Assembly (NCBI GenBank): GCA_027023305.1
Contig: JALVVR010000048.1
Coordinates: 233,579 to 297,578, forward strand
From: Campylobacterales bacterium
GTDB taxonomy: Bacteria; Campylobacterota; Campylobacteria; Campylobacterales; QNZT01
Direction: 5' to 3'
Length of the DNA: 64,000 nt
Part shown: positions 1 through 64,000 of the stretch, piece after piece
How the letters are laid out: every line of letters begins with the position of its first letter
How positions within the stretch are numbered: the first letter of the stretch is position 1
Notes under the pieces: generated by a model
Database searches by the model: none
What the model saw: the letters and a program-made list of their open reading frames with translations, nothing else
What the model was told of the DNA's origin: nothing
Position numbers and translations under genes: made by a program

Positions 1-1
1 A

Positions 2-151
2 GATGCTGGTTTTTTGAAAGTGCAGAGAAAAGGAACTTGGGCATATTATAGTATAAGAAGCCCACTTGATAGATTTAGGAGAGAGGCTCTACAAGAGATA
101 AAACACTTAGAGATAAACTTACCAAGTTTAAAAAAAGGTTGTGAGATATGA
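2..151 (+). CDS. ArsR-family transcriptional regulator, C-terminal fragment
   Basis: Only the last 49 codons lie in the window; the start is off the left edge. The segment LKVQRKGTWAYYSI is the typical beta-wing of an ArsR/SmtB winged-helix repressor, followed by a helical tail. Its stop overlaps the start of the ArsC-like gene (ATGA overlap), so it very probably heads this operon as a metal- or metalloid-sensing repressor. The sensing cysteines, if any, are outside the window, so the inducer cannot be named. Confidence 0.75.
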   Translation, partial: DAGFLKVQRKGTWAYYSIRSPLDRFRREALQEIKHLEINLPSLKKGCEI

Positions 152-807
152 AAAAAGTTTTAGTTATGTGTACTGGTAACAGTTGCAGAAGTATTATAGG
201 TGAGGCTTTGATAAATAGTTTTCTTGATGGAGTGGAAGCTAAAAGTTGTGGAGTAAATCCAAGTGGAAGAGTAAATCCAAATGCAAAAAAAATTTTGGAA
301 GAAAATGGATGTTGGGATGATAGTTATCACTCAAAACATCTTGATAGTGTAATAAATGAGGATTTTGACTTAGTTGTTACAGTATGTGACCATGCAAAAG
401 AGAGTTGTCCTATGTTTCCGAAGCCTATCAAAAAGATTCATGTAGGTTTTACTGATCCAGATGGAAAAGAATATGAAGAGTTTGAAAAGACTTTTAAAAA
501 GATAAAAGAGGTACTTTTACCAAAAATAAAAAAGGAGTTCACTATGAGTATAGAAAAAAAGGTTAGTAAAGTAGATAATGGTGTAAAGATAAACTTTTTA
601 GGTGCTGTTGAAAAAAATACAGTTTTAACAATGGTTCAAAACTGTTCTACTGGAAAGTGTGAGTGTATGAGTGATGATACAAAAGCTAAAATCAAAGATA
701 TGAAAGTTAATGGTGAAGATGGAGATGTTAAACTATCTTTAGAAGGTAATGTTTCAGTTGATGAGATAAAAGAGGCTCTATCTCGGTCAAAAGTTATAAA
801 TAAATAG
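148..807 (+). CDS. arsC: Arsenate reductase (LMW phosphatase type) with extra C-terminal domain
   Basis: Residues 1-131 form a low-molecular-weight phosphatase fold of the thioredoxin-coupled ArsC type. The P-loop is C8-TGNSC-R14, and the two resolving cysteines are C80 and C87 (VCDHAKESCP). Such enzymes reduce arsenate to arsenite in the cytoplasm. Normal ArsC proteins end near residue 130-140; here about 86 residues follow, with a cysteine-rich NCSTGKCECMS motif (C166, C171, C173) and an alternating beta/helix pattern that I do not recognise. The junction (M133) sits behind a good Shine-Dalgarno sequence at 532-537, so the tail may also be made alone. The gene overlaps the ArsR stop and is followed 4 bases later by a CcdA-like gene. 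The ArsC call is firm; the tail is unknown. Confidence 0.85.
   Translation: MKKVLVMCTGNSCRSIIGEALINSFLDGVEAKSCGVNPSGRVNPNAKKILEENGCWDDSYHSKHLDSVINEDFDLVVTVCDHAKESCPMFPKPIKKIHVGFTDPDGKEYEEFEKTFKKIKEVLLPKIKKEFTMSIEKKVSKVDNGVKINFLGAVEKNTVLTMVQNCSTGKCECMSDDTKAKIKDMKVNGEDGDVKLSLEGNVSVDEIKEALSRSKVINK
532..546 (+). promoter_or_regulatory. Internal ribosome-binding site and in-frame ATG inside arsC
   Basis: AAGGAG at 532-537 is followed after 6 bases by an in-frame ATG at 544-546 (codon 133 of the ArsC fusion). This is as good a translation start as most real starts in the window, and it lies exactly at the domain boundary. It would give an 87-residue stand-alone version of the C-terminal domain. 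It may be an active second start or the trace of a gene fusion. Confidence 0.5.
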
Positions 808-811
808 TTTT

Positions 812-1519
812 ATGCAAGAGTTACTTATTTCTTATATCCAAGCTCATGGAACTTTGGCTATATTTGCTTCACTTATAATAGGAGCTTTAACTAGTGTTGC
901 TCCTTGCTCTATTGTTACTTTGCCACTTTTAGTTGGAAGTGCTGTTGCCTTGAGTGAGGATTTGGAAGGTAAGCAAAAAAGAGTTTTTATATATAAATTT
1001 TCTCTACTTTTTGTAGTGGGGATTGTTATCAGTTTCTCTTTATTGATGCTTTTAGTTTCAAAATTAGGGTTTATGTTAAGTATCGCTCCAAGTTGGGCAT
1101 ATATCTTGGCTTCACTAGCCACTTTTTTAGTAGTTGCCTATTCTTTAGGATGGATTGGGAGTATCGATAAAGATAAAATTGCAAAAAAGTTTATCAAGTT
1201 TAGACTATATGGTGCGATTTTAATAGGGTTGATATTTGGGATTGTTAGTTCACCTTGTGCTACTGCTCCTTTAGCTACTATTATCATGGTTGCTGAGCAG
1301 AGTGGATGGCTATATTCATACCTTTTAGTTTTGGCTTTTGCTTTAGGACATGCAAGTCTGCTTTTGTTAGCAGGTGTTTCAGTAGGCTTTGCTCAAAGCA
1401 TAGTTTCAAACAAAGTTTTGACTAGTATTGGTAAGTTTGTAAATATTTTGTTTACTACGATTTTAGTTGGTATAGGATTTTATTTTCTATATAAAGCTTA
1501 TGTAAATTTTGGATTTTAA
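812..1519 (+). CDS. CcdA/DsbD-like thiol-disulfide transport membrane protein
   Basis: A 235-residue protein with about six membrane segments. Two proline-cysteine motifs, SVAPCSIVTLP near residue 32 and VSSPCATAPLA near residue 148, sit at equivalent places in the two repeated halves. This is the signature of the CcdA/DsbD transmembrane family, which passes electrons from cytoplasmic thioredoxin to periplasmic thiol proteins. The next gene encodes a periplasmic thioredoxin-like protein, the obvious partner. It lies 4 bases after arsC and has no strong ribosome-binding site, suggesting translational coupling. It could serve periplasmic redox repair or metalloid handling instead of cytochrome c maturation; no haem-ligation genes are nearby. 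Confidence 0.8.
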   Translation: MQELLISYIQAHGTLAIFASLIIGALTSVAPCSIVTLPLLVGSAVALSEDLEGKQKRVFIYKFSLLFVVGIVISFSLLMLLVSKLGFMLSIAPSWAYILASLATFLVVAYSLGWIGSIDKDKIAKKFIKFRLYGAILIGLIFGIVSSPCATAPLATIIMVAEQSGWLYSYLLVLAFALGHASLLLLAGVSVGFAQSIVSNKVLTSIGKFVNILFTTILVGIGFYFLYKAYVNFGF

Positions 1520-1528
1520 GGAGAGTTT

Positions 1529-1918
1529 GTGAAAAAAGTATTTTTAGTTTTAGGATTAGTTGGAGTTTTAACTCTTAGTGCAAATGAGGGTATGTTAAAA
1601 TCTACTGCTTATAAGATAGTAAAAACAGAGTTTGCAAAACATAAACCTATGATGATAGAGTTTGGGGCTGAGAGTTGCAGAATGTGTCAAAAAATGGGAA
1701 AAGTTTTATACAGCATAAAAAGTAAATTTCCAAAAGCAAATATCTTTTTTGTAAATATCTACAAAGATCAAAGTGTTATGCAAAAGTATAAAATAAGGAT
1801 GATTCCTACTCAGATTTTCTTTGATAAAGATGGCAAAGAGATACAAAAACATATAGGAGTTTTTAGTGAAGATGAGTTGGTAGAGAAATTGAAAAAGTTA
1901 GGAATTATAAATGAGTGA
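1529..1918 (+). CDS. Periplasmic thioredoxin-like protein (CRMC motif)
   Basis: A 129-residue protein with a signal peptide of about 19 residues and a thioredoxin fold. The active site is C50-RMC-53 in place of the usual CGPC, and the cis-proline motif is MIPT. It starts with GTG behind GGAGAG and overlaps the CDF transporter start by 8 bases. The likely role is a periplasmic thiol reductase or copper/metal-linked thioredoxin fed by the adjacent CcdA-like protein. The family assignment is solid; the substrate is unknown. Confidence 0.75.
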   Translation: MKKVFLVLGLVGVLTLSANEGMLKSTAYKIVKTEFAKHKPMMIEFGAESCRMCQKMGKVLYSIKSKFPKANIFFVNIYKDQSVMQKYKIRMIPTQIFFDKDGKEIQKHIGVFSEDELVEKLKKLGIINE

Positions 1919-2825
1919 ACATCACCATCATCATGAAGTTAGTGGAAAAAATCTTTTTATCACGATAGTTTTAAACATAATAATCACAGTCGCTCAAATA
2001 ATCGGTGGTATATTATCTGGTTCTTTAGCCCTTTTAAGTGATGCTTTGCATAACTTTAGCGATGTTTTAGCTCTTATTATAGCTTATGTGGCAAATCGAC
2101 TATCAGTATATCCAAGTAGTGAGGTAAAAACTTTTGGTTATAAAAGAGCAGAGATTTTGGCTACACTTTTTAACTCTTCTATCTTAGTTGGAGTTGGGAT
2201 TTTTTTGATTGTTGAAGCTATAAAAAAGTTTTTTCATCCTGAAGTTATAGATTCAAACTTAGTTATTTGGCTAGGAGTTTTGAGTATAGTTTTAAACAGT
2301 GCAAGTGTACTACTTATCAAAGATGATTCTCATGACAACATGAATATAAAAGCTGCATATTTACATCTATTAACTGATGTTTTAACAAGTGTAGCTGTTG
2401 TTTTGGGTGGAGTTTTGATGTATTATTTTGATATTTTTTGGATTGATCCACTTATATCTATCATTATAGCTGTATATCTTATTTGGGCTTCTTTTGGATT
2501 GCTAAAAGAGAGTAGTTCAATACTGATGCAGTTTACCCCAAAAGATATAGATATACAAAAAGTCATAGACATTGTCAAAACACAAAAAGAGATAGAAAAT
2601 CTGCATCATATCCATATTTGGAAACTTGATGACAAAAATATACACTTAGAAGCTCATCTTGACTTTAAAGAGGATTTATCTCTATCTTTGTCAAACAAAG
2701 TGCTTGATAGATTAGAAGAGAGTTTGAAAAAAGAGTTTCATATCTCACATACCACTTTTCAATGTGAATATAAAAGAGATGATGATAAAAGTATTATTTA
2801 TCATCATGATAAAGAGCAATCATGA
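1911..2825 (+). CDS. Cation diffusion facilitator metal exporter (CzcD/ZitB type)
   Basis: A 304-residue CDF protein: six membrane segments, the metal-site motif HNFSDV in segment 2 (with SLALLSDALHNF before it), the matching HLLTDV motif in segment 5, and a cytoplasmic C-terminal domain with histidines (HHIHIW). The N-terminus starts MSEHHHHHE, a natural metal-binding tail. Such proteins export zinc and related divalent metals by proton antiport. It overlaps both neighbours, which puts it in the ArsR-led operon. This suggests the regulator senses a divalent metal as well as, or instead of, arsenic. Confidence 0.88.
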   Translation: MSEHHHHHEVSGKNLFITIVLNIIITVAQIIGGILSGSLALLSDALHNFSDVLALIIAYVANRLSVYPSSEVKTFGYKRAEILATLFNSSILVGVGIFLIVEAIKKFFHPEVIDSNLVIWLGVLSIVLNSASVLLIKDDSHDNMNIKAAYLHLLTDVLTSVAVVLGGVLMYYFDIFWIDPLISIIIAVYLIWASFGLLKESSSILMQFTPKDIDIQKVIDIVKTQKEIENLHHIHIWKLDDKNIHLEAHLDFKEDLSLSLSNKVLDRLEESLKKEFHISHTTFQCEYKRDDDKSIIYHHDKEQS

Positions 2826-3070
2826 AAATAGAAATTTTAGGTACAAATTGTTCAAAATGTATCACTCTTGAAAATAATGCAAAACTTGCTCTTTCTCAAA
2901 TAGGTGGTTTTTATCAGTTAGAAAAAGTTGATGATTTGGCTAAGATCATGGAGTATGGAGTTTTAAGTACTCCTGCTCTTGTAGTAGATGAAAAAGTAAT
3001 AAGTAGTGGAAAAGTTTTGAGTGTCGAGGAGATAAAAGAGATACTTACAAAGTCAAAAGTTATAAAATAA
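2822..3070 (+). CDS. Small thioredoxin-like protein (MTH895/TM0996 type, CXXC)
   Basis: An 82-residue protein with the beginning KIEILGTNCSKC typical of the MTH895/TM0996 mini-thioredoxins (redox-active disulfide protein 2). The motif is C10-SKC-13, and a TPALVVD cis-proline strand follows. These cytoplasmic redox proteins often sit beside arsenic or heavy-metal permeases. It overlaps the CDF gene by 4 bases (ATGA) and closes the operon. It may donate electrons to ArsC. Confidence 0.78.
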   Translation: MKIEILGTNCSKCITLENNAKLALSQIGGFYQLEKVDDLAKIMEYGVLSTPALVVDEKVISSGKVLSVEEIKEILTKSKVIK

Positions 3071-3099
3071 TAGTAAAATGCAAATAAAAAAGGATTTAT

Positions 3100-3651
3100 T
3101 TGCTTTTAGGCATAGATGAAGCAGGAAGAGGACCACTTGCAGGACCTCTTTGTGTAGCAGGTGTAGTTTTAAAAAAAGAGATAAAAGAGTTAAATGACTC
3201 AAAAAAGTTAAGTGAAAAAAAGAGAGAAGAGCTTTTTGAGAAGATTAAAAAAGCAAGTGATTATCATATAGTTTTTAAAAGTGCTAGAGAGATAGATAAA
3301 AAAGGAATCTCTACTTGTTTAAGAGAGTCTTTAGTAGAGATTATAAAAGAAGTAAATCATGAAGATGTGCTTTTTGATGGAAACAGTACTTTTGGAGTAG
3401 TAGGACTAAAAACTATGATAAAAGCTGATGCAAAAGTAGCTGAGGTTAGTGCTGCTAGTATTTTAGCTAAGGTTAGTAGAGATAGATATATGAAAGAGAT
3501 AGCAAAAGAGTATCCACTCTATCAGTTTGAAAAGCATAAGGGTTACGGAACTAAAACTCATAGAGAACTTATAGGAAAATATGGAAGATGCAAAGAGCAT
3601 AGACAAACTTTTAAGATAAAATCTTTACATCAAGGAAGCCTTTTTGAGTGA
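3100..3651 (+). CDS. rnhB: Ribonuclease HII
   Basis: A 183-residue RNase HII with the N-terminal active-site motif GIDEAGRGPLAGP (D6, E7), the LFDGN strand carrying the third acidic residue, and the HKGYGT motif. It nicks RNA in RNA:DNA hybrids and removes misincorporated ribonucleotides. The start is TTG at 3100, behind AAAAAGGA; no ATG is available upstream in frame. The C-terminus overlaps the following radical-SAM gene by 8 bases. Confidence 0.93.
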   Translation: MLLGIDEAGRGPLAGPLCVAGVVLKKEIKELNDSKKLSEKKREELFEKIKKASDYHIVFKSAREIDKKGISTCLRESLVEIIKEVNHEDVLFDGNSTFGVVGLKTMIKADAKVAEVSAASILAKVSRDRYMKEIAKEYPLYQFEKHKGYGTKTHRELIGKYGRCKEHRQTFKIKSLHQGSLFE

Positions 3652-5158
3652 TATACTACTTGTTGGAGTAAACTCAAGATATTCTCATACCTCTTTAGGG
3701 CTTAGGTACTTAAAAGCAAATCTTGAAGAGTTAAAAGATAAAAGTCAAATCCTAGAATTTAGTATCAATGAAAATGAGGATTCTATCGTAGAAAATATCC
3801 TTTTAAAAAATCCTAAAATAGTAGGTATAGGAGTTTATATTTGGAATGCGATGCAGGTAAAAAAAATAGTTGATATACTAAAAGTAGTAACTCCAGATAT
3901 AAAGATAGTTTTAGGAGGTCCGGAAGTTTCACATCTGCCTTTGAGAGTGGATTTTGAAAATGCTGATTTTATCATACAAGGAGAGGGAGAGGTTAGCTTT
4001 TATCATCTTTGTAAATCTCTACTAAGTGGCAAAGAGGTTACTCAAAGAGTTATAAGAGCAATTATGCCAGATACAAAAAAGATAAAACTTCCTTATGGTG
4101 AGTACACCTCTCATGATATAGAACACAGACTCATATATGTAGAAGCTAGTCGTGGTTGCCCTTTTGAGTGTGAGTTTTGTTTGAGTGCTATTGATGAGAG
4201 GGTTAGGTATTTTGGGTTAGATGAAGTTTTAAGTGAGTTTGAAAAGCTTTGGGATAGAGGGGTTAGGGGATTTAAGTTTATAGATAGAACTTTTAACCTA
4301 AATATAGCTTATGCAAATAAGATTATGGATTTTTTCTTGAGCAAAGATGAGCCTTACTCTTTGCATTTTGAAGTAGTACCTGATAACTTTCCCTCTCGTC
4401 TAAAAGAGAAACTAAAACTCTTTCCACCTCACTCTTTACAACTTGAGATAGGTATCCAAAGCCTAAATGAAGAGATTTTAGCAAATATCAATCGTCAAAT
4501 GAATATCCAAAAAGCAAGAGAAAACATAGCCTTTTTAGAAAAAGAGACAAATGCTCATCTTCATGTTGACCTCATCATAGGACTTCCAGGAGAGAGTATA
4601 GAGAGTTTTGCAAAAAACTTAAACCTTTTAAAAGAGATAACAAACTCAGAAATCCAGCTAGGAGTATTAAAAAAACTATCTGGAACTACCATAAGTAGAT
4701 GGGATAAAAAGTACAACATGATTTACTCAAAAACTCCTCCTTATGAGATACTGCAAAACGACTTTATAAACTACTTAGAACTTCAAAAACTAAAAAGATT
4801 TGCAAGATTTTGGGATTTGGTATATAATAGTGGCAACTTTCATAAAACTAAAGATTTTATCTGGCAAGACTCAACAGTTTATGATGGTTTTTATCACTTT
4901 AGTGAGTGGATATACTCCCAAACACTCTCTACTTGGCAAATCTCTTTGATGAGACTTAGTGAACTACTATTTAACTACCTCACAAATGAAAAAGGTTTTG
5001 ATAAAACTTTAGTTGCAGATACTATAGTAGAAGATATCATAAAAGTAGAGGGGCGAAAAGTACCAGGGTTTTTAAGAGAGTTTGCAACCCACATACCAAA
5101 TCTAAAAAATCTCTACTTAGATAAGGCAAGAAAAAGACAGGTTTTAAGAGATGTATAA
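3644..5158 (+). CDS. B12-binding-type radical SAM protein (DUF4080-like)
   Basis: A 504-residue protein. Residues about 1-130 form a cobalamin-binding-like Rossmann domain (VGVNSRYSHTSLGLRYL, then VLGGPEVS and IQGEGE). The radical SAM barrel follows, with C172-x3-C176-x2-C179 (GCPFECEFC) for the 4Fe-4S cluster, and then a C-terminal domain of the DUF4080 kind. Relatives are widespread but of unknown substrate. The start is TTG at 3644, with AAGGA 7 bases upstream inside the end of rnhB. The overlaps suggest rnhB, this gene and the MFS gene are co-transcribed. Confidence 0.8.
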   Translation: MSDILLVGVNSRYSHTSLGLRYLKANLEELKDKSQILEFSINENEDSIVENILLKNPKIVGIGVYIWNAMQVKKIVDILKVVTPDIKIVLGGPEVSHLPLRVDFENADFIIQGEGEVSFYHLCKSLLSGKEVTQRVIRAIMPDTKKIKLPYGEYTSHDIEHRLIYVEASRGCPFECEFCLSAIDERVRYFGLDEVLSEFEKLWDRGVRGFKFIDRTFNLNIAYANKIMDFFLSKDEPYSLHFEVVPDNFPSRLKEKLKLFPPHSLQLEIGIQSLNEEILANINRQMNIQKARENIAFLEKETNAHLHVDLIIGLPGESIESFAKNLNLLKEITNSEIQLGVLKKLSGTTISRWDKKYNMIYSKTPPYEILQNDFINYLELQKLKRFARFWDLVYNSGNFHKTKDFIWQDSTVYDGFYHFSEWIYSQTLSTWQISLMRLSELLFNYLTNEKGFDKTLVADTIVEDIIKVEGRKVPGFLREFATHIPNLKNLYLDKARKRQVLRDV

Positions 5159-6368
5159 GATAGACAATCCAAAAAACAACTACAAAAATATCTCTCATGC
5201 TTTCTTTTTAGCACTTGCTATAACCATAGCTGAGCCATCAACCATACTTCCCCTCATAATCCATCACTTTAGCCAAAGTGTCATGATAGTAGGGCTTTTT
5301 GTATCACTTTTAAGAGTTGGGGCTATCGTGATACAACTATATGCAGCATTTCATGCACAAGAGTATAAAAGAGTTTTGCCATATCTTAGAAAGGTGTTTT
5401 TCTTTAGGTTTCTTAGTTGGTTTAGTATCGGAGCTAGTATTTATTTTATAGGAGATAGTAACAAAAGCTTAACTCTGTTTTTCATAGGATTAGGACTGTT
5501 TTTCTTCTCTTTTACAGCTGGATTTGGAGCTATATACTTTAAAGAACTTCAAGCAAAAATCTTTTCCAAAAACTACCGTGGAACTGCGATGGCAAACAGA
5601 CAAGTAGCTGGAAGTATAGCCTCAATAGCAAGTGGAGTAGTCGCTGGATATGTTTTAGAAAAATTTCAAGCACCACTTAGTTATGCTTATCTTTTCATGG
5701 TAAGTGGTGTTATCATGGGAATTGGTTTTTTTATATTTGCCACTGTTGATGAACCACCGAAAGAAAAGACTTTAACAAAAGAAAAAAGTTTTAAACTATT
5801 TGTAAAAAACTCATTTGCTACACTAAAAAGTGATAAAAGACTTCAAGTCCAAATCATCACTATATTTTTAAGTTTTAGCTACCTTCTATCTATGCCATTT
5901 GTAATCCTAAATGCAAACTCATCTTTCAAACTAAACGGCTGGATGCTTGGAGGATTTATCACTATTCAGATGTTAGGAAGTATCATAGGAAGTACATTTT
6001 TATGGAGAAAAATCAAAGATTATGAAAAGATGCTTTCACTCTCCATCACACTCATGATAGTAGCTTTTTTGATAGCCTTTTTTGCTACAAATATCTATAC
6101 TTATGGCTTAGTTTTTCTACTTTTTGGCTTTGCCCTTGATGGTTTTAGTAACTCAAACATGAATCTTGTCATAGAGATAGCACCCGAAGAAAAAAGACCT
6201 ATCTACACAGCTTTGCAAACAAATCTCACATCATTTGGGTACTTGTTTCCTATACTTGGTGGAGTGATTTTAAATTTTGGTGCTAACTTTCATCTAGTTT
6301 ATATCATGACTATTACTCTACTTTTAGTAGCACTTTGGTTTAGTAGAAGGCTAAAACTTTATGGATAA
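5151..6368 (+). CDS. MFS transporter
   Basis: A 405-residue, highly hydrophobic protein with about 12 membrane segments and a charged central loop (about residues 200-225) dividing two halves, as in the major facilitator superfamily. The segment LSFSYLLSMPFVILNANSSF lies just after the loop. The substrate cannot be read from the sequence. It overlaps the radical-SAM gene by 8 bases at its start and the metallopeptidase gene by 8 bases at its end, so it sits in a tight four-gene run. Confidence 0.75.
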   Translation: MYKIDNPKNNYKNISHAFFLALAITIAEPSTILPLIIHHFSQSVMIVGLFVSLLRVGAIVIQLYAAFHAQEYKRVLPYLRKVFFFRFLSWFSIGASIYFIGDSNKSLTLFFIGLGLFFFSFTAGFGAIYFKELQAKIFSKNYRGTAMANRQVAGSIASIASGVVAGYVLEKFQAPLSYAYLFMVSGVIMGIGFFIFATVDEPPKEKTLTKEKSFKLFVKNSFATLKSDKRLQVQIITIFLSFSYLLSMPFVILNANSSFKLNGWMLGGFITIQMLGSIIGSTFLWRKIKDYEKMLSLSITLMIVAFLIAFFATNIYTYGLVFLLFGFALDGFSNSNMNLVIEIAPEEKRPIYTALQTNLTSFGYLFPILGGVILNFGANFHLVYIMTITLLLVALWFSRRLKLYG

Positions 6369-7017
6369 CATAGAGATAACTTTCAAAAGAAAAAGTGTTA
6401 AAAACATCTCTATAAAAATAAAGTCCCAAAAAGAAGTCATACTTACATACCCTATTTTTATATCTAAAAAAAGAGCTTTAGAGTTTTTGGAAAGTAAAAA
6501 AACTTGGATAGAAAAAAAGCTTTCTACTTTTCCTAAAGAGTTAGATTTGGTTGATGGGGATGTAGTTAAATACTTGGGATTTAAATATAGACTAAAACTA
6601 ATCACAAGTAAAAAAAACCGAGCTTTCATAGAAGATAAAATCATCATGATAGAGAGTAAAAATATTGATGATTTTGAGTTAAAACAAAAGATTTTAAAAG
6701 AGTTTTACAGACAAAAAGCAAAGGAGATTTTTCCAAAACTTCTAGTCTCATGGGAAAAAATCACAAATCAAAAAGTCCAAAAACTAACCATAAGAGATAG
6801 CAAAACCAGATGGGGTTCATGTAACACTCAAAAAGCTTACATAAACCTAAGCCTACACTTAGTCAAAAAACCTCTTGATGCTATCGAGTATGTCATACTT
6901 CATGAGTTAGCCCACCTTACTCATCCAAATCATAGTAGAGAGTTTTATAGTTATATAGAAAAATTTATGCCTGATTTTAGGGAAAGGGGAAAGATGTTAA
7001 AAACTCTTTCTCTGTAA
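6361..7017 (+). CDS. YgjP-like zinc metallopeptidase (DUF45/WLM type)
   Basis: A 218-residue protein with the zinc motif HELAH (VILHELAHLTHPNHSREF) in its C-terminal third, preceded by the conserved TRWGSCNTQKAYINLSLHLV segment. This is the standard layout of the YgjP/DUF45 family, often found beside restriction or housekeeping genes. The physiological substrate is not established. It overlaps the MFS gene and ends convergently, overlapping the yaiI 3' end by 21 bases. Confidence 0.85.
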   Translation: MDNIEITFKRKSVKNISIKIKSQKEVILTYPIFISKKRALEFLESKKTWIEKKLSTFPKELDLVDGDVVKYLGFKYRLKLITSKKNRAFIEDKIIMIESKNIDDFELKQKILKEFYRQKAKEIFPKLLVSWEKITNQKVQKLTIRDSKTRWGSCNTQKAYINLSLHLVKKPLDAIEYVILHELAHLTHPNHSREFYSYIEKFMPDFRERGKMLKTLSL

Positions 7018-7446
7018 AAAAGCATTGAAAGAGTTTGCAAAGTTTTGGGCATCTTTGCTTCCAAAAGGTTTTGGACCACCAGTTATCTCTCCAGCATCTC
7101 TCATCTCTTGCATGAAGTTTCTCATAGTTAGATATTGTTTGATATTTTCTTTACTATATAGCTCACCTCTATGGTCTATGGCATGAGCATTTTTATCTAT
7201 TACTCTATCAGCTAGTGGGATATCAGCAGTAATAACCAAGTCATTTTGTTCAACCATCTCTACTATCTTATGGTCAGCTTCATCTGCTCCTTGACTTACT
7301 ATCAAATACTCCACAAACTCACTCTTGCCAACAGTAACCTTTTTGTTTGAAACAACTAAAGTTTCAATCTTTTCTCTATTGATAGCCTTTAAAACTATCG
7401 GTTTTAAAAGATTTGGAAAAGCATCAGCATCTATAAAAAGCTTCAT
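6997..7446 (-). CDS. yaiI: YaiI/YqxD family protein (DUF188)
   Basis: A 149-residue protein starting MKLFIDADAFPN, with VVSNKKV and DLVITADIPLADRVI, the hallmark of the YaiI/YqxD family (a PIN-like fold with conserved aspartates). The segment EITGGPKPF near the end is also typical. The function is unknown, though a nuclease-like fold has been proposed. It lies directly downstream of ywbE, with no gap between the two genes. Confidence 0.85.
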   Translation of the reverse strand: MKLFIDADAFPNLLKPIVLKAINREKIETLVVSNKKVTVGKSEFVEYLIVSQGADEADHKIVEMVEQNDLVITADIPLADRVIDKNAHAIDHRGELYSKENIKQYLTMRNFMQEMRDAGEITGGPKPFGSKDAQNFANSFNAFLQRKSF

Positions 7447-7638
7447 CTAAAGTATCTCTTTCACTCTTCCAACTTCACCACTAACCAACCTCACTTTTAT
7501 CCCATGAGGATGAGTTGCTGAGTTAGTCAAGATTTTACCTACTACTCCTTCGGTTAGAGTACCACATCTTTGATACTCTTTTAAGACTATCTTTACTTTT
7601 AGTCCTGATTTTATATTTGCTCTTTTTTGTCCGTTCAT
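7447..7638 (-). CDS. ywbE: YwbE family protein (DUF2196)
   Basis: A 63-residue protein in the YwbE family: it begins MNGQKRANIKSGLKVKIVLK and contains LTEGVVGKILTNSATHPHGI. The fold is a small beta-barrel with lysine-rich surfaces, and the role is unknown. It is packed between the PP-loop gene (9 bases upstream) and yaiI (adjacent). Confidence 0.85.
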   Translation of the reverse strand: MNGQKRANIKSGLKVKIVLKEYQRCGTLTEGVVGKILTNSATHPHGIKVRLVSGEVGRVKEIL

Positions 7639-7647
7639 TTTTTTCCT

Positions 7648-8634
7648 TTAATTAACCACAAAAAACTCTCTAACCTCACTTTTACTCTCAAAAGCACTAG
7701 CCTCAAAAACTTCTTCTCCAAACTTCACTTTTCCTACCTCATCACTTTTTGATTTTGTGTAAGTTAGGATTATCTTACTAGCTAAAAGTTTATCCCCATC
7801 ACTTGCATCTTTATTGATAAGACTTAAAGGTCCTGATATATCTAAAGCTCTTGCGAATATGTACTTTGGATTATCTACTTTTGATATGTATTCGTTGTCC
7901 TCTTTATTTCTTCCTACTACTAGTTTTGCACCGTTTGGTAGTCTAAGGTGTCTTCCATGTTTTAAAAGTTCTACATCTTCTACTATAAACTCTTCATGTT
8001 TTATATGCTCTTTTATCTTTGTTGCCATAGCTTCTTGGGTTAATAAACATCCTCCACCTGGACTTTCAAATTCACTAAAGCCATACTCTTTAGCTAGGTT
8101 TAGTTGCACATCTCTACTTCTTCCACTTATGTCTAAAAGCTCCTCTCTATCTACCCAACCCTCTACCTCTGGTTTTGTAGGCTTCATAAGCTTTGCACTC
8201 ATAGGACGAAGTATCAAACCTCCCTCTTCATCTCCTGCTAGTTTTGTGACATTTTTGATAGCATCAGTTCTTTGACTCATAGGTCTTTGTCCTATCACTT
8301 CACCAGTTATGACAAAACTTGCATCATACTTTTCAAGCAGTCCTAAAGCTATCCTGAACATATTTGCATGACAATCTATGCAGGGATTAAAGTTTTTTCC
8401 ATAGCCATACTTTGGGTTGAAAAGTATATCTTTTACAAAGTTATCCTTTGCATCTACTATCTCAAAATCAGCTCCTACCATTTCGGCTCTGCTTTTTAGT
8501 ATCTCACTATTATCCTTACTACTTCCAAATCCTACATCTATGTAAATCGCAGTAACATCTATCCCCTGATCTGTAAGTAACTTGACACTTATCATGCTAT
8601 CAAGTCCTCCACTAAATAATGCTAAGGCTCTCAT
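7648..8634 (-). CDS. PP-loop ATPase, ThiI/MnmA-like, with extra C-terminal domain
   Basis: A 328-residue protein beginning with a PP-loop (S8-GGLDS-13), the ATP pyrophosphatase site of tRNA-thiolating and related enzymes. C-x2-C (NPCIDCH), a GEVIGQRPMSQ segment and ESPGGGCLLT follow. The last ~100 residues (ELLKHGRHLRLPNGAKLVVGRNKEDNEYI) recall the NFACT-R/DUF814 RNA-associated domain. Adenylating a tRNA base before sulfur transfer is the likely chemistry, with the pair of conserved cysteine sites as persulfide carriers; this is inference. The start overlaps the 3' end of dnaG by 23 bases. Confidence 0.72.
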   Translation of the reverse strand: MRALALFSGGLDSMISVKLLTDQGIDVTAIYIDVGFGSSKDNSEILKSRAEMVGADFEIVDAKDNFVKDILFNPKYGYGKNFNPCIDCHANMFRIALGLLEKYDASFVITGEVIGQRPMSQRTDAIKNVTKLAGDEEGGLILRPMSAKLMKPTKPEVEGWVDREELLDISGRSRDVQLNLAKEYGFSEFESPGGGCLLTQEAMATKIKEHIKHEEFIVEDVELLKHGRHLRLPNGAKLVVGRNKEDNEYISKVDNPKYIFARALDISGPLSLINKDASDGDKLLASKIILTYTKSKSDEVGKVKFGEEVFEASAFESKSEVREFFVVN

Positions 8635-10267
8635 AACTAACCAACTCCCCTTTTTGTAATTTTTTTATATTTTCATTTATTCGTCTAAGTAAAAAACTCT
8701 TCTTTTCAAACTCTATACTTCTATCTACCTTTATTTGCGACAATCTCTGCCTATTTTTCATGATAAGTCGCTTTAAGATTTGGTCTTTTAGCTCCTCTTC
8801 ACTAAGCTCTTTTATATCATCTCTTATCTCTATCTCCATAAGGTAAGGATTTTCCATTTCACCTTTTAAAATCGCTAAAAACTCAGCCTTATGTACTACA
8901 AAAACATCTTCCCCAACTGTATCTAAGATACTATCTATTAAATTTGGATGAGCTAAAAAAGTTTTTATCAAAGTAAGCTCACTTGTATCCTCCCTTCTAA
9001 CAAGTCTGTTTTGAGGATCTCTACTTTGTTTTGAAGTTCTTATAAGCTTTTCATCTATCTTTAAAAGTGAAGATAGATAGCCTTTATACTCCTCTTGCAA
9101 AAGTGGTGAAAGAGTAGAGAGATACTTCAAACTCTCTTTATAAGCATCCTCTTTTTGAAGTGGATCGTTAAGATTAAAACTAGAGATTATGATCTCAAAA
9201 CAAAACTCTATAAATCCCTTAGGTTTTGAAAATATCTCTTTAAGCTCTTTAACTTTGCTATCTTTTACCATATCAGCAGGATCTTTCCCACCTTCAAATA
9301 TCACAACTCCACCCTTAGCCCCCTTAGCAGAAAGCATAGTAGAAGCTTTAAATGCAGCATTTATCCCAGCTTTATCTCCATCATAAGCTATAATAACTCT
9401 GCTAGATCCTTTTAAAAGCATAGGTACATGAGAAGTGGTCAGTGCTGTTCCTAAAGTAGCCACTGCATTTGTAAATCCAGCTTGATGGAGCATGATAACA
9501 TCTAAGTAACCCTCACAAACTATCACTTCATCCATTTTAGAGATACTACTTCTAGCTTTATTAAATCCATAAAGAAGTCTTGATTTGTCAAAGATTTTAC
9601 TTTGAGGTGAGTTTATGTACTTTGCTGGGTGGTTTGAGATAGTCCTACCTCCAAAACCAACTAACTTTCCTCCACTGTTATATATAGGAAATGTTATACG
9701 ATTTGTAAATCTAGCATAAGCTCTACCACTCTCATCTTTTGCAACTACTCCAACTTCTAAGGCTTCATTTAGATTTATGCCTTTTGATTTTAAAAGATTT
9801 AGGCTCTCATGAGAAGCTGGGGCAAAACCTATCTCAAATTTCTCTACCGTACTCTCATAAATCCCTCGAGAAAAGATATACTCCTTAGCTTTAAAATCCC
9901 TATCAAAGTATTTTCTATAAAAGTAGTTTAACTCTTCAAGTATTTTTTTTTGTTTCTCTTTTGACTCATCAACCTCTGTGTAAGTTAGAGATATGTTGTA
10001 CTTTTGAGCTAGTTTTTCTATCGTTTCTGGGTAGTTTAACTTTTCATACTCCATCACAAACTTGATACTATCTCCACCAATTCCACAACCAAAACAGTGA
10101 AATATCTGCTTAGATGGACTTACCACAAAAGATGGTGTTTTTTCTCCATGAAAAGGACAGTTTGCTTTAAAGTTAGCACCACTCTTTTTTAGCTCCAAAT
10201 ACTCCCCAACTACATCAACAATATCAAGGCGATTTTTAAGGTTTTCTATCGAGCTTTGTTCTATCAT
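8612..10267 (-). CDS. dnaG: DNA primase
   Basis: A 551-residue primase with the N-terminal CHC2 zinc finger (CPFHGEKTPSF ... FHCFGCGIGGD), the core with KYINSPQSKIFDKS, and the Toprim motifs (VIVCEGYLDVIMLHQAGF, then IAYDGDKAG). It makes RNA primers for the replication fork with the DnaB helicase. The C-terminal helicase-interaction region is present, about 150 residues. Only 25 bases separate it from the divergent subtilase gene. Confidence 0.95.
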   Translation of the reverse strand: MIEQSSIENLKNRLDIVDVVGEYLELKKSGANFKANCPFHGEKTPSFVVSPSKQIFHCFGCGIGGDSIKFVMEYEKLNYPETIEKLAQKYNISLTYTEVDESKEKQKKILEELNYFYRKYFDRDFKAKEYIFSRGIYESTVEKFEIGFAPASHESLNLLKSKGINLNEALEVGVVAKDESGRAYARFTNRITFPIYNSGGKLVGFGGRTISNHPAKYINSPQSKIFDKSRLLYGFNKARSSISKMDEVIVCEGYLDVIMLHQAGFTNAVATLGTALTTSHVPMLLKGSSRVIIAYDGDKAGINAAFKASTMLSAKGAKGGVVIFEGGKDPADMVKDSKVKELKEIFSKPKGFIEFCFEIIISSFNLNDPLQKEDAYKESLKYLSTLSPLLQEEYKGYLSSLLKIDEKLIRTSKQSRDPQNRLVRREDTSELTLIKTFLAHPNLIDSILDTVGEDVFVVHKAEFLAILKGEMENPYLMEIEIRDDIKELSEEELKDQILKRLIMKNRQRLSQIKVDRSIEFEKKSFLLRRINENIKKLQKGELVSYESLSII

Positions 10268-10292
10268 AAGGTCATTATAGTAAAATCCACTT

Positions 10293-11297
10293 ATGAAGAA
10301 GTATGTTTTTAGTTTGATTATTTTTTTGATTGTTGGTTGTGGTGGTGGAAGTACAATGAAGGGAGCTACGGGAGATTATTTTAAATATCAATGGAATATA
10401 AATCCAAGCAGTATCTATTATAGTAACGGTGAAGCTACAAGAGGAGCAGATATAAATCTAACCTTAGCTTGGCAACATAATAAAGGTGGTGGGGTAAAAG
10501 TTGCTGTTATAGATGATTGTTTTGATACAAGTGATGAAGATTTAAGAGATAACATCTATAAAACATATAATGTTAATACTGGATTATCATATGTGGGTGG
10601 AAATAATTGTCATGGAACAGAAGTAGCAGGAGTTTTTGGGGCAAGTGATAATGGATTTGGGATAGTAGGAGTCTCTCCAAAAGTAGAGTTAATACTTATA
10701 AGTTTTGATTTTAATAACACTAGTGATAAAGAAATAGCTTCTGGATTTGATTATGCTAAAAATCAAGGAGCAAAAGTTATAAATTGTAGTTGGGGAAGTG
10801 AACATACATCCCAAACTTTAAGTAATAAGTTAAAAGATATGAAAAATGCAAATATTACTGTTGTTTTTGCTAGTGGAAATGGAGATGCAAACAACACTAA
10901 AATAAATTTAGATGAAAATGGTATAGATGATGAGAGTGAAGATTCTAGTGTCATAGGAGTTGGGGCTACAAATGAGAGAAATGATGTTACTTATTATTCA
11001 AATTATGGATCAAATATAGATATCTTAGCACCAGGTGGAAGCAATATAGGTATTTTAACTACACAAGATAAAAACAACTATAGCTATGTCGTAGGTACAA
11101 GTTTTTCAGCTCCAACAGTAAGTGGAATCATAGCCTTAATGTATGCAAAAACTCCAAATCTAACTTTTGATGAGATCTATCAAAAGATAACTCAAACAAC
11201 TGATCAAATAGGTGGAACCAGTGCAGACTATAATGCAAGTGGTTTTGATACCTACCGAGCTTATGGTAAAATAAATGCAGGAAATGCTTTAAACTAA
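10293..11297 (+). CDS. Subtilisin-like (S8) serine protease lipoprotein without its own prodomain
   Basis: A 334-residue S8 protease with a lipoprotein signal peptide and lipobox IVGC (C16). The full catalytic set is present: D74 in VAVIDD, H107 in NNCHGTEVAG, S270 in GTSFSAP, and oxyanion N196 in ASGN. Most secreted subtilases carry an N-terminal I9-type prodomain of 60-100 residues that folds and inhibits them. Here the catalytic domain begins about 40 residues after the lipid cysteine, so no prodomain fits. The next gene, 16 bases on, looks like that prodomain. A TATAGT at 10276-10281 lies only 11 bases before the ATG, which would give an almost leaderless mRNA. The substrate is unknown. 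Confidence 0.87.
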   Translation: MKKYVFSLIIFLIVGCGGGSTMKGATGDYFKYQWNINPSSIYYSNGEATRGADINLTLAWQHNKGGGVKVAVIDDCFDTSDEDLRDNIYKTYNVNTGLSYVGGNNCHGTEVAGVFGASDNGFGIVGVSPKVELILISFDFNNTSDKEIASGFDYAKNQGAKVINCSWGSEHTSQTLSNKLKDMKNANITVVFASGNGDANNTKINLDENGIDDESEDSSVIGVGATNERNDVTYYSNYGSNIDILAPGGSNIGILTTQDKNNYSYVVGTSFSAPTVSGIIALMYAKTPNLTFDEIYQKITQTTDQIGGTSADYNASGFDTYRAYGKINAGNALN

Positions 11298-11313
11298 AAA
11301 AAGGACAAAACAA

Positions 11314-11706
11314 ATGAAATATATACTATCACTAACTATACTTTTAACACTTAATGCTTGTGCAAATGACTATTTTTACGAGTATGGCAAAAAAGTAGAA
11401 CTAACACCTATAAATACTCCATCAACTAGAAGTTTACATTCTAGTGATACAAAATACTACAAAACAAAAGATGGCAGAAAAATAGGTATCAAAAACGAGA
11501 TAATAGTAAAACTAAAAAAAGAAGTTGACCCAAAAGGATTTTTTCTAAAATACAATATAGAAAATACAGAACACTTAGGTTCAACAACTTATCTTTTAAA
11601 ACTATCTCCATCTCAAAATGTCTTTACCTTATCTCAAGAGATGTACAAAGATAGCAATACTGTATATGCAGTACCAAATAAAATTCAAAAATACTTTGCA
11701 AGATAG
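11314..11706 (+). CDS. Small lipoprotein resembling a stand-alone subtilase prodomain
   Basis: A 130-residue protein with a signal peptide and lipobox LNAC (C16), then a polar linker. Residues about 63-122 (IIVKLKKEVDPKGFFLKY ... TTYLLKLSP ... VYAVPN) have the strand-helix-strand and 'P.V.YA.PN' pattern of fervidolysin-like or I9-type subtilase prodomains. Prodomains are normally fused in front of the protease; this one is a separate gene directly behind it. The inferred role is a membrane-anchored folding chaperone and inhibitor acting in trans on the upstream protease. Its ribosome-binding site is AAAAAAGGAC, and pyrC follows after 9 bases. Confidence 0.6.
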   Translation: MKYILSLTILLTLNACANDYFYEYGKKVELTPINTPSTRSLHSSDTKYYKTKDGRKIGIKNEIIVKLKKEVDPKGFFLKYNIENTEHLGSTTYLLKLSPSQNVFTLSQEMYKDSNTVYAVPNKIQKYFAR

Positions 11707-11715
11707 GAAAACTGT

Positions 11716-12711
11716 ATGATTACTCTAAACTCACCACTAGATATGCACCTACACTTAAGAGATGATGATATGCTAAAAATAGTAGCTCCTCTGAGTTCCC
11801 AAGATTTTGCAGGGGCAGTTGTTATGCCAAACCTAGTTCCTCCAGTAGCCACGATAGAAGATGTAAAAGCATACAGAGATAGGATAGAAAAAGCTATAGG
11901 AAATGATGATTTTGAACCTTTCATGACACTTTTTTTTAAAAAAGAGTATGACTATAACTTTTTAAAAGAGGCTAAAAAATATATAAAATCTATAAAACTA
12001 TATCCAGCAGGTATCACAACAAACAGTGAAGGTGGAGTAAGCCAGATAGATACTGATGAGTTAAAAGAAACACTAAATGCCATGAGTGAATTACAAATCC
12101 CTCTTTGTATCCACGGAGAGAGCAATGGTTTTGTCATGGATAGAGAAAAAGAGTTTATTCCAGTTTATGAAACTTTAGCAAAAGCTTTTCCAAATCTAAA
12201 AATCATCATGGAGCATATAACCACAAAAGACTCAGTTGATGCTCTTAAAAAGTATGATAATCTCTATGCGACTATAACTTTACACCATCTTCTTATAACA
12301 TTAGATGATGTAGCTGGTGGACTTTTACAACCTCATCTTTTTTGTAAACCTATCGCAAAAAGACCAGAAGATAGGGAAGCCCTTTTAAATATCGCCCTAA
12401 GTGGAGATAAAAAAGTGATGTTTGGTAGTGACTCAGCTCCTCATCCAAAAAGCTCAAAAGAAGCTCCAGGATGTGCAGCAGGAGTTTTTACAGCTCCTAT
12501 AATCTTACCAAAACTAGTAGAGCTTTTTGACTCTCACAGAAAGTTAGATAATCTTCAAGCCTTTATAAGTGACAATGCAAGAGAGATTTACAACTTGATT
12601 CCCTTAAAAAAAGATATAACTCTAAAAAAAGAGGAGTGGGAAGTTCCAAGTGATTATGATGGAGTTGTTCCTATGTTTGCAGGTGAAAAGCTAGAGTGGA
12701 GAGTTATCTAA
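11716..12711 (+). CDS. pyrC: Dihydroorotase
   Basis: A 331-residue class II dihydroorotase: the N-terminal zinc motif DMHLHLRD, the carbamylated lysine strand (KSIKLYPAG), CIHGE, MEHITT, and the FGSDSAPH motif with the catalytic aspartate. It closes carbamoyl-aspartate to dihydroorotate in pyrimidine synthesis. The length matches E. coli PyrC (about 348). It follows the small lipoprotein by 9 bases and ends 3 bases from the convergent TauE/SafE gene. Confidence 0.95.
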
Positions 12712-12714
12712 TCT

Positions 12715-13440
12715 CTACTTCTTAACCTTACAAGCAGGACAATTATAAACCTTTTGATTTGGGTCTTTTATATATAAGTATCCATAGTAAATAGTCAAAA
12801 GTCCATACCCTATAACGGCAAGTGAAGCTAGTTTTATCATGATATCTCTGAAAGATGTTTTTGAAAAGATACTAGCAAAAAATCCAAGTGAAAAAAGAGC
12901 AGGAATAGTACTAAGTCCAAATATAAACATAACAACTGCTCCCCATAAAGGACTAGCAGTACTAGCTGCCGTTACTGCAAAAAAGTAAACAAATCCACAA
13001 GGTAAAAGACCATTTAAAAGTCCCAAAGAGTAGAAACTAAGTAGAGATTTTGAGTGGATTAGTTTTCTAAAAGTTCTTTGATACCAGTTACTTTTTGTAG
13101 TTGAGTACTCCAGCAAGTTTAAAAACTTTATCTTTCCTATGATAGAAAGACCAGCAAAAAGCATAAATACTCCAGCAACTAAAAGTAAAACTCCATTTGC
13201 TATATGATTAAAAGTAACTACACTTCCCAAAAATCCAAATATAGCTCCCATAATAGTATATGTTGTAATCCTACCAAAAGAGTATGCCAAGTGAGCAAAG
13301 GCTTGTTTTGTTTTTGAAAAGCTTTCATCTACTTTTGTAGAAGTATAAGCCAGAACTATCCCCCCACACATACCTATACAATGCCCAAAAGAGCCTAAAA
13401 ATGCTATTGTTATGATGGCTATTAAGTTTAAATTTTCCAC
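12715..13440 (-). CDS. TauE/SafE-like membrane protein (HCIGMCGG family)
   Basis: A 241-residue protein with about six membrane segments and the diagnostic first-helix motif GSFGHCIGMCGG, followed by GLLNGLLPCGFVYF in the second half. This is the COG2836 branch, often linked to copper and cytochrome cbb3 oxidase genes (CcoH/CcoI/CcoS clusters). Here it is solitary, and the tail has CPACKVKK. It may carry metal or thiol-linked electrons across the inner membrane, by analogy only. The start is GTG, behind AGGGAA. Confidence 0.75.
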   Translation of the reverse strand: MENLNLIAIITIAFLGSFGHCIGMCGGIVLAYTSTKVDESFSKTKQAFAHLAYSFGRITTYTIMGAIFGFLGSVVTFNHIANGVLLLVAGVFMLFAGLSIIGKIKFLNLLEYSTTKSNWYQRTFRKLIHSKSLLSFYSLGLLNGLLPCGFVYFFAVTAASTASPLWGAVVMFIFGLSTIPALFSLGFFASIFSKTSFRDIMIKLASLAVIGYGLLTIYYGYLYIKDPNQKVYNCPACKVKK

Positions 13441-13471
13441 AAAAATTCCCTACTTTTTAGTTTATGATATT

Positions 13472-13477
13472 ATTATA
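13472..13477 (-). promoter_or_regulatory. Candidate -10 element for the TauE/SafE gene
   Basis: TATAAT reads on the minus strand at 13477-13472, giving a transcript start about 25 bases before the GTG start. The divergent rdgB gene begins 30 bases away, and a 6-bp inverted repeat (TGATAT / ATATCA) covers the same spot, so the two genes share this 67-base space. Confidence 0.4.
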
Positions 13478-13507
13478 TCATTAAATAATCGTTAAATAGG
13501 ACTCTTT

Positions 13508-14107
13508 ATGAAAAAAATCATCTTAGCATCATCAAATAAAGGAAAAGTAAGAGAGATAAAAGAATTTTGCCAAAACTTTGAAGTAGTGGCTTTTAGTGAG
13601 ATAATACCTAAATTTGAAATAATAGAAGATGGGAAAAGTTTTAAAGAAAATGCAATTATAAAAGCAAAAGCAATATATGAAAAGCTTGATGAAAAAGAAA
13701 AACTAAACTCCATAGTTTTAGCAGATGATAGTGGAATAACAGTTCCAGCTTTGGGAAATATTCCAGGGATTTATAGTGCAAGATTTGCAGGAGAAGAAGC
13801 AAGTGATAAAGATAATCTTTACAAACTTATAGATGAGTTAAAAGCAAACAAACTAAAAACTACCCCAGCTTACTACACAGCCTGTATGGCAATAGTTTCA
13901 AACAGTGGTGAAAATACAGTCCATGGATGGATGCATGGAAATGTGATAGATGAGGCTAGAGGAGAAAATGGCTTTGGCTATGACCCTATGTTTTTGCCTA
14001 AAGGCTATGAGAAAACTTTAGGAGAACTTGATAATGAAATCAAAGCCGAATTTTCTCATAGAGTAAAAGCTCTTGGACTTGTAAAACTCCTACTCAAAAC
14101 TTATTAA
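13508..14107 (+). CDS. rdgB: Non-canonical purine NTP pyrophosphatase (RdgB/HAM1)
   Basis: A 199-residue HAM1/RdgB protein: N-terminal [38 protein letters not shown] and the C-terminal HRVKALGLV. It cleaves dITP and XTP to protect DNA from deaminated purines. All landmarks and the length match the family. Its last 14 bases overlap the convergent Nudix gene. Confidence 0.93.
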
Positions 14108-14648
14108 ACCACCACTCAAAAGCAAACATAAGCCCAGGAGTTCTCACTTTTGTTTCATCAAACATAAACTCTCTAGCTTTGCTTATAGGAAGATAGATAA
14201 CCTCTATATCTTCATCATCTATCCCTCCACCACTATTTACTCTTTGGTTTTGCTTTACATTTGCATAGTAAAGAGTTTGTTTTCCACCAGCAAATCCTAC
14301 TGAGGTGTAGAACTCTGTTATTTTTTCTATTTGATTAAGTTCTACCTCATATCCACACTCTTCAAAAATCTCCTCTTTTGCTATCTGTTTTAAAGAAGTA
14401 TTTTTATCAACTATACCTGCACAAAGCTCATAAGTGTATCCGTCTTGATTTTTTAGATAGACTGCTGGACGAAACTGCTTTACTAATATAAAAGCATCCT
14501 TGTCTTCATGATACAAAAGTATAGAGACACTATCATGAACCTCTAAAACTTCCCAAGTTCTTCTCTTATCATCTATACTAAACTCTAAAAGTTTAGGTTT
14601 TACAAACTTTGGTTTAAAATCATCTGTTATATTTTCTATCTTTATCAT
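14094..14648 (-). CDS. Nudix hydrolase, UDP-sugar/ADP-ribose pyrophosphatase type
   Basis: A 184-residue Nudix protein. The Nudix box reads [20 protein letters not shown] and continues CGY. The catalytic EExxEE core is kept, but the first glutamate and the arginine of the classical box are replaced. The same LCAG.VDK..SL...A.EE..EECGY pattern occurs in the NUDT14 UDP-glucose pyrophosphatase branch, so a UDP-sugar or ADP-ribose substrate is most likely. It sits 8 bases after mgtE in the same direction. Confidence 0.78.
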
Positions 14649-14656
14649 GCTTTTTC

Positions 14657-16015
14657 CTAATGTACTAAAAATATCTTTGCAAGTCCAAGAAAACTAAAAA
14701 AGCCCATAACATCAGTAATAGTTGTGAGTATCACTGTACTTCCAACTGCTGGGTCGATATTTAGTCTTTTTAAAAGTAGAGGTATCATAGCTCCAAAAAA
14801 TCCTGCGAACAAAAGATTTATGACCATCGATGCAGCTATAACCAAACCAAGTTTGCTATCACTAAACCAAAAGTAAGCAATAAAGCCCATCACTAAAGCA
14901 AATAAAAGCCCATTGCCTAAAGATAAAATTACCTCTTTTTTGATAGTGCCTTTTGCATCATGAAGGTCTATATCTCCAAGAGCAAGTTTTCTAACTGTAA
15001 CTGTTAGGGTTTGAGTACCTGCATTTCCTCCCATAGAAGCTACTATCGGCATCAAAACTGCTAGTGCTACATAAGATGATATAGTTGAGTCAAAAAGCTG
15101 AACTACCAAAGAGGCTAGTATTGCTGTTATTAGATTTATAAAAAGCCAAGTCCCCCTCTTTTTTCCAGCTTCAAACATATCTTCATCTTCCTCAGCTTCA
15201 TCATCAACTCCAGCCAAGTTATATATCTGCTCAGTTGCACTCTCTTCTAATATGTCATATATATCATCAGAAGTTATCCTACCTACTAACTCATTTTGTT
15301 CATCTACAACAGCTATAACTGATAAATCATGCTCTTTGAAAAGTTGGGCAACTTCCTCTATATCATCACTATCTCTAGCAAATATAGGCTTGAAATCTTC
15401 TTCTCTTCCTTTTATTTGCTCTTTAAAAGTTTTGTTAAAATCAAAGAGTATAAGCTCTTCTAGTGGAACTACAAACATTAGCTTTTTAAAAGTTCCAGTA
15501 ATAAAAAGTTGATGGATATTATCTAACTCTCCACTCTTTTTTAATCTCTTTAGATTTTCTATCGCATCTATAACTTTTTGGTCAATATTTGCTTCAAAAA
15601 GCTCCATCTGCATATGAGCACCAGCTTGACTCTCTTCATAACTTCTCAGTTTTTTTATCTCATCTTGATCCTCTTTATCAAGTGAAGATAAAATCTCATG
15701 TGCTTTGCCTTTATCTATATCTTCTATATCTTGTATTAAGTCCGTAGCATCATCACTATCCAACTCTTCAACTATTTCAACTAAGTCTTCTTTTTGTAGT
15801 TTAGAAAGTATCTTTTTTAAGTATTTTTCAGGAAGTTCAAGAGCAATATCACCTAAAAATTCATTTGGAATCTCTTCTATATACTTTTCAAAAAGTTTGT
15901 GATCACTTTTTGAAATACTTTTTAGTGTTTTTGCTAAATCAGAAAAAGAGATATTTGAATGTTCAGGATCTTTTAAAAACTCTTCTATAATGGATATATG
16001 TGTCGCAACACTCAT
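14657..16015 (-). CDS. mgtE: Magnesium transporter MgtE
   Basis: A 452-residue MgtE: an N-terminal superhelical acidic domain (ELPEKYLKKILSKL, VEELDSDDATDLIQ), two CBS domains (about residues 135-260, with GRITSDDIYDIL), then five membrane segments with the pore signature MPIVASMGGNAGTQTLTV. MgtE is a Mg2+-gated channel in the inner membrane; high cytoplasmic Mg2+ bound by the N and CBS domains closes it. Length and order are normal. Confidence 0.94.
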   Translation of the reverse strand: MSVATHISIIEEFLKDPEHSNISFSDLAKTLKSISKSDHKLFEKYIEEIPNEFLGDIALELPEKYLKKILSKLQKEDLVEIVEELDSDDATDLIQDIEDIDKGKAHEILSSLDKEDQDEIKKLRSYEESQAGAHMQMELFEANIDQKVIDAIENLKRLKKSGELDNIHQLFITGTFKKLMFVVPLEELILFDFNKTFKEQIKGREEDFKPIFARDSDDIEEVAQLFKEHDLSVIAVVDEQNELVGRITSDDIYDILEESATEQIYNLAGVDDEAEEDEDMFEAGKKRGTWLFINLITAILASLVVQLFDSTISSYVALAVLMPIVASMGGNAGTQTLTVTVRKLALGDIDLHDAKGTIKKEVILSLGNGLLFALVMGFIAYFWFSDSKLGLVIAASMVINLLFAGFFGAMIPLLLKRLNIDPAVGSTVILTTITDVMGFFSFLGLAKIFLVH

Positions 16016-16033
16016 GATAAGCCTCCATTTATC

Positions 16034-17152
16034 TTATAGTTTATCTAAAATTCTTTTATATCTCTTAACTTGTTTTAAAATCTTTCTTCTTAGTTTGCTT
16101 TGAGTATTTTTTACTACTACTATTTTATTTGCAGGATTTATCCACTTGCCATTTACTTTTATACCAAAGTGCAAGTGAGGACCTGTACTCATACCAGAAC
16201 TTCCCATAAGTCCTATAACTTGATGAGTTTTTACTCTTTGTCCATTTTTTACTTTTATACGACTTAAGTGACCATAGACTGAATGATATCCATTTGGATG
16301 TCTTATCTCAATATATCTTCCATATCCTCTGACCCAACCAGCATAAGTAACCACTCCATTATAAGTAGCCCAAATAGGAGTTCCTACTCTATTTGCATAA
16401 TCAATTCCATGATGAGGTCTATATCTATGAAGTATAGGATGCCATCTTTTTTTAGTAAATATTGAACTAATTCTTCTATATCTACAAGGAACGATAAAAG
16501 ATGAAGTTTTTATTGTTACTTTAGCATTCTTATCATAGTATTTTCCATTATAGAAAAACTTATAAACTTTACTTTTTTTATGTTTAAAATAAGTAGCCAA
16601 AACTCTTTGAGTTCCAAACTTTTTATTCATCCAAGTTTTTTCTTTGTATATGATAGCTATTTCATCACCCTTTGAAAGTCTTTTAAAATTTACTTTTCGC
16701 TTTAGTATTCTTTGTAAGTTTAGTGCTAGAGAGTAATTATGGGTAGATTTTGTGATTGAGTTTATAAAAGATAAAGTGATAGGGATTTTTACTTTATATA
16801 TTTTTTGAGTATAGTTTATAGGTATGATTTCTAGTTTATACTTGTTTGCAATATCTTTATATATATGTACTTCAAGCTCTTCATTTAGAGGTATAACAGC
16901 TTGATAAATATCCCTTGAACAATCCCTTGCTATGTAGTAAGTAGTTCCAATATTGATATCATGCATAACTTTTTTATCTTCTTCATCTAACTCATAGTAG
17001 AGCTTTAAAGGCAGTGCATTTTGTTCCAAAAACTTTAAAAGTGTTTCTGAATTTCCCCACTTTTTCTCTTCTACAGCATTCGTTTTAAGAGTAAAAGCAT
17101 TTCCATGCGACACAAGCAGTAATAAAAATAAAAATAATTTAATATATCTCAA
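16034..17152 (-). CDS. M23 peptidoglycan endopeptidase (Csd3/Pgp3-like)
   Basis: A 372-residue exported protein with a signal peptide (about 19 residues), an N-terminal region that may hold OapA/LysM-like inhibitory folds, and a C-terminal LytM/M23 domain. The zinc ligands are in HHGIDYANR and the HLHFG motif, with YGHL between them. In Campylobacter and Helicobacter, M23 proteins such as Pgp3/Csd3 trim muropeptides and set cell curvature. Length and layout fit that group, but other M23 members cannot be excluded. It has its own promoter region, divergent from the next gene. Confidence 0.82.
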   Translation of the reverse strand: MRYIKLFLFLLLLVSHGNAFTLKTNAVEEKKWGNSETLLKFLEQNALPLKLYYELDEEDKKVMHDINIGTTYYIARDCSRDIYQAVIPLNEELEVHIYKDIANKYKLEIIPINYTQKIYKVKIPITLSFINSITKSTHNYSLALNLQRILKRKVNFKRLSKGDEIAIIYKEKTWMNKKFGTQRVLATYFKHKKSKVYKFFYNGKYYDKNAKVTIKTSSFIVPCRYRRISSIFTKKRWHPILHRYRPHHGIDYANRVGTPIWATYNGVVTYAGWVRGYGRYIEIRHPNGYHSVYGHLSRIKVKNGQRVKTHQVIGLMGSSGMSTGPHLHFGIKVNGKWINPANKIVVVKNTQSKLRRKILKQVKRYKRILDKL

Positions 17153-17189
17153 TATAAATCCAATCTAAATCTTAGTTTCAAAAAAAAGG

Positions 17190-17195
17190 ATTATA
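17190..17195 (-). promoter_or_regulatory. Candidate -10 element for the M23 peptidase gene
   Basis: TATAAT on the minus strand at 17195-17190, preceded by a T-run, would start transcription about 30 bases before the gene. No clear -35 box is visible, which is normal for sigma70 promoters in Campylobacterota. Confidence 0.45.
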
Positions 17196-17238
17196 CAAAA
17201 AGAAGATAAACAAATAGTCTTTATTAACTTAACTTTTG

Positions 17239-17244
17239 TATAAT
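17239..17244 (+). promoter_or_regulatory. Candidate -10 element for the PgbA-N gene
   Basis: TATAAT at 17239-17244, 29 bases before the ATG at 17274 and behind TTTTG. It forms a divergent pair with the -10 of the M23 gene, about 44 bases apart. Confidence 0.45.
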
Positions 17245-17273
17245 TTTATAAAATTTAATAAAAGGTGGTACTT

Positions 17274-17990
17274 ATGATAAAGAAGATTTTATTTTCTATA
17301 TTCATGATAACTTCAGCTCTATACTCATTTTCTTTAGAGCCATATCAAACACAGATAACAAGTATTGTAGGAAATCAAGCAGTAGTTACTGACTCGCCTA
17401 CGGTTCAGATAGGCTCAAGTGGGATCATCATACACAACTACGATAGTAAGCATAGAACTATCATAGCAAAAGCAGTTGTTACAAAAAAAGATGCGGGCAA
17501 TATGTATCTAAAACTTTACTACTATAAAGACTTAAATATGGATGCACTTCCATCATATAAGATAGTTCCAAAAGTAGGAGATACAGTTATATTTAACTAC
17601 CTTTATAAAAGAGTTCTTCCTATAGTTCCAAATGAAAGTAGTTTTAACTCTTTTAAACAAAGATTTCCAAACTTAGATGTAGTTCATCCTGACCTTTTTG
17701 CTTATGAGTTAGCAAAAGATAGCAATCCTGCTCCAAAACTTAGTGATTTTAGAAAAGAGTGTAATGCAGATGACTTTGGACTTTTATTTTTTGCTGTAAA
17801 TGACAATGGATACTTTGTAGATTGTACTTCTTTTAAAGTGATAGCAAAGATGCCGTTTGTCGTAGAGGGAAAAAAACAATCTCCTTTTTATACAAGGATT
17901 AAAAACATAAAATCAAAATTTTTCGGACTTGGAAGTGATGAAGTGAAAAAGTTTGATGACTACTATCAAAAACTTTTAGGACTAAAATAG
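17274..17990 (+). CDS. Periplasmic protein with plasminogen-binding (PgbA) N-terminal-like domain
   Basis: A 238-residue protein with a signal peptide (about 19 residues) and a mixed alpha/beta body (YQTQITSIVGNQAVVTDSP, then VGDTVIFNYLYKRVLPIVPN). I recognise the pattern as the PgbA N-terminal domain found across Campylobacterota, often beside a glcD-like gene as here. The name comes from a Helicobacter protein; plasminogen binding is not implied for this organism. I chose the ATG at 17274 because AAGGTGG lies 5 bases before it; an upstream GTG overlaps that site. Its stop overlaps the glcD start by 1 base (TAGTG). Confidence 0.7.
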   Translation: MIKKILFSIFMITSALYSFSLEPYQTQITSIVGNQAVVTDSPTVQIGSSGIIIHNYDSKHRTIIAKAVVTKKDAGNMYLKLYYYKDLNMDALPSYKIVPKVGDTVIFNYLYKRVLPIVPNESSFNSFKQRFPNLDVVHPDLFAYELAKDSNPAPKLSDFRKECNADDFGLLFFAVNDNGYFVDCTSFKVIAKMPFVVEGKKQSPFYTRIKNIKSKFFGLGSDEVKKFDDYYQKLLGLK

Positions 17991-19372
17991 TGTTTTCAAA
18001 AAAGCATTTTAAAAACTTAGCTAAAATAGTTGGCGAAGAAAATATTTTTAGTGATAAAGCTCATCTTATAGCGTATTCTTATGATGCAACAAGAACAAAA
18101 TATGAACCAGATGCAGTTATATTTCCTAAAGATGAAAATGATGTAAGTGAGATTTTAAAATACTGCAACAAACATAAAATAGTAATAGTTCCAAGAGGAG
18201 CAGGAAGTGGTTTTACTGGTGGAGCATTGCCTGCAAATGGTGGTATAGTTCTAGGATTTGAAAAGCATATGAACAAAATCCTAGAGATAGATATGGAAAA
18301 CATGGTAGCAGTAGTTCAACCTGGAGTTGTAAATATGCACCTTCAAAATGCAGTAGAAGAGGTAGGATTATTTTACCCACCAGACCCAGCAAGTGAACAC
18401 TACTCTACCATAGGTGGAAATGTTAGTGAAAATGCAGGTGGCATGCGAGCTGCCAAGTATGGAATCACTAAAGACTTTGTTATGGCTCTTCGTGCTGTGC
18501 TTCCTAGTGGAGAGATTATAAAAGCTGGAAAAAGAACTATCAAAGATGTTGCTGGATATAACATACCAGGGATTTTGGTAGGAAGTGAGGGAACTTTGGC
18601 AGTTATTACTGAAATAACTCTAAAACTTCTCTCTAAACCAAAACTAAGCAAAACTGCAATGGGGGTTTTTCCAACTGTTGAAGATGCGATGAATGCAGTC
18701 TTTAAGACTATGGCAAGTGGTGTAACTCCAGTTGCTATGGAATTTTTGGATAATCTAAGCATCAGGGCAGTTGAAGAGAAGTTTCAAAAAGGACTTCCAG
18801 TGGAAGCTGGAGCTATACTTATCACTGATGTTGATGGAGATTTAGAAGTAGAACTTGAAACTCAACTTCAAACGATACAAAGAGTATTTAAAGAAAACGG
18901 TTGCAGTGAATTTAAACTAGCAAAAGATGATAAAGAGGCTAGTGAGCTTTGGTTTGCTAGAAAAAATGCTTCCCAATCTATCACAATCTATGGAAGTAAA
19001 AAACTAAATGAAGATATAACAGTTCCAAGAAGTATTTTGCCTGAGCTTTTGAGAAAGATAAGTGAAGTATCTAAAAAATATGGAGTAAAAGTTCCTTGTT
19101 TTGGGCATACTGGAGATGGAAATGTTCACACAAATGTTATGGTTGATGGAAGTGATCCTAAACAAGTTGAGATAGGACACAAAGCTATCGAAGAGATTTT
19201 TAAGATAACAGTTGAACTTGGTGGAACTCTAAGTGGAGAGCATGGGATAGGGCTTAGCAAAGCTCCTTTTATGCACCTAGCTTTTAGTGATGCTGAGATG
19301 AATCTTTTTAGAAGTATCAAAAAAGCTTTTGATCCAAACAACATACTAAACCCAGGGAAAATGGGACTGTGA
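17990..19372 (+). CDS. glcD: FAD-linked oxidase, glycolate oxidase subunit GlcD family
   Basis: A 460-residue flavoprotein: FAD-binding type 4 domain with VPRGAGSGFTGGALP and TIGGNVSENAGGMRAAKYG, and a C-terminal oxidase domain ending with CFGHTGDGNVHTN, LSGEHGIGLSK and DPNNILNPGKMG. These enzymes oxidise glycolate, lactate or other 2-hydroxy acids and pass electrons to quinones. GlcE and GlcF are not next to it, so a lactate-dehydrogenase-like role is possible. The start is GTG, overlapping the previous stop; its own stop overlaps the next GTG. Confidence 0.88.
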   Translation: MFSKKHFKNLAKIVGEENIFSDKAHLIAYSYDATRTKYEPDAVIFPKDENDVSEILKYCNKHKIVIVPRGAGSGFTGGALPANGGIVLGFEKHMNKILEIDMENMVAVVQPGVVNMHLQNAVEEVGLFYPPDPASEHYSTIGGNVSENAGGMRAAKYGITKDFVMALRAVLPSGEIIKAGKRTIKDVAGYNIPGILVGSEGTLAVITEITLKLLSKPKLSKTAMGVFPTVEDAMNAVFKTMASGVTPVAMEFLDNLSIRAVEEKFQKGLPVEAGAILITDVDGDLEVELETQLQTIQRVFKENGCSEFKLAKDDKEASELWFARKNASQSITIYGSKKLNEDITVPRSILPELLRKISEVSKKYGVKVPCFGHTGDGNVHTNVMVDGSDPKQVEIGHKAIEEIFKITVELGGTLSGEHGIGLSKAPFMHLAFSDAEMNLFRSIKKAFDPNNILNPGKMGL

Positions 19373-20121
19373 AAAAGAGAATCAAAGAGTTTTTCATAGA
19401 TCACTCTTTGTTTCATTATAGTGCATCACTTAGCTTTCATACTTTACTATCATTTATACCAATACTTCTTTTATCATTTTTTGTATTTACAAAATTTACA
19501 ATATTTGATGTTTACTTAGCAAAAGTAAAAGAGTTTGTCTTTTCATTTATTATCCCAACAAATCAAGAGCTTATCGCTTCAAATATAGAAAAGTTCATGA
19601 CAAACACTTCGCACTTAGGGCTAATTGGTGTAGTATTTGTTATCTATGTATCAGTTATGTTTTTTGATGATTTTGAGTATGTCATAAACAAGATATTTAA
19701 AGTAAATCCTAGAAGTTTTTTTCACTCTATATTTTTATATCTTCTTATATCTTTAATCATCCCTTTTGGACTTATAGTTAGTATATTTATCTCTGTAAAA
19801 GCAAAGTTGTATTTTAGCTTAGATATATCATTTTTATCATATTTTTTAGTTTGGATGATGTTTTTTCTACTATATAAGATATCAGCAAATACCCTAGTAA
19901 AGACTAAAAGTGCAGTTATCAGCTCATTTTTAGCTTCATCAGTTTGGAGCATTTCAAAGTATTTGTTTATCCTTTATGTAACTTATAATAAAACTTACTC
20001 AACTATATACGGCTCTTTTAGTGTAGTTATGTTTTTTCTTATTTGGATTTATATTTCATGGATAATATTTTTATATGGGGTAAAATTATGCTATTATATA
20101 AATAAAAAGGAGTCATTATGA
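19369..20121 (+). CDS. YihY/BrkB-type inner membrane protein
   Basis: A 250-residue protein with about six membrane segments and the YihY/BrkB signature near the start (FHYSASLSFHTLLSFIPILL) and end (YGSFSVVMFFLIWIYISWIIFLYG). Older names call this family RNase BN by error. The role is unknown. It starts GTG, overlapping the glcD stop, and its end overlaps the rhodanese start. Confidence 0.85.
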   Translation: MKKRIKEFFIDHSLFHYSASLSFHTLLSFIPILLLSFFVFTKFTIFDVYLAKVKEFVFSFIIPTNQELIASNIEKFMTNTSHLGLIGVVFVIYVSVMFFDDFEYVINKIFKVNPRSFFHSIFLYLLISLIIPFGLIVSIFISVKAKLYFSLDISFLSYFLVWMMFFLLYKISANTLVKTKSAVISSFLASSVWSISKYLFILYVTYNKTYSTIYGSFSVVMFFLIWIYISWIIFLYGVKLCYYINKKESL

Positions 20122-20552
20122 AAAAAATAGTTTTATTTTTATTAGTAGGTATTATTAGTCTATTTGCAGATTTTAAACATATAGATTTTAAAGATATAAA
20201 AACTTTAGGAAAAAATATAGTTATCATAGATATCAGAACTCCAGGTGAATGGAAAGAAACAGGTACAATCCCGAATAGTAAAAAAATAATGTTTTTTGGA
20301 GCAGATGGTAAGTATAATGCAAGAAGTTGGCTAGATAAATTTTCAAAATATATAAAAGATAAAAATCAACCATTTATTTTAGTATGTCGTACAGGACATA
20401 GAACAAATACCGTAGGAAACTTTTTAGATAAACAGATGGGGTATAAAAATGTATATGATTTAAAAGGTGGTATTACATATGGATATATAATGCAAGGGTA
20501 TAAAACTACTAAAAAAAACTTAAAACCAAATCCAGTTATGGGAACTTACTAG
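20118..20552 (+). CDS. Periplasmic rhodanese-like sulfurtransferase
   Basis: A 144-residue protein with a signal peptide of about 16 residues and one rhodanese domain: IDIRTPGEWKETG near the front and the active-site loop CRTGHRT, where the cysteine would carry a persulfide. The export signal places it in the periplasm. The substrate is unknown. It overlaps the YihY-like gene by 4 bases, and the HupE-like gene follows after 6 bases. Confidence 0.83.
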   Translation: MKKIVLFLLVGIISLFADFKHIDFKDIKTLGKNIVIIDIRTPGEWKETGTIPNSKKIMFFGADGKYNARSWLDKFSKYIKDKNQPFILVCRTGHRTNTVGNFLDKQMGYKNVYDLKGGITYGYIMQGYKTTKKNLKPNPVMGTY

Positions 20553-20558
20553 CAAATC

Positions 20559-21665
20559 ATGAGAATAGTTTTTCTTCTAATTTTTTCTTTACTTTTTTTA
20601 AGAGCTGATATACTAAAAGAAAACTTTATAACTTTTGATATAAATAGTTCAAATCCAAAAGTTTTAGTAGATTTTGAGTCTGACAACTTAGAGAAGTTTA
20701 TTTCACTAGATAAAAACGAAAATGGGATCATCTCTTGGAGTGAACTAAAAGCTAAAAAAGAAGAGATTAAAAAAATAGTTCTTTCCCATATAAAAGTTTA
20801 CTTTGATAAAAAAGAGTGTAAATTAAAACCAATAGGCTTTGAAGTATATAGAAGAGTACATCAATCCTATATAAAACTTCCTTTAAAGATAAACTGTACC
20901 CATCCAAAAGAAAGTGTCCATATAAAGTATAACCTTTTTTTTGATGTAGATAAAAATCAAAAAGTTTTCGTAAAACTCTCAAAAAACTCTCAAAAACCTA
21001 TCATCCTAAGTCCAAGAGTAGAAGAGACAACTTTTAAACTAAAAAAACGAAAATCATCTTGGCAAATGTTTAAAGAGTTTTGGGTTGATGGAGTTTGGCA
21101 TATTTGGTTAGGTTATGATCATATTTTATTTTTGATGATGCTTTTAGTACCCGCTGTTTATACTAAAAATCTACAACCAATAGAAAAGTTTTCAAAAGTT
21201 TTAAAAGAGATACTAAAAATAGTAACAGCTTTTAGTATAGCTCACTCTTTTACTTTAGCTCTGAGTGTTACAGATACTGTAAGGATAAATTCAAACTTTA
21301 TAGAAGTAGCGATAGCTCTCTCTATCCTCTTCACTGCTCTAAACAACATCTTTAACTTTTTAAAAGGAGAAATTTGGATAGTAGCATTTTTCTTTGGCCT
21401 AATACACGGCTTTGGATTTGCAAATGTTTTAAATGATATGGTTGATAAAAAAAGCTCTTTAGCAACCCTTTTGGTTGGATTTAACTTAGGAGTTGAGAGT
21501 GGACAAGTTGTTATAGTACTAGCTATCTTACCTATCTTTTTCTTTTTAAGAAAAACTAACTTTTACAAAGTTTTTATTTTAAGAGGTTTCTCTTTTATAA
21601 CTGCTATCATAGCTACCCTTTGGGCAATTCAAAGAGCATTTGGATTGGAAATACTTCCTTTTTAA
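20559..21665 (+). CDS. HupE/UreJ-like membrane protein
   Basis: A 368-residue protein. A signal peptide and a ~170-residue periplasmic beta-rich domain come first, with an EF-hand-like DKNENGIISWSEL near residue 50. A membrane domain with six or seven segments follows, opening with VDGVWHIWLGYDHILFLMML. That membrane segment is the HupE/UreJ_2 signature, linked to nickel or hydrogenase in some bacteria, but this long form has no assigned substrate. It is the last gene of the run and is convergent with the GH8 gene. Confidence 0.78.
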   Translation: MRIVFLLIFSLLFLRADILKENFITFDINSSNPKVLVDFESDNLEKFISLDKNENGIISWSELKAKKEEIKKIVLSHIKVYFDKKECKLKPIGFEVYRRVHQSYIKLPLKINCTHPKESVHIKYNLFFDVDKNQKVFVKLSKNSQKPIILSPRVEETTFKLKKRKSSWQMFKEFWVDGVWHIWLGYDHILFLMMLLVPAVYTKNLQPIEKFSKVLKEILKIVTAFSIAHSFTLALSVTDTVRINSNFIEVAIALSILFTALNNIFNFLKGEIWIVAFFFGLIHGFGFANVLNDMVDKKSSLATLLVGFNLGVESGQVVIVLAILPIFFFLRKTNFYKVFILRGFSFITAIIATLWAIQRAFGLEILPF

Positions 21666-21682
21666 GCCAAATTTGGGTTTAA

Positions 21683-22864
21683 CTATCTTGTAGGATCCCA
21701 AAAAGCATCTATCATGATAAGTTGAGATATAAGGTTTAAACTATCTTCATAATAATTCTCATGATTGTTTTTTATCTTGTTATATATTGAATTTAAATAG
21801 CTTTGGTATTTTGGACTAAGCTTAGAAGCAACTCCAAAAGGTGCTACAAAAGCAGTTGAAAAATAATTTCCTATCACAGTTCCATCAAGTCTGTATCCTG
21901 ATTTTATATTTTTAGGATTTTTATTTGATTTTTGATATATCCACTCTGTCATCTTTAAAGCTATATATCTTGAGATTTTATCATTGTTTAACAGTGCATC
22001 AAGTCCTACACGAAACGGAACTCTACAAGCATTATAATAGTATGAGTTATCCTCCTCTTCTAAAAAATGCCTAGGAGCTGTATGATATCCTCTTTTATCT
22101 ATAACTACAAAATCACTAACTAAATCTGTTTTATTTTGTGCCAATCTTTGGATTTTTAAAAGAGTTTTTTGACAAGCTTTTATAGCTTTTAGCCATTTTT
22201 CATCTTTTGTAACCCTATAAAAAGCTCTAAAATGACTCAGCATAAAATCTGAAGTTCTAGGAGTGTATTGGTTGTATTTTTTACCATTTTGTTCTTCCCA
22301 ATCTCCCAAAAGTGGCAAATTACTATCCTTCCCCATAGTGTATCTTGATATATCATTTATGATTTTTTTAGCCTCTTTTAAGTAGTTGATTTTACCTCTA
22401 CTTCCCCATTGAGCATTAGCTAACAAAAGTGCATAAGCTATATCTGCATCTCCATCATAAGCACTATCTTTCCCCTTTTCCGTTGAAGGAACTTTCCAAT
22501 TCATAAAAGAATGTACTATATCACTTGGATTTGCTTTTACAAATCTATACATACCATCAAAAATATTTTTTGCTTCTTTATCATATCCTGCCATGATAGC
22601 TACAATCATCATGCCATATCCTTGTCCTTCAGATACTGTATAAGTTTTATCTTTTTTATCAAATGCTACTCTACAATACCCTCTTTTACATACTATAAAA
22701 TCTCTTTTCCATATATCATAATAATTCTCAACATTTGAAACAAGTTTACTCTTAGGATATAAAGTAATTTTAGCACTATGATAATACCCCGCATTTTGTG
22801 GAAATGGATAGTTTGCAGAAAACAAAGATAAAACAAATATCCCTAAAAAAGCAAAAATCTTCAT
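21683..22864 (-). CDS. Glycoside hydrolase family 8 (endoglucanase/BcsZ-like)
   Basis: A 393-residue exported protein (signal peptide about 17 residues) with the GH8 alpha-barrel motifs: VSEGQGYGMM with general acid E79, YDGDADIAYALLLA with D139/D141, and TPRTSDFMLSHFRAF. GH8 enzymes cut beta-1,4-linked glucan, chitosan or related chains; secreted members often sit inside polysaccharide synthase operons (BcsZ, PssZ). Here it is the last gene of the six-gene operon, one base after the deacetylase. The polymer is more likely a partly deacetylated amino-sugar or mixed glycan, since a deacetylase is present and BcsB is not. Confidence 0.85.
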   Translation of the reverse strand: MKIFAFLGIFVLSLFSANYPFPQNAGYYHSAKITLYPKSKLVSNVENYYDIWKRDFIVCKRGYCRVAFDKKDKTYTVSEGQGYGMMIVAIMAGYDKEAKNIFDGMYRFVKANPSDIVHSFMNWKVPSTEKGKDSAYDGDADIAYALLLANAQWGSRGKINYLKEAKKIINDISRYTMGKDSNLPLLGDWEEQNGKKYNQYTPRTSDFMLSHFRAFYRVTKDEKWLKAIKACQKTLLKIQRLAQNKTDLVSDFVVIDKRGYHTAPRHFLEEEDNSYYYNACRVPFRVGLDALLNNDKISRYIALKMTEWIYQKSNKNPKNIKSGYRLDGTVIGNYFSTAFVAPFGVASKLSPKYQSYLNSIYNKIKNNHENYYEDSLNLISQLIMIDAFWDPTR

Positions 22865-24664
22865 CTATATGCCTTGTAAAGTTATAGTTTTAGTAGAATT
22901 TGCAGGAAGATGCAAAACTCTTATTAACTTAGGATTTTTTGCAAATACTTTTACTTTTAAGTTTCTTATTTCTACTGGATTGTTATTTATTATGGTTACC
23001 TTATTGGTTTTTAAATTGTAACTCAACTTAATATTTTTCCTTAGAGCTACCCTTAGAGCTAAATGTCGTCCATCTAAGATTTTATACTCTGGATGTTTTT
23101 TTAAGTATCTAAAAAAGTTTTCTACTATATTTATATTTGATTTATAAGCAAAAAGATGGGTATGCATAGAAAAAGTATATATACCATCTAGTGCTGTTAC
23201 AAACTTCATCTCCTTTATAACCTGTTTTAAGATATCTCTTTGACTCCAATCTAGATTAACCAAAAATGAGTAATCATCTGTCCCTCGTCTAGGGATATAT
23301 AAAAGTCTTGGAAATTTTTTCTCAAAACGAGGATAAAGATAATCTTTTATTGCTCCAAGAACATAAAAATATCCTGATGATTGCAAATGTTTTTCCATCA
23401 AGTCATTTAACTCTTCTCTTGGTGGTCGAAAACCTATAATCGGTTCTCTTGCAAACTTATCTATTATCTTTTTAGAGTTTGTAGTTTCATTTATGATATA
23501 TTTTTCACTTTGCCCTACTATTTTGGTATGAGTTGTTGAGTGAGAAGCATACTCTACATAAGGATTTGAAGCTAATGATTTTGTTAACTCTATATTTTGG
23601 GGTCTTGTAGCTATATTTGCCACTATAAAAGCTGTTACAGGAATTTTATACTTATATGCCAAATCTGCAAATTTTCTAAAATTTTGATACTTATACTCAG
23701 TATCTTCTGATATAAAAACAACTGACTTTTGATCTATATATGGATACATTTCTACTACAGCTTTTTGAGATAAAAACTTTATCATACCAGCTACCATCTT
23801 TTTAAAATCATCTCTATATTTTTTAATATCATAAAAAGAGTAACTAGGCAAAGATGTATATATCCATTTCCCTTTTCCTAAATACCCATGCCAAGCTAGA
23901 CCAGATTCATTTATTTTGATACTATCAGCTAAGTTTTTCGTAGTTGGAGGTGTTGCCTGATTATAAGCATTTGCAAAAATATCTGCTGTTTTTATGTTTG
24001 TATTATATAAAGGAATACTGTCATAAGCTGATACTTCAAGAAGTTGTCCATTATTTAAATAAGTAGAAAAAGGTGACAAAAGTTTTAATGTTATATTTAA
24101 TCCTCCTTTAAACTCAGCAAATCCTCTTTTTGTTAATGAAAGGCCAGTGATAGAGTTTACAAACTTATCAGCCCTATATTTACCATTTCCATCTCTATAT
24201 CCAGATATATAGTTAAAAAAGAGTGCTCCACCATTTTGAACAAATCTCTTAATATCTTTTTTATTATCCTCAGACAAAGATTGGGCATCTAGTAAAAATA
24301 CTATTGAGTTTTTATCAAGTGAAGTTATTTGACTAAGAGGTACTATATTTGTATTATAACCAATAGAGGAGAGAAGGAGCACAAACTTATTTATATGATT
24401 TACATAATCTTCCTTGCTTAAACCATTTCTCATATAATAACTTGCTGTATATTTTGAAGTACAAAGATATATAGGTTTTTTAGTCATATTTGGAGGTAGA
24501 ACAAAACCATTTGTTTCATCATTTTGTAAAAGCAGATTTTGTTTAGCTCTTACCTCTTTTATCTTATAAAAAGTACCTAACATCACTAAAAATAGTACTA
24601 AAATAGTAACCAAAAGTATTGAAGTATAATTATCTTTCTTTTTTAAACCCAATTGTGCTGTCAT
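22865..24664 (-). CDS. Membrane-anchored polysaccharide deacetylase with amidotransferase-like domain
   Basis: A 599-residue protein in four parts. Residues 16-34 are one membrane anchor. Residues ~60-300 form a periplasmic domain with features of the class I glutamine-amidotransferase-like fold (VQNGGALFFNYISG, GKGKWIYTSLPS). Residues ~310-540 are a NodB-like carbohydrate esterase with E320-D321, H375-x3-H379 (SHSTTH), R413 (FRPPREE) and H501-x-H503. The last ~55 residues look like a small beta-sandwich. It probably removes acetyl groups from the growing glycan in the periplasm. Motif 1 has ED in place of DD, so activity needs testing. Confidence 0.82.
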   Translation of the reverse strand: MTAQLGLKKKDNYTSILLVTILVLFLVMLGTFYKIKEVRAKQNLLLQNDETNGFVLPPNMTKKPIYLCTSKYTASYYMRNGLSKEDYVNHINKFVLLLSSIGYNTNIVPLSQITSLDKNSIVFLLDAQSLSEDNKKDIKRFVQNGGALFFNYISGYRDGNGKYRADKFVNSITGLSLTKRGFAEFKGGLNITLKLLSPFSTYLNNGQLLEVSAYDSIPLYNTNIKTADIFANAYNQATPPTTKNLADSIKINESGLAWHGYLGKGKWIYTSLPSYSFYDIKKYRDDFKKMVAGMIKFLSQKAVVEMYPYIDQKSVVFISEDTEYKYQNFRKFADLAYKYKIPVTAFIVANIATRPQNIELTKSLASNPYVEYASHSTTHTKIVGQSEKYIINETTNSKKIIDKFAREPIIGFRPPREELNDLMEKHLQSSGYFYVLGAIKDYLYPRFEKKFPRLLYIPRRGTDDYSFLVNLDWSQRDILKQVIKEMKFVTALDGIYTFSMHTHLFAYKSNINIVENFFRYLKKHPEYKILDGRHLALRVALRKNIKLSYNLKTNKVTIINNNPVEIRNLKVKVFAKNPKLIRVLHLPANSTKTITLQGI

Positions 24665-24972
24665 ATTATTATCTCTCTTTCCTCAAAAAACAAGTACTTT
24701 TTAATAGCTTTGATATTACTACTTCCTGAACTCTTTTTTGACATGGTAGCTCGTTTAATCTCTCTAGCTTTATAAACTGAGTATGCTAAAATTCCAAACA
24801 ACATAGTTATTGTTGTTATACCTATAATCGCATAAGCCAACACTGTCATATAATCTAGTTTTGCTAAATCAATACCTGAAAGCTTATATTGACTTATATT
24901 TAAATCATTAATATTAAACTTAGGTAATTTAAAAATATCAAAATCAAATTTTGGTAGCTTAAAATCTATCAT
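24661..24972 (-). CDS. Small single-span membrane protein of the polysaccharide operon
   Basis: A 103-residue protein I do not recognise. An N-terminal repeated motif (FKLPKF twice, about residues 4-18) is followed by one membrane helix (about 44-67) and a basic tail. Its position, directly behind the GT2 synthase and overlapping it and the deacetylase by 4 bases each, is that of PgaD, the small partner needed by the PgaC synthase. A subunit that stabilises or regulates the synthase is the likely role, by position only. Confidence 0.6.
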   Translation of the reverse strand: MIDFKLPKFDFDIFKLPKFNINDLNISQYKLSGIDLAKLDYMTVLAYAIIGITTITMLFGILAYSVYKAREIKRATMSKKSSGSSNIKAIKKYLFFEEREIII

Positions 24973-26270
24973 ATTTTACCCTTTCTCTCTATCTTTCCCC
25001 AGTTCATCTCTATACCAAACACTTCTTCAAATGATGATAATACTTTAGCAATATTTGTTATATTTACAAAGATAAGTCTATAGTATAAGGAGTATAAAAG
25101 TAGTTTCATGTTCTCTTTTGTAACAGATAGACAGTAAATACTAGCAGATATATCTAAAATTGTAAATATTATCCACCAATAAATAAGCATTTTAGTCTGA
25201 TCTACACTAAATGCTACAAAAATTATAAAAAAGTTAGCAAATATAGAAACAATAGGCCAAAGAATTGACTCAAAAACCATATACCACATTACAAAAGCGA
25301 TAGTAGGCTCACTAAAATCAAAAAGTCTTACTTTATGTTTTAGTATAGCTTGTAAAATCCCTCGTGTCCATCTATATCTCTGCTTTATCAAATCAACAAT
25401 ACTCTCAGGAGCTTCAGTATAACTGACAGCATCTATCTCGTACTCTATCTTGTATCCCTTAGCAATAAGACTAAGAGTAAGATCACAATCTTCAGCAAAT
25501 GTATCTGTTGTATAAAGACCAGTTTTTATAACTGCATCTTTTTTAAAAAGTCCTATGGGACCAGGAACTATATTTACAAGTTTAAAATATGCTTGTCCAT
25601 TTCTGACTAAGTTTAACCCTTGTACATACTCTAAAGCTTGAAGATTTGTCCAAAGATTTTCACTATTTGTTACATAAACACTTCCAGCAACTGCTGCTAA
25701 TTTCTCATCTTTTTCAAAATACCTTATCATGAGCTTCAAACTATCTTTAGAGATTTTTGAATCTGCATCAACTACTAAAAAATAATCCCCTTTTGCTTTA
25801 GATATACCATAGTTTAAAGCTAATGCTTTTCCAGCATTTTTTTTTGTTAGCACTCTTAGTCTTTTATTTCCATCATTAAACTCCATACTCTTTGCTATCA
25901 AGTAAGTATTATCACTACTTCCATCATCTATAACTATAACTTCAAATCTTGGATAATTTTGTTCAATAAGGCTTTTTATAGAGTTTTTTATGGTCTTTTC
26001 TTCATTAAAACAAGGAACTAGTATCGAGATAAAAGGTGCTTTGTCTTCATCAAAATTTTCATAATTATTTTTTAGATTTTTTCTAAGATTTAGCATAGAA
26101 AAAAGTAAAAGCAAAAAATACCTCACAATAACAAATAGTGAGAAAATCAAAATCAAATATGCACTACTTTTTATCCAAGGATTATTTAAATCTGGCATAT
26201 TAGTCATATCTTTCAAAAAGTATATTGCTAAACCAAGTAGTAAAGTATAAGAGAGAAATAATTTTATCAT
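24969..26270 (-). CDS. Processive glycosyltransferase family 2 (PgaC/IcaA-like polysaccharide synthase)
   Basis: A 433-residue inner-membrane GT2 enzyme. Two N-terminal membrane segments precede the catalytic domain, which has DDG at 115-117, DAD at 168-170, ED at 260-261 and the processive QxxRW motif (Q297-RYRW). About three further membrane segments follow. Size and layout match PgaC/IcaA (poly-N-acetylglucosamine synthase, about 440 residues); it lacks the PilZ domain of BcsA. The sugar is unproven. It would extrude the chain into the periplasm, where the next two enzymes act. Confidence 0.85.
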   Translation of the reverse strand: MIKLFLSYTLLLGLAIYFLKDMTNMPDLNNPWIKSSAYLILIFSLFVIVRYFLLLLFSMLNLRKNLKNNYENFDEDKAPFISILVPCFNEEKTIKNSIKSLIEQNYPRFEVIVIDDGSSDNTYLIAKSMEFNDGNKRLRVLTKKNAGKALALNYGISKAKGDYFLVVDADSKISKDSLKLMIRYFEKDEKLAAVAGSVYVTNSENLWTNLQALEYVQGLNLVRNGQAYFKLVNIVPGPIGLFKKDAVIKTGLYTTDTFAEDCDLTLSLIAKGYKIEYEIDAVSYTEAPESIVDLIKQRYRWTRGILQAILKHKVRLFDFSEPTIAFVMWYMVFESILWPIVSIFANFFIIFVAFSVDQTKMLIYWWIIFTILDISASIYCLSVTKENMKLLLYSLYYRLIFVNITNIAKVLSSFEEVFGIEMNWGKIERKGKI

Positions 26271-27487
26271 ACTGAAACTTCTTTATGGATATTTATCATA
26301 CTTTCAAAAAGACTAAATCTTTGCATAAGTATATCTTTACCTCTACTAGGAGTAGTATTTAACAAAACAAATATTTTATCATTCTCATCACTATAGTGAA
26401 TAAAATCATACTTTCTTATTTGTTTATTACTCTCTTCATTTAAGTACTTATTTTTGATACTTAAAACACTATAAAGTATTTTATTTTGATTTAAACTTTC
26501 AATCAGAAGAATAAGTTGCTCATATGTAACTATATTGGAGTAGTTATGACTCATAAAGTCTTTAACTTTTTTTGTATAAACATTTATATCTATTTGACTC
26601 TCTACATACTTTATATACTCCATAAAATCAAAGTTTTTTGTCAAAAGTAAATCAGCACCTAACTGCTCATAATACTCCTTATCACACTCACGAAAAGAGT
26701 TTTCATTTGTAAAATATATAAGTTTTGCACAACTTGAATGCTCTTTTAATTTTTTTATTTTTGTAGGTTCTAGTTGTTTTTTTGTATTTATTATCAAAAT
26801 ATTTATGTCACTATCTATATTATCAGTGTTAAACTCTATATCTTCATGAGAAAAAATAGACTTATTAGCTTTGATAAAATCATCTTTATCACTTAAAAGA
26901 GAAATCTTTACTTTAGGATTATTTAATGTTTTAAAAAATATTTCTATCTCATTTTGATAACTGTTTTCCTCCATAAATTTTTCACTTTTATAATAAACGT
27001 CACAAATATTTTTTAAAAAGTTATGAAGTAAAAATCCATTTTTTGTTTGTGAATTATATGAAAACACTATCTTTTTGTTGTGATATTGCACCATACTTAT
27101 AAGTGAGACTATAAGATTTTCCACTTGGGATGAGTAAAACTTACCAAAAAACAATTCACTTGAGTTTAAAAAAACAACTTCATAAGAGCTATTATTTATA
27201 ATCTCATGAAGTTCATTACTTATCCCTTTAACTCCATACTCACTAAATTTATCTAACCAACTATTTTTTAAAAACAAAAACTTACTACTCTTTACTACCT
27301 TTTTTGAATCTTTTATATTTGTAGGTAGTTTTTCTAAATCTTCATATACTTTATCAAAGTTATTTGCACTGATACAGATGGACGACTTAGTTTTTAACCG
27401 TTGATTTAACAAAGTAAAAAACTCCATAGCAAAGTAGTTATCACTACAATCTATGGCAAACACTTCACTTTTAAATATACTTTTCAT
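26267..27487 (-). CDS. Putative c-di-GMP receptor (BcsE/PelD-like) of the polysaccharide operon
   Basis: A 406-residue soluble protein without signal peptide. Residues ~1-190 look like a P-loop-less NTPase fold (SYEVVFLNSSELFF, NKKIVFSYN). Residues ~195-300 resemble a response-regulator-like fold ending EYYEQLGADLLLTKNFDFMEYI. Residues ~315-400 look like a degenerate GGDEF domain: R358-K-Y-D361 is an RxxD I-site placed 5 residues before DENDK, where GGDEF normally stands. BcsE has the same order (NTPase-like, REC-like, degenerate GGDEF) and binds c-di-GMP through RxxD; PelD is similar. So this may switch the synthase by c-di-GMP. I infer this from pattern alone. Confidence 0.55.
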   Translation of the reverse strand: MKSIFKSEVFAIDCSDNYFAMEFFTLLNQRLKTKSSICISANNFDKVYEDLEKLPTNIKDSKKVVKSSKFLFLKNSWLDKFSEYGVKGISNELHEIINNSSYEVVFLNSSELFFGKFYSSQVENLIVSLISMVQYHNKKIVFSYNSQTKNGFLLHNFLKNICDVYYKSEKFMEENSYQNEIEIFFKTLNNPKVKISLLSDKDDFIKANKSIFSHEDIEFNTDNIDSDINILIINTKKQLEPTKIKKLKEHSSCAKLIYFTNENSFRECDKEYYEQLGADLLLTKNFDFMEYIKYVESQIDINVYTKKVKDFMSHNYSNIVTYEQLILLIESLNQNKILYSVLSIKNKYLNEESNKQIRKYDFIHYSDENDKIFVLLNTTPSRGKDILMQRFSLFESMINIHKEVSV

Positions 27488-27496
27488 TTATCATTC

Positions 27497-29740
27497 CTAA
27501 TCAAAATCTTGCACAAAATTTAATCCACATGAAGTAGCTTTTTGTGAAGAGTATTTACTTGTTGTTTGTTCACAGTTCAAATTCATCATAAACTCTCTTG
27601 TAAAATTATAATTTCCCTGCAAAGAGTATGAAAAGATTTTCTCTTTACTTTTAAAAGAGTATCCAGGCTTTAATCCCAACTGTAAATTTCCATTTGAAAA
27701 ATCAATACTTGGTTTGTATTCTAAACTTGTTACATCATAAGTTTCTACCGGATTTGAACAACTTTTAAGATTAGAATTATGTTCATAATTTTCACTAAGA
27801 GCTAAAATATGAGCTATATTAGATGATTTTTTGTAAAAAAATGGCAAATACATTTGTGCAAAAATATTATTATTGTTATCATCATAATGGTTAAAATCTA
27901 CTCCAAAATGAGCACTCTGTAGGTTATCTAACAAAACATCATCACTCAAACCAAAGTGAGTTACATTCACTTTATTTTTAACCATACAAGTTTTATAGTT
28001 TAAAAATACACCATTTGTATAAGCGAGTTCTGCCCTTAAAGAATGAATACCAACTGAGCCTTTTAAACTAGCATACGGAGATAAGATACTCAAACTTCCA
28101 ACTTTTGAAAACTCCACTCCAGCACTAAATCTTTTTGAATATGCCTCAAGTGTTACTCCACTACCATTTAAACTATCGACTGAGTCTTTAAAGTTATAAT
28201 TATTAACTTCTATACTTGATCTAATCCCACTACTTAAAGCCAAATTATCAACACCAACTTTATAATTTTGGTATCTTATATCACTATCACTGATACTATT
28301 TATCCCTAAGTATAGATTTTTTTTATTAGTATATTTTCTCTTTTTTAAAGAGTTTGGTTTGTTTGCATAAACTATGTTATTTACACTAAATACATCATTA
28401 AATGCTGGTATTTTATGACTTCCCTCACTAAGATATATATCTTTATATCTAGTTGGTTTTAAAATAGGTTTATTCACAGCCACTAAAAGTGAATCAACAT
28501 AGTGTTGTAAGGTTTGGCTTTTAGCATCTCTTTTGTATGATAATTCTCTAGTTAGTGAAGTAAGAGTAGCTTTAGCTTTTGCCCAGTTTTCATCTGTTTT
28601 TGTCTGCATAAGATTATAAGCATAGTGATACTTTGCATCAAATAAAAGTGAATTTGGATGATTTGCTACTTTAGAAAACTCTACTATTGCATTTTTATAA
28701 TCTTTATTTTTTTCATATATTGATGCTAACTGATACCTAGCTGTATCATCATTTGAAACTAATCTAAGATAATCTTTTAGATAAGGAATTGCTAACTTTT
28801 TATCATCATAAAAATAGTATATATCCCCTATATTTTTTAAAACCTTTACATCATGATAAAGACTGTAATACTTTTTATAACTAGATATTGCTTCTTTATA
28901 TCTTTTTTTGGAAGCTAATATTTGAGCTTTTTGTAAAAGTTCACTCTTTTTCTTATTTTGTTCAATACTAGTAACATTTTTATAAAGAGTTCTTGTTGTT
29001 TGGTTTAAATTTTTTATAGGTTGTATTATATTTTTTGCTTCATTTAGCCTTCCATCCCAATAAAGATTTTGAGCTAAAGCAAGTCTTAATTTATTATTAT
29101 TTGGGTATTTACTCAAAAGAAATTTTAGTTTTGATATTGTTTGATTTTTATTATTAGTTTGATTTAAAGTATATACTAAATTGTCAACACTTTTAGGATC
29201 TTTACCTAAAGAATTTTCATAATTTTTTAATTTTATCTTTGATTTTAACTCTTTTATTTTAGGATTATTTTGGTCTCTCAATTTATTTAGTATAAGCAGG
29301 CTTTTTTTAAACTGTTTCCTTTTATAAAAAATCTTCGCTGCTAAGATGTGAGTATTTGTATATAAATCAACACCATTTTGCAAACACCCAACATAACTAA
29401 CTAAAAACTCTGTATCACCTGAACTATTATATACTTTTAAAAGCTGATTATTCACATCTGCATGAGGCATTGCAGTTTTTTTAGATAGAGTTGATAAAAA
29501 ACTAACTTTTTTGTATAACCTAACAGCTAACTTATCATGATACTTTACTTTTAATATCTCACTTAAATACTTTTTACTAAGAGTATAATTATGCTCTTTT
29601 ATAAAATATTTTGCAAGTAAATACCTATCTCTAATATCACTAGGATTATTTGCCACACAACTTTCTAAATAATTAACATCAATCTCGATAGCTCTTATAG
29701 AGCCTAAAAATACCATTACTATTAATATAAACTTTTTCAT
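27497..29740 (-). CDS. Outer-membrane polysaccharide export protein (TPR plus beta-barrel, PgaA/BcsC-like)
   Basis: A 747-residue protein: signal peptide (about 17 residues), TPR-like helical repeats over residues ~20-430 (for example LAIPYLKDYLRLVSNDDTARYQLASIYEKNKDY, split here as LAIPYLKDYL ... ARYQLASIYEKN), then an amphipathic-strand C-terminal region of ~270 residues ending in a phenylalanine-containing strand, as expected for an outer-membrane barrel. PgaA and BcsC share this plan. It is the first gene of the operon; its ATG lies in a hairpin and has no clear ribosome-binding site. Confidence 0.78.
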   Translation of the reverse strand: MKKFILIVMVFLGSIRAIEIDVNYLESCVANNPSDIRDRYLLAKYFIKEHNYTLSKKYLSEILKVKYHDKLAVRLYKKVSFLSTLSKKTAMPHADVNNQLLKVYNSSGDTEFLVSYVGCLQNGVDLYTNTHILAAKIFYKRKQFKKSLLILNKLRDQNNPKIKELKSKIKLKNYENSLGKDPKSVDNLVYTLNQTNNKNQTISKLKFLLSKYPNNNKLRLALAQNLYWDGRLNEAKNIIQPIKNLNQTTRTLYKNVTSIEQNKKKSELLQKAQILASKKRYKEAISSYKKYYSLYHDVKVLKNIGDIYYFYDDKKLAIPYLKDYLRLVSNDDTARYQLASIYEKNKDYKNAIVEFSKVANHPNSLLFDAKYHYAYNLMQTKTDENWAKAKATLTSLTRELSYKRDAKSQTLQHYVDSLLVAVNKPILKPTRYKDIYLSEGSHKIPAFNDVFSVNNIVYANKPNSLKKRKYTNKKNLYLGINSISDSDIRYQNYKVGVDNLALSSGIRSSIEVNNYNFKDSVDSLNGSGVTLEAYSKRFSAGVEFSKVGSLSILSPYASLKGSVGIHSLRAELAYTNGVFLNYKTCMVKNKVNVTHFGLSDDVLLDNLQSAHFGVDFNHYDDNNNNIFAQMYLPFFYKKSSNIAHILALSENYEHNSNLKSCSNPVETYDVTSLEYKPSIDFSNGNLQLGLKPGYSFKSKEKIFSYSLQGNYNFTREFMMNLNCEQTTSKYSSQKATSCGLNFVQDFD

Positions 29741-29766
29741 AGTAGTAGTATCGGCAACTATGAAAA
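29734..29766 (-). promoter_or_regulatory. Hairpin covering the first start codon of the polysaccharide operon
   Basis: On the minus strand, TTTTCATAGT is followed after 13 bases by its exact complement ACTATGAAAA, a 10-bp perfect stem. The second arm contains the ATG of the outer-membrane protein (29740-29738). No Shine-Dalgarno sequence is obvious in front of it. The folded mRNA would hide the start codon, so opening it by an RNA or protein could control the whole operon. A TATATT lies at 29796-29791 near the end of nfo as a possible promoter. Confidence 0.5.
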
Positions 29767-29776
29767 TTTTTTAAAT

Positions 29777-30619
29777 TTATTTTACAAAAGAATATAGTAG
29801 TTCTATCTCCTTTTTCCAAATACTCTCATCAATAGTTTCTAAAACAAGTGGTATATCGTCCATTCTTGGATCATTTGCCAACCATTTAAAAAAGTCTATC
29901 CCTATCTCACCTTTTCCTAAACTTTGATGTCTATCTTTTTTGGAAGCATAAGGAGTTAAAGAGTCATTTATGTGCATACCTTTTAAATACTCAAATCCTA
30001 CTATATCATCAAACTCTTTCCATGTTCTATCATAACTCTCTTTATCTCTTATATCATATCCAGATACAAACATATGACAAGTATCGATACAAACTCCAAC
30101 ACGACTTTTATCACACGATTTGTTTATCAAGTAAGCTAAATGTTCAAACTTATATCCTAGATTACTTCCCTGCCCTGCTGTATTTTCTATGACAAGTGTT
30201 ACATCTTTTGTAACTTCTAAAGTTTTATTCATGTTCTCTGCAATTAAGTCCAAACTCTCCTCTTCACTTATCTTTTTTAGATGACTTCCTGGATGAAAGT
30301 TTAAAAGCTTCAAACCTAACTGCTCACATCTTTGTACCTCATCTATAAAAGCATTGAGAGATTTTTCTCTTTGCTCTATATCTGGACTACCAAGATTTAT
30401 AAGATAACTATCATGAGGAAGTATCATTTCAGGTTTTATCCCTATATCTGATATATTTGTTTTAAACTTTTCTATCACCTTTTCATCATAAGGTTTTGCT
30501 TTCCACTGTCTTTGATTTTTTACAAAAAGGGCAAAAGCTTTTGCCCCAATCTTTTTAGCATTTAAAGGAGCATTAAAAACTCCACCACTAGCACTTACAT
30601 GAGCTCCAAAATACTTCAT
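29777..30619 (-). CDS. nfo: Endonuclease IV (apurinic/apyrimidinic endonuclease)
   Basis: A 280-residue TIM-barrel endonuclease IV: start [14 protein letters not shown], metal ligands in [37 protein letters not shown] and VLETID, and the DRHQSLGKG loop. It cuts at abasic sites in base-excision repair. It lies 37 bases upstream of the polysaccharide operon on the same strand and 1 base after the small lipoprotein, so read-through into that operon is possible. Confidence 0.95.
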
Positions 30620-30620
30620 A

Positions 30621-31121
30621 CTATAAATCCTTTAGCTTGATAAGTATTCTGTTAAGTCTATCTTTAAAGTATATAGAGTTTGAAGTTACTCTATAAGTTA
30701 TATCATATTCTGCTGTTTTGATATTTTGAGTAAATCCATCTGCACTCTTTGTTAGATTTTCTGCACCCATGATAGGTTTAGCTGAAAGTATATTTACTAT
30801 GAGTTTATTTGGATAATACTTTGATAAAAAGTTATCATTAAAATACTTTCTATTTGTACATTTATAACCTACACAAACAGAATCACTGTTTTTATAAAAC
30901 TTCATATTTGCCACTGCAACCCCTGTTGAATAAGCTTGTATCTGAATAAGCTTGTCATTACTTTTATAAAATCCAGTATCCGAAAAAGCAAACTTTTTAG
31001 TTTTCATTGTGATTTTTTTACTTTTGTTAACTATCTTAACTGGTTTTTTAGCAAATATACTCTTAGTTGAACATCCAGTTATTAAAAACAAAGCTAATAT
31101 GGAAAAAATTGTTACTTTCAT
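30621..31121 (-). CDS. Hypothetical lipoprotein
   Basis: A 166-residue protein with a lipoprotein signal (lipobox ITGC, C17), a short lysine-rich stretch and a beta-rich body with [15 protein letters not shown] do not recognise the family; the pattern is that of small conserved lipoproteins in Campylobacterota. It precedes nfo by one base and is divergent from tig. Outer-membrane or periplasmic-face anchoring is expected. Confidence 0.65.
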
Positions 31122-31214
31122 GATAAATCCTCTTAAAATTGATAACCATTATACACTTAAAAGCTAAGTTTTGCTAAACTCGCGAAAATTTTAAATACGA
31201 CAAAGGAAAAGTTA

Positions 31215-32519
31215 ATGAACATTACAACAAAGAAGATAGATAGTGCAAATGCACAGATAGATGCCACTATAGACTCTAAAACAATAGAATCAAATGTAGA
31301 AAAATTTGCAAAAGAAGCTGCGAAAAGTATGGATGTACCTGGTTTTAGAAAAGGGAAAGTTCCAGTTGCAGTTGTTAAAAAAAGATATGGGGATAAACTA
31401 GCAGAAGATGCAAAAAATGAAGCTGTTAGAGAAGCTTATACAAAAGGTCTTGAAGAGTTAAAACTAGACCAAAAAACTCTTATCGGAGAGCCAATAGTTG
31501 AAAAATTTGACGAAAAAAATGGGATGATAGAGATAAGCCTAAGTGTTGCTACAAAACCAGAGATAAAACTAGATGGCTATAAAGAGTTAATTCCGGAGAT
31601 TGAAACTCCTGAAATTTCTAAAGATGATGTAAAAGAGAAGATTAACAGTATGCTAAAATCAGTAGCTTCTATGAGTAAAGTAGAAGATAGAGATGAGCTT
31701 CAAAAAGGTGATTTTGCATTGATTGATTTTGAAGGATTTGTTGATGATAAAGCATTTGAAGGTGGAAAAGCTGAGGGGCATCTTTTAGAGATAGGAAGTG
31801 GTAGTTTTATCCCTGGATTTGAAGATGGTATGGTAGGTATGAAAGTTGGAGAAAATAGAGATGTAAAAGTAACTTTCCCAGCAGAATATGGTGCAAAAGA
31901 TTTAGCAGAAAAAGAAGCAGTTTTCAAAGTTACACTTCATGAGATTCAAGAAAAAAAGATTTCTGACGATATAAGTGATGAGACTTTAAAACAACTTCTT
32001 CCAAATGAAGAAAAACCTACTATTGAGATGTTAGAAGAAAGAGTTGAAAAACAACTTTTAGCTGAAAAATTAGCACCTATATATGGTGATGATATCAAGC
32101 CAAAGTATGTTGATGCTCTAGTTGAAAAGTTTGAGATAGATTTACCAAAATCTATAGTAGAACAAGAGATGGATATAGCATTTAGAAGAGTTTTATCTGA
32201 TATGAAAGAAGAAGAGATCAAAAAGTTCTCTGAGGATGAAGAGAGTTATAAAGCTAAAAGAGAAGAGTTTAGGAAAGAAGCAAGTGATAGTGTAAAGATA
32301 ACTTTCCTTGTAGATGAGTTAGCTAAACTTGAAGGTGTTGAGGTAAATGACCAAGAAGTTATGCAAACACTTTACTTTGAAGCTTTACAAATGGGACAAA
32401 ATCCACAAGAGATGTTGAAAAGTTATGAAGATCAAGGATTACTACCAGCTGTTAAGATGGCAATCGTTGAGGACAGATTGTTTAACAAACTTTTTGATGA
32501 AAAAAGAGAGTCAAAATAA
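31215..32519 (+). CDS. tig: Trigger factor
   Basis: A 434-residue trigger factor: N-terminal ribosome-binding domain with FRKGKVP (the ribosome contact loop), a central FKBP-type isomerase domain (GDFALIDFEGFVDDKAFEGG, IPGFEDGMVGMKVGE) and a helical C-terminal chaperone domain. It receives new chains at the ribosome exit. The tig-clpP pairing seen here is common in bacteria. The start is ATG behind AAAGGAAA. Confidence 0.95.
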   Translation: MNITTKKIDSANAQIDATIDSKTIESNVEKFAKEAAKSMDVPGFRKGKVPVAVVKKRYGDKLAEDAKNEAVREAYTKGLEELKLDQKTLIGEPIVEKFDEKNGMIEISLSVATKPEIKLDGYKELIPEIETPEISKDDVKEKINSMLKSVASMSKVEDRDELQKGDFALIDFEGFVDDKAFEGGKAEGHLLEIGSGSFIPGFEDGMVGMKVGENRDVKVTFPAEYGAKDLAEKEAVFKVTLHEIQEKKISDDISDETLKQLLPNEEKPTIEMLEERVEKQLLAEKLAPIYGDDIKPKYVDALVEKFEIDLPKSIVEQEMDIAFRRVLSDMKEEEIKKFSEDEESYKAKREEFRKEASDSVKITFLVDELAKLEGVEVNDQEVMQTLYFEALQMGQNPQEMLKSYEDQGLLPAVKMAIVEDRLFNKLFDEKRESK

Positions 32520-32537
32520 TAAATTAAGGATATTAAA

Positions 32538-33122
32538 TTGAGTTATGTTCCAATAGTAGTAGAAAAAACAGGACGAGGAGAGAGAAGTTATGATATATAC
32601 TCAAGACTTCTAAAAGACAGAATCATCATGCTTAGTGGAGAAGTAAATGATGCTGTTGCTTCAACAGTAGTTGCTCAACTTCTTTTCTTAGAAGCTGAAG
32701 ATCCAGATAAAGATATATTTTTATACATAAACTCTCCAGGTGGTGTTATAACAAGTGGTATGAGTATGTTTGATACCATGAACTACATAAAACCTGATGT
32801 TTGCACTATCTGTATAGGTCAAGCTGCATCTATGGGGGCATTTTTACTAAGTTCTGGAGCAAAAGGAAAGAGATATGCTCTTCCTCATGCTCGTGTTATG
32901 ATACATCAGCCCCTAGGTGGAGCTCAAGGACAAGCAACAGATATACAAATCCAAGCTAAAGAGATACAAAGAATGAAAGATGAATTAAATGGAATCCTTT
33001 CATCTCAAACAGGTCAACCTTTAGAGAAACTTCAAGCTGATACAGAGAGAGACTTTTTTATGAGTGCCAAGGAAGCTATGGAGTATGGACTCATAGATAA
33101 AGTATTAACTAGAAGCTTATAA
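32538..33122 (+). CDS. clpP: ATP-dependent Clp protease proteolytic subunit
   Basis: A 194-residue ClpP: N-terminal [19 protein letters not shown], catalytic serine in [11 protein letters not shown], histidine in [12 protein letters not shown] and aspartate in DTERDFFM. It forms the tetradecameric chamber used with ClpX or ClpA. The start is TTG at 32538, 8 bases after AAGGA; no ATG fits. Confidence 0.96.
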
Positions 33123-33127
33123 GTGTT

Positions 33128-34135
33128 ATGGGACTTTACAAGATAGATAGCTCAGGTAAAGTTCTAAGTGGAACAAAAGAAGAAGAGAAAAAACTAGAAG
33201 TAGGTGGTAAAAACATGGAACAAAAAAAGAAGTTTCAAAACATTAATATTTTTGCTAAACAAGTTTTAGAAAAGATGAAAAAAGATGAAGTTTTACCATC
33301 TCCATCTAACTATCTCAACTACTTTGAAAAGATGTTATTAGAAAAATCTCCTGCTCAAAAAGCCTCTATGGAAGAAGTCTTAAACTTAGAAAATACCCAA
33401 GAGTTAGAAAAAGAGTATATGCAAAAAGTTGATATATACTTAAACAACAGCTATGATAAAACTAAACAACTTTTAGAAGATATAAATACTAGCTATACAA
33501 AGATAAATAAAATAAAATCTTTTATAAAAAACAAAAGTAGTGAACTTAGTAAAAACCCTACTTCTACAAATATAAATGCTTTTGATGCAAAAATATCACA
33601 AGCTTTAAATTCACTAGAGAGTGAACAAAATAAAGTAAAATCAGAGTACCTAGAATTAGCAGAAGTTATGAAAGATTTCAACAAAGAATCTATCTTTGAT
33701 AAAAAATATGGAGTTTATAACAAAAAATATCTTTTTGAAGCTATTCAAAATGAACTTAAAAATCTAAAAAATCTAGAATACACAAATAGTGTTATAGCTT
33801 TTAACATAAACAGTGATGTACTAAAAAATATAAAACTAAACAGTGATAAAGATATCGTTATAAAAACTATTGCTAAAATCATATTAAATCGTTTAAGAAG
33901 AAGTGATGTTTTAGCTCACTATGAAAATGGTATCTTTTTACTACTTTTAAAACATACAAATTATGACAATGCCCAAAAAGCAGTAGATAGCATAAAAAAC
34001 TTTGTGTCATTTTCAAACTTTATTATTGATTCAACTCCTATCCAAGCTCGTATAGATACTTCTATAATAGAAATGAAATCAAACATGAGTGTTGATGAAG
34101 TTATAAGTGATGTTATCAAGGGTCTTATAAAATGA
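33128..34135 (+). CDS. Degenerate GGDEF-domain protein
   Basis: A 335-residue cytoplasmic protein. Residues ~35-185 are helical with coiled-coil character (LEEDINTSYTKINKIKSF-like heptads around 115-185). Residues ~187-330 fit a GGDEF fold (DKKYGVYNKKYLFEAIQ, SVIAFNINSD), with RRSDVLAHYENGIF where RxxD and GGDEF should stand. The I-site R..D is kept but the catalytic GGDEF is replaced by YENGI, so it should bind but not make c-di-GMP. A second start at 33215 (M30) has a good AGGTGG site; the first has none. It lies between clpP and def. Confidence 0.72.
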   Translation: MGLYKIDSSGKVLSGTKEEEKKLEVGGKNMEQKKKFQNINIFAKQVLEKMKKDEVLPSPSNYLNYFEKMLLEKSPAQKASMEEVLNLENTQELEKEYMQKVDIYLNNSYDKTKQLLEDINTSYTKINKIKSFIKNKSSELSKNPTSTNINAFDAKISQALNSLESEQNKVKSEYLELAEVMKDFNKESIFDKKYGVYNKKYLFEAIQNELKNLKNLEYTNSVIAFNINSDVLKNIKLNSDKDIVIKTIAKIILNRLRRSDVLAHYENGIFLLLLKHTNYDNAQKAVDSIKNFVSFSNFIIDSTPIQARIDTSIIEMKSNMSVDEVISDVIKGLIK

Positions 34136-34647
34136 TAAGAGAAATAGTAGTTTATCCAGATAAAAGACTAAAGCTTGTATCAAAAGAGATAAAAGAGTTT
34201 GATGAAAAACTTCATACTCTTTTGGATGATATGTATGAAACTATGATTGCCAAAAATGGTATAGGATTAGCAGCTATTCAGATAGGTATAGATTTACAAG
34301 CTCTTATCATAAACTTAGTTAGAGAAGATGAAGAAAAACAGTTTAAAGAAGACTTGATAGAAGTCATAAACCCAAAAATCTTAGAGATGGATGGGGAAAC
34401 AACCTATCAAGAAGGGTGCCTTAGTGTTCCAGAGTATTATGATGATGTAAAAAGAGCAGAGCATATAAAAGTCAGTTTCTTTGATAGAGAAGGCAAGGAA
34501 CATATAAAAGAGTATGATGGACTTATGGCTATAGCTTTTCAACATGAAACAGATCACTTAAATGGTCATCTTTTTATAGAAAAACTTTCATTTTTAAAAA
34601 GAAAAAAATTTGAAAAAGAGTGGAAAAAAAAGCTAAAAAAGAAGTAG
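34132..34647 (+). CDS. def: Peptide deformylase
   Basis: A 171-residue deformylase with the three motifs GIGLAAIQIG, EGCLSVP and QHETDHLNG (metal ligands Cys and two His). The normal first motif is GxGLAAxQ, matched here. It removes the formyl group from new N-termini and works beside trigger factor on the ribosome. The start overlaps the previous stop by 4 bases. Confidence 0.95.
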   Translation: MIREIVVYPDKRLKLVSKEIKEFDEKLHTLLDDMYETMIAKNGIGLAAIQIGIDLQALIINLVREDEEKQFKEDLIEVINPKILEMDGETTYQEGCLSVPEYYDDVKRAEHIKVSFFDREGKEHIKEYDGLMAIAFQHETDHLNGHLFIEKLSFLKRKKFEKEWKKKLKKK

Positions 34648-34651
34648 TATC

Positions 34652-36151
34652 ATGAAGAAAATTTTATGTGCTACTATCTTGGGTCTTAATGTAAGAGAAG
34701 TTGAAGTAGAAGTCTCTTTTATCAGATCCCTGCCATCTTTTGGTATATATGGAATGGCTCAAACCTCAGTCAAAGAATCAGCTGAGAGAGTAAAAGCATC
34801 CCTTAGTCATATAAAGTACAAATTTCCCCCACAAAAACTCGTAGTAAATCTATCTCCATCAGATATAAAAAAAGAGGGAACTCACTTTGATTTGCCTATA
34901 GCTTTGTTGATAGCTCTTTATAAAGAAGAGATAGAGTTTTCAAACTATGTAGCATTTGGTGAACTTGGGCTTGATGGAAGTTTAAAAGATACATCTTTAA
35001 TCTTTCCTATTATATTATCCCTATCTCAAAACTTGAAAGATAAAACAGTCATAATCCCTAAAGAGAGTTTTGAAAAAATATCTAAGATACCAAACCTAAA
35101 TATAGTCTGTTTTGAAAACTTAAAAGAAGTGATAGAAAGCTTCAAAGAAGATAGTATCAAACCTATAAAAACAAAAGCTAACTTTGAATACAAAAGTATA
35201 GAGATAGCTGATAAAAAGTACTACTACTTAGAGGAGTTTAGTGAAGACTTTTTGGATATAAAAGGGCAAGAGAGAGCAAAAAGAGCCTCTTTAATATCAT
35301 CAGCAGGATTTCACAACATACTCTTTGAGGGAAGTCCAGGATGTGGAAAGAGTATGTGTGCAAAAAGGATAAGATATATACTTCCACCTATGAGCTTAGA
35401 AGAGATTTTAGAAAAAGCAAATCTTGATGCACTCAGCCTTAAAGAGGTAGAGTTTACTCCTCTAAGAGAGTTTAGAAGTCCTCATCATACAGCCAGTCGT
35501 TCTAGTATCTTTGGAGGAGCAAACAGGGCTATTGGTGAGGTAGCTTTAGCAAATAATTCTGTCCTTTTCTTTGATGAGATTACTTATTTTCAAAAAAGTG
35601 TTTTGGAGAGTTTAAGAGAACCTTTACAAGACCATAAAATTCTAGTTTCAAGAACTAAAGACAAGATTGAGTATCAAACAAAGTTTTTGTTTATATCAGC
35701 TATGAATCCTTGCCCTTGTGGAAACTTGCTTAGTAAAACTAAAGAGTGTAAATGCAATGAAGTTGAGATAAAAAGATATAAAAACAAACTAAGCTCCCCA
35801 CTACTTGATAGGATAGAGCTTTATGTCCAAATGGAAGAAATAGACCTAAAAGATAAACCTTCACTATCTTCAAAGCAGATGCAAGAAATGATACTAAAAG
35901 CTTTTACAAAACAAAAGCAAAGAGAGCAAAAAGAGTTAAATGGAAAGCTAAGTGATAGTGAGATTTTAAAATTTTGTTTCCTTGATGATGATTTAGAAAA
36001 TATCTTAAATAATGCTATAATACGATTTGAACTTAGCCAACGAGCTATAAACAACATAAAAAAAGTTTCTCGAACTATCGCTGATTTAGATGATAGTGAG
36101 ACGATAAAAAAAGAGCACCTTTTGGAGGCTCTTTCATTTAGGATGAAGTGA
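34652..36151 (+). CDS. comM: YifB/ComM-family AAA+ Mg-chelatase-like protein
   Basis: A 499-residue protein: N-terminal Lon-protease-like fold (residues ~1-180, LPIALLIALYKEE), then AAA+ with Walker A EGSPGCGKSM and Walker B LFFDEI, and the C-terminal Mg-chelatase domain with CPCG. ComM helicases in other bacteria help branch migration during natural transformation. The length equals E. coli YifB (about 506). It is followed directly by nnr with a 4-base overlap. Confidence 0.9.
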   Translation: MKKILCATILGLNVREVEVEVSFIRSLPSFGIYGMAQTSVKESAERVKASLSHIKYKFPPQKLVVNLSPSDIKKEGTHFDLPIALLIALYKEEIEFSNYVAFGELGLDGSLKDTSLIFPIILSLSQNLKDKTVIIPKESFEKISKIPNLNIVCFENLKEVIESFKEDSIKPIKTKANFEYKSIEIADKKYYYLEEFSEDFLDIKGQERAKRASLISSAGFHNILFEGSPGCGKSMCAKRIRYILPPMSLEEILEKANLDALSLKEVEFTPLREFRSPHHTASRSSIFGGANRAIGEVALANNSVLFFDEITYFQKSVLESLREPLQDHKILVSRTKDKIEYQTKFLFISAMNPCPCGNLLSKTKECKCNEVEIKRYKNKLSSPLLDRIELYVQMEEIDLKDKPSLSSKQMQEMILKAFTKQKQREQKELNGKLSDSEILKFCFLDDDLENILNNAIIRFELSQRAINNIKKVSRTIADLDDSETIKKEHLLEALSFRMK

Positions 36152-37512
36152 TGAAAAAAGTATTTAAAGAGGTTGATAGTTTAGATAAAAGATGTTATGA
36201 AGAGCATGGATTAACAGAAGATATATTGATGGAAAATGCTGCTTTAGGATTGGCTCATGTTATCCCAAAAGAAGCAAAAACCATCCTCATAGCCAGTGGA
36301 CTTGGAAATAATGGTGCAGATGGTATAACTTTAGCTCGTATTCTTCATAAACAAAAAGATGTAAAATTATACCTTCCACTTGATGTAAAGTCCCCTATGG
36401 CAAAACTTCAACTTGATAGAGCTAAAAAGATAGGTGTAGAGCTAGTTCAAAATTGTGAAGGAGAGTTTGATGTAGTTGTAGAAGCTCTGTTTGGAAGTGG
36501 ATTAAACAGAGAGTTAAGTAGTGAGATAAAAGAAACTATAAAAAAACTTAACCGAAAAGATGCTTTCAAAATAGCATGTGATATGCCAACTGGAGATTTT
36601 AAATCTGATGTTACTGTAACTATGGGTGCATATAAAGAGGAGATGTTTTTAGACTCTAAAAAAGATTTAGTAGGTGAGATAAAAGTAGCAAACCTAGGAG
36701 TTAGTGAAGAGATTTATCAAACTAGTAGTAAAACTTATCTACTTGAAGAGAGTGATATGAAACTTCCTTTTAGAGATAAACAAGACACAAACAAAGGCTC
36801 TTTTGGACATCTTTCAGTCGTAGCTGGTAAAAAACTTGGTGCAGCACTTTTGAGTAGTGAGGCTGGATTTGCCTTTGGAAGTGGTTTGGTTACTATAGTA
36901 GAAAATGAAAACTACCAAACACCTTGTCATATCATGAACAGTTGTCAAGTTCCTCAAAAAACAACTGCCCTTGCTATCGGTATGGGACTTGGAAACATGT
37001 ATGATGATGAGTATCTAAAAAAGTTTCTATTTGATGGGGATTACCCTCTTTTGATAGATGCTGATTTGTTTTACAGAGATATTATAAAAAAGTTACTAAC
37101 TAGCAAAAAAGAGATAGTTTTAACTCCTCATCCAAAAGAATTTAGTGCACTTTTAGAAATATGCGGATTTGGTAAAGTTTCAGTAGAAGAGATACAAAAA
37201 AGAAGATTTTTCTATGCAAGAGAGTTTAGTAAAAAGTATAAAGATGTAGTTTTACTTTTAAAAGGTGCAAATACCCTGATAGCACAAAATGAAACTATCT
37301 ATATAAACACTTTTGGCTCAAATATCCTTAGCAAAGGTGGAAGTGGAGATATACTAGCAGGACTCATAGCCTCACTTTTAGCTCAAGGATACTCTACAAT
37401 CAACTCAGCGATAAGTGGAAGTTTAGCACATACACTTTCACTTAAAAACTTTACTAAAAACAACTATGCTCTAAACCCTAGAGACATCATAAAAGGGATA
37501 CAAACTCTTTGA
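36148..37512 (+). CDS. nnr: Bifunctional NAD(P)H-hydrate epimerase/dehydratase
   Basis: A 454-residue fusion. The N-terminal YjeF_N epimerase domain (residues ~1-200) has ASGLGNNGADG and VVVEALFGSGLNRE. The C-terminal ADP/ATP-dependent dehydratase domain (~220-454) has GSFGHLSVVAGKKLG, LTPHPKEFS and KGGSGDILAGLIASLLAQG. It repairs hydrated NADH and NADPH. It overlaps comM before it and purN after it by 4 bases each. Confidence 0.93.
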   Translation: MMKKVFKEVDSLDKRCYEEHGLTEDILMENAALGLAHVIPKEAKTILIASGLGNNGADGITLARILHKQKDVKLYLPLDVKSPMAKLQLDRAKKIGVELVQNCEGEFDVVVEALFGSGLNRELSSEIKETIKKLNRKDAFKIACDMPTGDFKSDVTVTMGAYKEEMFLDSKKDLVGEIKVANLGVSEEIYQTSSKTYLLEESDMKLPFRDKQDTNKGSFGHLSVVAGKKLGAALLSSEAGFAFGSGLVTIVENENYQTPCHIMNSCQVPQKTTALAIGMGLGNMYDDEYLKKFLFDGDYPLLIDADLFYRDIIKKLLTSKKEIVLTPHPKEFSALLEICGFGKVSVEEIQKRRFFYAREFSKKYKDVVLLLKGANTLIAQNETIYINTFGSNILSKGGSGDILAGLIASLLAQGYSTINSAISGSLAHTLSLKNFTKNNYALNPRDIIKGIQTL

Positions 37513-38069
37513 AAAAGATAGCTATCCTCTTTAGTGGGGAGGGAACAAATATGGAAAACATCATAAAAACTCTTCATGATAAAAAGATAAAAGTAGTAAA
37601 AACCATCACAAATAACTCAAATGCAAATGGCATAAAAAGAGCTAAAAAATACAATATCCCAACAATAATAGTAGATAATAAAAACTTTAATAGCAGAGAA
37701 GATTTTGATAAAGAGTTAGTAAGTGAGCTTAAAAAAGATAATCTAGATTTAGTAGTTCTAGCTGGTTTTATGAGGATTTTAACCCATACTTTTACAGACA
37801 ATATAAAGTCTATAAACATCCACCCTTCACTTTTACCTCACTTCAAAGGTGCAAAGGCTATAGAAAGAAGTTTTGAAAGTGATATAAAAGAGGCCGGAGT
37901 GAGTGTTCATGATGTAACAAGTGAACTTGATGGTGGAGAGATCCTCCTACAAAAAAGCTTCAAAAAAGAAGATATGAACTTTACTGAGTTTGAAAAAAGG
38001 ATACATGAGATAGAATACTCTTTGTATCCAAAAGCGATACTAAAATATTTAGGGGAAAAATATGAGTGA
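37509..38069 (+). CDS. purN: Phosphoribosylglycinamide formyltransferase
   Basis: A 186-residue Pur[14 protein letters not shown] near the start, the formyl-transfer motif with N, H and D ([25 protein letters not shown], and [12 protein letters not shown]). It adds the formyl group from 10-formyl-THF in purine synthesis. It starts with ATG-independent overlap: the start at 37509 is within the nnr 3' end. It overlaps thiG by 8 bases. Confidence 0.92.
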
Positions 38070-38847
38070 TATTTTAAAAGTGGGAAAATATGAATTTTCA
38101 AGTAGATTGATAGTAGGTAGTGGAAAGTATCCAGACTTTAAAACAACAAGAGATGCAACACTAGCTAGCGAATCAAGCATGATAACAGTAGCTGTAAGAA
38201 GAGTAAACATAACAAATCCTGATGAAGAAAACTTGATGGATTATTTTAAAGATACAAATGTACAGATTTTACCAAATAGTGCAGGATGTACAACAGCCCA
38301 AGATGCGATAACTCTTTTTAGAATGGTAAGAGAAGCAACTGGCATAGACATAATAAAAATGGAAGTTATAGGAGATACTGCAAAAACTCTTTATCCTGAT
38401 GTTATGGCTACATTAGAGGCTACAAAAGTTTTAGCAAAAGAGGGCTTTACTGTTATGGCATATACAAATGATGACCCTATCATGGCAAAAAGACTAGAAG
38501 ATGCTGGAGCAGCTGCAGTTATGCCACTAGCTGCACCTATAGGAAGTGGCTTAGGTGTCCAAAACAGATACAATGTCCTTTTTGTAAAAGAAGCTGTTCA
38601 AGTTCCCGTTATAGTAGATGCAGGAATAGGATGTGCAAGTGATGCAAGTATAGCTATGGAGATAGGAGCTGATGGAGTTTTAACAAATACTGCTATCGCT
38701 CAAGCTCAAAATCCAGTTTTGATGGCAGAAGCTATGAAATTAGCAGTACAAGCTGGAAGAAAAAGTTTTGAAGCTGGAAGAATTTTAAAAAGACCTTTTG
38801 CCACTGCAAGTAGCCCAACTGAGGGACTTGTAGAGTTTGGAAAATAA
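38062..38847 (+). CDS. thiG: Thiazole synthase
   Basis: A 261-residue TIM-barrel Thi[12 protein letters not shown], the Schiff-base lysine in IIKMEVIGD, and the phosphate-binding [13 protein letters not shown] and [11 protein letters not shown] segments. It makes the thiazole phosphate of thiamine from deoxyxylulose phosphate, ThiS-thiocarboxylate and dehydroglycine. The usual partners ThiS, ThiF and ThiH are not in this window. The tRNA operon promoter begins 25 bases after its stop. Confidence 0.94.
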
Positions 38848-38872
38848 TTTTTAAAATTTAAGCAAAAAACTC

Positions 38873-38901
38873 TTGACATTTTAAGGTTTTTAAGGTATTA
38901 T
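38873..38901 (+). promoter_or_regulatory. Sigma70 promoter of the tRNA cluster
   Basis: TTGACA at 38873-38878 and TATTAT at 38896-38901, separated by 17 bases. The -35 matches consensus fully and the -10 matches 5 of 6. Strong -35 boxes are unusual in Campylobacterota, so this looks like a high-output stable-RNA promoter. Transcription should start near 38908. Confidence 0.75.
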
Positions 38902-38903
38902 CT

Positions 38904-38936
38904 CAACCTCAAAGCGATTGATTTGCTCTGAGGTTG
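38904..38936 (+). other. Inverted repeat in the tRNA operon leader
   Basis: CAACCTCA at 38904-38911 and TGAGGTTG at 38929-38936 are exact complements with a 17-base loop that has a further AGC/GCT pairing. It lies at the predicted transcript start and 3 bases before tRNA-Pro, so it could guide 5' processing of the precursor. No T-run follows, so it is not a terminator. Confidence 0.5.
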
Positions 38937-38939
38937 TTT

Positions 38940-39017
38940 CGGAGTGTAGCGCAGCCTGGTTAGCGCACCTGGTTTGGGACCAGGGGGTCGAAGGTTCGAA
39001 TCCTTTCACTCCGACCA
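38940..39017 (+). tRNA. tRNA-Pro (TGG)
   Basis: The acceptor stem CGGAGTG pairs with CACTCCG, the T arm is GGTTCGAATCC, and the anticodon loop TTTGGGA gives anticodon TGG. The encoded CCA follows the discriminator A at 39014. It is the first of five tRNA genes. Confidence 0.97.
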
Positions 39018-39050
39018 TTTTAAAATTATAAAAATAAGACCTGATATATG

Positions 39051-39127
39051 GTGGGTGTAGTTCAGTTGGTTAGAACACCAGTTTGTGGCACTGGGGGTCG
39101 CGGGTTCGAATCCCGTCATCCACCCCA
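39051..39127 (+). tRNA. tRNA-His (GTG)
   Basis: The acceptor stem GTGGGTG pairs with CATCCAC (one G-T pair), and the loop TTGTGGC carries anticodon GTG. The base before the stem (39050) is G, giving the histidine-specific G-1 opposite discriminator C39124. CCA is encoded. Confidence 0.97.
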
Positions 39128-39147
39128 TTGCCAAAGTAGCAGACGAG

Positions 39148-39224
39148 GCGCTCGTGGCTCAATTGGATAGAGCAACAGACTTCGGATCTGTAGGTTATAG
39201 GTTCGACTCCTATCGAGCGTGCCA
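39148..39224 (+). tRNA. tRNA-Arg (TCG)
   Basis: The acceptor stem GCGCTCG pairs with CGAGCGT (a G-T pair at the first position), the anticodon loop CTTCGGA gives TCG, and the T arm is GGTTCGACTCC. CCA is encoded after discriminator G. It reads CGN codons. Confidence 0.95.
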
Positions 39225-39251
39225 CTTATTTTTATACTATTGTTAAACTGT

Positions 39252-39328
39252 GCGCTCGTAGCTCAGCTGGATAGAGCATCGCCCTTCTAAGGCGAGGGTC
39301 TCAGGTTCGAATCCTGACGGGCGTACCA
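39252..39328 (+). tRNA. tRNA-Arg (TCT)
   Basis: The acceptor stem GCGCTCG pairs with CGGGCGT (two G-T pairs), and the loop CTTCTAA carries anticodon TCT, reading AGA and AGG, the common arginine codons in this AT-rich genome. CCA is encoded. Confidence 0.95.
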
Positions 39329-39334
39329 CTTTTT

Positions 39335-39368
39335 TAAGGTGAAGAAGTTATAATCACCTTACTTTTTT
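39335..39368 (+). promoter_or_regulatory. Terminator-like hairpin holding a TATAAT in its loop, before tRNA-Leu
   Basis: TAAGGTGA (39335-39342) and TCACCTTA (39354-39361) form a perfect 8-bp stem, followed by C and six T (39363-39368): the shape of an intrinsic terminator. The loop and stem border contain TATAAT (39349-39354), correctly spaced to start transcription near 39361, 10 bases before tRNA-Leu. It may end the four-gene transcript and start tRNA-Leu on its own. Confidence 0.55.
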
Positions 39369-39370
39369 GT

Positions 39371-39455
39371 GCGGATGTGGTGAAATTGGTATACACGCCA
39401 GACTTAGGATCTGGTGCCTCACGGTGTGGAGGTTCAAGTCCTCTCATCCGCACCA
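39371..39455 (+). tRNA. tRNA-Leu (TAG)
   Basis: An 85-base class II tRNA with a long variable arm (TGCCTCACGGTGT). The acceptor stem GCGGATG pairs with CATCCGC, and the anticodon loop CTTAGGA gives TAG. CCA is encoded. It ends 12 bases before the convergent murD stop. Confidence 0.96.
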
Positions 39456-39467
39456 TTCTTTTAAAAA

Positions 39468-40667
39468 TTAAATTTTCTCAACAAACTCTTTAAACTTATT
39501 TCCCCTATCAGCATAAGATTTAAACTGATCAAAACTTGCAGCAGCTGGAGATAGCAGGGCTACTTGATTATTATTTGTAAAGATTTTTGATATTGTTTTT
39601 ACTGCATTTTGAAGATTTTGACAAGGTGTTGATTTTATATCATGAGAGGATGCAAGGTTGTTTAGTTTTTCCTCATTTACACCTATGGTAAATATAGATA
39701 CATTTTTAGGTAAGTTTTCAAAAAGTGGTTTTAAATCTGCACCCTTATCATCTCCACCTAAAATCAAAAATATCTCTTTATCTTTTAGGCCTTTTACAGC
39801 TGCCAAGGTTGCATCTAAGTTTGTAGCTTTTGAGTCATTTATCCAAACTCTTCCTTTTTTGTCTTTAACCTTTTCTACTCTATGTTCTCCTATAGAAAAT
39901 GAGTTTATTTTTTCATAATCAACCTCATCAAAGAGTATCTTTGTAACTGCCGAAGCAAGTGAAGCATCAGTCAAGAAAGGATCACTAAACTTTATCTTAT
40001 CTAACTCTATATCAAACTCTTTTGCCAAATCCTCAGCATTTTCATATCCTATCAAAAAGCCATCAGTTTTTAGTGAAGCATACTTTTTAGGAACTATTGC
40101 TATCTCTCCCTCTTTTAGGCTTTGTATAGGTTTTAGTTTAGCTTTTTCATACTCACTAAAACTTCCGTGCCATGAAGTATGGTCATCACTTATAGGAAGA
40201 AGTATATAAAGATTTGGTTTTGCCTTGTTTGTATAGTGAAGAGTAAAAGAGCTAGTTTCTAGTATCCATATAGAAGCATTTTTATCTAGATTTGCTAGTG
40301 GAGTTCCTATATTTCCCCCTGCAACTGCTCCTCTTTTTTTTAGTAAAAACTCTATCATAGCCGTTGAGGTAGTCTTTCCATTTGTCCCACTTATCCAAAT
40401 ACTATAAGGCATATCATCATAAAAAAAGTCATACTCACTAACTAGATTTTTTGCTTTTTGTATAAGAGGATTTGACGGAGGGATTCCTGGACTTGTTACC
40501 TCTATATCACTTTTATCTGGATCAAACATATCACTTTGCAAAAACTCATTTCCACTCTTTTTATCAACTGCAAAGCCATTAAAACTATCATCAAAGATTT
40601 GACAATTTCCTAACTTCTCGGCTATTGCCTTTGTAGTTATACCATATCCAAAAAGTGATACTCTCAT
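39468..40667 (-). CDS. murD: UDP-N-acetylmuramoylalanine--D-glutamate ligase
   Basis: A 399-residue Mur ligase with the ATP site WISGTNGKTTSTAM (~residue 90), the SISDDHTSWHGSF-like centre (LPISDDHTSWHGS), and the C-terminal WINDSKATNLDATLAAV and LILGGDDKGADL. It adds D-glutamate to UDP-MurNAc-L-Ala in the cytoplasm. It is shorter than E. coli MurD (438), with a reduced N-terminal domain. It lies 4 bases downstream of mraY. Confidence 0.94.
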   Translation of the reverse strand: MRVSLFGYGITTKAIAEKLGNCQIFDDSFNGFAVDKKSGNEFLQSDMFDPDKSDIEVTSPGIPPSNPLIQKAKNLVSEYDFFYDDMPYSIWISGTNGKTTSTAMIEFLLKKRGAVAGGNIGTPLANLDKNASIWILETSSFTLHYTNKAKPNLYILLPISDDHTSWHGSFSEYEKAKLKPIQSLKEGEIAIVPKKYASLKTDGFLIGYENAEDLAKEFDIELDKIKFSDPFLTDASLASAVTKILFDEVDYEKINSFSIGEHRVEKVKDKKGRVWINDSKATNLDATLAAVKGLKDKEIFLILGGDDKGADLKPLFENLPKNVSIFTIGVNEEKLNNLASSHDIKSTPCQNLQNAVKTISKIFTNNNQVALLSPAAASFDQFKSYADRGNKFKEFVEKI

Positions 40668-40671
40668 GAAG

Positions 40672-41733
40672 TTACCTTAGTTTTAGTGAGATTAGAGCTA
40701 AAAGATTTGATAAAAATGCCATTAGCCAAAATCTTACTATTATTTTATTTTCAGCCCACCCTTTTATCTCAAAGTGATGGTGAATAGGAGCCATTTTGAA
40801 AATCCTCTTTTTTCTAGTCTTATAACTTCCAACTTGGAGTATCACTGAAACAGTTTCCATCACAAAAACAAAACCTACTAAAATAAGAAGTATTTCATTT
40901 TTAGTTACTACTGCTAGGTAAGCTATAAATCCTCCAAGAGCCAAACTCCCACTATCTCCCATAAAAACCTCAGCTGGATGTGCATTGTACCAAAGAAAAG
41001 CAGATAGAGAGCCTATGAGAGCAGAAGCTACTATAACAACTTCACCCACTCCTTTTATGTTAGGTAAAAGCAAATATTTACTCAAAATTGCATGACCTAT
41101 AAAATAAGCAAATGTACCCAAAGTTGCTATCGAAAATATGCTAGGAACAGTAGCTAATCCATCAAGTCCATCTGTTAGATTTACTGCATTTGAAGTTGCA
41201 ACAAAAACAAAAATCCAAAATAAAACAGCAAAAAAGTGCATATCATATAGTGGAAACTTATAAAATGGTATATATAAGTTTGTAGGAAAAGAGTTTAAAT
41301 ATAAAAACATACCTATCATGAAAGATGCTATTATCTGTAAAAACATTTTTTTTCTTGATGTAAGTCCAGCTTGATTTGAGTTATTTGTTATTTTGTCATA
41401 ATCATCTTTTATACCAATAGCCACAAAAAGTAGAAGTGTTAAAATCCCACCTATTGCATATATACTAGAGAGTTTTATAGTAAGTAAAGATACTACAATA
41501 GTTGTCATGACAAAAACAACTCCTCCCATCGTAGGTGTTGAAGATTTCTTTTGATGAGCTTCAGGAGCTAACTCATATATAGGTTGATTAGTTTTTTTAT
41601 TTTTAAGCCACTCTATAAATCTTGGAAATATAAACATAGAAAATGAAAAAGCTAAAAAAAATGCAATTCCAGCTCGCACGGTTATGTATTGAAACAAGTT
41701 GATATGAAAAACTTCATATAAATAATAAAGCAT
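40672..41733 (-). CDS. mraY: Phospho-N-acetylmuramoyl-pentapeptide transferase
   Basis: A 353-residue membrane enzyme with about ten segments and MraY landmarks: [44 protein letters not shown] and APIHHHFE. It makes lipid I by moving phospho-MurNAc-pentapeptide onto undecaprenyl phosphate. The gene pair mraY-murD is the usual order. Divergent from gpmI. Confidence 0.96.
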
Positions 41734-41801
41734 ATAGTTTCCTAAGTTGTATTATATAAGACAACATCGATTATAATGAAAAAAACTTTAGGAAAATGAT
41801 A

Positions 41802-43274
41802 GTGAGAAAAAAAGTAGTATTAGTTATAACTGATGGGATAGGATATAGTAGTATTTGTGAGGATAATGCCTTTTGTAAAGCAAACAAACCAACTTATGAA
41901 AAACTTTTTAAATCTACTCCTAACTCTTTGATAAAAACTTCAGGACTTAGTGTAGGACTTCCAAAGGGACAGATGGGGAATAGTGAAGTAGGACATATGA
42001 CTATCGGAAGTGGTAGGATTTTATATCAAAACTTAGTAAAGATAACAAAAGCTATAGAAGATGATACTCTAAAAGATAATCTAGCTCTAAAAGAGATAGT
42101 AACAAACTCAAAAAAGCTTCACATAGTAGGACTTTTGAGTGATGGAGGAGTTCACTCTCATATAGAACATATCATGGCTTTAGCTAAAATTGCAAAACAG
42201 AGTGGTAAAGAAGTATATCTACACCTCACAACTGATGGTAGAGATGTACCACCAAAATCAGCTCAAATCTATATTGAAGAGTTACAAAAAAATATCCCAG
42301 ATGTAAAGATAGCAACCATAGGTGGAAGATACTACACTATGGATAGAGATAAAAGATGGGATAGAGTTGAAAAAGGATTTTTAGCTATAGATTCTGCATA
42401 TCCTAAAACTACACTAAGTCCTAGTGGTTATGTTGAGCAAGAATACAAAGCTGATAGAAGTGATGAATTTTTACTTCCTACTGCTTTTGAAGGATATGAT
42501 GGTTTAGAAAATGGAGATGGGATAATCTTTGCAAACTTTAGAAGTGATAGAGTAAGAGAGATTGTTGAAGTGCTTTCAAATCCAAACTTTGGTGAATTTG
42601 AAAAAAAACATAAAAAACTAAATATTGCAACTATGACTGAATATAGCAAAGATTTTAGCCTACCGGTACTTTTCAAAGAGGAGCTTCCTCAAAATGTTTT
42701 AGCAGATGTTATAAGCCAAGCAGGACTTAGACAGTTTCATACAGCAGAAACAGAAAAGTATGCACATGTAACATTCTTTTTAAACGGAGGGGTTGAAGAG
42801 CCATTTATAAATGAAACTAGAGTTTTGATACCCTCTCCTGATGTAAAAACTTATGATTTACAACCACAAATGAATGCTCCAAAAGTTGGCGAAGCAGTAA
42901 CAAAAGCCATCAAAGAGGGGTATGAGTTTGTAGTAGTAAACTTTGCAAACGGAGATATGGTAGGACATACTGGAGATATAGATGCAAGTATCACAGCTGT
43001 GCAAACAGTAGATGCAGAAATAGGAAAGATAATAGAAGTAGCAAAACAAGAAGGTTACTCACTTATCTTAACAAGTGATCATGGAAACTGTGAACAGATG
43101 AAAAGTGAGAGTGGAAAACCATTTACTCAACATACTACAAATGATGTCTTTTGTTTTGTTTTAGATGATGATGTAAAAAAAGTTAAAGATGGTGGACTTT
43201 ACAATATAGCTCCAACTGTTTTAAAACTTATGGGACTAGAAAAACCTGAAGAGATGGAAAAAAGTTTAATATAG
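41802..43274 (+). CDS. gpmI: 2,3-bisphosphoglycerate-independent phosphoglycerate mutase
   Basis: An alkaline-phosphatase-fold mutase of 490 residues: VVLVITDGIGY, catalytic serine in QMGNSEVGHM, TDGRDVPPKSA, YYTMDRDKRWDR and the C-terminal LTSDHGNCE. It interconverts 3- and 2-phosphoglycerate using Mn2+. I chose GTG at 41802: AGGA at 41790-41793 is 8 bases before it, whereas an in-frame ATG at 41796 is only 2 bases away from that site. If the ATG is used, the protein has two more residues. Confidence 0.94.
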   Translation: MRKKVVLVITDGIGYSSICEDNAFCKANKPTYEKLFKSTPNSLIKTSGLSVGLPKGQMGNSEVGHMTIGSGRILYQNLVKITKAIEDDTLKDNLALKEIVTNSKKLHIVGLLSDGGVHSHIEHIMALAKIAKQSGKEVYLHLTTDGRDVPPKSAQIYIEELQKNIPDVKIATIGGRYYTMDRDKRWDRVEKGFLAIDSAYPKTTLSPSGYVEQEYKADRSDEFLLPTAFEGYDGLENGDGIIFANFRSDRVREIVEVLSNPNFGEFEKKHKKLNIATMTEYSKDFSLPVLFKEELPQNVLADVISQAGLRQFHTAETEKYAHVTFFLNGGVEEPFINETRVLIPSPDVKTYDLQPQMNAPKVGEAVTKAIKEGYEFVVVNFANGDMVGHTGDIDASITAVQTVDAEIGKIIEVAKQEGYSLILTSDHGNCEQMKSESGKPFTQHTTNDVFCFVLDDDVKKVKDGGLYNIAPTVLKLMGLEKPEEMEKSLI

Positions 43275-43283
43275 GAGTTTAGT

Positions 43284-44183
43284 ATGGTTATAAAAGAAAT
43301 TCAAGAATTTGCAGAGATTAGAACCAAGGCTAGGGCATACTTTTGCTATCTTTTATCAAGAAATTTACCGAATAAAACAAACAATATTTCACTAGACAAT
43401 ATACAATCTTCCATAAAAAAACTTAAAAAAAATATCACGAGATATGAAGCTATATATGTTTTAAACCCTAAGGGTGAGCAAATCACAAAAAATACAAGTA
43501 TCAATCTAAAATTCAAAGATAAAGGATTGGGTAAAAATAGATTAGATCGTGCATATTATTATAGAGCAGTTAGAGAAAAAAGATGTGTTTTAACAAATCC
43601 ATATCCATCACTTCTTGGAAATACTATGGTAGTAACTGCCTCATATCCAATCTACAATGAAAAAAATGAACTTTTATATATAGTTTGTATAGATATTTCA
43701 CTAGAACATATTTTACAAATGATACATCCAAGTTCTGTAGATTCAGTATTTGGAAAGTTTACAAAAGTAGCTTATGCCTCTTTTTCATTAGCACTTTTAG
43801 CAATAGCTGTTTTACTTTTTGCAAAAAGTATCCAAGGATTTTTAGGTCATGGATTAAATATCAATAACATAGATATCAAAGAAATGTTCGAAGCTACTAT
43901 TTTGCTAACTCTTTCTTTGGCTATTTTTGATTTGGTAAAAGCGATATTTGAAGAAGAAGTTTTAGGACATCACAAAAAACAAGCTGTTGATGATATACAT
44001 AAAACTATGGTTAGATTTTTAGGCTCTATCATCATAGCTTTAGCCATAGAATCTCTTATGTTAGTATTTAAATTTGCGATGATAGATCCTAGTAAGCTGA
44101 TAAATGCCGTCTATATAATAGGTGCTTTATCTATGCTATTGATTTCACTTTCAGTTTATCTAAAATCGATAAAATCTAAATAA
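43284..44183 (+). CDS. Membrane protein with Cache-like sensor domain
   Basis: A 299-residue protein. Residues ~10-150 look like a Cache/PDC ligand-binding fold (YEAIYVLNPKGEQI, DRAYYYRAVREKRCVLTNPYPS, MVVTASYPIYNEKNELLYIVCIDIS). Four hydrophobic helices follow (~165-185, 205-225, 245-265, 275-295). There is no signal helix in front of the Cache part and no kinase, methyl-accepting or cyclase output, so its topology and role are unclear. It follows gpmI by 9 bases and is separated from the next gene by a promoter. Confidence 0.62.
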   Translation: MVIKEIQEFAEIRTKARAYFCYLLSRNLPNKTNNISLDNIQSSIKKLKKNITRYEAIYVLNPKGEQITKNTSINLKFKDKGLGKNRLDRAYYYRAVREKRCVLTNPYPSLLGNTMVVTASYPIYNEKNELLYIVCIDISLEHILQMIHPSSVDSVFGKFTKVAYASFSLALLAIAVLLFAKSIQGFLGHGLNINNIDIKEMFEATILLTLSLAIFDLVKAIFEEEVLGHHKKQAVDDIHKTMVRFLGSIIIALAIESLMLVFKFAMIDPSKLINAVYIIGALSMLLISLSVYLKSIKSK

Positions 44184-44194
44184 TTAAGTCATAA

Positions 44195-44224
44195 TTCACG
44201 ATTTGTTAACGATATAGTTATAAT
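44195..44224 (+). promoter_or_regulatory. Promoter of the PpiC-tmk-hisS-mutS run
   Basis: TATAAT at 44219-44224, with TTCACG at 44195-44200 (4 of 6 to the -35 consensus) and an 18-base spacer. The next start codon is at 44272, giving a leader of about 40 bases with AAGGA before it. The genes downstream to mutS are packed without room for another promoter. Confidence 0.55.
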
Positions 44225-44271
44225 ATTAAGTCGGTTTTGATAAACTACAAAAAATTTTTAAGGATAAATTA

Positions 44272-45096
44272 ATGAAAAAAATATTAGCTATTTTAGCATT
44301 AGCAACTAGTATAGTTTTCGCTTCAAATACAATAGTTACTGTAAATGGTCATGCGATAACTGAAGATATAGTTCCTACTTTTAACAAGCTTGATGACACA
44401 AAAAAAGAAGCTGTAAAAAATCAACTTATAAATGAGTATCTTTTGTCAAACTATGCTTTAACTAAAGGTGGTATTTCAAAAGATAAAAAGTTTCAAAAGA
44501 TAGCAAAAGCTCAAGTAGATTCTATACAAAAAGCTTATAAAGCAAAAACTAAAAAAGACTTAACAAAAGAGCAGATAGACAATATCAAAGGCTCGATAGC
44601 AACTAAGTTTATGTTTGCAAAAAAGGCTCAAAAAACAAAAGTTAGTGACAAAGAAGCAAAAGAGTTTTTTAACAAAAACAAAGCTAAGTTCAAGTTCCCT
44701 GAGAGTGTAGAGATAGCAAGTATTGCGACAAAAGATAAAAAAGAGGCTGAGCAGATTTTTAAACAAATCAAAAAGAGTAAAAACAAAGCAGCAACTTTGA
44801 TGAAAATCGCTAAAAAAATGAAACAAAGAGGATATCTTGGATGGCTTCCAAAAAATGCTTTTCCAGCTGATGTTTTCAAAAAACTTTATTCTATGAAAGC
44901 AAACTCTTTAGTAAAAAAACCTATAGAAGTTCAAGGTGTATATAATATCACTTATGTTGTAAACAAAAGAAAAGCAGGAACTCCAAAGTTTAGTGAAGTA
45001 AAAGACAATCTTAAAAAGATGATGGTACAACAAAAACTTGGACTTTGGGCTGAAAAAACTATAAAAGAGTTGAGAAGTAAGGCTACTATTAAATAA
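44272..45096 (+). CDS. Periplasmic PpiC-type peptidyl-prolyl isomerase (PEB4/SurA-like chaperone)
   Basis: A 274-residue exported protein (signal peptide ~18 residues) with an N-terminal SurN-like helical region starting NTIVTVNGHAITED and a parvulin domain at ~125-225 (VEIASIATKDKKEAEQI, MKQRGYLGWLPKNAFP). It matches the layout of Campylobacter PEB4 (Cj0596), which helps outer-membrane proteins fold. It is very lysine-rich. tmk starts immediately after its stop. Confidence 0.85.
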   Translation: MKKILAILALATSIVFASNTIVTVNGHAITEDIVPTFNKLDDTKKEAVKNQLINEYLLSNYALTKGGISKDKKFQKIAKAQVDSIQKAYKAKTKKDLTKEQIDNIKGSIATKFMFAKKAQKTKVSDKEAKEFFNKNKAKFKFPESVEIASIATKDKKEAEQIFKQIKKSKNKAATLMKIAKKMKQRGYLGWLPKNAFPADVFKKLYSMKANSLVKKPIEVQGVYNITYVVNKRKAGTPKFSEVKDNLKKMMVQQKLGLWAEKTIKELRSKATIK

Positions 45097-45669
45097 ATGT
45101 ACATAGTTTTTGAGGGAGTTGATACAAGTGGTAAAACTACACAGATAGAGTTACTAAAACAATCTTTGCCTCATGCTATATACACAAAAGAACCTGGTGG
45201 AACTTCTATCGGGCAGAGTTTAAGAGATATACTTTTACATAAAGGGCTTAGTTCTTTTAGAGCTGAGCTTTTTTTGTTTTTAGCTGACCGAGCTGAACAC
45301 TATAAGAAGATAATAGAACCAAACTTAGACAAACTTATCATAAGTGATAGAGGTTTTATATCTGGCATAGCTTATGCCCTCACTAACCACCCTAACCTTG
45401 ATTTGGATTTTTTACTAACTCTAAACAAGTTTGCTCTTGAAGATAATTTACCCGATAAAGTTATACTTTTTAAAACAAACAAATCCCTAATCCAAGAGAG
45501 AATGGGAGAAAAAAAAGAAGATAGTATAGAAAAAAGAGGTTTGGATTATCTTTTAAAAGTACAAGAAAATATGATAAAAGTTTTAGAAAATTTGGATATA
45601 AAATATCATTTAATAGACTCTTCAAACCAGATAGAAGATATACGAAAACAGATAAAAGGACTCCTATGA
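45097..45669 (+). CDS. tmk: Thymidylate kinase
   Basis: A 190-residue P-loop kinase: FEGVDTSGKTTQI, EPGGTSIGQSLRDILL, the DR(G) motif in ISDRGFISGIAYA, and a lid region before the C-terminus. It makes dTDP from dTMP. It starts directly at the end of the PpiC gene and overlaps hisS by 4 bases. Confidence 0.93.
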   Translation: MYIVFEGVDTSGKTTQIELLKQSLPHAIYTKEPGGTSIGQSLRDILLHKGLSSFRAELFLFLADRAEHYKKIIEPNLDKLIISDRGFISGIAYALTNHPNLDLDFLLTLNKFALEDNLPDKVILFKTNKSLIQERMGEKKEDSIEKRGLDYLLKVQENMIKVLENLDIKYHLIDSSNQIEDIRKQIKGLL

Positions 45670-46877
45670 TAAAAGCACTGAGAGGAATGAAAGATACGAT
45701 ATCTCCTATGAGCCAAAAGTATAACTATTTTATAAAAAACACAACTGATATAGTTAAAAAATACGGTTTTGAATTTATAGAAACTCCTATTTTAGAAGAG
45801 ACTGCACTTTTTAAAAGAAGTGTTGGAGAGAGCAGTGATATAGTTGGTAAAGAGATGTATCAGTTTACCGACAAAGGTGGAAATAATGTCTGCCTTAGAC
45901 CAGAGGGGACTGCTGGAGTTGTTAGAAGTTTTGTAGAGCATAAGTTAGATAAAACACAAGGTCAAAAGTATAGATTTTTTTATCATGGAGCTATGTTTAG
46001 ATACGAAAGACCTCAAAAAGGAAGACTAAGACAGTTTCATCAGTTTGGAGTAGAGAGTTTTGGTGAAGAGAGTGCTTATGAAGATGTTTCTATAATCCAA
46101 ATGATAAAAGAGATACTTGACTTTTTTGAGATAAACTATACTTTAAAACTAAACTCTCTTGGATGCAAGGATTGTATGCCAAGTTACAGAGATGACTTAA
46201 AATCAAAACTATCTTTGATAGATGGATTATGTGAAGATTGCCAAAGAAGAAAGGATACAAATCCTATAAGGGTTTTTGACTGTAAAAATCAAAATTGTCA
46301 AGAGCTTATAAAAGATTTACCTAGGATAAAAGATTCACTATGTGAAAGTTGTAAAAGTGATTTTGAAACACTAACTTCTATGCTTGAAAGCTTAGATATA
46401 AAGTATGAGATAGACTCAAACTTAGTAAGAGGACTTGACTACTACAACAAAACTGCTTTTGAGTTTGTTAGTGGAGATTTAGGTGCTCAAAATGCAGTTG
46501 CAGGTGGTGGCAGATATGATAGATTGGTAGAGTTTTTAGATGGGAAAACAACTCCAGCTATCGGATTTGCGATAGGTATAGAAAGATTACTTGATATGAT
46601 AGAAACCCCACAAACTACAAGAGAGGGTTACTACTTTGGAGCTATGGATGAAGAAGCTATAAATGAACTTTTCAAACAAGCAACTCAGTTTAGAAAAGAG
46701 AAAAAAGTAAATATATCTTATGAGAAAAAATCCCTAAAAGCTCACTTAAAAGGTGCAGATAAGGCAAATGCAAGATATTGTGCAATCATAGGTGAAAATG
46801 AGCTAAAAGATAAAAAGCTTTGGATTAAAGATTTGGAGTTAAAAGAGGAAAAACTTATAGATTTTTTTGTACAATGA
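45666..46877 (+). CDS. hisS: Histidyl-tRNA synthetase
   Basis: A 403-residue class II synthetase: [11 protein letters not shown] at the start, motif 2 [20 protein letters not shown], the histidine motifs [15 protein letters not shown] and GGGRYDRLV, and motif 3 [10 protein letters not shown]. It is slightly shorter than the 420-residue norm. Cysteines in a central insert ([25 protein letters not shown]) suggest a zinc-ribbon-like element. It is coupled to tmk by a 4-base overlap. Confidence 0.95.
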
Positions 46878-46881
46878 TTTC

Positions 46882-49791
46882 ATGAATACTCACATTGTAC
46901 AAGCCAAAAACATCCTAGAACAAAAAGATAAACTTTTAACAGAGATTTATTTTGACCTACAAACTTATTTTGAAAACAGATATGGCAAAGATACCCTAGT
47001 TTTGATGGAGATAGGCTCTTTTTTTGAAGTTTATGAAGTCAACAATGAAAAAGACAAGATTGGAAAAGCAAAAGAAATAAGTGAACTTTTAAATATCCAA
47101 CTAACAAGAAAAAACAAATCAATCATAGAAAACTCTATCCAAAACCCACTTCTAGCAGGAGTCCCTTCAGTTTCGGTAGAAAGATACCTAAACCGTATAA
47201 TCCAAACTAAAAAATATACTATCATCTTAGTAAAACAAAAAGGAGAGCCACCACAAGTTCAAAGATATATCTCCTCAATCATCTCTCCAGGTACTAACTT
47301 TGATTATGTAAATGAGCCAAATGAAAACAATATAGCATCTATAATCATAGATAAAAACTCAGGTATCTACTCAGTAGGTTATTCTGCCATAGATGTAACA
47401 ACCGGAAAAACTATGGTAAATGAAATCCACTCAACCAGTGATGATAGAACATTTGCTTTAGATGAACTTTTTACTCTACTTCAAACATACCAAACAAGTG
47501 AGCTTTTGATAACTTTGATTAATCGAGAAATAGATGAAAATTGGCTTTTAAATTATTTGGAAGTAAAAAACAATTACCACTACACCATAAACTCATGCAG
47601 ACTGAAAATCTCTTACCAAAATGAACTTTTTAAATCAGTCTATAACATAGAATCCATACTATCTCCGATAGAGTATCTTGACTTGGAGAGATATCCATAT
47701 GCTACTGAAAGTTTGGCTTTACTTTGCGATTTTATCATCGAGCATGACAGTGTACTTTTACAAAAGATGTATAAACCAAAGTTTTTAGTAGCTGATAAAT
47801 TTGTCTATCTTGGTAACAATGCCCTTGAACAGCTAGAAATCATTTCAAAAGATAGCTCTAAAAAAACAGTTCTTTCGCTTATCTCTCAAACTTCAACAGC
47901 TATTGGAAAGAGAGTTTTAAAAGAGAGATTACTTAATCCTATTTGTGATTTGAAAATCTTAGAGGAGAGGTTTCAAAGAGTTGAAAGCCTTTTGGAAAAG
48001 TATAAAACTTTTGAAAACCTGCTAAAACAGATATATGACTTGGAAAGGATTTTAAGACGGATAAAACTTCAAAAACTGCATCCTTTTGAGTTAACTTATC
48101 TGTATAACTCACTTCTTTCAGTAAAAGAGATTTTGACCTTAGATAAACTTCAAAACAATACTTCATTATCAAAAAACCTTGATGATTTTATACAAGTCTT
48201 AGATACTACATACAAGCTAGAAACTTGTGCAAAACTTTCTCAAAATCAAATCAACTCTAACCTTTTCAAAGAGGGAGTTTATCCACTAATAGATACTTTA
48301 GAGAGTGAACAAAAGATGGAGCTTTACAAGATAGAAACTATAGCTTCCAAGATAAACTCTATGTTTAATGATAGAAAAGGTGAGTTCGCAACAGTTGGCT
48401 TTTTAGAGAGTGAGGGTTACTTTATCTCTATGACTAAAAACAGATTTGCTATGATAGAAGAAGAGTTTTATAACTCATTTATCTCATTTGAGGATAATCA
48501 CTACTTTTTTAAAGACTTTTCCATCAAAAAACTAAAAAACTCCATCAAAATCTACTCTACACTTTTTGATGAAATCTCCTCAAACTATATCTCAAACCAA
48601 GTAAAGATGATTTCTTTGGTAAAGAAAAGATATGGCGAAAGTTTGGAGAGTATGGATAGAGATTACTCTCATCTTTTAGAGCAACTCATAGAGTACATCG
48701 GAGATCTGGATGTAGCTATAAGTAGTGCTAGTTGTGCTAAAAGATATAACTATGTAAAACCTACCCTACTTCCAAAAAGTGATGAGCCATTTTTTGAAGT
48801 TTTGGAACTTAGACATCCTATCATAGAATCAAGAGAGGAAAATGGTATCTTTATCCCAAACAGTCTATTTTTTGGTAAAAAACAAAACGATACAATCTTG
48901 GCAGATTTAGAGATAGAAGAGTTAAAAGGTATGCTTTTATATGGTATAAACTCTAGTGGAAAAAGTTCACTCATGAAAAGTGTTGGTATAGCAGTTATCT
49001 TGGCTCAGGCAGGATTTTTTGTACCAGCAAAAGAGATAAGATTTACAGTATTTGATAAAATATTTACTCGTGTAGTTTCTAGTGATAACTTATATAAAGG
49101 TCTTTCAACTTTTGCAGTTGAGATGTTAGAGCTTAAAAATATATTTAATAGGGCAAATAAACATTCCCTAGTTTTAGGAGATGAGATATGTCATGGAACT
49201 GAGACTCGTTCAGCCTTAGCGATAGTAGCAAGTGCCATAAAAAAACTTATAAAACTTGAGAGCTTTTTCATCTTTGCAACTCATCTACATCAACTAACAG
49301 ATTTAAAAGATATACACTCTATAAAAAAGTTAGCCTTTTTACACCTTGGAGTAACTTATGATGAAGAGAGTGACAAACTTATCTACAACCGAAATTTAGA
49401 GCTTGGAAGTGGTAGCTCGCTTTATGGACTAGAGTTTGCAAAATCCTTACACCTTGACAAAGAGTTTTTAGATGAAGCATATAACATAAGAAAAACTCTA
49501 AGTAGTGATTTTTCAAAGGTAGAGAGTCTAAAACAAAAGAAAAAAAGCAAATACAACAAAAATCTATACTTAACAAAATGTGCACTTTGTCAAAAGCCTG
49601 TTGATGATGTTCATCATATAAAGGCTCAATCACTATTTAATCATGAAAATTCACACTTTGACAAAAATCACAAATACAACTTAATCCCACTATGTAAAGA
49701 ACATCACAATAAAGTTCATGAGGGAAAAATAGTAATAAATGGCTTTGTCATGACTGATAGTGGGCTAGAACTTAGGTTTGAAGAGAGATAA
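46882..49791 (+). CDS. mutS: MutS-family mismatch repair protein with C-terminal HNH nuclease (MutS7 type)
   Basis: A 969-residue protein from the ATG at 46882 (an upstream TTG at 46867 is possible). It keeps the mismatch-reading N-terminal domain: [12 protein letters not shown] holds the F47-x-E49 wedge motif. The ATPase has Walker [10 protein letters not shown] (688-696) and Walker B LGDE (D767-E768). The last ~75 residues form an HNH nuclease with ligands C900, C903, C938 and H941 and the DVHHIKAQ core. MutS proteins with this tail are the MutS7 subfamily, described in epsilonproteobacteria, octocoral mitochondria and giant viruses, and proposed to recognise and cut on one chain without MutL/MutH. 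Confidence 0.87.
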
Positions 49792-49832
49792 ATATTAAAA
49801 AGTTGACTTAAATAAAATAAATCTTTAAATAA

Positions 49833-49848
49833 CTTATGTTAACATAAG
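49833..49848 (+). promoter_or_regulatory. 16-bp palindrome in front of acpP
   Basis: CTTATGTT followed directly by AACATAAG, a perfect 16-bp palindrome, 24 bases before the acpP start and overlapping the first of two AAGGAG sites. A weak promoter (TTGACT at 49803, TAAATA at 49826, 17 apart) lies just upstream, so the palindrome would lie at or after the transcript start: a classical repressor position. Palindromes of this size occur by chance a few times in a window this AT-rich. Confidence 0.4.
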
Positions 49849-49872
49849 GAGCAAAAATTATAAGGAGAAAAT

Positions 49873-50103
49873 ATGGCATTAATTGATGATGTAAAAGAAG
49901 TAGTTGTTGAACAACTAAGTGTAAATGCAGATGAAGTAAAAGAGGATTCTAAATTTGATGAAGATTTAGGAGCTGATAGTCTTGATGTAGTTGAACTAGT
50001 TATGGCTCTTGAAGAAAAATTTGATATAGAAATCCCAGATAGTGAGGCAGAAGCTATTGCTACTGTTGGTGATGCAGTAAAATATGTAGAAGATCACAAA
50101 TAA
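49873..50103 (+). CDS. acpP: Acyl carrier protein
   Basis: A 76-residue acidic ACP with the phosphopantetheine serine in [17 protein letters not shown]. It carries acyl chains in fatty acid synthesis. The start has AAGGAGAAAAT before it, a strong site. A strong terminator follows at once, and fabF is next. Confidence 0.97.
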
Positions 50104-50141
50104 AAATATCTATAGAGGATTTTTCCTCTTAGATATTTTTT
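50102..50141 (+). terminator. Intrinsic terminator after acpP
   Basis: AAAAATATCTA (50102-50112) pairs with TAGATATTTTT (50130-50140), and AGAGGA pairs with TCCTCT inside it, with one bulged T and a TTTT loop. The stem ends in a T-run. It starts in the acpP stop codon. It should stop most transcripts before fabF, giving more ACP than FabF. Confidence 0.8.
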
Positions 50142-50191
50142 AAAATATATTGTTATTACTATATATTCTAAAAGATATTTAAGGAGTTGTT

Positions 50192-51406
50192 TTGAAAAGA
50201 GTGGTTGTAACTGGGATAGGGATGATAAATAGCTTGGGTCATGATAAAGAAAGTTCATTTAAAGCTATTGTAGAGGGTGAATGTGGAATAGATTTGATAA
50301 CACATTTTGATACAACAAATCACTCTGTAAAAATAGCTGGGGAAGTAAAAGATTTTGATCCTGCAACTGTTATGCATCCAAAAGAGGTAAAAAAAGCAGA
50401 TAGATTTATACAGTTAGGTATAAAGGCAGCTCATGAAGCTATGCAAGATTCAGGACTAAAAGAGGGTGAGTATGATGAAGAGAGATTTGGTATCGCAAGT
50501 GCATCTGGTATAGGTGGGCTTACAAACATAGAAAAAAATGCAATTATAAGTGCAAACAGAGGCCCAAGAAGAATATCTCCATTTTTTATCCCCTCAGCTT
50601 TGGTAAACATGCTTGGTGGATTTGTAGCGATAGACTTTAAGATAAAAGGACCAAACCTATCAGATGTAACGGCATGTGCAGCTAGTACTCATGCCATAAG
50701 TAATGCTAGTAAAACCATTATGTTAGGTGGAGCAGATAAGATGCTAGTAGTTGGTGCTGAAGCTGCTATATGTGATGTAGGAGTTGGTGGATTTGCTGCT
50801 ATGAAAGCACTATCAACTAGAAATGATGATCCAAAAACAGCTTCTCGTCCTTTTGATGCCGATAGAGATGGTTTTGTTATGGGAGAAGGTGCTGGAGCAC
50901 TAGTTCTTGAAGAGTATGAAAGTGCAAGGAAAAGAGGAGCAAATATCTATGCTGAAGTTATAGGTTTTGGAGAGAGTGGAGATGCAAATCATATAACAAC
51001 TCCTGTTATGGATGGACCTTTAAGAGCTATGAGAGCTGCATATAAAATGGCAGGTGAGCCAAAAATAGACTATATAAATGCTCACGGAACAAGTACACCA
51101 GCAAATGACAAAAATGAAACAGCAGCGATAAAAGAGCTTTTTGGAAGTGATATTCCACTTGTAAGCTCAACAAAAGGGCAAATAGGACACTGTTTAGGAG
51201 CAGCAGGAGCGATAGAAGCTATCATATCTATAATGGCTATTAGAGATGGAGTTGTACCTCCTACTATAAACTATCAAACTGTAGATGAAAACTGTGATTT
51301 AGACTATGTAACTAATGGTGCTAAAAAACAAGAGATAACTACTATCATGAGTAACTCTTTTGGATTTGGTGGTACTAACGGTTGTATAATACTTAAAAAA
51401 ATATAG
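50192..51406 (+). CDS. fabF: Beta-ketoacyl-ACP synthase II
   Basis: A 404-residue condensing enzyme: VVVTGIGMINSLG, the active-site cysteine in DVTACAASTHAI, the two histidines in NAHGTSTPAND and KGQIGHCLGAAGA, and C-terminal NSFGFGGTNG. It elongates acyl-ACP with malonyl-ACP. The start is TTG at 50192, with AAGGAG 5 bases upstream. It probably has its own promoter (TATATT region near 50160) after the acpP terminator. Confidence 0.96.
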   Translation: MKRVVVTGIGMINSLGHDKESSFKAIVEGECGIDLITHFDTTNHSVKIAGEVKDFDPATVMHPKEVKKADRFIQLGIKAAHEAMQDSGLKEGEYDEERFGIASASGIGGLTNIEKNAIISANRGPRRISPFFIPSALVNMLGGFVAIDFKIKGPNLSDVTACAASTHAISNASKTIMLGGADKMLVVGAEAAICDVGVGGFAAMKALSTRNDDPKTASRPFDADRDGFVMGEGAGALVLEEYESARKRGANIYAEVIGFGESGDANHITTPVMDGPLRAMRAAYKMAGEPKIDYINAHGTSTPANDKNETAAIKELFGSDIPLVSSTKGQIGHCLGAAGAIEAIISIMAIRDGVVPPTINYQTVDENCDLDYVTNGAKKQEITTIMSNSFGFGGTNGCIILKKI

Positions 51407-51413
51407 GTAAAAA

Positions 51414-52406
51414 ATGGCAACTTATTTAGATTTTGAAAAACCGATTGAACAGATAGACTTGGATATTCAATCTGCAAAAAGCAGAGGGGATGATGATGCT
51501 GTTAGGATTTTAGAAGAAAACTTAGAAAAAGAGGTTGCAAAAACTTTTAAAAACCTTAGTGATTATCAAAAACTTCAACTTGCTCGTCATCCAGAAAGAC
51601 CTTATGCACTTGATTATATAAGAGCTATTTTAGATAACTCTTATGAGCTTCATGGAGATAGGCTTTTTAGTGATGATCCAGCTATTGTTTGCTACATAGG
51701 TGAGATAGAGGGTATGACTACTATCATCATAGGTGAACAAAAGGGACGAGGAACTAAAAATAAACTAAAAAGAAACTTTGGTATGCCTCATCCTGATGGA
51801 TATAGAAAAGCATTAAGAGTTGCAAGACTTGCTGAAAAATTTAAAATTCCAGTTCTTTTCTTGATAGACACTCCGGGTGCATATCCTGGGCTTGGAGCAG
51901 AAGAGAGAGGACAAAGTGAAGCAATAGCTAAAAATCTTTTTGAACTTAGTGATATAGATACTATAACAATTTCTATCGTTATAGGAGAAGGTGGAAGTGG
52001 AGGAGCTTTAGCCATCGGAGTAGCTGATAAGTTAGCTATGATGAGATACTCAGTTTTTAGTGTTATATCTCCTGAAGGGTGTGCAGCTATTTTATGGAAT
52101 GATCCAGCAAAACAAAAACAAGCTACAAAAGCACTAAAAATAACTGCAGAGGATTTAAAAGAGTTAAATCTAGTAGATGATGTTATAAATGAACCTCTTG
52201 TTGGTGGACACAGAAATAAAAAAGGTGCTGCAGATGTACTTAAAAGATACTTTTTAGAACAAGTTAAAGAGCTTGGATCATTGAGTAGTAAAGAGAGGCT
52301 AGAAAAAAGATATGAAAAGCTTATGAACTTAGGAGCATTTTCTACAAAAGAAGAAGAGTCTTCAAAAGATAGTGGTTCTTTAACATCATTTTTTGATAGA
52401 AGTTAA
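51414..52406 (+). CDS. accA: Acetyl-CoA carboxylase carboxyltransferase subunit alpha
   Basis: A 330-residue AccA: N-terminal [12 protein letters not shown], core [46 protein letters not shown] and [10 protein letters not shown]. It transfers CO2 from carboxybiotin to acetyl-CoA together with AccD. It follows fabF by 7 bases. The C-terminal 20 residues are serine-rich. Confidence 0.96.
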
Positions 52407-52461
52407 TCCACAACTTTTTTACTATTTACATATATCATAGTTAAAAATAAAAGGATATGTC

Positions 52462-52929
52462 ATGAAAAAAATTATATTATTTATACTTATAAGTTTATCC
52501 CTACAAGCTAGTAGCTATGATATAAAATACAAAGGTATCACATTAGGTAAGATAGAAACTCTAAGTACACTTTCTCAAAACTATTTAAAAGCAAAAGTCT
52601 CAAACCCTATAGTAAAGATGCTACTAGGCAAAGATTTTTATGTCTTTTATGATACAAACAAGCCAAATATAAAAGATGCAAAATATAGAACTGATAAAAA
52701 GAAGATACTATTTGCACTAAAAACTGCAATAGATATTCGTCCGACAAATCAAAATTTTATTATTGATAATAAAAGAAATGACACTTTAAAGTGTCATGAT
52801 AATAGTTGTACATTTGATTATTTTTCAAGTGGAAAACATAATGCTCATGGTATAATAGAGTTTGATAAGGATGGCAAGTTTTATAAGCTTACTGAGACGA
52901 AATCAACTCTAGTTATAGAAAGGAATTAA
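52462..52929 (+). CDS. Hypothetical periplasmic protein
   Basis: A 155-residue protein with a signal peptide (about 16 residues) and a beta-strand body starting YDIKYKGITLGKIETLS. There is a cysteine pair (LKCHDNSC, near 114-119) that could form a disulfide. I do not recognise the family, although the opening resembles DUF3108-type proteins. Its coding sequence holds a 20-bp perfect palindrome at 52778-52797. The next small gene begins 1 base later. Confidence 0.55.
   Translation: MKKIILFILISLSLQASSYDIKYKGITLGKIETLSTLSQNYLKAKVSNPIVKMLLGKDFYVFYDTNKPNIKDAKYRTDKKKILFALKTAIDIRPTNQNFIIDNKRNDTLKCHDNSCTFDYFSSGKHNAHGIIEFDKDGKFYKLTETKSTLVIERN
52778..52797. repeat. 20-bp perfect palindrome inside a coding region
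   Basis: ATGACACTTT followed directly by AAAGTGTCAT. It lies within the 155-residue protein gene, coding for part of RNDTLKCHD. It could be a binding site for a regulator or just chance; in an AT-rich 64-kb stretch roughly one such palindrome is not surprising. Confidence 0.6.
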
Positions 52930-52930
52930 T

Positions 52931-53125
52931 ATGAAGAAAAAATTAGAAGAGTTAAAACAAAAAGTGAAAAATCATAAAGATTTAGAAGAGAGTGAAAAAA
53001 CAAATACTATAAAAAAGATAGATGAGTGGCTTTTAGAGGATAAAGCAGAGGGTACTTTTGCAAATGAACTTATGCAGATATCTAAGAAGATAACTCCCAT
53101 ACTAGAAGAAATAGGCTTAATTTAG
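52931..53125 (+). CDS. Small hypothetical helical protein
   Basis: A 64-residue charged protein (LEELKQKVKNHKDLEESEK ... EEIGLI), mostly helical, no membrane segment. No family recognised. It sits 1 base after the periplasmic protein gene, has GGAATTAAT before its ATG, and ends in a shared convergent terminator, which together support it being real. Confidence 0.55.
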   Translation: MKKKLEELKQKVKNHKDLEESEKTNTIKKIDEWLLEDKAEGTFANELMQISKKITPILEEIGLI

Positions 53126-53135
53126 CCTATTTCTT
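53106..53135. terminator. Bidirectional terminator between the small gene and the cyclophilin gene
   Basis: AAGAAATAGGCT (53106-53117) and AGCCTATTTCTT (53124-53135) form a perfect 12-bp stem around a 6-base loop TAATTT. The stems cover the ends of both convergent genes. A/T-rich flanks on both sides suit termination in both directions. Confidence 0.7.
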
Positions 53136-53648
53136 AATCTCTATACTTTTTATAACTTGATTTTCTAAAGGTTTATCCATAGCTCCTGTTTTTGTAGTGC
53201 TTATTTTTAAAACAGTATCGAAACCATTTATAACACTTCCAAAGATTGTATATCCACCATTTAGCCAAGGAGTTGGAGCTACTGTTATGAAAAACTGACT
53301 TCCATTTGTATTTGAACCTTTGTTTGCCATAGCTAATATACCTGATTTGTCAAAAGTAACATTTGGAGCATATTCATTTTTAAATTCTTTTCCATAGATA
53401 CTTTTTCCACCCATTCCTGTTCCGGTTGGATCTCCACCTTGAATCATGAAACCTTTTATAACTCTATGAAAGATAGTTCCTTTGTAGTATCCTTTTTGTG
53501 AAAGAGCAATAAAGTTTTTGACTGCAAGGGGTGCAATTTTTGGATATAATTCTAATGTTATATCTCCTTTATTTGTATGTATAATAGCTTGTGGATTTGA
53601 AGCAAAAAGAGAGATTGCTAATGCAACTAAAAATAACAATTTTTTCAT
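53127..53648 (-). CDS. Periplasmic cyclophilin-type peptidyl-prolyl isomerase
   Basis: A 173-residue cyclophilin from the ATG at 53648, behind AAAAGGA, with a signal peptide LLFLVALAISLFAS. Motifs: FHRVIKGFMIQGGDPTGTG, NGSQFFIT and PWLNGGYTIFG. A longer in-frame ORF begins at 53690 but would bury the signal peptide behind 14 charged residues and lacks a ribosome-binding site. Role: proline isomerisation in exported proteins. A PpiA-like name fits. Confidence 0.9.
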   Translation of the reverse strand: MKKLLFLVALAISLFASNPQAIIHTNKGDITLELYPKIAPLAVKNFIALSQKGYYKGTIFHRVIKGFMIQGGDPTGTGMGGKSIYGKEFKNEYAPNVTFDKSGILAMANKGSNTNGSQFFITVAPTPWLNGGYTIFGSVINGFDTVLKISTTKTGAMDKPLENQVIKSIEIKK

Positions 53649-53732
53649 GTTTTTCCTTTTAAATTTTCTTTGCATGATAGCAAAATACAATAACTTTCTG
53701 CTATAATCCTAAAAATTTAATAAAGGAAAACA

Positions 53733-54074
53733 ATGGAAAACTTACCAAACTGTCCGAAATGTGGTTATGAATATACCTATGAAGATGGCTCTATGATTAT
53801 CTGTCCTGATTGTGGATATGAGTGGAATCCAAATGAAGTACAAGAGGAAGTAGCACTTGTAGTAAAAGATGCTAATGGCAATATCTTACAAGATGGTGAT
53901 TCTGTAACTGTAATTAAAGATTTAAAAGTTAAAGGAAGTTCATCAGGTATCAAAGTTGGTACTAAGATAAAAGGTATCAGACTAGTTGAGGGTGATGATG
54001 GACATAATATTGACTGTAAAGTTACAGGTGTTGGATCTATAAAACTAAAACAAGAGTTTGTTAAAAAGTCATAA
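53733..54074 (+). CDS. yjdM: PhnA/YjdM family zinc-ribbon protein
   Basis: A 113-residue protein: an N-terminal zinc ribbon ([15 protein letters not shown] ... ICPDCGYEW) and a PhnA domain ([25 protein letters not shown]). Despite the name alkylphosphonate protein PhnA, the E. coli homologue YjdM has no proven phosphonate role. It has a bidirectional hairpin at its end. Confidence 0.9.
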
Positions 54075-54077
54075 AAG

Positions 54078-54103
54078 AGTAGGTGCGAATTTTCGCACCT
54101 ACT
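54078..54103. terminator. Hairpin terminator between yjdM and the response regulator
   Basis: AGTAGGTGCGA (54078-54088) and TCGCACCTACT (54093-54103) form a perfect 11-bp GC-rich stem with an ATTT loop. On the minus side the sequence after it is T-rich (CTTTTATGACTTTTT), favouring termination of the response-regulator transcript; on the plus side it ends yjdM. It touches the regulator stop codon. Confidence 0.75.
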
Positions 54104-54759
54104 TATGAAATCAAATCAGCTCTTTTAAATCTATAAACTTTATTTTTTATTTTTTCTAAAATCCCTGCACTTATCAACTGTTTAAACATATTTACAACTG
54201 TTGGTTTACTAACATCTAGTGCTTCCATGATATCTTGATATGAACCATAAAAGATTTTTTCTTCATCTAAGTTACTGATGATAAATTGTAGTATTTCTAT
54301 CTTTTTACCTCCAACTAGTGCTGAAAGAGACTCAACTACATGAGCACATCCCTCTATTTGCTTTTTTTGTATGATAGGTAGCATTACATTATAGATAGTA
54401 TTTATCAAATCTTTTATATTTATAGGTTTTACTATGTATCCATCTACTTTTAAGTTGATAGCATCTAGTAAATACTCTGTATCAGTATGAGCAGTTGTGA
54501 TAATACAAGGTATATCTATTTGCATATCTTGTTTTATAGCTTTTATCATTTCTATACCATTCATTTTAGGCATATTTATATCAGCTACTATTATGTCAAA
54601 CTTTTTTTCTTTTAAAAGCTCAATCGCTTCTTCTCCATTATTTGCTACGGAAACATTTTTTACAAAGTCATCTAAGATTAACTTTGTTTGTCCTAACACA
54701 TCCTTATCATCTTCAACATATAAAAGTTCTATATCTTTTAAGCTATTTAAATCCATCAT
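54103..54759 (-). CDS. Response regulator with C-terminal winged-helix-like domain
   Basis: A 218-residue protein. The receiver domain (residues ~8-125) has acidic E16-DD, phospho-acceptor D60 (IIVADINMP), T89 and K111 (VKP). The rest (~130-215) is helical, ending MEALDVSKPTVVNMFKQLISAGILEK, which resembles a winged-helix reader, so it likely binds DNA. The histidine kinase lies upstream on the same strand, 234 bases away, and is the likely partner. Its targets are unknown. Confidence 0.8.
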   Translation of the reverse strand: MMDLNSLKDIELLYVEDDKDVLGQTKLILDDFVKNVSVANNGEEAIELLKEKKFDIIVADINMPKMNGIEMIKAIKQDMQIDIPCIITTAHTDTEYLLDAINLKVDGYIVKPINIKDLINTIYNVMLPIIQKKQIEGCAHVVESLSALVGGKKIEILQFIISNLDEEKIFYGSYQDIMEALDVSKPTVVNMFKQLISAGILEKIKNKVYRFKRADLIS

Positions 54760-54970
54760 ACACTCCTGATTTGTTTCTTTATTTTGAAACTATATCTAAA
54801 ATTTAATAAAACTTTAATAAAAGTAGAACAAAATATGCAATTTTTTTATGAATTTGTTTAAAATATTTTACTAAAAGCCTATTTTATGGGAAAAATATAA
54901 CTTTTTTTAAGTAAATAATTTTTAAAAAAATTATATTTTTTTAAGGAAAGTTTGAGAATTTATTGAATTT

Positions 54971-55000
54971 TAAGCTTAATCTTAAGCTTAATCTCAAGCT
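54971..55000. repeat. Short tandem repeat at the histidine kinase 3' end
   Basis: The 12-base unit TAAGCTTAATCT occurs twice in a row (54971-54994), followed by a partial CAAGCT that includes the kinase stop. The rest of the 234-base space between kinase and regulator (54760-54993) is AT-rich, with no clear gene; it probably holds the regulator promoter. Confidence 0.55.
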
Positions 55001-56076
55001 ATAGATAGTTTTCCATCTATCTTTTTTACATTTGTTTGAAAGATTGGAAGTAAGATTTCAAATTTTGCACATTTATATGAGTTATGGTCAAAGTTTAACT
55101 CTATATTTGTCGCATTCATTTCACCTTTCATCTGTTTTTGGATTATCTGCCTACTCATAAAAAGTCCAATACCTGTTCCTACTGATTGATGCTTAGTTGT
55201 AAAGTATGGATCAAATATCTTCTCCATAATTTCTTCTTTTATACCTCCAGCATTATCTATAAAGTTGATTTGCTGTATGTCATTTTTTCTTTTAACATCA
55301 ATAAGAACTTTTTTATCATATTTTCCTTTTATTTTGTTAAATTGGTCAACAGAGTTGTTTAAAAGATTTAGTATAACTTGTGTAAACTCGTTTTTGTATC
55401 CAAAGATATTTATATCCTCTTTGCAATTTAGTGTTATTTCTATGTCCTTCTCTTGTGCAAATTTTAGTGTTTCATTTATAGTATCTTTTAAGTTAAAGTA
55501 CTCTTTTGATTTGTTAGGATTAAAGAAATTTCTAAAATCATCTATTGTTTTACTCATAGTGTTTGAGATTCTTATACCCTCATTAACTTGTTTTTCTATA
55601 AACTCATCACTCAACTGTCCTCTCATGTTTTTTATGCCAAAACTTTGGATGATAATACTAAGTGAGTTAAGTGGTTGTCTCCACTGGTGAGCTATATTCC
55701 CTACCATCTCACCCATAGAAGCTAATCTTGAGTGTTGATACATGATTTTATCTTTTTGTCTGTTTTGCTCAACTTCTAGTTTTACTTTATCTTCTAACTC
55801 TTTGTTTAGTTTTCTAAGTTCTCTAGTTTTTTCATTTACACTTTCATTTAAGTCATAAATCAACTTTTTGAAACTTTGGATTATATTATAGCCCATCAAT
55901 ATAACTATAGTTGATGCCACTATATCCATAGCTAGATGAATATATTTATATTTTTTCGTATCAACTTCATCAAAAAAAGCATCAAAACCGATAAGAAGTA
56001 TAAACCCAAAAACTATCAAGTATGTAAACAAAGCTACTTTTTTAGTTAAGGATATATCTTTTAAAATATTTTTCAT
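54994..56076 (-). CDS. Sensor histidine kinase
   Basis: A 360-residue kinase with two membrane segments (~13-33 and ~45-65) and almost no periplasmic loop, a helical linker (~70-125), the phospho-histidine H130 in AHQWRQPLNSLS, the N box (LNLLNNSVDQ), the G1 box (NAGGI) and GTGIGLFMS. It has no PAS domain. The signal is likely sensed within the membrane or through its helical region. It is followed by the response regulator. Confidence 0.87.
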   Translation of the reverse strand: MKNILKDISLTKKVALFTYLIVFGFILLIGFDAFFDEVDTKKYKYIHLAMDIVASTIVILMGYNIIQSFKKLIYDLNESVNEKTRELRKLNKELEDKVKLEVEQNRQKDKIMYQHSRLASMGEMVGNIAHQWRQPLNSLSIIIQSFGIKNMRGQLSDEFIEKQVNEGIRISNTMSKTIDDFRNFFNPNKSKEYFNLKDTINETLKFAQEKDIEITLNCKEDINIFGYKNEFTQVILNLLNNSVDQFNKIKGKYDKKVLIDVKRKNDIQQINFIDNAGGIKEEIMEKIFDPYFTTKHQSVGTGIGLFMSRQIIQKQMKGEMNATNIELNFDHNSYKCAKFEILLPIFQTNVKKIDGKLSIA

Positions 56077-56165
56077 GTATTTACATTTTCCTAATTTTTC
56101 TTTTTCCTAACAGGTATATCGTCAAAAAAGCAGAGTGATTAACTAAAAATTAATATAAAAATTAC

Positions 56166-56171
56166 ATTATA
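56166..56171 (-). promoter_or_regulatory. Candidate -10 element for the histidine kinase
   Basis: TATAAT on the minus strand at 56171-56166, in the 114-base space between aroC and the kinase, would leave a leader of about 80 bases. No -35 box is clear. Confidence 0.4.
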
Positions 56172-56190
56172 AAGTATATTGAAGTGATTA

Positions 56191-57264
56191 TTATTTTGAG
56201 TAAGCTAACTTAACACTTTTTATGTCTCTTCCAAGATTTAAAAGCAACATATCAGCCATAACAACACTTGCCATAGCTTCAGCTACTATACTTCCTCTTA
56301 TAGCTATACAAGGGTCATGTCTTCCTTTAAGCTCTAAGATTTGCTCCTCACCTTTGGTATCTATGGTCTTTAAAGGTTTAAAGATAGATGGAGTTGGTTT
56401 AAAATAAACTTTCAAATCTATATCATCTCCATTTGTGATGCCACCAAGTATTCCACCACTGTTATTTGATAAAAAGCCATCTTTTGAAATCTGGTCATTA
56501 TTTTGACTACCTCTTAGATTTGCACTGTGAGTTCCTTCTCCTATTTCTATAGCTTTTGTACCATTTATACTCATCATGGCATCAGCTAAGATTGAGTCCA
56601 TTTTATAGTATATTGGTTCTCCAAGTCCTATGGGAGAGTTTTTTATCTTAACAGAAACTATACCACCTATTGAGTCATGAGAATCTCTAGCATCAACAAC
56701 TCTTTGTTTACAAATCTCATCCACATCTTTATCAAGGCAATAAATCTCACTCTTTTTTGCATACTCATAGTCTAAGTTCTCAACAGTTATGCCATCTATT
56801 GCACTAACACCACTCATTACCTCTATATCAAGCTCTTTTAAAATTAGCTTTGCAATAGCTCCAGCAGCAACTCTCGATGCAGTTTCTCTAGCACTACTTC
56901 GCCCACCACCTCGATAATCTCTTATACCATACTTATGAAAGTATGTAAAATCAGCATGTCCAGGACGAAACAAATCTTTTATGTTCGAGTAATCTTTACT
57001 CTTTTGATTTGTATTAAAGATAACCATAGCGATAGGAGTTCCTGTACTTTGTCCTTCAAAAACTCCACTTAAAATCTCTACTTTATCATCTTCTTTTCGC
57101 TTAGTGGCATACTCTCCACCTGGTTTTCTTCTATCTAATTCTTTTTGAATAAACTTTTCATCTATCTTTATACCAGCTGGAACTCCATCTACAACACACC
57201 CAATAGCTTTTCCATGAGACTCCCCAAAGGTAGTAAACTTAAATCTCTGTCCAAAACTATTCAT
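56191..57264 (-). CDS. aroC: Chorismate synthase
   Basis: A 357-residue enzyme: start [62 protein letters not shown] and [14 protein letters not shown]. It forms chorismate from EPSP with reduced FMN, the last step of the shikimate pathway. Its start overlaps the rnc end by 8 bases. Confidence 0.96.
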
Positions 57265-57946
57265 CTCTTTCCTTTAATATAGATATCACTTTTTTGGCTA
57301 CATCTTGTTGAGCTTCTTTTTTACTTTTTCCCTTTCCACTTCCCCAAACTTTTCCATCAATACTTAATTCTATCGTAAACTCTTTGTTGTGGTCAGGTCC
57401 AGTTGCTTTTATGACTTCATATTTTGGTATAACACCATATCTTGCTTGAGTTAACTCTTGTAGGGTTGTTTTATAATCTTTAAAAACAGATTCTAAGTCA
57501 ATCTTAGGATACTCTTTATCAAAAAGTCTTAAAACTATACTTTTTACCTCATCAAGTCCACTTTCAAGATATATACATCCCATTATAGCTTCAAAAGCAT
57601 TTGCTAGAATAGAAGCTTTGTGTCTTCCTTTATTGTTCTCTTCAGCTTGGGAGATTTGAATATAAATACCTAAGTTTAAAAGTTTTGCCAACTTTTCAAA
57701 ACCCTTTTCATTTACAAGTGAAGCTCTTAGTTTTGAGAGATTTCCCTCTGCCGTTTGTGGAAACTTGTTAAAAAGATACTCTCCAACTACCAAATCAAGT
57801 ACAGCATCACCTAAAAATTCTAACCTCTCATTGTTGTATGATTTTTTACAACTCTTGTGTGTCAAAGCTTCTAGCACTAACCCTTTATTTTTAAATTTAT
57901 ATCCTAACACTTCTTCTAGTTTTGAAAAGTTTAAATTATTTCCCAT
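57257..57946 (-). CDS. rnc: Ribonuclease III
   Basis: A 229-residue RNase III: the signature [16 protein letters not shown] with the metal residues, [12 protein letters not shown], then a C-terminal double-stranded-RNA-binding domain ([32 protein letters not shown]). It processes rRNA precursors and double-stranded RNA. It overlaps rnhA and aroC by 8 to 11 bases. Confidence 0.96.
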
Positions 57947-58364
57947 CTTTTAGCCTTGTTGCTTCTTCTCTTGCTATTGTATCACAAAGTTCATTTTCTT
58001 TATGCCCTGCATGACCTTTTACCCAATTTGCTTTTAGTTTATGAGGTGCTGAAACCTCTAAAAACTCTTTCCAAAGCTCAGGGTTCTTCACACCTTTAAA
58101 ATTTTTCTTGATCCAGTTTTTAAGCCACTCATTTATAGCTTTTACAACATAATTACTATCACTAGTTATCTCTACCTCACAGGGTTCTTTTAAAGCTTTA
58201 AGCCCTTCTATAACAGCTTTAAGTTCCATTTGGTTATTTGTTACATTTGCATCAGCTCCACTAACTATTTTTTGATGTTCTCCAAACTTTAAAACTGCAC
58301 AATACCCACCAAATCCTGGATTTCCCAGTGATGAACCGTCGCTATACAAATGAACCTGTTTCAT
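57936..58364 (-). CDS. rnhA: Ribonuclease HI
   Basis: A 142-residue RNase [17 protein letters not shown] with the first aspartate, [16 protein letters not shown] (glutamate), [12 protein letters not shown] (aspartate) and [15 protein letters not shown] (histidine and last aspartate). It removes RNA from RNA:DNA hybrids. Its start overlaps the LapB-like gene by 23 bases, and rnhB is also present at 3100-3651, so both enzyme types exist. Confidence 0.95.
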
Positions 58365-59382
58365 ACTCTCTTCTTGTTAATGTTGTTTCTACAGATGCTG
58401 AGTTTATGTTTTTGCAAACTGGACATCTATAAAAATATAGTGGAAAGACATTTTTACACTTTTGGCAACTATAAGTAAATGTCAAATCAGCTGAGTTATC
58501 TCCCACAGATTGAAGTTTTATAAGAGTATTTAACTCAAAACTGTCACTTTTATCTGTAAGCTTTAACTTTCCTTTAGCAGTAAATACTTCACTTAAAAGA
58601 GTATTGTTTTTTATAAGCTCTTTTGAAAAAAGTTCACTATCACCCTCCCAAATCAAATCTATAATATTTTTAAAATCAAAGTCTTTTAAAACAGACTCAT
58701 CAAGTGGTAGGTTATTTACTATGATAAACTCAAACAACTTTCTTTGTACTATCTTTTTATCAACCCCTAAATTAGTTACTTTTGCAATTTTTTCTTGATT
58801 TGACAACTCTTTATCATGAAGTATTGTCAAGATATTAAAATAAAGCTTTTTCTCACTCATATCACCATTGATATTTTCCAAAACTTTTAATATCTCTATG
58901 GCTTGGTCATACTCCCTCAAACTCTCATGAATAGATACAAGATAAGTTAAAGCTTCTTCATTTTTTGGATAAATCTTTAAAGTTGTCATAAATATATCTT
59001 TTGACTTATACAAAAAACCAGCTTTATAGTAAGTCTTACCAAGCAAAGTTAAAATACTTCGCTTTTGTTTTTCATCAAAGATAGTCTTTAAAAGTGTAGA
59101 GTAAATCTCAATAGACTTTTCATACTCCCCACTTTTATCATAAGACAAAGCCATCAAAACAATAGACTCCGTAGGAAGATTTTGCTTTTGTATCATCTGT
59201 TTGTATTCACTAAAAGATGATGACTTTTCAAAAGTTTTCACAAATTTTTCTATATCATGTTCATCATCTCTTTTTTTCACAAATCTAGCCCAATAGTTAG
59301 ATACATAGATAATAGCAACAATTCCAAACAGAATAAGAACACCATATAAAGGGTCTCTGAAATCTAGTGATAGAAAATCCAC
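58342..59382 (-). CDS. LapB/YciM-like TPR protein with C-terminal zinc ribbon
   Basis: A 346-residue protein: one N-terminal membrane segment (~12-28), TPR-like helices (~60-250, for example YEKSIEIYSTLL, YDQAIEILKVLEN) and a C-terminal rubredoxin-like zinc ribbon with C306-x2-C309 and C320-x2-C323 (CQKCKN ... LYFYRCPVCKN). E. coli LapB has the same order and the same CQKC...LYWHCPxC pattern; it controls LpxC turnover and lipopolysaccharide amount. FtsH and LpxC are not in this window. Linked by overlap to rnhA, it opens the minus-strand run to aroC. Confidence 0.72.
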   Translation of the reverse strand: MDFLSLDFRDPLYGVLILFGIVAIIYVSNYWARFVKKRDDEHDIEKFVKTFEKSSSFSEYKQMIQKQNLPTESIVLMALSYDKSGEYEKSIEIYSTLLKTIFDEKQKRSILTLLGKTYYKAGFLYKSKDIFMTTLKIYPKNEEALTYLVSIHESLREYDQAIEILKVLENINGDMSEKKLYFNILTILHDKELSNQEKIAKVTNLGVDKKIVQRKLFEFIIVNNLPLDESVLKDFDFKNIIDLIWEGDSELFSKELIKNNTLLSEVFTAKGKLKLTDKSDSFELNTLIKLQSVGDNSADLTFTYSCQKCKNVFPLYFYRCPVCKNINSASVETTLTRREYETGSFV

Positions 59383-59431
59383 CTTAAACCTTTTTGTTTT
59401 ATAATGTATAATTTAACATAAAGGAGTTTAC

Positions 59432-60028
59432 ATGAGAGTTAAAATATGTGGAATAACAAATTATGAGGATGCAAAAAATGCTATAGATTTTGGTGCTGAT
59501 GCTTTAGGATTTGTTTTTTATGAAAAATCTCCAAGATTTATAACTCCAGCTGAGACTAAAAAAATCATACAAAAGCTACCTCCATTTGTAGAAAAAGTAG
59601 GGCTTTTTGTAAATACAAACTCTCACGAAACAAAAGAGATGACAAAACAAAGCCAAATAACACTTGCACAAATACACTTTGAAGCTGATACTCAGTTCTA
59701 TCATGACATTGACTTCCCCTATCTCAAAGTAGTAAGAGCTAAAAACAAAGAAGATTTACTAAAATATAGTGATGAGTATAGAATAGTAGATGCTTTTGTG
59801 GAAAGTTATGGGGGAGAAGGAAAGAGAGTTAAGCTAGATTGGTTTAAAGATATAGACACTTCAAAAATCATTTTAGCTGGTGGATTAAATGAAAATAATT
59901 TAAGCCAAGTGTTAAATAAAGGCTTTTATGGAGTAGATGTAAGTAGTGGAGTGGAAAAAACTAAAGGTAAAAAAGATACAATCAAGCTTAAAAACTTTAT
60001 AGAAATGGCAAAAAATGGAAAAATTTGA
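59432..60028 (+). CDS. trpF: Phosphoribosylanthranilate isomerase
   Basis: A 198-residue TIM barrel: VKICGITNYEDAKNAI with the catalytic cysteine, GADALGFVFYEKSPRFI, FVNTNSHE, ILAGGLNENNLSQV and GVDVSSGVEKTKGKKD. It converts PRA to CdRP in tryptophan synthesis. The other trp genes are not in the window. It is preceded by AAAGGAG and overlaps the exonuclease gene by 14 bases. Confidence 0.94.
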   Translation: MRVKICGITNYEDAKNAIDFGADALGFVFYEKSPRFITPAETKKIIQKLPPFVEKVGLFVNTNSHETKEMTKQSQITLAQIHFEADTQFYHDIDFPYLKVVRAKNKEDLLKYSDEYRIVDAFVESYGGEGKRVKLDWFKDIDTSKIILAGGLNENNLSQVLNKGFYGVDVSSGVEKTKGKKDTIKLKNFIEMAKNGKI

Positions 60029-60785
60029 TAACTTGATAAAAAAGTTAGAAAAAGATGAACTCCCAAAAGATGAGTTTAAAAAGTGTTTAAATAGACTCTC
60101 TCAACACTATGATATAGAAGTTGATTGTGAAACTTTAAACTTTTTAGGGCTTCCTGTGAAGGAAGATGGTGACAAAGTTTATCTTAAGACAAAAAAGCAT
60201 AACTTTAAAGATGAAACATACTGTATTGTTGATATAGAAACAAATGGAAACTCCCCTATAAAAAATCAAATCATAGAAATAGGTGCAGTCAAGATAAAAG
60301 ATGGAGAGATAATAGATAGATTTGAATCATACATATATGCCGATTTCATACCTCCAGCTATAACAAGACTTACAAATATCACAAAAGAAGACTTAAAAGG
60401 TGCTCCCTCACTAAAAAAAGTTTTACAAGACTTTAAACTATTTTTAAAAGATGATGTTTTTGTTGCTCACAATGTAAAGTTTGATTATGGATTTATTTCA
60501 GATTCTATGAAAGTAGTTGGACTTGAAGAGTTACTAAACAGAAGATTTTGTACAGTTGACTTATCAAGAAAAACGATAGAAGCCCCAAAACACGGACTTG
60601 CATTTTTAAGAGAGTTTTTAAACATAGACATAGGTGAACACCACAGAGCTTATGCTGATGCAGTAAGTGCTGGAAAAGTTTTAGAAGAGTGCTTGAAAAA
60701 TCTACCTGAAAGTGTAGTAACAACTGAGGATTTGATAAAATTTTCTAGTGAAAATAAAAAAAATAAGAAGAAAAAAAAGAGTTAA
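60015..60785 (+). CDS. DnaQ-like 3'-5' exonuclease (DEDDh)
   Basis: A 256-residue protein. Residues ~1-65 are a helical N-terminal extension; the exonuclease follows with Exo I YCIVDIETNGN, Exo II FVAHNVKFDYGF and Exo III HHRAYADAVSAG (DEDDh type). It has the layout of a DNA polymerase III epsilon-like proofreader, but the extension is unusual and the tail is lysine-rich. The replicative epsilon may be elsewhere; whether this is it cannot be told. Confidence 0.83.
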   Translation: MEKFDNLIKKLEKDELPKDEFKKCLNRLSQHYDIEVDCETLNFLGLPVKEDGDKVYLKTKKHNFKDETYCIVDIETNGNSPIKNQIIEIGAVKIKDGEIIDRFESYIYADFIPPAITRLTNITKEDLKGAPSLKKVLQDFKLFLKDDVFVAHNVKFDYGFISDSMKVVGLEELLNRRFCTVDLSRKTIEAPKHGLAFLREFLNIDIGEHHRAYADAVSAGKVLEECLKNLPESVVTTEDLIKFSSENKKNKKKKKS

Positions 60786-61912
60786 TTTTTTCTTCTAAAA
60801 ATAAAAAATAAAAATCCAATAATAACTAAAGCTACAAGCGAGATAAGAGTAGCAACATCTTGTCCAAAATATTTCCAAATCATACCTGTAAAAACAGCTC
60901 CCAAAGCACCACTTATTGCAACACCAGCATAAAATACTCCAAATAGAGTTCCTTTGTTTTTAGCATTTTTTGAGATATATGCTCTTATAGTATTTACACT
61001 AGCAACCAAAAATACTCCTAAAGTTACAAAACCTAATATAATTAAATCAAAATATAAAAATCCAATAGAGATTATTCCAAAAATAAATGAGATTAAAAGT
61101 ACTTTTTTAGCTCCAAGTTTATCTATCTTTAACCCAAAAAAGTAACTTAAAACCGTTTGAGTAAGATTTAAAACTATAACTAAAAGAGGGATATATGCAA
61201 GTGAGTATCCAGCTTCTTTTGCTTTTATCAAAAAAAATGAATCATTAAACATAAAAAATGTAAATGCAAAAAAGATTAGCAAAATAGGAAGTAGATTTAT
61301 ATCATCTTTCAAAGATAGTTTAGAGGTTTGCTTTTTCTTAGATGGAGTATCTTTTACAAAAAACATAACTATTATAACTGATATTATTCCAGGTATTAGA
61401 GTGAAAGCAAAAAGGTTTGTAAAAACTTCTTTAGAATGTCCAAAATAAAACAAAACCATAAAAGCAATAATACTTCCCATAAGTTCACCAGCTATATCCA
61501 TAGTCTTATGAAAACCAAAAGTTTTACCACTCTTTTTTTTATCTGAATATGCAGATATAAGACTATCTTTAGAGGCACTTCTTACAGCTTTTCCAACTCT
61601 CTCAAGTCCCCTAAGTCCAGCGATGCTAATCCAAGATGAAGCAAAGTAAAGTAAGGGTTTAGTAACTGCCGATAAAAGATAGCCACTTACTACAAAAGGC
61701 TTCACTATTTGGTACTTATCACTAAAATACCCAAAAACAAATCTAAATCCATAAGAGACAAAAGTAGCAATTCCTACAACAAATCCAAGTTTGTCAACAC
61801 CCTCCCCTAGCACATACACTATATATAAAGGCAAAACAGAAGTAACAACAGCTGATGCTAAATCAGTAAAAAAACTTACAAATCCTAAAGCTATTATGTT
61901 TTTGTTTATCAT
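60782..61912 (-). CDS. MFS transporter
   Basis: A 376-residue carrier with about 12 membrane segments; LPLYIVYVLGEGVDKLGFVVG and RGLERVGKAVRSASKDSLIS are typical of MFS drug/metabolite carriers. The end has a lysine tail. The substrate is unknown. It lies 21 bases after the ABC permease gene on the same strand and overlaps the exonuclease gene 3' end by 4 bases convergently. Confidence 0.8.
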   Translation of the reverse strand: MINKNIIALGFVSFFTDLASAVVTSVLPLYIVYVLGEGVDKLGFVVGIATFVSYGFRFVFGYFSDKYQIVKPFVVSGYLLSAVTKPLLYFASSWISIAGLRGLERVGKAVRSASKDSLISAYSDKKKSGKTFGFHKTMDIAGELMGSIIAFMVLFYFGHSKEVFTNLFAFTLIPGIISVIIVMFFVKDTPSKKKQTSKLSLKDDINLLPILLIFFAFTFFMFNDSFFLIKAKEAGYSLAYIPLLVIVLNLTQTVLSYFFGLKIDKLGAKKVLLISFIFGIISIGFLYFDLIILGFVTLGVFLVASVNTIRAYISKNAKNKGTLFGVFYAGVAISGALGAVFTGMIWKYFGQDVATLISLVALVIIGFLFFIFRRKN

Positions 61913-61933
61913 GAGATTTCCTTTTTATCATAT

Positions 61934-63127
61934 TTATCTTCCAGCAAAGACAACTCCTACTTCCATTTTTAAGATAGGTTTTACACTAAAAAAAGCTGCA
62001 GTTATACTGACTATCAAAACTCCCAAAAATCCAAGTAGTGGGGCAAACCACATCAGACGAAATGGAAAATCTACACTTGCTATACTCTCTCCTATAATAG
62101 CACAAACTCCAATCCCTATCCCACTTCCTATAATCACTCCTGCAAATGCTTGAGTAAAAACCATCTTGATAAGTTGAGAGTTATTAGCTCCCATCGCTTT
62201 TAATACTGCATACTGTTTTAAATTTTCATAAGTAAACATATAAAGCATGATACCTGTTACTCCAAAACCTACTATCATAGCAAGTATAACCATATTTACC
62301 ATATCGCCTACATCTTCTGAATTTATAAGATACCAGATAACACTCTCTTTTTTAAACTCATCACTTGTTATAGCTTTAAGCCTTGTTTGTTTTGTTATAT
62401 TTTGGGCTACAATTTTAGGGGAAAATCCTTTTTGAACTCTTACTAAAATAAAAGTTATATATCTCTTTTCTCCAGGTATTAATCTTTTAAAATTGCTTTG
62501 TGTTGTGTAGATAAGTGGTCGGGGTGGAAATCTTGGTATAGTTTTAGATACTCCTCTTACAACTACTCTTTTATCATTTATCAAAAGTTCATCGCCATAT
62601 CTTAGTTTTCTTGTTGGAGAGTTGAGATGAACTCCATCATAAGCCCACATATCTTTTTTATTTATAGGAGTTTGTAGCTTACCACTTGTACCACCACTAT
62701 CTACGATAATACTTTGGGGCATATGCAAGATTTTTGCTCCAAGTTTGTTTGTTGGAAGTGGAGTTCCACTAAGTGTTGCATCATCTACACCTATGATTTG
62801 AAAAGATTGAAAGTGTCCATTTGGAAATCTCGCAGTAACATCTCCAAGATAAAGAGGTATAGCATAATTTACCCCTTTCACACTTTTAACCAAAGGCAAG
62901 GAAGAATCACTCAAGTTGATAGTAGCCTCAGTAGAGTTTTCTGCACTATCCATGACCCAAATATCTGCTGATGGATTTTCACTCACAAGTGCAAAACCTC
63001 TTGTCATAAAACCTGCAAAATATGCAAAAGCAAATGTTACTAAAAAAGCAGTAAAACCTATGCCGATAAAAAGACCTATAAATTTAGTTTTATCATGCAT
63101 AAGCATTTTTATGGCAACTTCAAACAT
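61934..63127 (-). CDS. ABC transporter permease (FtsX/MacB family)
   Basis: A 397-residue protein: an N-terminal membrane segment, a ~200-residue periplasmic domain (ENPSADIWVMDSAENSTEA ... RGVSKTIPRFPPRPLIY) and three C-terminal membrane segments with YAVLKAMGANNSQLIKMVF, the FtsX/MacB/DevC permease signature. It partners with the HlyD-type adaptor and the ATPase next to it to move a substrate outward or perform mechano-transmission. Three bases separate it from the adaptor gene. Confidence 0.87.
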   Translation of the reverse strand: MFEVAIKMLMHDKTKFIGLFIGIGFTAFLVTFAFAYFAGFMTRGFALVSENPSADIWVMDSAENSTEATINLSDSSLPLVKSVKGVNYAIPLYLGDVTARFPNGHFQSFQIIGVDDATLSGTPLPTNKLGAKILHMPQSIIVDSGGTSGKLQTPINKKDMWAYDGVHLNSPTRKLRYGDELLINDKRVVVRGVSKTIPRFPPRPLIYTTQSNFKRLIPGEKRYITFILVRVQKGFSPKIVAQNITKQTRLKAITSDEFKKESVIWYLINSEDVGDMVNMVILAMIVGFGVTGIMLYMFTYENLKQYAVLKAMGANNSQLIKMVFTQAFAGVIIGSGIGIGVCAIIGESIASVDFPFRLMWFAPLLGFLGVLIVSITAAFFSVKPILKMEVGVVFAGR

Positions 63128-63129
63128 CT

Positions 63130-63936
63130 TTACTCTTTTGCTATTTTTATAAATACATTCAACTCTTCCCCTACATATAGTGGTAGTTGATTTGTATCTT
63201 TTATATGATATACAATTTGCAAAACTCTTGTATCAGTCCTCTCAGTTGGACTTCCTGTAAGAGTTGTTTTTGGTTTGACATAAGGAATCGTATAAAGATA
63301 ATCCAAATCTATCTTTTTGGTATTGTCTCCCCTTATATAAGCAACAGCTTTTAAACCAGCTTTGAACTTTGATATATCAAACTCATTTATACTGACTTTT
63401 ACATTTAACTCCTTGCTTCCTATCACAAGAGCTTTAGAATTTTTATCAAAAAAGCTTCCTTTACTTATATCACAACTTAAAACTTTTCCATCTATTGGAG
63501 AGTAAATCTTATAAAGTTTTGCTTTTTCTTGTAGTTGATAAAAGTCATCTTTTATTTTTAAATATTTCTCTTTTGTTACTAAGTTTGGGAATATTTTTTT
63601 TAAACTCTCTATCAAGTCAAATCGATGTTTGGCACTTAACAGTTTCGCTTTTACTAAACTATCATCTATCTCAAATAGCAACTCTCCTTTTTTGATTTTA
63701 TCTCCACTTTGAACATAAACTTTTTTTACAACTCCAGTAACACTACTGCCAAGAGTGATATTTTTACTTCCTGCTTCTATAACTCCTGTTCCTGCTATAA
63801 AAGAGTTAAAAGGAAGTTTTATAGTGGGTAAAGCTACTGTATCTGATGTTTTTGATTTATCTCCATAAAATATCACTACTATCGCTATACTTAAACCTAT
63901 CAATGATAAAAATATTAGTATAAAAAATCTTTTCAT
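63130..63936 (-). CDS. HlyD/MacA-type periplasmic adaptor protein
   Basis: A 268-residue adaptor with an N-terminal membrane anchor (FILIFLSLIGLSIAIVVIF), a lipoyl-like half-motif (LGSSVTGVVKKVYVQSGDKIKKGELLFEID), a short coiled-coil hairpin and the second half (KIYSPIDGKVLSCDISKGSF). It bridges the inner-membrane ABC permease and possibly a TolC-like channel. Its start overlaps the ATPase stop by 4 bases (ATGA). Confidence 0.87.
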   Translation of the reverse strand: MKRFFILIFLSLIGLSIAIVVIFYGDKSKTSDTVALPTIKLPFNSFIAGTGVIEAGSKNITLGSSVTGVVKKVYVQSGDKIKKGELLFEIDDSLVKAKLLSAKHRFDLIESLKKIFPNLVTKEKYLKIKDDFYQLQEKAKLYKIYSPIDGKVLSCDISKGSFFDKNSKALVIGSKELNVKVSINEFDISKFKAGLKAVAYIRGDNTKKIDLDYLYTIPYVKPKTTLTGSPTERTDTRVLQIVYHIKDTNQLPLYVGEELNVFIKIAKE

Positions 63937-64000
63937 TTTGAAACTTCCTCTATCTTTTTAATCTTTCCATCTTCCATATAAGCTATCCTATCTGCATATT
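63933..64000 (-). CDS. ABC transporter ATPase, C-terminal fragment
   Basis: Only the last 22 codons are in the window; the rest runs off the right edge. The reading YADRIAYMEDGKI is the normal end of a MacB/LolD-type ATPase (after the H-loop). The stop overlaps the adaptor start, so the ATPase gene is the upstream member of this three-gene export set. Confidence 0.75.
   Translation of the reverse strand, partial: YADRIAYMEDGKIKKIEEVSK

Follow-up and report, generated by a model that had tools for sequence, protein, structure and literature searches.

A subtilase of Campylobacterota with a probable trans-acting prodomain encoded by the adjacent gene

In the window analysed here, a stretch of 64,000 nucleotides from a Campylobacterales bacterium, a subtilisin-family (S8) protease gene lies next to the gene for a small protein (PRO), and this 130-residue protein very probably serves the neighbouring subtilase as its prodomain in trans. 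The pairing, which the initial annotation had offered as an inference, is now backed by fused forms, a split at the apparent maturation site, covariation between the S1 region of the protease and the P1 residue of PRO, correlated sequence distances and a fold match to ORF2, the partner of the Aeromonas sobria protease ASP. Split-prodomain subtilases of the ASP/ORF2 kind are well supported as a widespread feature of Campylobacterota: a trait described chiefly from a single protease of Aeromonas thus seems to be common here. Among the open papers searched we found no description of such a subtilase in Campylobacterota, which does not prove its absence from the literature.

The protease and its neighbour

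The two open reading frames were found as originally reported, separated by 16 bp and with the following features:

10293–11297, + strand: S8 (subtilisin-family) protease gene; 334 amino acids, predicted lipoprotein without a cis prodomain
10329–10340, + strand: protease lipobox IVGC with Cys16; lipidation predicted from the sequence motif
10512–10514, + strand: catalytic Asp74, from the alignment of relatives
10611–10613, + strand: catalytic His107, from the alignment of relatives
10878–10880, + strand: oxyanion Asn196, from the alignment of relatives
10929–10934, + strand: Asp213-Glu214, probably an acidic wall of S1; covariation with an Arg ending the prodomain
11100–11102, + strand: catalytic Ser270, from the alignment of relatives
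11314–11706, + strand: PRO, stand-alone prodomain (proposed external chaperone/inhibitor); 130 amino acids, predicted lipoprotein
11350–11361, + strand: PRO lipobox-like LNAC with Cys16; sequence motif
11479–11685, + strand: PRO I9/fervidolysin-type domain, residues 56–124; Pfam, AlphaFold and Foldseek
11686–11703, + strand: PRO C-terminal tail, residues 125–130, with Arg130 last; this Arg is predicted to occupy P1 in the active site of the protease

As an S8 enzyme the protease is complete: the Pfam Peptidase_S8 profile covers residues 65–307 (6.9e-45), and the assignment of D74, H107, N196 and S270 holds, these residues being invariant among the aligned relatives with the exception of truncated copies and one D74E replacement. 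The catalytic-domain profile begins at residue 29, 13 residues past the lipobox Cys16, and the divergent dnaG gene starts only 25 bp upstream of the protease gene; therefore, no cis prodomain is encoded before the protease, in agreement with the original reading, and an overlooked one can be ruled out. No P-domain was detected in the protease using Pfam: it is a short S8 enzyme, unlike the kexin-like proteases. AlphaFold modelled the protease alone poorly from a shallow alignment (mean pLDDT of 68.6), and this model was set aside.

Fold of the small protein

The initial annotation had recognised the pattern of a fervidolysin/I9-type prodomain in PRO, and this is upheld at the level of the predicted fold. 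The Pfam family Fervidolysin_NPro-like (PF22148) matches residues 59–122 of the window PRO at 15.9 bits (E 0.018), short of the curated cut-off of 21 bits, with the orthologues L024, L026 and L027 lying above it (best orthologue 8e-07). The AlphaFold model, computed from 13 sequences, displays a mean pLDDT of 82.9 and a pTM of 0.70: residues 56–124 are modelled in a beta-alpha-beta-beta-alpha-beta arrangement (pLDDT about 88–95), followed by a loose C-terminal tail. Comparison of this model with 350,542 PDB chains using Foldseek returned ORF2 as the top match (3wqb_B, probability 1.00, TM-score by target 0.69), followed by the PC1/3 prodomain on furin (9fid_D) and the PAM protease prodomain (8c4x_B); the E-values of these top three are modest (0.05–0.08), and hence the weight of this result rests on the ranking. 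Searching the PDB by sequence with PRO or a PRO profile gave no relevant structure, so that matches came from the fold search alone. The Pfam family ORF_2_N did not match the window PRO and matched 4 of 28 relatives below its cut-off (best 4.7e-04).

ORF2 is needed for the production of active ASP, inhibits ASP with an IC50 of 84.3 nM and has its C-terminal Lys placed at the ASP active site (PMC5638518), the complex being available as PDB 3wqb (J Biol Chem 2015;290:11130, as cited in PMC5638518). ASP is a kexin-like protease of subfamily S8B, and a 2022 survey described it as an exception among subtilases in having no N-terminal propeptide (PMC9549277). The initial annotation called prodomains in trans rare; ASP/ORF2 provides a characterised precedent for them.

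Relatives and gene arrangements

With the small protein as query, 61 of 149 related genomes showed a match at E up to 1, and chance probably accounts for the weakest of these matches. In 397 genomes sampled evenly across the phylum, a profile search identified 30 with a match at E up to 0.001; named carriers are metagenome-assembled genomes (MAGs) of Campylobacterales, Sulfurospirillum and Sulfurovum. Three arrangements were assigned by reading the DNA around the matches. In type A, a stand-alone PRO adjoins a short lipoprotein S8 protease, with PRO upstream and usually overlapping it by 4 bp; alone among the type-A loci, the window has PRO downstream of the protease. Type B comprises an S8 gene followed downstream by a diverged PRO-like gene (9 of 10 cases), with a proprotein-convertase P-domain in most of the type-B proteases tested. 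In type C, a single chain has PRO at its N-terminus, ahead of the protease: such fused forms, for which the initial annotation had suggested a search, were found as 27 distinct proteins, of which two are truncated at contig ends.

Beyond the window, 56 adjacent PRO/S8 pairs were found in various genomic contexts. Their neighbours differ between lineages and therefore offer no clue to the substrate; the one repeated context is an upstream gene for a 132-residue regulator-like protein in L036, L038, L045 and L046.

Split point and covariation with the S1 pocket

Arg is the last residue in 47 of the 59 distinct stand-alone PROs, and the aligned residue of the fused forms is Arg in 22/27; nearly all fused proteins enter the catalytic domain a few residues after this position, often with DP(Y/L)..W. 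As the end of the stand-alone proteins aligns with the Arg preceding the catalytic domain, the PRO gene stops at the apparent processing site. On the same alignment, the fused zymogens would be cleaved at this Arg.

Residues D213-E214 of the window protease presumably correspond to part of the S1-pocket lining of subtilisin, an assignment that we make by alignment and from general knowledge. Tallied over 81 protease/PRO pairs, PRO ends in Arg in 61/61 pairs with D213-E214, as against 5 Arg and 15 other residues in the 20 pairs without this motif (Fisher 1.9e-12, a value that ignores phylogeny). Nine of the 15 non-Arg pairs belong to the type-B clade, and thus shared ancestry contributes to the covariation; furthermore, one of the five Arg cases without D213-E214 (L009) is a truncated protease. 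With types A and C only and without L009, the counts are 61:0 versus 3:6 (about 6e-07, again ignoring phylogeny). Stand-alone type-A PROs with a different last residue are L088 (Lys) and L091 (Gln), and the partner proteases of both are without D213. This covariation between the C-terminal residue of PRO and an acidic S1 site predicts cleavage specificity straight from sequence.

Co-inheritance and history

Across 45 type-A pairs, the distances among PROs correlate with those among proteases (Mantel r of 0.79, against at most 0.22 in permutations), although part of this correlation is expected from species history alone. In genomes with two pairs, each PRO clusters with the clade of its own protease, for example L008 and L065 of G097 (both trees). 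The type-B proteases form one group in the S8 tree (93/77), and type A forms two groups with fused forms between them: well-supported branches force at least two changes of label, and hence cis and trans forms have interchanged. With the split found in dozens of Campylobacterota loci beside fused forms, these natural cis/trans pairs bear on what a prodomain must do and whether the link has to be covalent. The window protease groups among relatives whose PRO gene comes first (99/96), which indicates that its protease-first order is a derived reversal.

A second protease without a prodomain

The genome of the window encodes a second lipoprotein S8 protease without a cis prodomain, located on contig C67 (L031/L107; 352 amino acids, TTG start) next to trpA and related to PRO-linked, PRO-first proteases (99/87). 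No second PRO was found near this gene or elsewhere in the assembly; as the assembly consists of 73 contigs, a second PRO could be missing from it. The third S8 protease of this genome (L033, 659 amino acids) is of a different, longer type. The notion that C67 is a contaminant contig is not supported, given its single trpA and similar GC content.

With two prodomain-less proteases and one PRO, a one-to-one pairing is not assured. PRO might mainly serve another partner such as the C67 protease, or serve both proteases, a reading that we regard as unlikely: it would fit the affinity of the C67 protease with PRO-linked enzymes, the single PRO of the assembly and also the gene order dnaG-PRO-pyrC in a genome of the same genus (G001, 65% complete), which retains PRO with no S8 gene beside it. 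However, PRO and the protease are adjacent and co-directional in the window, the window protease carries the D213-E214 motif that goes with Arg-ended PROs, and the fragmented assembly leaves room for a second PRO. That one lipid-anchored PRO is shared by the two proteases as folding helper and inhibitor is similarly improbable; if true, prodomain supply would control a small set of membrane proteases.

Comparison with known systems and proposed mechanism

The preferred reading, in which PRO is the trans prodomain of its neighbour, places the pair in the ASP/ORF2 kind. Both systems combine a subtilase without a propeptide with an adjacent, separate gene for a prodomain-like protein, located downstream of the protease in the window too, and export of the window PRO is predicted from its signal-peptide motif; both prodomain-like proteins end in a basic residue (Lys in ORF2, Arg in the window PRO, its active-site placement being predicted here), and ORF2 is the best fold match of PRO. 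The differences are that the window protease is short and has no P-domain, that both window partners are predicted lipoproteins, that sequence similarity between PRO and ORF2 is below detection and that type-A relatives put PRO first. With the cis prodomains of subtilases (fervidolysin PF22148, MEROPS I9, proprotein convertases) PRO shares its predicted fold, a conserved ending around HPN/HPD and, in the fused relatives, the position before the catalytic domain; unlike these, it is a separate gene product ending at the apparent processing site, and self-cleavage is thus unneeded.

Two further systems were compared by description. In Myxococcus, the subtilisin-like protease PopC is likewise held by a separate partner: PopD forms a complex with PopC, inhibits its secretion and is degraded under starvation (PMC6434023); unlike in the window pair, this control acts before export. 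The dentilisin complex of Treponema (PrcB-PrcA-PrtP) joins a lipoprotein subtilase with a small lipoprotein, PrcB, needed for production, and PrtP keeps its own propeptide (residues 19–158) (PMC8167434); unlike PRO, PrcB is larger (23 kDa) and is described as having no homologues outside oral Treponema.

The window pair most likely works like ASP/ORF2, with Arg130 in place of Lys. Both proteins would be exported by Sec and, judging by their motifs, lipidated at Cys16. The I9-type domain of PRO would then bind the unfolded or folding protease and aid folding of the catalytic domain, as suggested by its fold homology to ORF2. The PRO tail would occupy the substrate groove with Arg130 in the acidic S1 pocket formed by Asp213-Glu214, in keeping with the observed C-terminal position and covariation of this residue; bound in this way, it would resemble the self-cleavage product of the fused relatives, with the split removing the need for cleavage. 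PRO would remain in place as an inhibitor until degraded or displaced, and its loss would free an active, membrane-anchored and probably Arg-preferring protease.

PRO could instead be an inhibitor only, in the manner of the I9 inhibitors, that shields the periplasm against a protease which has folded already and that is dispensable for folding. The anatomy of the pair would serve this role equally well, and a C-terminal Arg in S1 argues for inhibition whilst being silent on folding. Nevertheless, we hold this to be quite unlikely: in all fused relatives the domain precedes the protease, the place from which prodomains of subtilases assist folding; ORF2, the top structural match, is needed to produce ASP (PMC5638518); and the type-A PRO is translated first, usually with the 4 bp overlap.

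Lipidation

In the window, two lipid anchors would hold PRO and the protease at the same membrane; in the system in general, lipidation is dispensable. The initial annotation had described both halves as lipoproteins, and the motifs are present in both window proteins, with an unusual Asn at position -2 in PRO; as the core of the system, dual lipidation did not hold up. A Cys lies within the first 30 residues in 45/45 type-A proteases checked, as against a Cys near the mature N-terminus in 11/46 type-A PROs, of which about 5–6 of the 46 look like lipoboxes (the window, L003 and L010; less clearly L016, L086 and L087). In most of the 46, the signal peptide is an ordinary one and the mature protein does not begin with Cys; PRO lipidation is thus sporadic. 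That control of activity by two membrane-tethered halves is the purpose of the design is accordingly very doubtful in spite of the few dual cases, and dual lipidation appears incidental to the system. Finally, the idea that the two genes are chance neighbours, with an unrelated small lipoprotein set between the housekeeping genes dnaG and pyrC, which are themselves unrelated to the protease, has almost nothing left to commend it against the other adjacent pairs in varied contexts, the covariation, the fold and above all the fused forms, which refute it in practice.

Minor observations

In L034, L098, L100, L101, L102, L103 and L104, an S8 gene, mostly encoding a P-domain, precedes a diverged PRO-like gene, which is the ASP/ORF2 layout within Campylobacterota. 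A PRO-like gene ending in Tyr (L013, 1474–1878) has no S8 gene within about 1.5 kb and adjoins a 485-residue open reading frame without a Pfam match. In L020 (416–1492), a type-A protease is divided into two open reading frames beside an intact PRO, reflecting either a decayed protease or an assembly error. One fused PRO-S8 protein (L073, 795–2939) bears four C-terminal DUF4214 stretches.

An apparent natural circular permutation of the subtilase is seen in L037 (4384–5481; also L055) and L039 (from 4384; also L009): the C-terminal segment GFDT.RAYGK.NA.KAV is found just behind the lipobox Cys and is absent from the C-terminus, and residues 21–47 of L037 match residues 347–373 of L005 at 67%. 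The observation covers two MAGs, with the C-terminus readable in L037 only. In the same-genus genome G001, DnaG (L002, 1–1413) carries a long intein-like insertion after HCFGC; the window DnaG (8612–10267) is without it.

Follow-up and report, generated by a model that had tools for sequence, protein, structure and literature searches.

A predicted BcsE-type c-di-GMP receptor with two RxxD motifs encoded beside a PgaC-like polymer synthase in Campylobacterales

Domain architecture, motif conservation, predicted structure and gene neighborhoods together indicate that a 406-residue protein of a Campylobacterales genome, encoded on the minus strand at 26267..27487 of the 64,000-nucleotide stretch of DNA analysed here (hereinafter the window), is probably a soluble BcsE-type c-di-GMP receptor with two I-sites, which would activate a PgaC-like synthase of a polymer other than cellulose. 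The dual RxxD motif of this receptor matches the dual I-site of Escherichia coli BcsE. Its relationship to BcsE is remote, and we do not file it as BcsE itself because it is not matched by the Pfam BcsE model and is not found in a cellulose context. A preliminary description of the window, made from sequence by eye, had proposed a c-di-GMP receptor on the strength of the motif in the last domain; this idea is supported by the present analysis and is strengthened by a second RxxD that had been overlooked.

The receptor gene and the domains of its product

The reading frame, whose strand was absent from the preliminary description, was delineated by translation, and its product was assigned through an AlphaFold2 model and Foldseek. 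The gene starts 9 bases past the end of a gene for a 747-residue TPR protein (27497..29740, minus strand) and overlaps by 4 bases the gene of a GT2 polymer synthase (24969..26270, minus strand), in agreement with the earlier placing of the gene between an export pore and a synthase. No hydrophobic segment was found in the receptor (the maximum 19-residue average is 1.03), so no transmembrane segment is predicted.

Three domains can be delineated. Residues 1-189 (26921..27487, minus strand) adopt in the model a RecA/KaiC-like NTPase fold, as judged by VIA-align, and a motif scan detected no Walker A (GxxxxGK[ST]). Residues 190-300 (26588..26920, minus strand) form a receiver-like domain (REC*), recognized by the predicted alternating beta/alpha pattern, weak profile matches and alignment, in which the expected phospho-accepting Asp position is, by eye, occupied by Asn. 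This domain contains the overlooked motif, R266-E-C-D269 (26681..26692, minus strand), identified by its invariance and by the hhalign register as the counterpart of R306ATD309 of BcsE. Residues 301-406 (26267..26587, minus strand) comprise a degenerate GGDEF-like domain (GGDEF*), defined by an AlphaFold2 model of the domain and VIA-align, in which the active diguanylate cyclase signature GG(D/E)EF is absent and DENDK stands in its place. Here R358-K-Y-D361 (26405..26416, minus strand), the counterpart of BcsE R415TGD418 by conservation and the hhalign register, lies exactly as originally described, five residues ahead of the degenerate signature (D361-FIHYS-DENDK, residues 367-371), which is the RxxD-x5-GGDEF spacing of an I-site. 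A conserved basic residue, R390 (26318..26320, minus strand), which had likewise escaped notice, is a candidate third I-site residue in view of its R/K conservation and of the corresponding distances in PleD and BcsE.

Detection and conservation of the receptor family

Searches with the single receptor sequence yielded weak, unconvincing matches in Pfam and NCBIfam, no match at E <= 10 among PDB sequences, and no match in genome contigs or plasmids. A six-sequence alignment used against genome contigs retrieved 8 loci in metagenome-assembled genomes of Campylobacterales (6) and Sulfurospirillum (2). With the receptor profile, the PDB sequences produced 12 rows, all weak, with E-values no better than 0.021, 7 of which are response regulators matching the receiver-like domain (E 0.024-0.37) and none of which is BcsE. 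Among related genomes, family matches were found in 21 of 59, including the genome of the window (E <= 0.01). Neither the Pfam GGDEF model (PF00990) nor the Pfam BcsE model (PF10995) matched any of the 19 family members scanned; PF10995 also gave no match in the receptor's own genome and exceeded its cut-off in none of 20 genomes, the one weak match (G011, E 0.016, with stops inside) being to a sequence outside the family.

Two alignments were used, one of 19 members (the window protein and 18 of the first 20 neighborhoods fetched, with L032 and L040 omitted) and one of 37 (the family frames of 31 neighborhoods, five from smaller loci and the window protein), in which L040 lacks the C-terminal domains and L014 and L025 are cut by contig ends. 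The RxxD of the GGDEF-like domain is kept in all 35 sequences that extend across it (of the 37, L014 is truncated and L040 is without the domain), and that of the receiver-like domain in 34 of 35 (L025 is cut, L040 is without the domain and L116 has lost the motif). Of the 36 sequences, L040 among them, that are not gapped in the column of R390, 26 carry R and 5 carry K. When L040, L014, L025 and L116 are set aside, the 33 complete relatives have a median pairwise identity of 22%, and only 6 of 196 ungapped columns are invariant, namely R266, D269, E296, Y304, R358 and D361; four of these six make up the two RxxD motifs. Six columns drawn at random from the 196 include at least 2 pairs three apart in 0.7% of draws, even without the letters R and D being required. 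Judged from the alignments, the RxxD of the GGDEF-like domain is no chance match, because it is kept in every covering sequence of the family.

In the N-terminal domain, an intact Walker A (GxxxxGKS) occurs in 2 of the 37 family sequences (L043:1456-2841 and L014), the ten receptors of the second operon type described below have GK followed by L or M, and receptors of the window type are without Walker A; the alignment thus points to a graded loss of the ATP site across the family. There are also shortened members. The genome of the window encodes a second one (L116:9090-9872, G000:C47; 260 residues), which is without the NTPase domain and keeps the RxxD of the GGDEF-like domain, that of the receiver-like domain being lost. 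L040:8744-9865 shows by eye two NTPase-like repeats and no C-terminal domains, in an operon that is otherwise similar and where the pore reads as two frames.

Predicted structure and the relationship to BcsE

The full-length receptor was modelled by AlphaFold2 from an input of nine sequences, the best model having a mean pLDDT of 78.8 and a pTM of 0.53 (pLDDT 68.1-71.3 for the other four models). The earlier reading had the domains in the order NTPase, receiver and GGDEF, and this order is recovered in the predicted full-length structure. A Foldseek search of the PDB with this model placed E. coli BcsE chains at ranks 1-5 (E 1.6e-10 to 6.1e-9, over 476-490 columns), with only KaiC beyond them among the matches listed. 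The TM-scores of the BcsE matches are low (0.26-0.29 by query length, rmsd 19-25) because the domain arrangement either differs from that of BcsE or is poorly predicted, as the pTM of 0.53 allows; hence, the relative placing of the domains disagrees with BcsE. In VIA-align, the best 50 matches of the full-length model were filled by the N-terminal domain, which aligns with KaiC over 170 residues (residues 1-189; Z 15.8, rmsd 3.2).

Residues 301-406 were also modelled alone (pLDDT 80.7). The GGDEF-like fold predicted for them by eye was found in VIA-align, where BcsE occupies ranks 1-4 and 6-8 (Z 6.3-6.8, 88-101 residues, rmsd 3.0-3.6), PleD is tied with it at rank 5 (Z 6.5) and PelD stands at ranks 20-21 (Z 5.5), all of these scores being modest (Z < 8). 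BcsE, PelD or other GGDEF structures account for 46 of the best 50 rows, as judged by structure title or known identity. Foldseek gave no significant match for residues 301-406 alone, the best being BcsE 6ybb (E 0.21). PelD is absent from the best 50 rows for the full-length model, where one domain can fill the list.

Comparison of the 19-member family alignment with nine BcsE proteins by hhalign gave a score of 33.0 over 290 columns, with an E-value of 0.0035 for this pair and an HH-suite probability of just 9%. Control scores did not exceed 18.0 for 150 column-permuted BcsE alignments and were 19.1 for the reversed alignment and 20.9, over 16 columns, for an unrelated GT2 alignment. The register puts R266 on R306 and R358 on R415 of BcsE, and the segment R266-E296 is aligned with R306-E336 without a gap. 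In the nine-sequence BcsE alignment, R306 is invariant and the Asp of the receiver motif is replaced in three Caballeronia sequences. Among subsets of the family, the receptors of the second operon type scored 28.8 (60 controls, <= 17.2) and those of the window's own operon type 22.6 (control maximum 21.6); the solitary paralogs, at 18.3, fell below their control maximum of 24.6 and lend no support. As gauged by these alignments, the sequence link to BcsE is moderate, and the case is carried by structure, motifs and domain order.

The polymer operon and its distribution

The genes around the receptor, all on the minus strand, form an operon for the production of an extracellular polymer. The TPR protein upstream, identified by TPR matches and conserved beside the receptor, is a probable outer-membrane export pore, with a barrel suggested by reading of its sequence. 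The synthase is PgaC-like, with a QRYRW motif, according to Pfam, alignment and the PgaC_IcaA model, against which it scores 212.9 bits, under the cut-off of 422.3. It was described earlier as a synthase without PilZ, and indeed no PilZ match was detected in the synthase or in the whole genome. Because PgaC is the nearest relative of the synthase, the product is likely to be a partly deacetylated amino-sugar polymer. The gene that follows (24661..24972) encodes a conserved protein of 103 residues (57-80 in relatives) with one hydrophobic segment, predicted to be a transmembrane helix, which makes it a candidate membrane anchor. It is followed by genes for a 599-residue polysaccharide deacetylase (22865..24664; Polysacc_deac_1, E 3.1e-11) with one N-terminal hydrophobic segment as a membrane anchor, and for a 393-residue GH8 glycoside hydrolase (21683..22864; Glyco_hydro_8, E 2.4e-26).

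The small protein has no convincing family in Pfam or NCBIfam. In 18 aligned sequences (that of the window and those of 17 loci, out of 21 where the protein was detected), I52, T53, T56, F59, G60, Y64, Y67, K68, R70 and E71 are invariant, within the pattern ITxxTxxFGxxAYxxYKxRE, which is mostly followed by Y[LIV][FY]FE. It is a possible anchor of the receptor. We do not claim homology with BcsF, since the alignments share size and one hydrophobic segment and no clear sequence pattern.

We compared 31 neighborhoods from 28 genomes, loci on very short contigs not being extended. The order of pore, receptor and synthase seen in the window recurs in 12 of them, 9 with GH8; among the 12, the synthase of L034 is cut by a contig end, and L040 has the shortened receptor and the divided pore. 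A second operon type, with the order receptor, pore, synthase, small protein and deacetylase and no GH8 match, is present in 10 (the pore of L114 is assigned by position only). In the remaining 9 no EPS operon gene is in view, although some contigs are short (L039) and the receptor of L047 lies at a contig end; thus, the link with polymer synthesis does not extend to the whole family. Five members (L039, L041, L042, L044 and L047) have no EPS operon in view, and in three of these the protein is a short form from which the NTPase domain is missing; outputs besides EPS are therefore possible for the receptor. A gene near these five members encodes a product that by eye resembles the glycyl-tRNA synthetase beta chain.

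When 397 genomes sampled from the phylum were searched, 13 gave strong family matches (E 1e-50 or better). A further 46 gave weak matches alone (E 1.3e-8 or worse), almost all of them in the receiver part; we treated these as response regulators or chance similarity and left them out of the family. The deacetylase of the operon (E <= 1e-40) is found in 11 of 397 genomes sampled likewise, and all 11 are among the 13 with a strong receptor match; these come from five families by database labels and are therefore not fully independent. The other two (G003 and G006) have the short form only, without the NTPase domain.

The genome of the window (99.97% complete, 5.28% contamination) contains 9 GGDEF matches and 4 EAL matches. 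Neither BcsB nor PilZ was found in it, so that no cellulose (Bcs) system was detected with the receptor, and BcsR and BcsG are absent from the operon. The BcsQ model has three matches in this genome, none of them in the operon, and matches 14 of 14 control genomes as well; the three are therefore taken to be general ParA/MinD-type proteins. One of the 9 GGDEF matches is encoded in the window itself (33128-34135, plus strand; PF00990, 34.1 bits): it is a degenerate GGDEF protein with RRSD-x5-ENGIF, and hence a candidate for another I-site receptor.

Comparison with known systems

In E. coli BcsE, degenerate receiver and GGDEF domains supply R306ATD and R415TGD (PMC11470070, PMC7439463), which in tandem hold an intercalated c-di-GMP dimer with a Kd of about 140 nM, compared with about 2.5 uM when the GGDEF site acts by itself (PMC11470070). 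The N-terminal domain has an inactive NTPase fold; it forms dimers and contacts BcsF (PMC11470070, PMC7439463), and the GGDEF domain is without the P-loop and first helix (PMC7439463). R390 of the receptor lies at about the same I-site distance as H445 of BcsE (PMC7439463) and at about that of the third I-site residue of PleD (R359, D362, R390; PMC7288161). The receptor resembles BcsE (PDB 9fnn, 9fp0, 6ybb, 6tj0) in the predicted order of RecA-like, receiver and GGDEF domains, in both RxxD motifs in register, in the degenerate GGDEF signature, in having no transmembrane segment, and in the nearby genes for a pore, a synthase and a small one-helix protein. It differs in length (406 residues versus 523), in being missed by PF10995, in its operon, which combines a PgaC-like synthase with a deacetylase and GH8 and is without a PilZ-bearing BcsA, and in the absence of BcsB from its own genome.

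The Pga system comprises a deacetylase and a TPR pore, as does the operon of the receptor, and the PgaC-like GT2 synthase and small membrane protein are further common features; a separate soluble receptor and GH8 are the extra components of the window operon. None of the E. coli pga operon proteins has a known c-di-GMP-binding motif (PMC8461298). PelD of Pseudomonas aeruginosa, which has a degenerate GGDEF domain with RxxD and serves a PilZ-free polymer machine (PMC8461298), is a structural match of the last domain of the receptor. However, four transmembrane helices are predicted in PelD, which also has a GAF domain, and we set it aside as the closest relative. Of the two proteins named in the original "BcsE/PelD-like" label, BcsE is the better comparison because the receptor has no transmembrane segment and carries RecA and receiver folds in place of the membrane and GAF parts.

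PssE of Listeria monocytogenes has a membrane anchor, and its GGDEF domain, in contrast to that of the receptor, is recognized by Pfam. It has a degenerate GGDEF domain with RxxD five residues before the signature, is encoded in an EPS cluster, binds c-di-GMP with a Kd of 0.79 uM and is required for EPS (PMC4125290). The same arrangement, RKYD-FIHYS-DENDK in an EPS cluster without PilZ, is present here; a RecA-like or receiver domain and a second RxxD are not described for PssE in the accessible part of its report (PMC4125290).

Proposed mechanism and alternative explanations

We propose that the two RxxD motifs, one each in the degenerate receiver and GGDEF domains, most likely close round an intercalated c-di-GMP dimer in the manner of their counterparts in E. 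coli BcsE, and that the degenerate RecA-like N-terminal domain most likely serves self-association and docking to the inner membrane, plausibly via the conserved one-helix protein whose gene separates those of the synthase and the deacetylase. The closed receptor with bound c-di-GMP would keep the PgaC-like synthase active within a complex, and c-di-GMP would thereby turn on the synthesis and export of a partly deacetylated polymer by a synthase without PilZ.

Receiver-GGDEF tandems are common, and the protein could conceivably be a degenerate REC-GGDEF protein that evolved locally from an ordinary diguanylate cyclase and acquired a RecA-like domain by fusion, in which case the likeness to BcsE would be convergent and c-di-GMP would still be bound by the I-site. 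The tie of PleD with BcsE for the last domain (rank 5, Z 6.5) and the weak sequence similarity to BcsE in two of the three subsets are compatible with such an origin. We nevertheless regard it as unlikely, considering the RecA-like N-terminal domain common to the receptor and BcsE, the extra receiver RxxD at the same place (R266 to E296 ungapped on R306 to E336), the short stretch from the first strand of the GGDEF-like domain to its RxxD, by eye as in BcsE, and the five best full-length Foldseek matches, all of them BcsE.

Less probable still is a purely structural role, in which both RxxD motifs would be kept for protein contacts or folding, c-di-GMP would remain unbound and the synthase would be controlled otherwise, for instance through a PgaC/PgaD-like membrane interface. 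The RxxD spacing, which is exactly that of an I-site, the predominance of basic residues at position 390, the GGDEF and EAL proteins in the genome, and the single predicted helix of the small protein, as opposed to the two helices of PgaD, all argue against such a role. In its favor, a small membrane protein is present in the window operon too, and the E. coli PNAG synthase is reported to sense c-di-GMP through PgaC and PgaD (PMC8461298). We give very little weight to control of the polymer through another ligand, whether a different cyclic dinucleotide or a nucleotide bound by the RecA-like domain: the full Walker A of 2 of the 37 family sequences would suit it, but the window protein is without Walker A, and its I-site pattern is that of c-di-GMP receptors.

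Implications

In published accounts, BcsE is an accessory of cellulose secretion, and the synthases of those systems carry a PilZ sensor of their own, which is why the sensor role of BcsE is hard to separate from that of PilZ. A receptor of the same design beside a PilZ-free synthase, in a genome with no PilZ match, offers a test, provided by nature, of whether such a receptor suffices to pass c-di-GMP on to a polymer synthase. Among the titles and opening lines of abstracts listed for the mostly open literature, none described a receptor of the BcsE type from Campylobacterota or from any system other than cellulose secretion, which is weak evidence of absence. In a more speculative vein, and with rather less than even confidence, we can envisage the BcsE-type dual-I-site receptor as an older, general c-di-GMP module that was borrowed by cellulose secretion. 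In Campylobacterota, this module would be the sole link between c-di-GMP and the PgaC-like synthase, operating with a one-helix anchor and without PilZ or BcsQ/BcsR, and the relatives with Walker A would preserve a KaiC-like ATPase state gated by c-di-GMP.

The present analysis points to a predicted family of c-di-GMP receptors that is missed by the Pfam BcsE and GGDEF models. Furthermore, the presence of a BcsE-like sensor in a polymer cluster with a non-cellulose-type synthase suggests that the sensor design of BcsE is used more widely than in cellulose secretion.
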